NCBI GenBank assembly: GCA_022539475.1
Contig: VCMS01000492.1
Span: 1-23,694, forward strand
DNA from: Gracilaria domingensis
Lineage: Eukaryota; Rhodophyta; Florideophyceae; Gracilariales; Gracilariaceae
Reading direction: 5' to 3'
Length of the DNA: 23,694 nucleotides
The stretch's first letter is position 1. Each line of letters opens with the position of its first letter. Below the pieces are notes generated by a model. The model was not told the DNA's origin and searched no databases. It saw nothing but the letters and a program-made list of their open reading frames with translations. Shown here in pieces: positions 1-23,694 of the stretch. A program made the position numbers and the translations under genes.

Positions 1-1803
1 CTGTTGAGTCTTGAACAGAACTCTAGCGCACTTCATCCCTCCCAAGGATGACATCATAAGAATCAAAACGGCAAATGTTCGGTTCAGGATTATAGAATTT
101 GTAGAATCATTCAACACACTTGTTATTTTCTTCATTTTTGCCTTCTCTGCGACGGTCTAAAAAGCCAAATTTGGCCAGCTACGAATTCGGCCTTGTAAAA
201 TGACCCTACTTCTTACAGTTGGTACATCAAAGTCCAACTAGTTGCATTTGTTTGATTATCTTTGTTCAGCTATTGACCCCACCCTTTTGAGAAGCCCGTT
301 TCGAGCACCAGAAGTAAACTGCTCCTAACTTCGGTGTTCGTCGTCTTTTGAGCTTCATGTCTTGCTCTTTTGGTAACGATGACGTCCATCTACTTTGATA
401 TCTAAATAGTATTGCTGAATGACAAAAAGTAATAACAATGGAAGCATCCTGAAACACCAAACGCACAAAGCTGCACTGTGTGCTTTTGTATATTTGCAAT
501 GCAGATGACTTCCTGAAAGAACAAAAGCGAAAACCTCCGAAGTAAATCAAAAGCCACTTCAAGAGTTCTTTTCAGTCGTCTATTCAAAGATCACCACACA
601 TTCTGAAGCAAACGCACAACAAGGGGAACGCGCAGCAAAAAAAACCAATCGATATTCACTACCGAAGAGTACGCGCGCTTAAACTAATGTTTTGCGTCGA
701 GAGCAGAACTCGGTCTGTAAGGCAAGCCCGCTGACCGAATTCAACCCAATCGCAAGCGCAAAGTCACGTCGTGCGCTCAAATCGTGACTTTGAGCGTAGC
801 ACAAAATGTGTATTTGCTGTTTCAGGATGCTCCCAATATCGGGACTCAAACATTTGGTTAAAGTGTTCAGTATACCCTACTGTAACTGAAAACGCCATCT
901 TTATGATAGTGTCCGCGATTACAGCCAAAGGAAGGCAAAAACGATAATAATAATGTTTGCTCTCGTATAGTAATACAAACCCAAAAACAAAAAAAGACAA
1001 AATAATACACAAAAAGATTAAAAACAACAAACAAAAAATATATATGTATTGAGATATGAATAAAGTTTTCCACAACTTAGAAATTAGAGAATATACGTGC
1101 TCTAAAAAATAGTACATATCGAGGAGGTATCAGACTAGACTACTAAGTGATCCGAATCTGTATAGTTTAAAGCCGTGATTACGGAACTCCCTGCATCACT
1201 GTCAGAGGTTTGTGTCCCGCTCCAGGCACAGTGCCGTTGGGACCCTATCCGTCGTGTTTGAATTTTGGTTTTTGTTGTTTTGCGTAGCTTTCCCTCTCCA
1301 AATTACAGCTTTTAGTGGTTGCTTCGCATCGTTGCCGATTTCACCCCATCTGTGGAGTTCTTTGTCACTTCCTCACGACTGTACCTTGCACTTCTGAAGA
1401 TATAGCGAGTTTTCATTTCGGCCTTACAACCGAGTTACGTTGAAACAGAGAACTCTGTCACTAGTCTACCATCTCGCAAGAGAGCGGGCCTTCGGGCAGT
1501 GTGGTGGGTTTTTTCTCATCCGTGTTTGCCCCACAAAGTGGATTCCAGACGAAGGGCTGTGTAAGTTGCAGGAAACGTTGGGGGTGGTGAGACCAGGACT
1601 CCAGAAAGGCAGAGTGAGAGAGGTGGATTATTGGATGCGGGACGTTTAAGAGAACAAATGGAAGAAGAGGTGAGCAGTAAGATGGAGGAGGTCGTCGGCG
1701 AGAAAATAGTCTGGCCTGAATTGAGTGGGAAGTGACTGCTGCGGCCCTTTTATGCACAACCGCACTGTGGCTTCCGGGCTAGAATCGAGAGTCTGGCTCG
1801 TAT
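1..1803. other. Left arm without a supported gene
   Basis: No reading frame here has recognisable protein motifs or plausible codon use. The first 1.1 kb is AT-rich, with an A-rich low-complexity tract at about 958-1075. From about 1130 the base composition becomes more mixed. The segment ends at 1799-1803 (CGTAT), immediately left of the LTR of the older element E2. It is therefore the sequence E2 inserted beside. I cannot say whether it is host intergenic DNA or a worn-out repeat. Confidence 0.5.
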
Positions 1804-2781
1804 TGTAGTGCAAATCCCATTTGGGAGAAATGACACTCAAGGTGCTCGAATCCTTGCTCCCTTGGGAGGTAGACTCAGCAGAAGAGCCCTCCGTATATGA
1901 ATAGCGCGAGTGTAAAGCCCCCCGTACTCCGGAAATACCACGGGGGTGACGGCTGGAATCGCCAAGACGGAATCTGTAAGCAAACGCCTGAGAGTCGAAG
2001 ATCTCTGATCGGAGGCGGAAGGGGAGGAACCCAGGTTGACAGAGTCCTCCTAAAAAGAGAGAAAAGATAGGAAAGAGGATGGGGAAAGGGGGAAAAGAAA
2101 GAAAAGAAAAAGGGGCAAACCCGAGGGCGGGGTCGTGCGACAAGCGGCAACAGGCCCGGGCCGAGGGTGACGATGTGTATTGAGCCCACGCGGCAGACCT
2201 CTATACAGAGTCGATACAATATCTGGACAATAGAGTAGCGGACACCTGCAAGCAAATGTGCGAACACAGTCCGAAGACAAACGTAGTGTTAGATCAGGGT
2301 ACCTGAGTGCTCCCTTGGAAATGAAAAAAACGAAACCGTACGGGGTGACCCTCCTCGCGGAGTTGTGCACTACGCGCAGGCGCTCAAGTCAGAGCCGTGG
2401 ACAAGGTTAAGTTTACTTTGTGGTGGTGACGGCGAGGTCGCCATCACCTAAGTAGGTTTCCACAAATTAAACTAAATAATTAAACGAAGTAGTGCCAAAT
2501 ACGCCAGAGCCACACACGTGTTTCACTTGTGCGGACCCGCCTCGGCGCCACTAATTCTAATAACCAATGCAATTTTCTCTGTAACAGAGCCATTCCATAC
2601 ACGCGTACACGCGATCCACTGCCACAACCAGTTACCATTCCATCAAACCCATCGGGTGCCCTCATGCCATATGGTGTCAGAATGCCACCTAAATTCATAA
2701 CCTTGCTGTAGAGGCGACTCGGAGAGCCGAGGTGTTATGAGACGGAACACGTCACAGACGCGAAATCGCGATTGCTCTACA
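1804..2781 (-). repeat. 3' LTR of older Ty3/gypsy-type element E2
   Basis: Read on the minus strand, this 978-bp segment begins TGTAGAGCAA at 2781 and ends GATTTGCACTACA at 1804. The LTRs of the nested element E1 begin TGTGGAGCAA and end GGTTTGCTCTACA. Both families also carry a CTCC-GCG-GAGGGT-ACC motif a little over 400 bases from the LTR start (about 2350-2370 here, about 3270-3290 in E1). A purine-rich tract lies immediately before the LTR on the minus strand, as expected for a 3' LTR. The segment was identified from these shared ends and spacing, since most of the interior is too diverged to align by eye. It also holds an almost pure purine run on the plus strand at 2045-2120. Confidence 0.72.
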
Positions 2782-2797
2782 CATCCCCATCCTTACG
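2782..2797 (-). other. Polypurine tract of element E2
   Basis: On the minus strand the bases directly upstream of the E2 LTR read CGTAAGGATGGGGATG, a purine-rich stretch in the place where plus-strand DNA synthesis is primed in LTR elements. The corresponding tract in E1 is AAAAAGGGGGAGA. Its position fixes E2 as a minus-strand element whose interior lies to the right. Confidence 0.6.
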
Positions 2798-2820
2798 TCG
2801 AAGAACAGCGTGTCGGCGAC

Positions 2821-2825
2821 ATCAT
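2821..2825. repeat. Target-site duplication, left copy (ATCAT)
   Basis: ATCAT directly precedes the first TG of the E1 5' LTR and is repeated exactly after the last CA of the 3' LTR at 14978-14982. Five-base duplications are usual for Ty3/gypsy integrases. The pair shows that E1 is a single insertion with both ends in place. Confidence 0.92.
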
Positions 2826-3828
2826 TGTGGAGCAAACACGATCCGGTAATCGGCGCCTGATGCATCTCATAATGAGCACTGAACGCCTTGGGTGACATGG
2901 CGCACACTGTGAGTGGCACCCCCATTTTTTGGTTACTTTCTGAAGGAAGTTTTCAGGAACCTTTGTAGGTAGATGTGAGAATTGGCTCACGGACACGAGC
3001 GGTTGCTGGACTTCGTAGTCGACTTGTATTGTAGATACTCAAGGTGTACCCGCCGGGGTTGTGCACAGAAACCCTGACACTGGGTTATACACGTGTTCGA
3101 ACCTCGAGAGGTACACACCGCCACTGTAGTTAGTAATAGCTTAATTCTTGGTAGATTCCTATATAGGCTCGGGCCCTCTCGCCCTGGAGCCCACCAAGTA
3201 AACTCACCTGAGTCGCGTCCTATCTCCCAGGACCGGGCTATAGATATTGTTGCCTACGTAGGTTCACTACTCCTCGCGGAGGGTAACCACGACTGGTCTC
3301 GACACATCTACCCCTCAGGGTCCTTAAGGAAGCCTAAGCTTGCACCTACTGTTGGTTTCTTGCTATTTTTCGGATATCGGCTAACGTCGAGCGTCTTGGC
3401 CAAGGAGTGGCGTCGCTCTGGACAAAGTCGCCTGGTTTAGGTACCGCTTCCGCCCCCGTACGGGTATTCTTTGGCCCCAATCTGGTGCATACTGTTGTCA
3501 GCTCTGCGTGGTCGTCGCGCCGCTCTCGGCCCTGTTTCCGCCGGTTGGCACGGGCCGTAGCTCCGCTCCGTGGTCGGTTTCCGTATACACCGTCCACACG
3601 GTTGAGTGTTCGTGATCCCATCTTTCGGGCTCTACCTCGTTACCCACTTGGGCTCCGCTCCTTTCCCGGTTTCACCTCTGTAGGTATAGCCAGTCACCGT
3701 CTCCGGTCTTACCCCCGGCTTGCTTCTCGCCTGAGCATGGACAGAGGGCTGTGTCGCTGAGACTGCCCATATAGGGAGCAGGACTCAGGCATCCTGTGGA
3801 TCTTCCCCATTTCTGGGTTTGCTCTACA
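2826..3828 (+). repeat. 5' LTR of E1
   Basis: The LTR is 1003 bp, beginning TGTGGAGC and ending GCTCTACA. It matches 13975-14977 along its whole length with no net length difference. I counted about 34 base differences by eye, half of them crowded into 3349-3434. Small reading frames inside the LTR occur in both copies only because the LTRs are copies of each other. Confidence 0.95.
3157..3168 (+). promoter_or_regulatory. Candidate TATA element of the E1 LTR
   Basis: TCCTATATAGGC lies about 330 bases into the LTR and is unchanged in the 3' LTR (14306-14317). A TATATA box at this depth would separate a U3 of about 350 bases from R and U5. The call rests on motif and position only, and no transcription start can be seen. 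Confidence 0.35.
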
Positions 3829-3830
3829 TC

Positions 3831-3843
3831 TGGTCTCCCGACC
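3831..3843 (+). other. Primer binding site of E1
   Basis: Two bases after the LTR comes TGGTCTCCCGACC. TGG pairs with the CCA end of a tRNA, and the next bases would pair with an acceptor and T-arm strand ending GGTCGGGAGACCA. This is the expected place and form for a minus-strand primer site. I could not assign the tRNA, and it does not look like the usual initiator-Met site. Confidence 0.7.
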
Positions 3844-4038
3844 TAGAAAGGTGTGAGGTCAGGTGGTACTCTAACGAGTTCAGAAGTTTGATTGATTGGA
3901 TGGCCCCTTCGGGAGATTGCACTCTAGTGAACTCACCCCCTGCGTTCACTGGAAACAGTTCTCGATTTACCCCGCGTATCGGTGATCTGGTGGACGTTGG
4001 TAACCGTTCTTACGGGTTGTTCATCGGTAATCTGCAGT

Positions 4039-5922
4039 ATGCCGATATCAACTCGGAACTCTAGGGCTCGCTCCGTCAACTCGGCTAGCTCCGCTCCTAC
4101 GGCTGCTTCCCGCGCACAGGCGCCGGCCCCGGAGGGAAATCCTTACCCAGAGCTCACTCGATCCCGAGAAGCAACCTCATCGGGTGAAGTACCCCAAGAG
4201 GCTGTTGTCCCCATGACCCCGCGAGCGGCAACACCGCCACCGGTAGTGGAGACACCGTCTTCGGCCCCTTTGGGAGCGCAGACCCCGCTAGCTATAAGAA
4301 GTCTATGAGCCGGGATGGACAATGCTGACATTGCCCTTAGGGACCTCAAGGAGGGCGTGGAGGATCTTAGACAGACTTTGAAACACGCCCAAGTTAGGGA
4401 AGTCTCAGGAGATATTCGCCTTCTGAGGCAGGACATGAATTTCTTCTTAGAAAGTTTTGGGACCACGCAGGCTTTTGTGGACGAGTACCGAAGAACGGTC
4501 CAAGAATCTCAAATCGAGAGGCAACGATTGCAAGACAGGTTGGACAATCTGGAAGCAATTATCCGGATGGATGAAGATCTAGAAGCCGCCGAACGGAATA
4601 AATCCGAATCGGAAGCCTCAGTACATCGTTCCGCTAAGCGGAGTCGCCGAAAGCCTAAGAAGGACTCGCGTCATTACTCGGATTCATCTGATTCTGACTC
4701 CGACAGTAGCTCGGACGGCTCGTCATCATCGTCATCTTCCGATTCTTCGGCTATTGACTACCATAAGAGTTCCAGTTCTACTTGTTTTAAGGCTACTCAT
4801 TCCACTGTTGGAGCTATTCGCACCCGCAAAAAGGGAAAGAGCGACCCTGGTCTAAAGGAAATCAAACCAACGAGTCCGTTGTATCGGAAATTGCTTTCGT
4901 ACCGTTGCTACCGGTTACAGAACACTGCGTCGTCAAGGACCTCTAAAGGCACTGGAAAAGTTAGAGACTATATCCGTAGACTCGGCGTCACACTCAACAA
5001 GAAGGAGTTTACAGGAGAAGACCCAATCATGGTGCTAGATTTCTTCTCGGGGTATGTTTAAGAAGCGGATATCCTCGGTATGAGTGAGGGACAGGCGTTT
5101 ATAACCCTCCCGTATTTCCTAAAAGGATTGGCAGAAGATCAGTTTAACTCCGCACGCGGATCCTCAACAGCTCCTGACGAGGGCGGAGTTACATGCTGGC
5201 CCGAGGCGGTTCATTACCTCCTCAGGTCATACGCTACTGGTCACGCCATTTAAAATGCTACCACAGCCCTGAGGGAGACGATGCAACGCCCGGATGAAGA
5301 CGAAACGGCTTATTCAACGCGCCTGAATAAGGCCTTTCACCGTTGCGGTAATGTACATCCTTCTCAAGAGAGATGTTCCATATTTGTTGATGGATTGGAT
5401 CCCGCAATTAGGGCACTTGTCGCCCGACATAGGGAAGAGAAGAGGCGAGTTTGCTACCTAGAGCTCATACAGTATGCCCAGGCAGAAGGAGACACACTCC
5501 GTGCACGGAGCTCTTCTCGATCTAAATCCCGAAGGGTCCTCTTCGCCGAGAAATCGGATTCTTCACTTTCCCGTAGCCGTGGGAATCACCCCAGTATTGG
5601 CTATGATAATGTGAACCTCGTAGGTACTGAACTTGATTCGATTGGTACTTCGGACCTCCCCTCGACATCGGCTCCGTCTTCGGATACTGACCCGGCGTTA
5701 TACGCTCAGAGAAACCGAGTCCCTGCAGCTCCGATACCGTTTTCGGGTCACAACATGAGATTCACCCGCCCTGGATGGAAGGATACTGCCCCGCAAGGTC
5801 GTACGGTTTTTCGTTCGCATGACAACCCGACCCCGGTGATCTGTTACGAGTGTTACCAATTTGGTCATATCTCAACACAGTGCACGTTCCCTCAACGGGA
5901 GAGGTCAAAACTTATCGCTTAA
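4039..5922 (+). pseudogene. gag: E1 gag (capsid and nucleocapsid), broken
   Basis: One reading frame, starting at ATG 4039, runs through to a stop at 5920-5922. It is interrupted by stops at 4306 (TGA), 5059 (TAA) and 5251 (TAA), and translation is coherent across each. The order is a Pro/Ala/Ser-rich N-terminus, a helical charged segment (about 4315-4600), a serine/aspartate-rich acidic stretch flanked by basic residues (about 4620-4770), and a capsid-like helical region (about 4980-5500). The last part is a CX2CX4HX4C zinc knuckle at about 5845-5883 (C-YE-C-YQFG-H-ISTQ-C), which packages RNA in Gag proteins. The same frame stays open after 5922 as far as 6150, so the original gag may have been longer. 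Pol starts in another frame at 6153, which suggests frameshifting or reinitiation. The short frame at 3819-4064 between the LTR and gag has no recognisable content. Confidence 0.85.
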
Positions 5923-6152
5923 TATGAGTCGCTCTCACCAGAGAATCAGGCTCGTGTTCCGAGAACATCCTATGAAGTGGCCAAGTTTGCATTGACCCTT
6001 TATCAGGGAAATGGAGGAACCAACGTTGCTGTACTTAATCATACACCGGCCCAACCGTTGGTGGAACGACGTGTACCCGCGAACGGGAATCAACTCGATG
6101 CCCAGGACGGGAATCGCCCGCAACAGGCGGTACTTGCTCCGAAAAACTAATC

Positions 6153-7184
6153 TTGGGAGTCTCCCCGGTGGAAGGGGCGTCTTCTGAGCCGAATGTGAAG
6201 ACGTCCGAAGCGCCTTCGCTTCACTCCCCGGTTGTTAGAATCCTTACGAGGACGATGGCTGCCACAGACGTGGATTCAAAACACTGCAGTGTTTTACGTC
6301 GCCTGTGGATACGGTCCCGCAACCTCCGTATCCCGGATCGAGTCTTTGTTATGGCGAAAAGAAATTACAAGGTATATGCCGATCTCGGCCTTTCCGCCCA
6401 ATTTATGGTTCGTCAACTTGCGGTCCTAGACACAGGCGCCGCCCCAAACCTAATCCATCGGAGGCTAATACCGCCCGCACTTCGGGAAACAATTCGTTTC
6501 AGTCCAGCATTGGATATCGCTGATGCGAACAATAATCCGATTCGAACGGCAAGCTACATAGCGCTCTTGGTGAGATTAGGAACCTGTTTGGTTAAAATCG
6601 ACTTTGTCGTCTGCGACTCAATAGCAGCTCCGATCATTCTCGGCTGTGACTTTTGTAACCGCTTCGTGGAAGCAATCCGTCCGCGAAAACGAGAGGCGGA
6701 GATGGCGGATGGCTCCGTTTTGCCGATTGTCCGGAGACATTTCAGAGCTGCTACGCAGAAACATGTCCCGTTACCGGTCGGCCAAAAAGCAGCCAAAGAT
6801 GACATGGAATCTACGAAGTTACGGGTCCTGAAAACCGTACCACTTCCACCTGAGTCCCAGGTATGGGTTCATGTTACCACCAAACACTATGGTCTTCATA
6901 TTGTACAACCGCTGCCGGCTCTCTATGAACAGCGCCAAATAGCCTTGGCTAATGGAGTCGTTATGATTCAACCGCATGAACCTTTCAAGGTAATGATCGC
7001 CAACTTTGGCAGAACCACCCAGTGGTTAGTCAAGAACCAAGTTGTGGGCTCGGTGCTACCGCACCCTGCCGCGGTGATCCCTACTAAGATCCCCATTGGG
7101 ACGGTTCTCGGAGCATCTGACCCTAAGGAGGGGGAGGAGACAGTTGATTCGCATAAGCTTGACGCTTCGGAAGTCACCGAGTAA
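6153..7184 (+). pseudogene. pol: E1 pol, protease part
   Basis: This is an open frame of 343 codons. A retropepsin-type active site LDTGA lies at about 6427-6441 and is followed by Ala-Pro-Asn. A later IILGCDF motif (about 6634-6654) matches the second conserved strand of retroviral-type aspartic proteases (ILG). The enzyme would cut Gag and Pol precursors in the particle. The frame ends at TAA 7182-7184, but the next open stretch (from 7185) is in the same frame and leads straight into reverse transcriptase, so the stop is most likely a mutation inside one long pol. The N-terminal 60 or so residues before the protease have no clear match. Confidence 0.82.
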
Positions 7185-9452
7185 TCGGATTCAGATGATC
7201 CGAGACCTTCAGAGCTCAGGTCTGTGTCACCGGGCAGTGAACAGACGGATCCTATCGAGAGGTTAATGAAGCTCAATCTGGAGCATGTGCCTGAATCCCA
7301 TTTGGAGAAACTCCGCGGGATGTTGCGTGAGTCTACGCCCATGTGGGATGGAACACTGGGAACTATCAATATCACGGAACATTGCATTGATCTACTTCCG
7401 AATACTCGGCCCATTTCTCAACACCCTTACAGGGCAGGATCGAAGGCTCGGGAAGAAGAGAAAGCTCAAGTGGAGAAGATGCTGCGCGCTGGCGTCATCG
7501 AACCCGCTCAGTCTTCGTGGGCATCACGAGTAGTGCTGGTTCCGAAACCGGATGGCTCTTGGAGATTCTGTATAGATTACCGAAAGTTAAATACGGTCAC
7601 TGTGAAGGATGTATATCCGATACCCCGAATGGATGAATATATCGATTCTCTAGGGAGCGCTAATGTATTCACCACCCTGGATGCTAATTGGGGATATTGG
7701 CAGGTGCCCATTAGGGAAACAGACAATGATAAGACAGCATTTGTATGCCACCAAGGCCTGTACCGTTTCCGGAGAATGCCCTTTGGGTTAACCAATGCTC
7801 CTGCAACGTTCCAACGAGCGGTAGATATCCTCCTCGCAAGGTTCAAATGGACCACATGCTTGGTGTATCTGGACGACATTGTCGTGTTCTCCAACAATCT
7901 GGATGACCATCTAGCGCACTTAAGGGATGTTATGTGAGTACTGCGAGACGCAGGAGTAACGTTGAAACTCAAGAAGTGTGAGTTCTTCACCGAATCAGTT
8001 AAATATCTGGGACACATTATCCGCCCCGGAAAACTTTCAATCGATGAAGTACGCGTCAAATCCCTGAAGGAGGCGAAGCACCCAACCACTCAGACGGAGT
8101 TACGATCGATTTTAGGCGTATGTAACGTGTATCGACGATTTGTCCCGAGCTCTGCAGACATAGTGTCACCACTAAACAAACTCCTAACGAAAGGACAGCC
8201 AGTAGATTTGGAACACTTTGGGAAAGCAGAAGCGTCCGCCTTCGCGACATTGGTTGATGCAGTAACCTCTCCGCCAATCCTGGGCTTACCCAAGCGCGGG
8301 ATGCCATACGAAGTCGACACGGATGCTAGCGCGAACCAGGTTGGTTGTGCGTTGTTTCAGACCGACTAGAACGGTGAGCGACAGCCTATCGGGTACTGGT
8401 CGAGGTCACTGAACGTGCATGAAAGGAATTACTCGGTTTCCGAGAAAGAATGCCTCGCGGTAGTGTGGGCCTTGTCCACACTCAGGCCCTACTTAATGGG
8501 AACCCATTTCCGGGTGCATACTGATCACGCGTGCCTACGTTGGCTCATGGAAATCACCAAACCCTCGGGACGTTTGATGCGCTGGGGACTGCGATTGTCG
8601 GAATTCGATTTTGAAGTAGTCTATAAGAAAGGCTCCCTCAACTTACAAGCTGATGCACTATCCCGCCTGGGCACATCGGCAGAGGCAGAGCCTACGGAGG
8701 ACACTGATATACCATGTTTTATGGTTGGAGACCTGGAAGGAGAAACTGAGATCCTATCGGATGATGTGTGTGATGACATACTCGCCACACAAACGGTCGA
8801 ACCGACACCCGGTTCATTCATACCCATTACTCCAGAGGAGATGATAAGGGAACAGCAAACGGACCCTTTTTGCACCCAGGTGCGAGCCCGTTTGAACGGT
8901 AGATACAGAATACCTTTCGAGGTTCATGATCAAGGATACCTTGCGAGGATGGTGGAATCTTCACCAGAGATGGTAGTACCACACTCGCTGCAGAGTCGTG
9001 TACTTCATTTGTCACACTATATGAAGTTAGGAGCCCATCCAGGAGTTCGGAAGCTGTATCTCACCTTGCGAAGGGACTTCTATTGGCCCGCTATGGCGTT
9101 TGACTGCTACGCGGTTCGTCGCTCTTGTCAAGACTGCGCCAAGAATGACATTAAACTCCGTAAGTACTCGAAGGAGTTGAAGCTATTCCCTGCGAGGTCA
9201 CCACTTGAGTTCGTCACCATCGACATCTCGGGAGAACTCATCAAGACCCCCAGGAGTAATCAATACCTGCTGGTCGTAACTGACAGATTCTCCAAGTTGG
9301 ACAGGACAGTTCCGCTTAAACGGATTACCGCTGCTGCAGTGGCACAAGCCTTCGTGAGCCACTGGGTGTTTGTCTATGGATCGCCTGTACAGCTATTATC
9401 CAATAACGGCTCACAATTCACATTCAAGACGTGTGCCGGATCCTGGATATAA
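7185..9452 (+). pseudogene. pol: E1 pol: reverse transcriptase, RNase H, integrase N-half
   Basis: One frame carries three enzymes, broken by TGA at 7935 and TAG at 8367. RT shows VPKPDGSWRFCIDYRKLN (about 7540-7590), LDANWGYWQVP, FGLTNAPATFQ and the catalytic YLDDIVVFS (about 7864-7890). RNase H shows DTDAS, EKECLAVVWAL and HTDHACLRWL, which supply its acidic residues. Integrase follows with an HHCC zinc domain (H-L-S-H to CQDC, about 9007-9140) and the first catalytic Asp in TIDISG. The second catalytic position, usually SDNGSQF, reads SNNGSQF at about 9400-9420, an Asp-to-Asn loss. The frame ends at 9452 because of a frameshift near 9430. Order and motifs are typical Ty3/gypsy. RNase H and integrase in this copy could not be made without readthrough. 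Confidence 0.93.
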
Positions 9453-10612
9453 GGAATTTGTTTGTAACTACATATCATCCCCAAGCGAATGGGCAAGTGG
9501 AAAGATTTAACCGAACTATACTCGGGACTTTGAGATCCTATGTCGCGGATCACCCCAAAACTTGTGACTTGTATACAGACGCAAAACCCTACGCGTACAA
9601 CACCCAGGTTCATTGGATAACGTCATTATCACCATTCGAATTGGTACTTTCGCGAATACCGCCACCACTGGCAATTGAAGCGCAGCCAACACTGGATACG
9701 TTCCCCTCACCGATTATGTATCGGGAAGCATGTAAAAAATGGCTTACCAAGCTGGTACCTGTTGCTAGGCCCTCAATGGACAAAGCGCAGCGATCCTACA
9801 AACGGCACTTCGATAGTCGAATTCGGAGACCGCTACCTCAATTCAGGGAAGAAGACTACGTGTTCCTCCGCAAAGAGTACTACAATCCTGAAAAGGGACG
9901 GCGCCACAAGTTATCGCCAATCGCGAGTGGACCCTACCGAATAGCTTCCATACAGAACAACAGCGCCGTACTGAATATTGACAATCAGCACGAACGGGTG
10001 TACCGTGATCGCGTCTATCGCGCCCCGAGTCCTCTCCAGAAAGTCGTCTCAACACCGGTACCCGGGAATCCCGAAACTGCTACGCAGGATAGCGCCGCAC
10101 GCTCGAAGTACACTGTTCACCGACCTTCGGTTCTTCCTCACCCGCAGCACGGTCTTTCTGACCTACCTGAAGTCTCCTAGGCACTCAAAGATAATCCTAC
10201 CCTCTCTCGGGCTACTTATACTAACTCAAATAGAGTTCACCCACCGCACACGGTTATTTCTGACGCTAACGTATCGCACCCTAAGAAGGGGGAGGAGGCT
10301 GGAAATCGCTCTCGTATATCGGCCGCACCGGCATCGTCGGAACCCAACCGAGGCGCACGGTCACCGACAGAGATAGAAGCCCAAGCCGAGAATCGTAAGA
10401 CTAACGCGTCAACACGCACAGTAATCGACGACCCGGCCAGGACCACCGTCAGTACGGAAGGAAGAACCCAGAAAGGGGAAGAAGCAGCTCAGGTTAGCAA
10501 GCCGTTTGGGGATCCGTCCAAACCCATGGATCGCGACGCTACGCGCCCGTGTAATGCGCAAAGTTCCGAGAGAACGGCGAAAGCAGTCTCAGCGGACCCA
10601 CTCATGGGGTAA
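9431..10612 (+). pseudogene. pol: E1 pol: integrase C-half and disordered linker
   Basis: After the frameshift near 9430 the integrase continues here. It includes TYHPQANGQVERFNRT with the catalytic Glu (about 9472-9515), then the C-terminal DNA-binding region with a GPYRI motif (about 9930-9944). A TAG at 10178-10180 interrupts the frame, but the same frame stays open for another 143 codons to TAA 10610-10612. That extension is rich in Ser, Thr, Pro, Glu and Arg and looks disordered. It joins the integrase to the chromodomain region. The codon after the TAG continues in the same style, so the TAG looks like a later mutation. Confidence 0.85.
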
Positions 10613-11343
10613 ACGGATAAGAATCCCAAAGGGAGCGGCCTGTAGCAGGCGAAGGAAGCTGGAGACACTGGAAGCCGAAGCCGGAAAGCCAGAAGAAGAA
10701 GGCAAAAGTAACCCCGTAGGGCAAGCCTGAAGCACACAGGACTGCAAGAGCGGCGCCCGAAATAACGGTGTAAAATCCACGTCCGTGTCGTGCACGGGTG
10801 GCCTCCCAGACGGGAGATAGGAGATTTGTGACTGTAATCACATGCCGTGGCGAGCGCCGAGCACGTGCTATCCTGTGGCCGTTCACCGGTGGCAGGCAAT
10901 GTTTTGAACCGTTTCCGGTACGTGTGACGCACGCGCCCTCACGCCCAGCCAATGAAGATGGATGGCAACGCGCCGTGGCCCGTCAATCCGCCGCCCTGCT
11001 CAGTGAGCGTGTTTGCAAGCCTCTCCGTCACAACGGCTTTTCCCCGTCGAAGAAGGCACTACACTCGAATTCGAGACGCGACCGTTCGTCGGCCTGTCGC
11101 CCTCTCGGCAAGAGACGCGAAAAGCCGAACTCCGGATGCAACGACGTTTCAGTGGAGACCGGGCCAGAAGAAATCGGACATCGAATTCGGAAGTTCACGC
11201 AGATCCGTCACAACGGCAGTTACCATCGTGGTGACCTCACACAGCGTCTCCGAGATCGGATTGTATCTGAGTATCTCCCTATACTCATTGGAGTGAAAGC
11301 CTACGCGAGCCGTATGGCGGGAAGAACCGAAGCGATGTCCTAA
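10613..11343 (+). pseudogene. pol: E1 pol: degenerate linker before the chromodomain
   Basis: Coding character is patchy and changes frame. It is coherent in frame 1 from about 10613 with stops, shifts to another frame at about 11010-11200, and returns to frame 1 from about 11180 up to TAA 11341-11343, directly before the chromodomain. The predicted residues are strongly basic (Arg, Lys). No motif is recognised. The likeliest reading is the eroded continuation of pol between integrase and chromodomain, an unusually long spacer of several hundred codons. Confidence 0.55.
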
Positions 11344-11562
11344 GACGAAAAGGAACTTTTCGAGTTCGTCATCGACCGCATCGTGAAGCACGACTATGCC
11401 CACGACGGGACACTACTCTACCGAATTCGTTGGTACGGCTATCCCCCAGCGAACGACACATGGGAACCTATCGAGCACCTTCCGAGGTCAAAGGTAATCT
11501 CATACCATCGCCGGACCCGGACGGAACTCCCCACAACCCTGGAAAAGGCCCAGGTGGGTTAG
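11344..11562 (+). pseudogene. pol: E1 pol: terminal chromodomain
   Basis: This 72-codon segment ends at TAG 11560-11562. It reads FEFVIDRIVKHDY, then YRIRWYGYPPANDTWEP and IEHLP. That matches the chromodomain pattern of a first strand, the RWxGY core, the TWEP turn and a C-terminal helix. Aromatic cage positions are filled (Phe/Val strand, Trp of RWYGY, Trp of TWEP). In chromoviruses this domain sits at the integrase C-terminus and steers insertion towards modified histones. It is cut off from the rest of pol by the stop at 11341 and earlier shifts, although its own frame is clean. Confidence 0.88.
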
Positions 11563-11933
11563 ACCGTAACCAGTAGACTACTGCGGTGAGCGTCACCGCT
11601 CCGCGGTTAGGTGGAAAGGACTCTGAGGAGTATAGAAGGAACAGCTCTTCTATGTATATTAGGAGAGAAGAACTGTAACACCGAGCTTGCGGTTCAGTAC
11701 CGTCATACGGTGTTGTCACGAAGTAGAAGTAGAAGAAGATCTAAGAAGCGCCACGTATGGCTAAGAAGTATTCTGGAAAGGAAGTGCAGATGAAGATGAA
11801 GCTCGCAGTCGAGAAGATGAAGATGAAGAAGCCTCACAGAGGACTAGCAGGAGGAAGGTACCCCTAATGGGTTTGGTTTACTTGAAGAAGTCGCAGGCTA
11901 CAGCAGAAGCCACCGCTACTCGGTGTGATCCCG
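11563..11933 (+). other. Spacer between pol and antisense gene, purine-rich
   Basis: This 371-bp stretch separates the converging 3' ends of pol and the antisense gene. It starts with a perfect hairpin (11583-11599) and then becomes purine-rich, with GAAGATGAAGATGAAG-like runs between about 11715 and 11870. A long internal purine tract could act as a second priming site for plus-strand synthesis, but that is only an inference. No reading frame of note is present. Confidence 0.5.
11583..11599 (+). terminator. Perfect hairpin after the pol stop
   Basis: GCGGTGA, loop GCG, TCACCGC: a 7-bp perfect stem 20 bases past the chromodomain stop codon, between converging genes. It could help end or process transcripts. 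No poly-T follows, and eukaryotic polymerase II does not need such a stem, so the role is uncertain. Confidence 0.25.
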
Positions 11934-13893
11934 TTATCCCGCAGAGGGCCCAGCGCCACCCATGCTAGGGTTCTGACTCAAGTACTGGTTGGCCAGCGCC
12001 GTCATCTGTGCCGCATCGGTCATATCCTCCGGGATCGGAACCCCCATGCTTATCAGGCTAGAGCGAAGAGCCGACACTTGGTTCGGCACAGTACCGGCAG
12101 ACGTTGTACTTATATTCCACCCTGCTGGGGCTTGAGCTCTCCCTGCCGGAACCGGCGTCGCATCTCCGACCGTATTCGGCACACCCACCAAGAGGGCTTG
12201 GCCATCGTCGTTGACGTCATCGCCATGGTCCAACGTCGGATCATCCAAGTCAATGGGCGGAGCATAGTCCTCGGGGAAGACGAACCCCATTGGGTGCCCA
12301 GCTGGGATAGCGCGCTGGACATGCGACATAGCCTCGGCCTGTTGTTCTGAAATGAACTGCCGTTCCCACGGATCGTAATAGACCCACACCCCCGAGCGGG
12401 TGGCAACTCGTCCCGGAGATCGGTCTTCCATGGCGGAGTCCCGTCAGGCTGCCAGTGCACCGGAACACGGTCCCAGTTGACACGCTGAATTGCCCCCAGA
12501 AGGGTCCCTACCTCGTCCTGGTTCGCCTGTGAGCCCAGAGGGATAGTCAAATCAAGCCGATTGATAATCCATCGAAGCAAAGGAGGCAAGTACCAGACTC
12601 TGTAATGGTCATAAACATCCCAAAGGAGACGAGCCGCTACGCGGGCATCCCATTCAGCTGCCACCAAAGCCCAATAACCCGACTGGAGATCGCCAATTAA
12701 TCGAGAACCGATGTAATATATCGACGGAGAGAGCTTCGCGGAGCACCCTCGGGGGACTTCAACACGACTGCACCAGGAGGGAAGCCCAACGAACCGGGAA
12801 GCAACGCGTTGTGATGCAGGCGCTCCGTCTCCAAGTGTGGATACGGAACCAAGTAGCCCGTTCGGGAACGCATACCTCTCTCGAACCGAACTCGGCGCTC
12901 GAAGTCGTACAGATCCCTGTTGAGACGCCTCCGAAGGTACCGGAACTCAGCCCTAAGAAGGGGACGACTCCACAGGAGCATATCGGGATCGATCCTCGCT
13001 GTGTCTGCACGATACTCCGCTTCCGGAAACTCGGCTAAGGCATCTCCATACGAGCGTTCACCATACGTGCGGTAATGAGAGACATCGAAGTCATACTCCG
13101 GCGGAACGGTGTGCTCTCTCCGAACTCAGTGCACTCGCTCGTACGCTTAGCGTGCCATATCTCCTCGAGCAGTATCCAACGATTCGCCACGCGCGCGGAA
13201 GATCAAGTGAGGTTCAACCGCTATGCGGGTCTGCCAATCGCGAGAGCGCACCATATCGCGTCGAATCCCACCTGAGAGAATTCCGTTCGCATCGGCATAT
13301 GAGTTAATAAGAGCCTCATCGTTAACCGCTGTCGGGTGGAACCACGGAGCCCGTGAGAAGATAACACCATCCCTGCGGGGCGAACGATTGAGCAACGACT
13401 CGCGCGAGATCCAACCTCTCGCATTCACCGTTAACGGCATTGGTTGCTCATTGCTCCAAGCTACCGCCTCGACGTCAGAAGCCTGCGGAGCCGCGTTCGG
13501 AGGATAGCCCTGCATGGAAATCGGATACGGAACACCCGCGTGGGGAACTTGATAGTACTGCGCGCCCGGAGGGTAATAAGCTGGATGCTGTATCCGCTGA
13601 CCTTGAGGGAGCGGCGCAGAACTGAGGCCACCGCAGTATCCCGGATGGGCTTGCATCGGAGGCCCTTGGAAGGGAGGAACTTGAGACTGACCACCCTGTT
13701 GGGCACCGCTGTTTGCCGGAGCACCAGACGCCGCCCCCTGCGGAGCTGCGGACGCCGACACCCCTGGAAACGGATTCGTTGAAAACGGGTTCATGCCTGA
13801 GGAAGGAAACTCTCTCGTATTTGAATGTCTTGAGCACTGTAAGATCTCTGCGAGCTCTGTTATTGATGAAACCGAAAGTGCGGTACCCACCAT
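11934..13893 (-). pseudogene. Antisense gene (aORF) of E1, unknown family, broken
   Basis: Read on the minus strand from ATG 13893 (or ATG 13794) to a stop at 11934, about 620-650 codons. The N-terminal 120 residues are Pro/Gly/Gln-rich with QGPP-type repeats. The core holds GWISRESLL, SRAPWFHP, DEALINSY, VPPEYDFD, DPDMLL, RPLLRAEFR, YWALVAAEW and VWYLPPLLR. The C-terminal part has GVWVYYDPWERQF and is Asp-rich after that. Breaks are TAA at about 13145 and TGA about 21 bases further on, a frameshift near 12720 and another near 12400. The gene points against gag-pol and its start lies close to the 3' LTR, so it would need an antisense promoter in or beside that LTR. A diverged copy in E2 (15015-16335) matches with mostly silent changes, so it is or was a functional protein gene. 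I recognise no domain. A structural or silencing-related role is possible but unproven. Confidence 0.8.
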
Positions 13894-13961
13894 CGTGTGT
13901 TGCTTATTTATACGACCACCGACTGCGCCTTCCTCTTCGCCCGCGACGGGAATGCTGGTCC

Positions 13962-13974
13962 AAAAAGGGGGAGA
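13962..13974 (+). other. Polypurine tract of E1
   Basis: AAAAAGGGGGAGA ends exactly at the base before the TG of the 3' LTR. This is the expected primer for plus-strand DNA synthesis and confirms the plus orientation of E1. Confidence 0.88.
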
Positions 13975-14977
13975 TGTGGAGCAAACACGATCCGGTAATC
14001 GGCGCCTGATGCATCTCATAATGAGCACTGAACGCCTTGGGTGACGTGGCGCACACTATGAGTGGATCCCCCATTTTTTGGTTACTTTCTGAAGGAACTT
14101 TTCAAAAACCTTTGTAGGTAGATGTGGGAATTGGCTCACGGACACGAGCGGTTGCTGGACTTCGTAGTCGACTTGTATTGTAGATACTCAAGGTGTACCC
14201 GCCAGGGTTGTGCACAGAAACCCTGACACTGGGTTATACACGTGTTCGAACCTCGAGAGGTACACACCGTCACTGTAGTTAATAATAGCTTAATTCTTGG
14301 TAGATTCCTATATAGGCTCGGGCCTTCTCGCCCTGGAGCCCACCAAGTAAACTCACCTGAGTCGCGTCCTATCTCCCAGGACCGGGCTATAGATATTGTT
14401 GCCTACGTAGGTTCACTACTCCTCGCGGAGGGTAACCACGACTGGTCTCGACATATCTACCCCTCAGGGTCCTTAAGGAAGCCTAAGCTTGCACCTATTG
14501 TTCGCTTCTTGTTACCGTTCCGATATAGGCTACTGTCGAGCGTCTTGGCCAAGGAGTGGCGTCGCTCTGGACATCGCCACTGGGTTTAGGTACTGCTTCC
14601 GCCCCCGTACGGGTATTCTCTGGCCCCAATCTGGTGCATACTGTTGTCAGCTCTGCGTGGTCGTCGCGCCGCTCTCGGCCCTGTTTCCGCCGGTTGGCAC
14701 GGGCCGTAGCTCCGCTCCGTGGTCGGTTTCCGTATACACCGTCCACACGGTTGAGTGTTCGTGATCCCATCTTTCGGGCTCTACCTCGTTACCCACTTGG
14801 GCTCCGCTCCTTTCCCGGTTTCACCTCTGTAGGTATAGCCAGTCACCGTCTCCGGTCTTACCCCCGGCTTGCTTCTCGCCTGAGCATGGACAGAGGGCTG
14901 TGTCGCTGAGACTGCCCATATAGGGAGCAGGACTCAGGCATCCTGTGGATCATCCCCATTTTTGGGTTTGCTCTACA
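13975..14977 (+). repeat. 3' LTR of E1
   Basis: The LTR is 1003 bp from TGTGGAGC to GCTCTACA, preceded by the polypurine tract and followed by the duplicated ATCAT. It agrees with the 5' LTR throughout except for about 34 scattered or clustered base changes. Outside the cluster at 14498-14583 most are transitions. Confidence 0.95.
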
Positions 14978-14982
14978 ATCAT
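14978..14982. repeat. Target-site duplication, right copy (ATCAT)
   Basis: This is an exact match to 2821-2825. Joining 2825 to 14983 restores the E2 sequence that was interrupted, with the E2 antisense gene starting 32 bases further on. Confidence 0.92.
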
Positions 14983-16335
14983 CACCTCGTTCGCGAGAAC
15001 GTATAAACTCAGGCATGAGTGACTCGGACATCCCGATACCAAGAAAACCAACGCTCAACAGCCACACACTCTCAAGTGAACCCACGTCTCCTGCGAAATT
15101 CGATACTCCGAACGACCAAGCAACGAGAGCAGTCGCTTCTTCGATGAATCCGAAATCCAACGACAGCGCTTTCCCTTCCTGAGGGGGTCCCAGCCAGTCT
15201 GGTGCCCCCTCCTGTGCCGGAATTTTCTCTACATGAGCAGGATACTTCGGCGGTTTCGCCACTGCCCCGCTGTTACAGGGGAGTCAGCAGCCGGCTGCTT
15301 CATATCTGAACGTCGCCGCAGTATCGGCTTGGAACTCCTCTGGAGCTATGCCGGTTACGGCGCACGCGTCAGGATGGATCACAAGGGAATCGCTTCTCGT
15401 GCGAGACCCGAGACTAGACGGCAGTTGGGCGTATTCCAGAGCTCCCTGGTTCCACCCTCAAGCGGTGAAGGATGAAGACCTCATCAATTCCTACTCAGAA
15501 GACGGCACACTTCCAGGCGGTTTGCCACGGGATATGGTGACCTCCTGGGATTGGAGAACCCGCATTGCGGTGGCGCCCCATCTCCTATACAGAAAAGGAA
15601 CCGGCAGACGGTACGAGACGCTTGACGAAGCGCAGGTATGGCGCGTCTTCCGTACTTCCGAATGAACCGTGCTCACAACCCACCAGAAATGGTACCGCCC
15701 GAGTACCGGTTCGACCTTTCCCGTTACCGAATGTACGGTGAAATCACCTATGGAGCGAATCTCGCTGCCTTCGATCCGACGAAGATTGACCCGAATGCTC
15801 CGATGGATCCGGATATGTTGCTCTTCAATCGACCGGTTCTGCGAGCAGAGTTCCGCTTCATGCGACGCCCTTCTGGCGAGGGGACCTTCAGCGACCGTGT
15901 CCGAAGTGAAAGGAAGTGGCAATCCCGGTTCGGGTTCTTCGTACCTTACACGAATTCCGAAGTCGAACGTCTGCAAAATGACGCACTACCGGGTCGTTAC
16001 GTCCCAATTCCTCCGTGGTGGAGCAACCTTGAGGTTCAACGCGGTTGTTTCGCGGAGTTTCCTCCCTGCATTGCCTACGTTGGCTCCCACATGATTGCGA
16101 ATCCGAAGTCCAGTTACTGGGCCCTGATTATGTGCAAATGGGCTGCCCGCGTTGCCGCGTTCACCCTCTGGAAAGTCTACGACCAATGCCGTATTTGGTA
16201 CCTTCCCCCGACGTTGAGGCAGCTCATCCGACAAGTAGATTTACACACCGATCTCGGTTCCTCCACCAACGTGGATGAATTGCTGTACCTGCTCGACGTC
16301 ATCGATGATATCGATTCGTCTGTGTTCTGCAAAGT
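14983..16335 (-). mobile_element. Element E2, internal remnant
   Basis: This is the continuation of E2, which starts with its LTR at 1804-2781. E2 reads on the minus strand, so this is the part of its interior next to the 3' LTR. It contains only the antisense gene, and no E2 gag or pol follows on the minus strand to the right. Similarity to the E1 antisense gene fades near 16335, so E2 was cut there by deletion or recombination. The right edge is estimated to within some tens of bases. Confidence 0.7.
15015..16335 (+). pseudogene. Antisense gene (aORF) of E2, broken and truncated
   Basis: Starts at ATG 15015 (an alternative ATG at 15138 lines up with the E1 ATG at 13794). The frame carries TGA at 15180 and 15234, stays open to 15665, then loses about one base near 15635 and continues in another frame from 15638. 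Shared blocks with the E1 copy include GWITRESLL, SRAPWFHP, DEDLINSY, VPPEYRFD, DPDMLL, RPVLRAEFR, ARVAAFTLWKVYD and WYLPPTLR. It lies on the plus strand, opposite to E2 itself, and next to the E2 3' LTR, exactly as in E1. The open frame runs on to 16483, but residues after about 16335 have no counterpart, so the true C-terminal quarter is missing. Function unknown. Confidence 0.78.
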
Positions 16336-16754
16336 GGAATATAGTCTGTTCGCTTTGGAAACTAAGCTAGTTTTGGGGCTATTTGGGGCGCGCGAGGGGG
16401 TAGCAGAGGCTGGCACTCAAAAAATTAAGAAATTTTGGAATATTAAATTCCATCTCGCGCAGTTTAGTTCTTGGGTCCCCTAGTTTTTGTAGAGGTTCTA
16501 CTTCGCCGCACCACCTCATTCACTCTTTTCCGCGACCCTCTCTCAAAACTGCACTCGTGCTAGTTTGCGTTTCCATTTTCTCCCATGTTGCAATGCCAAT
16601 CGCAACTCATCCCACCTCAATCATCCCATCACTTCTTCCCAGTCCACACCACCCCCGCTATTTACCCATTTCTCGCCCATCACGCGTTCATTTTGTAGAA
16701 GTCAGGTGCACAACTCTCCCCCTTCTCGTATACCCGCCTCGCCCCAAAACGGCT
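16336..16754. other. Junction region without a gene
   Basis: This stretch lies between the broken end of E2 and the coiled-coil gene. It holds a short inverted repeat (TGGAAT-ATTAA-ATTCCA, 16436-16452) and then pyrimidine-rich plus-strand DNA. Long plus-strand frames across 16557-17780 come from a near absence of G on that strand and are not supported as genes. Confidence 0.5.
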
Positions 16755-17684
16755 TCAAATCCCTCCCATCCTTCTCTCCTCCTGTCCCCTCAGAATCCCC
16801 TTCGCAGTCCGCGCTACCTCCGCCGCACTCCTAAACCCAGTCACCACCGGAGCTCCCACTCCCTCCCGCGGCACCTCCTCCACCACCTTCTTCATCTCCT
16901 TACGCCTCTTCTTCAGACGGCTCTTCCCATCCCCAACCCCACCACCCTTTGTCTTCGGTGTCACAGGAGACCCCTTCTGCACCGCCACCCTTCCCACACT
17001 TCCCTTCTCCGTCTTTCCCTCCACACCTCCTTTCACCGTCTCCTCTTCCACCAATCTTTGCCTCTTGCACAGCTCCTTCACCTCCTTCTCCAGCACGTCC
17101 AACCTCTCGTTCAGAACCCTATTCTCCTCCCGCAACTCTCCAACCTCCCTTCTCGCACACTCCACTATCCCATACACATGATTTCTCATCTCCACTCCCA
17201 ATACCGACAACGAATTCCGCAGGCTCGAAATCGCCTCAACCGAAACACCACTACCACCCCCACTCAGCACCACACCGCCCATTTCCGTTACAATCTCCAC
17301 AATTCCATCGTCCAGTTGCTCCTTCATCACCAACCCCAACATCCCCACCCTCGCCTTCATCTCCCCCACAAACCGCATCTCCCTGTCACCCTCTCCGCCC
17401 CCACTCTCTATCTGGTCTCCAACCTCTAACTGACTCAAATGCACCGCACCCCTTCTCTCCATTGCGACCCCCTCCACCTCCAATTCTACCCCCTTCTCCA
17501 CCTCATCACCATCCCCTCTCCTCGCCTCACACTTCTTTCCTTCCTCAGCCACTTCCTTCTTCTGCGACATCCGACCAGCCGCCGTAATCACGTCCTCTTC
17601 CCGCTTTGGTGACGGCGTCTGCGGTACCTCCTTCCCCTCCAACAGCACCCACAGCTCCTCATCCTTCACGTATCCGTTCGACAT
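16755..17684 (-). CDS. Coiled-coil protein of unknown function
   Basis: A 309-codon intact frame on the minus strand, from ATG at 17684 to a stop at 16755-16757. The frame is open 32 codons further upstream, but this ATG starts a residue run (MSNGYVKDEELW) that looks like a natural N-terminus. Residues 20-110 are rich in Glu, Lys, Gly and Arg. 110-178 is mildly hydrophobic with Gly/Val runs. 178-215 is a clear heptad coiled coil (REVGELREENRVL and on). 256-266 is a basic cluster (RLKKRRKEMKK) that could be a nuclear signal. The coding strand is purine-rich and almost free of C, unlike the neighbours. The shape would suit a structural or nucleic-acid-binding protein, including the first ORF of a non-LTR element, but no partner gene is seen downstream. 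No family is recognised. Confidence 0.5.
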   Translation of the reverse strand: MSNGYVKDEELWVLLEGKEVPQTPSPKREEDVITAAGRMSQKKEVAEEGKKCEARRGDGDEVEKGVELEVEGVAMERRGAVHLSQLEVGDQIESGGGEGDREMRFVGEMKARVGMLGLVMKEQLDDGIVEIVTEMGGVVLSGGGSGVSVEAISSLRNSLSVLGVEMRNHVYGIVECARREVGELREENRVLNERLDVLEKEVKELCKRQRLVEEETVKGGVEGKTEKGSVGRVAVQKGSPVTPKTKGGGVGDGKSRLKKRRKEMKKVVEEVPREGVGAPVVTGFRSAAEVARTAKGILRGQEERRMGGI

Positions 17685-17963
17685 CTTCAGAAAAAGAAGT
17701 AGTAGTTGGATCGAAGTTTCCGCTGCGATACAGTGCAATCGAGCTAAACTGTGCTGTCCACCCCCACTGTCCAACCACACGGGCTATATCCAGCACCATG
17801 ATTGTCCCTGTTTCCCTCATCCCATTTCCCGCCAAAACATCCACTGTACACCTCCGCACCTTCCACTATTTAAGCGCCATCTCTCTGTCCCCTCTTCACA
17901 TAGTCCCCACCCACCTCGCCTCGACCGGCGATATTTTTCTCTTCCACCATAACCCCACTCGAT
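17685..17963. other. Upstream region of the coiled-coil gene
   Basis: This is 279 bases between the coiled-coil start and the tandem repeat. It is C-rich on the plus strand and has no supported reading frame. A promoter for the minus-strand gene would lie here, but I see no convincing motif. Confidence 0.35.
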
Positions 17964-18290
17964 GGTTATAGCAAAACAGGAAGATATTGCCAGTGGAGGC
18001 AAGCTAGGGACTAGTGATTGTACTTAGAGTTGCTCACCCTCTGTCTCGACTGGGGGCATGTTCTTCTTCCGTCACATCCTTTGTGGGTTGTGACAAAAAA
18101 AGAATATGTCACCACTCGACACCGGATGGGTAACAATGATAGCACGTAGAGTAGTTCATCCTCCCTCTCAGCGTCCACTGAGGATATATTTATGTTCTCT
18201 CACATCCTTTCCCGGTTGTCATACAAGAGAAATACATCTCCAATGGAGACGGAGAATTTAGTTGTGATAACACGTAAAGGTAACAATGTA
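17964..18290. repeat. Degenerate tandem repeat, about 125-bp unit
   Basis: Three successive copies begin near 17964, 18086 and 18214 (spacing 122 and 128 bases, the last copy partial). Each starts with a GGTTGT/GGTTAT-type motif followed by an A-rich run and a CACC/CATC plus CTCGA/TGGAGA segment. The first two end with an identical CACATCC just before the next copy. Similarity is modest, perhaps two thirds of positions, judged by eye. It may be the remnant of a minisatellite or of repeated short elements. Confidence 0.5.
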
Positions 18291-18317
18291 ATAAACAATA
18301 AATTTATGCTACTATCT

Positions 18318-18638
18318 CTAACCAACCTTTCGAAAACCAGCTATGACATGAGCTGGGTTACTCGAGCCAAAGATGGCAGATCCTGCAACTGAAATGTTTG
18401 CACCGGCCTTCACTACTGCTTTCCCAGTACTCAGTCCAATACCTCCATGCACCTGTATCCCTATTCTTGGGTACAACTCCCTTGCATGTCGCACCTTATC
18501 AAGAACACCCTCCATAAACGCCTGTCCTCCAAACCCTGGCTTCACCGTCATCAACAATAACATGTCTACAACTCCTTCCTTCATAAGTGCTTCTACGACC
18601 TTTATAGACGTATTCGGGCGCAATCCAACTCCATCCTT
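18318..18638 (-). pseudogene. Ribulose-phosphate 3-epimerase, C-terminal fragment
   Basis: About 106 codons on the minus strand, ending at the normal C-terminus (stop 18318-18320). It covers the second half of the TIM barrel: GLRPNTS, MTVKPGFGGQAFM, KVRHAREL, QVHGGIG, and KAGANISVAGSAIFG. This is the pentose phosphate/Calvin cycle enzyme that interconverts ribulose-5-P and xylulose-5-P, normally about 220-240 residues. The N-terminal half is missing, and an in-frame stop (TAA) lies directly upstream at 18639-18641. Upstream DNA has no matching exon. The catalytic Asp of the usual VDGG is His (codon CAT), and the usual VEPGFGGQ reads VKPGFGGQ. No ATG starts the fragment, since the first in-frame start-like codon is TTG. 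It is a dead gene fragment. Confidence 0.85.
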
Positions 18639-19035
18639 TTAATTATGGCAATCCGATTGAAGCTATAAAACCCGTTCACCTCATATATGAAGCCAAAATG
18701 GCTCCTTTCATCCTGTATTCAAGCTCCCCGTAACTCGTACTTTACAACTACTTTACAACTCAGGTTCGAAATCAGTTTCATTCATTGCACACTTTCTACT
18801 CTTCCACCTACCTTTCATAAAACATCATCACACTTTGTGGCTTGTCGTCTCATACAAGCCCTATCATTCATTCAGTACAATTACATATCATACATTTCGC
18901 TCACTTTCACAAAGTGAACCATGTTCCCGTTCTGCGCTTCCCAACCGTTTGTACTTACGTATCACTCTTTACCCCAGCAGTTCTCCGCCCCATCTTCCCT
19001 TTTTATCGTCACACAAAAACAATCGAACACTTGCA
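18639..19035 (+). promoter_or_regulatory. Intergenic region and likely promoter of the reductase gene
   Basis: About 400 bases between the epimerase fragment and the reductase-like gene. It is pyrimidine-rich on the plus strand, with CATC/ATCATAC-type stretches around 18800-18920. The A-rich leader ACAAAAACAATCGAACACTTGCA stands directly before the ATG. It carries no credible reading frame. The promoter role is inferred from position only. Confidence 0.4.
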
Positions 19036-19938
19036 ATGAACTCCCAGTCCGAAATGCCTCCGACTCCGCCTCCGAGTCCCAGATACTCTGACGTCCCTCA
19101 GGCCTCATCTCCCGCCCGAAGGACTCGGGCCGTTATTGTTGGAAGGGGGCGTATAGGTACCATGCTGGCGAACGAAGAAGATACGGTCATTTCCGCACAC
19201 GAATTCTGCAGCATGGCTGCTACCTCTCATCTTTCTGATGTACCGATACTAGTTTGTGGAAGAACGAACACCCTGGAGACCGTAATTCAGGCTTGCCCTT
19301 ATTCGCTCAGAGAGAATCTCGTTTTCTTCCAGAATGGAGACATCATACCATTGGTTTCGAAGCTCGGTGTGGACAAATGTTCAAAAGTTGTCCTATACGT
19401 TGGTGTCCTCTCAAGAAACGCAGCTCCGCAGGATGGTGTCACTCCTCAAATTCCGGATGGTCTCATTGTCGCAACAGGAAAGTGGGCCTCCAACGTTGCA
19501 GACAGGTTTAGGTCTATGGGTCTCACTTGCGGGGTTGTCGACGAAGACACATTTCTCGTAAGCTATTATGAGAAGCTCGTGTGGCTATCAGCGTTCAACA
19601 TCGTCGGGGCCTCAAGAGGTTTCATTCCTATGGACGTAGTCGCTACGGAGTGCAGTACGGTTGTGCTCACAATAATGAAAGAGCTGTTGAAGATAGTTTC
19701 GCTTAAGACAGGTACTACTTTCAACCTGGAAGAGACCGTTGGGCGACTTCTTGCATATGGGAAAACTCTCGTTGGCTTCCCTACTTCTTTCTTCGACTTT
19801 CAGTTTAGGAACGCGTACTTCTACGACTTTTCCCGCCAAGAAAGAAACATTGTAGGCGGTGACCCCGCTCCTTTTCATACAAACTACGTCAACGTGGTTA
19901 AGGAAAAGTTATCCCCCTCCCCATTCCCCCAGCTTTGA
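19036..19938 (+). CDS. Ketopantoate-reductase-like protein (PanE/ApbA family)
   Basis: Intact 300-codon single-exon gene. The start at ATG 19036 follows an A-rich leader, and the open frame upstream has only TTG-type starts. Residues 1-30 are a Pro/Ser-rich tail. A Rossmann nucleotide-binding motif VIVGRGRIG spans 33-41. FFQNGDI at 97-103 corresponds to the family QNG motif that contacts the cofactor. YEKLVWLSAFN at 178-188 supplies the conserved Lys (180) and an Asn (188) of the C-terminal domain active site. The family uses NADPH to reduce 2-dehydropantoate to pantoate in CoA synthesis. Eukaryotic relatives of this length often have unknown substrates, so I name the family and not the reaction. 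Some catalytic Asn positions known from the bacterial enzyme are not obviously conserved. It is the only clearly undamaged enzyme gene in the right half of the window. Confidence 0.75.
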   Translation: MNSQSEMPPTPPPSPRYSDVPQASSPARRTRAVIVGRGRIGTMLANEEDTVISAHEFCSMAATSHLSDVPILVCGRTNTLETVIQACPYSLRENLVFFQNGDIIPLVSKLGVDKCSKVVLYVGVLSRNAAPQDGVTPQIPDGLIVATGKWASNVADRFRSMGLTCGVVDEDTFLVSYYEKLVWLSAFNIVGASRGFIPMDVVATECSTVVLTIMKELLKIVSLKTGTTFNLEETVGRLLAYGKTLVGFPTSFFDFQFRNAYFYDFSRQERNIVGGDPAPFHTNYVNVVKEKLSPSPFPQL

Positions 19939-20565
19939 GGTTAGAACACATGAATTTTCGGTGTTGTAAACCTTTTAGAGATAGTTAAACATAAAAGTTA
20001 CTTTATCGAAATGACCTGTTCCTATTACATTACTTATATTGTTCGTCCTTCTGTGGTTCAAATATGCCCCTTTAAATCCTACATCCCTTATCACTAATAC
20101 TTCGCTAAGATTTTGCTAGATAGAAAATGGTCATTCCATATCATTAAAGTGCACGATACTAGTAACGAAACAAGTACAAAAATTGTGATATTTCTGAAGA
20201 ACTAAGCGTTTGCATTACTTGGGGCACCCGTAAAAAGTAAGGTAAACCTTTTATGGGTTTCAACCCATAATGGAGGTTGTTTTACTCTTCTTGATTTCTA
20301 AGCTCATGTTAAAGATATTTACAGTTTTCTTTACCCACTTGAACCCGTACATATAATTTATGACTAAATCATCCTTTCTTTACTTCAAATCGATGCAAAA
20401 ACTTCTCCTCCTAGTAACGTTTTAAAACAGTACTACAATACCCGTATATGGTCGTTCTTAGACTCTTTGTATACTAGGAAACACCTTGTGAACATCAATC
20501 ACATCCTTCTCATTCGTATACCCACACCCATTTGCAAAACGAACCCTTTCGAAAGCTTTCAAAAC
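19939..20565. other. AT-rich intergenic region with a hairpin
   Basis: This 627-base gap lies between the reductase and HAD genes, is AT-rich, and has no credible frame. It presumably holds the 3' end signals of the reductase and the promoter of the HAD gene. A perfect inverted repeat lies at 20251-20270 (separate entry). Confidence 0.5.
20251..20270. repeat. Near-perfect inverted repeat
   Basis: TTATGGGTT-TC-AACCCATAA is a 9-bp perfect stem with a 2-base loop. The arms go on imperfectly outward (about 20232-20250 with 20271-20289), sharing GTAA and ACCT blocks, so the whole structure is near 55 bases. It could be a small hairpin-forming element or a relic of a miniature transposon. Confidence 0.45.
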
Positions 20566-21437
20566 ATGTATAACTCGGAAGTTAGAGCCCAAGAAGTAAC
20601 TCCTCAGCAGCTGGCTAACGAAATATTCGAAAATGGCTACGCCGTGATTAGTGATGTTGACGGTACTCTGAAAAGAGCTGGGGACAACATTCCTGCCGAA
20701 ACAGTCAAATGCATGAAGTACATCAACGCACGCGTTGGTTTCGGAATTGCTACTGGGCGAGATATAGAGGATGCCGAGAGTTTCATGGAGCACCTGGGTG
20801 GCTACACTTTTGGCATCTCTGGAAACCAAGGCGCACGGGTGAGATTATCCAATGGTACCGAAATTGATCAGGACCTTGACAGGGAAGGCTACGAAAGATG
20901 TGCAGCCGAACTTGAGAGACTTGCACTCTCCTTAAATGAATCGCACGGACTTCACGAAGAGCGTCAACAAGCAGTGGTGAGCACTAGAAAAGACAGTGGA
21001 CTCCCTAACTTCACGTACAATGGACTGTCGAAGTGGAAAACAGAAGTTAACTCCGGTATTTCAAAAGTGTTGACATCCTTTCCGAACCTGGTTGCGTACC
21101 CTCAAGATGAAAACTGTGACATAGGGGACATTCGTTTCACGAAAAATAGTGGGGCGCTAGCCTTGGTTGAAAACGACCCCAGTTCGACACACATTTAATC
21201 GTTGCTTTCGGGAATGCTTCCAATGATGGCCCTCTATATGAAATGGCAACCCTGGCAGTTCATGTGAAGGGAGAAGACCATCCAGCAGCGGTAACATATC
21301 TTGTTGATGGCGTGGAGGACGTGCATGAGACCATCAGAAGGGTGGCAGAGCTGTACGGGTACAGAAAATGCAAGTGTCAATGGTTTAGAAATGCTCTTGG
21401 AATTTGTTTCAAGTGCTACGATGCCTTTAATACTTAG
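20566..21437 (+). pseudogene. HAD-superfamily phosphatase, copy A, with a 2-base frameshift
   Basis: Starts at ATG 20566, which lines up residue for residue with the ATG of copy B. Motif I SDVDGTL at residues 29-35 has both catalytic Asp (30 and 32). Motif II is IATGRD (61-66), followed by FGISGNQGARV. The motif IV region is FGNASNDGPLYEM, but it lies in a different frame from about 21190. The shift sits in the run ACACACA at 21187-21193, and losing one AC unit restores the frame, so it looks like slippage. Without it the protein stops at 21196-21198, before motif IV. The layout is HAD subclass IIB (Cof-like sugar phosphatases), with the cap between motifs II and III. The natural substrate is unknown. 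A sequencing error or polymorphism could also explain the shift, in which case the gene is live. Confidence 0.75.
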
Positions 21438-21451
21438 CTATGATATGGATC

Positions 21452-22323
21452 TCAGTAATAAAAGTGTCGTATATATCTCAATACCCTTTTATGAATCATG
21501 GTGGTTTTTATCCTGCTGCTTTTCCTCGTAGCCGTACAACAGAGCACCAACATAATTGTCGAATGTACATCCTCCACGCTTTCGAACAGGTTGTGTACTC
21601 CACGCGGGATACAATCTTCTTTGACGTGAACGCCGTACACGCCTACCTCATGCAAAGGCCCGTCGCTCAAAGCACTTCCGAACGTCACGACGTCATCCGT
21701 ATCAATAAATCTCGGTTCATTATCCACAAGATTTTCTCCTCCGCTTCCTTTTGTGTATCGCTTGTCCACAATTTGCAACTTTTATCGCCGGGATAGATAA
21801 CAAACGCATCCATCTTCTGCAACAGGTCCCCAATAGCAGAATCCACTTCTTCTTTCCACTGCCACAGTTTGTTGTACACGAAATTGGGAAGGCCACTATC
21901 ACTTCTGGTCTCCACGAACCCTTGTCATCATCATTCACATACCATGCCTCCTATTCAAATCCCTTGCCAGGAACAGTAGTCCGTCAACAGTGTGGTCAAG
22001 GGTGTGATCATTGAATGCACCCTTAATTTCCCTCTCGTCAGAGAAACGCATGAAAGCTCCATGATTCGCCGAGACACCAAACTTATAGTCTCCGAGTCCT
22101 TCCATTTTCCCCTCCACGTCGCCACATCACCCCCTGTGACAAGTCCGAAACCAACACGTTCGTCAATGAACTTCATACACTTCACAACTTCTTCTGGAAT
22201 TGACTCTCCTTCTCTTCTCAACGTTCCATCAACGGAACTTAATATACCGTAACCATTGGCATATATGAACTTAGACAAGGTATTTGGTGAAATTTCCGCC
22301 AAGTCTCTCTGTTCCTCTGCCAT
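21452..22323 (-). pseudogene. HAD-superfamily phosphatase, copy B, degenerate
   Basis: Paralogue of copy A, on the opposite strand and facing it tail to tail. It starts at ATG 22323 (MAEEQRDLAEI). Shared blocks are VDGTLRREGE, IPEEVVKCMKFI, VGFGLVTGGD, KFGVSANHG, SGLPNFVYN and FGSALSDGPLHE. Similarity fades near 21554. The nucleophile Asp of motif I is Ser (SSVDGTL; codon TCC at 22234-22236), and motif II has lost its Arg (TGGD for TGRD). The reading frame shifts at about 22105, 21935 and 21785, and a TGATGATGA run interrupts one frame. It cannot be an active phosphatase. The convergent pair with 30-50 percent protein similarity looks like an old inverted duplication. Confidence 0.75.
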
Positions 22324-22838
22324 TTTTCCTGATACAGTCACCATACTGCACAAGTACCGCATAGACAGGAACTGTATAGACTTCTCAGTTTCACACTTCT
22401 CTTAAAGCAACCTTAAGTGCAGTTTCAGAATGTTAGGACGCTACATGTTCAATTGCGAATTGACTGGTGCCACCAATGATGTTAACGATACCGAGCATTT
22501 CGCATGTTGCAATTAGACGAAACTGGACCAAAGACGTTTGACATTTGTTCAATTACCAGCCTGCCGCACCTTTTCTATGTTCATATGTATAGCCTTGTAA
22601 TAGTATACTACTCTTAATACTCGCAAGACACACATAATTTACTATCATCTCATTCTCATCCACTTCGAGGCGCTCGCAGCCTCATTATTGGCAAATCGTC
22701 ATCACTACTACTCTCGAGCACTTCGGTTCTACCGGCGTCCGCTTCCACACCAATCTCCACGACCACTTGGTCTTCGTCCATGTCAACCGCCCACCCTCCT
22801 TATCGGACAACAGTTCATCCTCCGCCTCCTCCTCCTCG
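22324..22838. other. Intergenic region, no gene seen
   Basis: AT-rich to about 22650, then rich in CTC/TCC repeats on the plus strand up to the oxygenase-like fragment. It has no frame with protein motifs. The promoter of copy B would have been in the first part. Confidence 0.45.
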
Positions 22839-23342
22839 TCACCATTGACAACGTGGGTCGAAAATCCCGCACCCGATGAACAGCATCAGGTAGTGCGTAG
22901 CCTCTGGTACCATGTACATGTGGTATCTAACCAGCAAATCCATAGACTCGGGCCTATCCACCTTGTCCTTCCCACTTGCTCCAGCATGTGTCACATCACC
23001 ACGGCCCACGAATACAGAGTACGGTGGGATGATTATCTTCTTCGCTGGATACACCTCCGACATCACTCGCAGCTGTTGGTTGTTCATCCCCACCAGTTGA
23101 TGGCTTCCAGCGCTCACCAGAGAGGAAAGCCTCTTTCCAGAGGCCATTACAAAGTATCCGGGGTTGCCAGTATTCATTGTTTCCTTCGTAACCAGACCAC
23201 TGAAGTCGGTGTGCAGCGTCTGGCGCTTGCACTTTCTCGTCGTCCCCAGAAATCGACCACCAGTTTTCGGAGTGTACATCTTCACAGCTTCCCTTTCATT
23301 GTCCATAGTCCAAAGCCGCAGCAATTGTACCCATTCGAACAT
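22839..23342 (-). pseudogene. 2-oxoglutarate-oxygenase-like (jelly-roll) fragment
   Basis: A 167-codon frame on the minus strand, taken from ATG 23342; the frame is open only 6 codons further upstream to a TAA at 23361-23363. An HxD pair stands at residues 44-46 (LHTDF), a distal His at 119 (DVTHAG), and Arg139/His141 (RYHMYM) follow. GYFVMASGK, SAGSHQLV and VFVGRGD lie between. The HxD...H arrangement with a GRGDxxHAG turn is that of iron-dependent double-stranded beta-helix oxygenases. The N-terminal part of such a fold is missing from this frame, and a short upstream ORF (23656-23423) is in another frame, so the gene looks broken. Alternatives are a cupin-like non-enzymatic protein or a multi-exon gene. 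Substrate unknown. Confidence 0.5.
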
Positions 23343-23422
23343 CAAGTAAAGCACGCGACCTTACAACCACCTGAGCTCCTCATTATCCTCCGGCTTCTCC
23401 ACCGTACCCCAACGTGTCGACA

Positions 23423-23656
23423 TCACTCTCCCTCAAATGGTCCATCGCTACCGTCCTTCCATCCTTCATCTTCGTTGATTATTTGAACAAACGACATCTG
23501 TTCCTCTCCTTTCCGTATATCCGGCATCGCTCCATACTCATTCTCGAAGAAGTCCACCAACTTCCCCGACACATCTCCGAACTCCCGAACTTCTTCCACT
23601 CCTCCATTTAGGGACACCATTATCCGTCGCAAAGCCATCAAGCACGCAATATCCAT
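23423..23656 (-). CDS. Short hypothetical ORF, perhaps N-terminus of the oxygenase-like gene
   Basis: 77 codons from ATG 23656 to a stop at 23423, on the same strand and upstream of the oxygenase-like fragment. It is rich in Glu, Gly and Asp (EEVREFGDVSGKLVDFFENEYG). No motif is recognised. The gap to the next frame is 80 bases and the frames differ. It could be a first exon, the front half of a frameshifted gene, or chance. More of the locus lies beyond the window edge. Confidence 0.3.
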   Translation of the reverse strand: MDIACLMALRRIMVSLNGGVEEVREFGDVSGKLVDFFENEYGAMPDIRKGEEQMSFVQIINEDEGWKDGSDGPFEGE

Positions 23657-23694
23657 TCTGAGCTTAGTCAGCTTGCATTCGGGCGAAGAACATT

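What the first reader, a model, noticed from the sequence alone, without database searches (positions are those of the whole stretch)
11934..13893. Long antisense gene in a chromovirus, kept as protein in two diverged elements
Between the chromodomain and 3' LTR of E1 lies a roughly 620-codon gene on the opposite strand. E2 has a copy at 15015-16335 in the same place and also antisense to its element. In a 20-codon block I compared by hand (13297-13356 minus against 15435-15494 plus), 11 codons differ silently and 3 change the residue. That pattern means selection on protein. Antisense ORFs are known in some plant gypsy elements, but I recognise no family for this protein. It could be an extra structural protein, an RNA-silencing suppressor or a regulator of transposition.
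Basis: partly seen in the sequence, partly recalled or inferred. Interest (0 to 1): 0.88.

Follow-up and report, generated by a model that had tools for sequence, protein, structure and literature searches.

The report
Antisense accessory gene in algal retrotransposons
A jumping gene family, apparently of a red alga, carries an extra protein gene written backwards beside its right end; the copies in this window are broken, but many other copies are open and the protein is clearly preserved by selection, though nobody knows what it does.

Summary
E1 is a chromodomain Ty3/gypsy element (2826-14977; LTRs 96.6% identical; TSD ATCAT) with a long coding region on the opposite strand between chromodomain and 3' LTR. 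The hand-compared block is exact: 6 identical, 11 silent, 3 replaced codons. But both window copies are broken, E2 also truncated. Elsewhere in this 77.9-Mb genome the frame is open: 56 of 75 scored copies of one family and 57 of 77 of another have no stop in the main match. Of 41 scored pol places, 23 have a listed antisense partner, none a same-strand one; 2 of 2 others probed had one. dN/dS is 0.13-0.15 between related families. No match in Pfam, NCBIfam, PHROGs or PDB; the one named homologue is from the red alga Gracilariopsis chorda. Antisense pol-3'LTR genes are known in plants and a fungus (PMC7264820), so this is a new protein family and host lineage of a known kind. Likeliest role, unproven: a trans-acting accessory regulator of transposition.

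The parts
2826..3828 (+). E1 5' LTR (1003 bp, TG...CA)
   Evidence: self-comparison, 96.6% to 13975-14977; ends and TSD ATCAT
4309..5922 (+). E1 gag remains, broken by stops
   Evidence: 5254-5922 matches the gag region of L061-L063; weak, sub-threshold zf-CCHC E 0.047
6039..10180 (+). E1 pol remains: protease, RT, RNase H, integrase; in-frame stops TAA/TGA/TAG and a frame change
   Evidence: Pfam RVT_1, RT_RNaseH, Integrase_H2C2, rve (rve and protease below cut-off); stops
11344..11559 (+). E1 chromodomain
   Evidence: PF00385 E 6.8e-12; the same domain found in L061-L064
11934..13893 (-). E1 antisense accessory gene (aORF), decayed copy in several frames
13904..13913 (-). GTATAAATAA motif 10 nt before the aORF ATG (possible antisense promoter element, untested)
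   Evidence: similar motif in F2, F3b, E2 and part of F3; absent in F4 and F5; after the first ATG in F6
13962..13974 (+). E1 polypurine tract next to the 3' LTR
   Evidence: AAAAAGGGGGAGA
13975..14977 (+). E1 3' LTR
1804..2825 (-). E2 3' LTR and purine-tract side, cut off from the E2 aORF by the E1 insertion
   Evidence: continues into 14978-16316 in E2-family copies
15015..16316 (+). E2 antisense accessory gene, broken and truncated (antisense to E2)

Best explanation
Shown: the thing is the decayed copy of a conserved accessory gene carried antisense, between integrase-chromodomain and 3' LTR, by chromodomain Ty3/gypsy elements of several diverged families in one genome, apparently an alga's. 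Open copies encode about 565-640 residues from the conserved M-N/D-P start: a variable Pro/Gln/Ala/Ser-rich N-terminus, a conserved core of about 350 residues, an SPGR...GD-VYYDP motif, a low-complexity linker and a short recurring C-terminal segment. Inferred: it is transcribed from its own promoter beside the purine tract and 3' LTR, reading toward pol, so that it is made independently of the genomic RNA. Its product acts in trans, most likely in the nucleus, as a regulator of the element's expression or of cDNA import or integration, comparable to retroviral accessory proteins and to plant antisense accessory genes. The protein, not merely the antisense RNA, is what selection keeps.
For: Four 10-kb stretches show the aORF antisense and 3' of integrase (L061-L064) with a chromodomain between; in L064 only the integrase C-terminus was found. 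F6: an RT/RNase H piece 73% identical to L062 pol lies on the opposite strand at the expected distance. Of 41 pol places scored (of 3783 candidates), 23 have a listed antisense aORF 474-3058 bases downstream and 0 a same-strand one; 2 of 2 of the others probed had one. No stop in the main match: 56 of 75, 57 of 77; open over all 703 codons: 5 of 14 F2 loci. dN/dS 0.13-0.15 between sister families. 69-72% identity of F6 to a Gracilariopsis chorda protein. No membrane segment in five families here: highest 19-residue hydropathy 0.85-1.54. No resemblance to the elements' gag pieces (hhalign probability 0.1). For a regulatory role only analogy: Grande gene23 is nuclear with its own promoter (as reviewed in PMC7264820).
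Against: No RNA or protein data, so antisense transcription is inferred. The TATA-like motif is absent in F4 and F5, exact in only 5 of 11 F3 loci listed, and sits so near (or, in F6, after) the first ATG that a standard TATA box would start the RNA inside the frame. Basic clusters that could serve nuclear import are few in the five families computed. Two outside homologues have more hydrophobic stretches (P0002 1.86, P0007 2.15). No fold could be predicted (tool switched off). Within families dN/dS is 0.16-0.74 (F3 0.39-0.74, one bootstrap interval reaching 1.15), i.e. recent copies decay. Broken aORFs occur beside stop-free pol matches (L028 and L029 beside C61 and C39), so the gene is not strictly needed in cis. 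16 of 41 pol places were left unexamined for the aORF.
Confidence: 0.45

Rival explanations
1. Anti-silencing factor: the protein blocks the host's RNA- or chromatin-based silencing of the element, as TE-encoded anti-silencing proteins do in plants (recalled).
For: A protein kept open in high-copy families of near-identical copies fits a trans-acting factor; it can be broken in cis.
Against: No significant domain match in the libraries searched; no data on silencing in this host.
Confidence: 0.2
2. Extra structural or particle-associated protein (assembly, RNA packaging, transport).
For: Size and low-complexity ends resemble structural proteins; it diverges only somewhat faster than gag (E1-F2: gag 71%, aORF about 62% with L008 standing for E1, RT 90%).
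Against: Separate antisense coding uncouples it from gag-pol stoichiometry; no gag similarity on partial gag pieces; no membrane segment in five families.
Confidence: 0.15
3. The antisense RNA itself is the agent (self-limiting double-stranded RNA against the genomic RNA), the protein being secondary.
For: An antisense RNA would overlap about 2 kb of the genomic RNA; review PMC7264820 raises this for plant aORFs.
Against: Third positions change freely while residues are kept (codon-position differences 121/79/284 in F3 versus F3b; dN/dS 0.13).
Confidence: 0.05
4. Recent capture of a host gene by one element, carried along passively.
For: The gene reads from its own start beside the LTR.
Against: Found in at least six diverged families, with E1 and F2 nearest each other in gag, pol and aORF alike (four families); also in G. 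chorda and diverged unnamed proteins. No host copy was seen, but none was sought systematically.
Confidence: 0.05

Closest known systems
Plant antisense aORF-3R genes: maize Grande gene23, rice RIRE2, Silene Retand ORF4 (TRP28), bean PvRetro13 (PMC7264820, PMC11963269)
   Same: Place (pol to 3' LTR), antisense direction, presence in many copies, sequence-conserved protein, unknown function
   Different: No TRP28 or SMC domain match; the host elements here bear a chromodomain (Retand is non-chromovirus, PMC11963269); the one named homologue is from a red alga
Botrytis/Sclerotinia Boty antisense aORF (as cited in PMC7264820)
   Same: Antisense ORF between pol and 3' LTR outside plants
   Different: Sequence not compared here
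HTLV-1 HBZ and related antisense retroviral genes (described in PMC11963269, PMC7264820)
   Same: Antisense gene near the 3' LTR; works-like model for a regulator
   Different: No Pfam domain of any kind found; about 600 residues; no sequence relation found in the searches made
Env-like sense aORFs of plant gypsy elements (PMC7264820)
   Same: Place between pol and 3' LTR
   Different: Opposite strand; no membrane segment in the five families computed

Membership tests
Chromovirus (chromodomain Ty3/gypsy) | Chromodomain after integrase | tested here: met
   E1 PF00385 E 6.8e-12; 65-73% identical domain in L061-L064
Chromovirus (chromodomain Ty3/gypsy) | gag-PR-RT-RH-IN order between LTRs with short target duplication | tested here: met
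   Pfam (protease and rve weak); order also in L061-L063; LTRs; TSD ATCAT
Antisense aORF-3R (works-like class) | Coding frame antisense to pol, between pol and 3' LTR | tested here: met
   LTR pair shown for E1 only, purine-tract edge seen beside other families' aORFs
Antisense aORF-3R (works-like class) | Kept in most copies with protein-level conservation | tested here: met
   the lists are best-scoring subsets, so shares are not whole-genome rates
Antisense aORF-3R (works-like class) | Transcribed antisense from its own promoter | not testable with these tools
   TATA-like motif in some families only; no RNA data
Retand TRP28 protein (PF04195) | TRP28 domain match | tested here: not met
   no PF04195 in Pfam scans up to E 10 or 0.5; HMMER filters drop most matches above about 0.1
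Env-like aORF | Sense orientation and membrane segment | tested here: not met
   antisense; hydropathy maxima 0.85-1.54 in five families here, though 1.86 and 2.15 in outside homologues P0002 and P0007
Gag duplicate | Similarity to the elements' own gag | tested here: not met
   hhalign probability 0.1 on partial gag pieces

The most novel reading that the evidence does not exclude
A protein family found so far only in red-algal-type chromoviruses and unnamed relatives has been kept by selection as an antisense accessory gene since before Gracilariopsis and this alga split, and arose independently of the plant and fungal antisense genes. An antisense regulator gene beside the 3' LTR would then be a repeated, convergent solution of LTR retrotransposons in distant eukaryotes, perhaps against host silencing.
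Probability: 0.3. Interest if true: 0.72.

Novelty: new variant of a known kind. Interest (0 to 1): 0.56.

Why it matters
Antisense accessory genes of plant LTR elements are cited back to 1997 in PMC7264820 and still have no known function. Here is a protein family without a match to any named family searched, in the same place in chromodomain elements of another lineage, with two large families whose scored copies are mostly open. That makes function testable in a living host and makes convergence a real question.

Tried and rejected
Rejected: (a) A spliced antisense gene. One search showed a gap of about 70 bp between two matches to the G. chorda protein, suggesting a conserved intron; the sequence is one continuous frame, and the G. 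chorda model lacks residues (about 26) that the other families have. (b) Env-like protein. (c) Gag duplicate. (d) A SAP-like reading of the C-terminal segment: a PDB search with 13 aligned pieces gave only matches of E 0.53 or worse. (e) Viral or prokaryotic homologues: in IMG/VR 21 and in GTDB contigs 37 stretches matched a peptide pattern, none confirmed by tblastn (two patterns each). (f) My first ORF table assumed loci were oriented by match; they are in contig orientation, so minus-strand copies were missed; redone. One search was run before that correction and shows only loci that happened to be, or were turned, the right way.

Led nowhere: structure prediction (switched off), so no fold search; the species name (not given; red alga inferred from the one named homologue); literature on red-algal antisense ORFs: none seen in the listings of searches of the held library.

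Full report
What is in the window. E1 spans 2826-14977. Its two 1003-bp LTRs are 96.6% identical, begin TGTGGAGC and end CTCTACA, and are flanked by the duplication ATCAT. Sense coding remains are gag, protease, RT, RNase H, integrase (gag knuckle, protease and rve below Pfam cut-offs) and a chromodomain. pol carries in-frame stops TAA, TGA and TAG, so E1 is a dead copy. On the minus strand, 13893 down to 11934, lies the reported region. It is open only in pieces (13147-14055, 12697-13125, 12110-12946, 11934-12443) and its homology falls in three frames.

E2. Window 1804-2825 and 14978-16316 are contiguous in E2-family copies (for example L032-L037, 89-93% identical), overlapping there by up to the 5 bases of E1's target duplication. 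E1 thus inserted into E2, between E2's 3' LTR and E2's aORF. The E2 aORF starts at ATG 15015, is broken, and its match ends at 16316.

Recounted: 6 identical, 11 silent, 3 replacement codons. Exactly as stated.

Copies in the genome. The window's genome has 77.9 Mb in 680 contigs. A 747-base piece of E1's aORF gives 13 other matches of 82-92% over 697-745 bases, then shorter or weaker ones (40 of 75 candidates scored). Protein searches found many more; each lists only the best-scored candidates: 75 of 1334, 77 of 1350, 75 of 1341, 107 of 1015. The first-look numbers are candidate stretches, not copy counts. I name families E1, E2, F2 (L017-L030), F3 (for example L046, L065-L068), F3b (L044, the same place as L062), F4 (L063, L069-L071), F5 (L064), F6 (L072).

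Open frames. F2: L017, L019, L020, L023, L025 are open over all 703 codons, 5 of 14 loci L017-L030, of which L026 is cut by a contig end. F4: 56 of 75 scored copies without a stop. F6: 57 of 77 main matches without a stop. The N-terminal stretches are listed apart, a few carry a stop, and the list is cut. F3, F3b and F5 each have open copies. No fully open E1-family copy was seen among L001-L016. The lists favour good copies, so the shares are upper-biased.

Layout. In L061 (F2), L062 (F3b) and L063 (F4) the aORF is antisense to gag, protease, RT, RNase H and integrase and lies 3' of integrase, with a chromodomain between. In L064 (F5) only the integrase C-terminus and chromodomain were found. 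For F6, an RT/RNase H piece 73% identical to L062 pol lies on the opposite strand at the expected distance (L073). One search scored 41 pol places of 3783 candidates. Two of the 18 without a partner were probed with 441-base fetches; both contain the aORF antisense, with a frame change in each stretch. The other 16 were not examined.

Selection. NG86 on codon alignments: F3 L046 versus F3b L062, 564 codons, pN 0.168, pS 0.647, dN/dS 0.128 (bootstrap 0.085-0.171); F2 L023 versus E1-family L008, 370 codons, 0.150 (0.061-0.216). More distant pairs are saturated at silent sites (many pS above 0.7, some infinite by Jukes-Cantor) and only say that pN is about half of pS. Within families the ratio is 0.16-0.74: 0.16-0.66 in F2 and 0.26-0.50 in F4 on few changes, 0.39-0.74 in F3, 0.31 for L008 versus the window's E1 N-part; the interval for L065-L066 reaches 1.15. 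This is the usual picture of constraint on active lineages and decay of individual copies. The other five frames hold 6-41 stops in the six pairs compared; the nearest of them in pN/pS is an opposite-strand frame (0.39-0.63 against 0.26-0.51).

Protein. Homologues outside: P0001-P0004, P0005-P0008, P0009-P0013, none with a precomputed Pfam domain. Only P0005 is named: Gracilariopsis chorda BWQ96_10156. Alignment A5 of 18 sequences, some partial, has 20 invariant columns including the first M, around motifs such as LRAEFR, ERR.RSR.G, EVPRGC.AELPP, EW.ARVA..LW..YD..R.W and LG...N. Most C-termini keep a short segment. No significant match in Pfam (only hits below cut-off), NCBIfam and PHROGs (5 proteins each) or PDB (none, or E 0.098 and worse). 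E1 and F2 are nearest each other in RT (90%), protease (74%), gag (71%) and aORF (about 62%, with L008 standing for E1), so gene and element appear to travel together, on four families only.

Start and promoter. A TATAWA motif lies 0-20 nt before the first ATG in E1, F2 and F3b and in 5 of 11 F3 loci listed, and in E2 (read); not in F4 or F5; in F6 it lies after the first ATG. An N-terminal IP-V/I-PR-type motif recurs with silent changes in E2, F3, F3b and F5 and in looser form in F2 and F4. Both this ATG and the later conserved M-N/D-P could be starts. I leave the start open.

Interpretation. Shown: conserved protein gene, antisense, accessory, in chromodomain elements. Inferred: antisense transcription, trans action, nuclear regulatory role. 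The last rests on analogy with Grande gene23 and retroviral accessory genes as reviewed in PMC7264820 (parts 1-2 of 3 read) and PMC11963269 (passages read).

Host. The red-alga assignment rests on P0005 and its 69-72% identity to F6 copies here; the species is unknown to me.

Novelty. Antisense pol-3'LTR genes are known from flowering plants and a fungus; the listings of searches showed no report from red algae in the held library. PMC5970526 (passages) reports Gypsy and Copia elements in Gracilariopsis lemaneiformis and its main text does not hold the word antisense; PMC12502185 holds none of my six terms.

Noticed in passing
L064:816-4740 (C49): In this F5-type copy, where gag-pol would be expected, there are two long sense frames (880 and 439 codons) without Pfam match at E 0.01, followed by integrase C-terminus and chromodomain; perhaps a replacement or a captured or nested gene.
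   Followed up: partly
window 16317-16682: Directly after the end of E2 homology, 366 bases match sequence near another E2 copy (L038, C453) at 97% in the opposite orientation.
   Followed up: no
P0005 (Gracilariopsis chorda BWQ96_10156): The public gene model lacks about 26 residues present in the other families; probably a false intron in annotation.
   Followed up: partly
window 20368-21198 (+) and 21955-22401 (-): Two apparently related HAD-like hydrolase genes or pieces in opposite orientation (70% over 108 bases; Hydrolase_3 E 1.6e-9 for the first).
   Followed up: no
window 3831-3843: Primer-binding-site-like TGGTCTCCCGACC two bases after the 5' LTR.
   Followed up: no
L028 and L029 with the pol places C61:246799-250014 and C39:5893-9108: Stop-free pol matches beside a broken aORF (L028 by a frame change, L029 by a stop), suggesting the aORF can be lost or supplied in trans.
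   Followed up: partly
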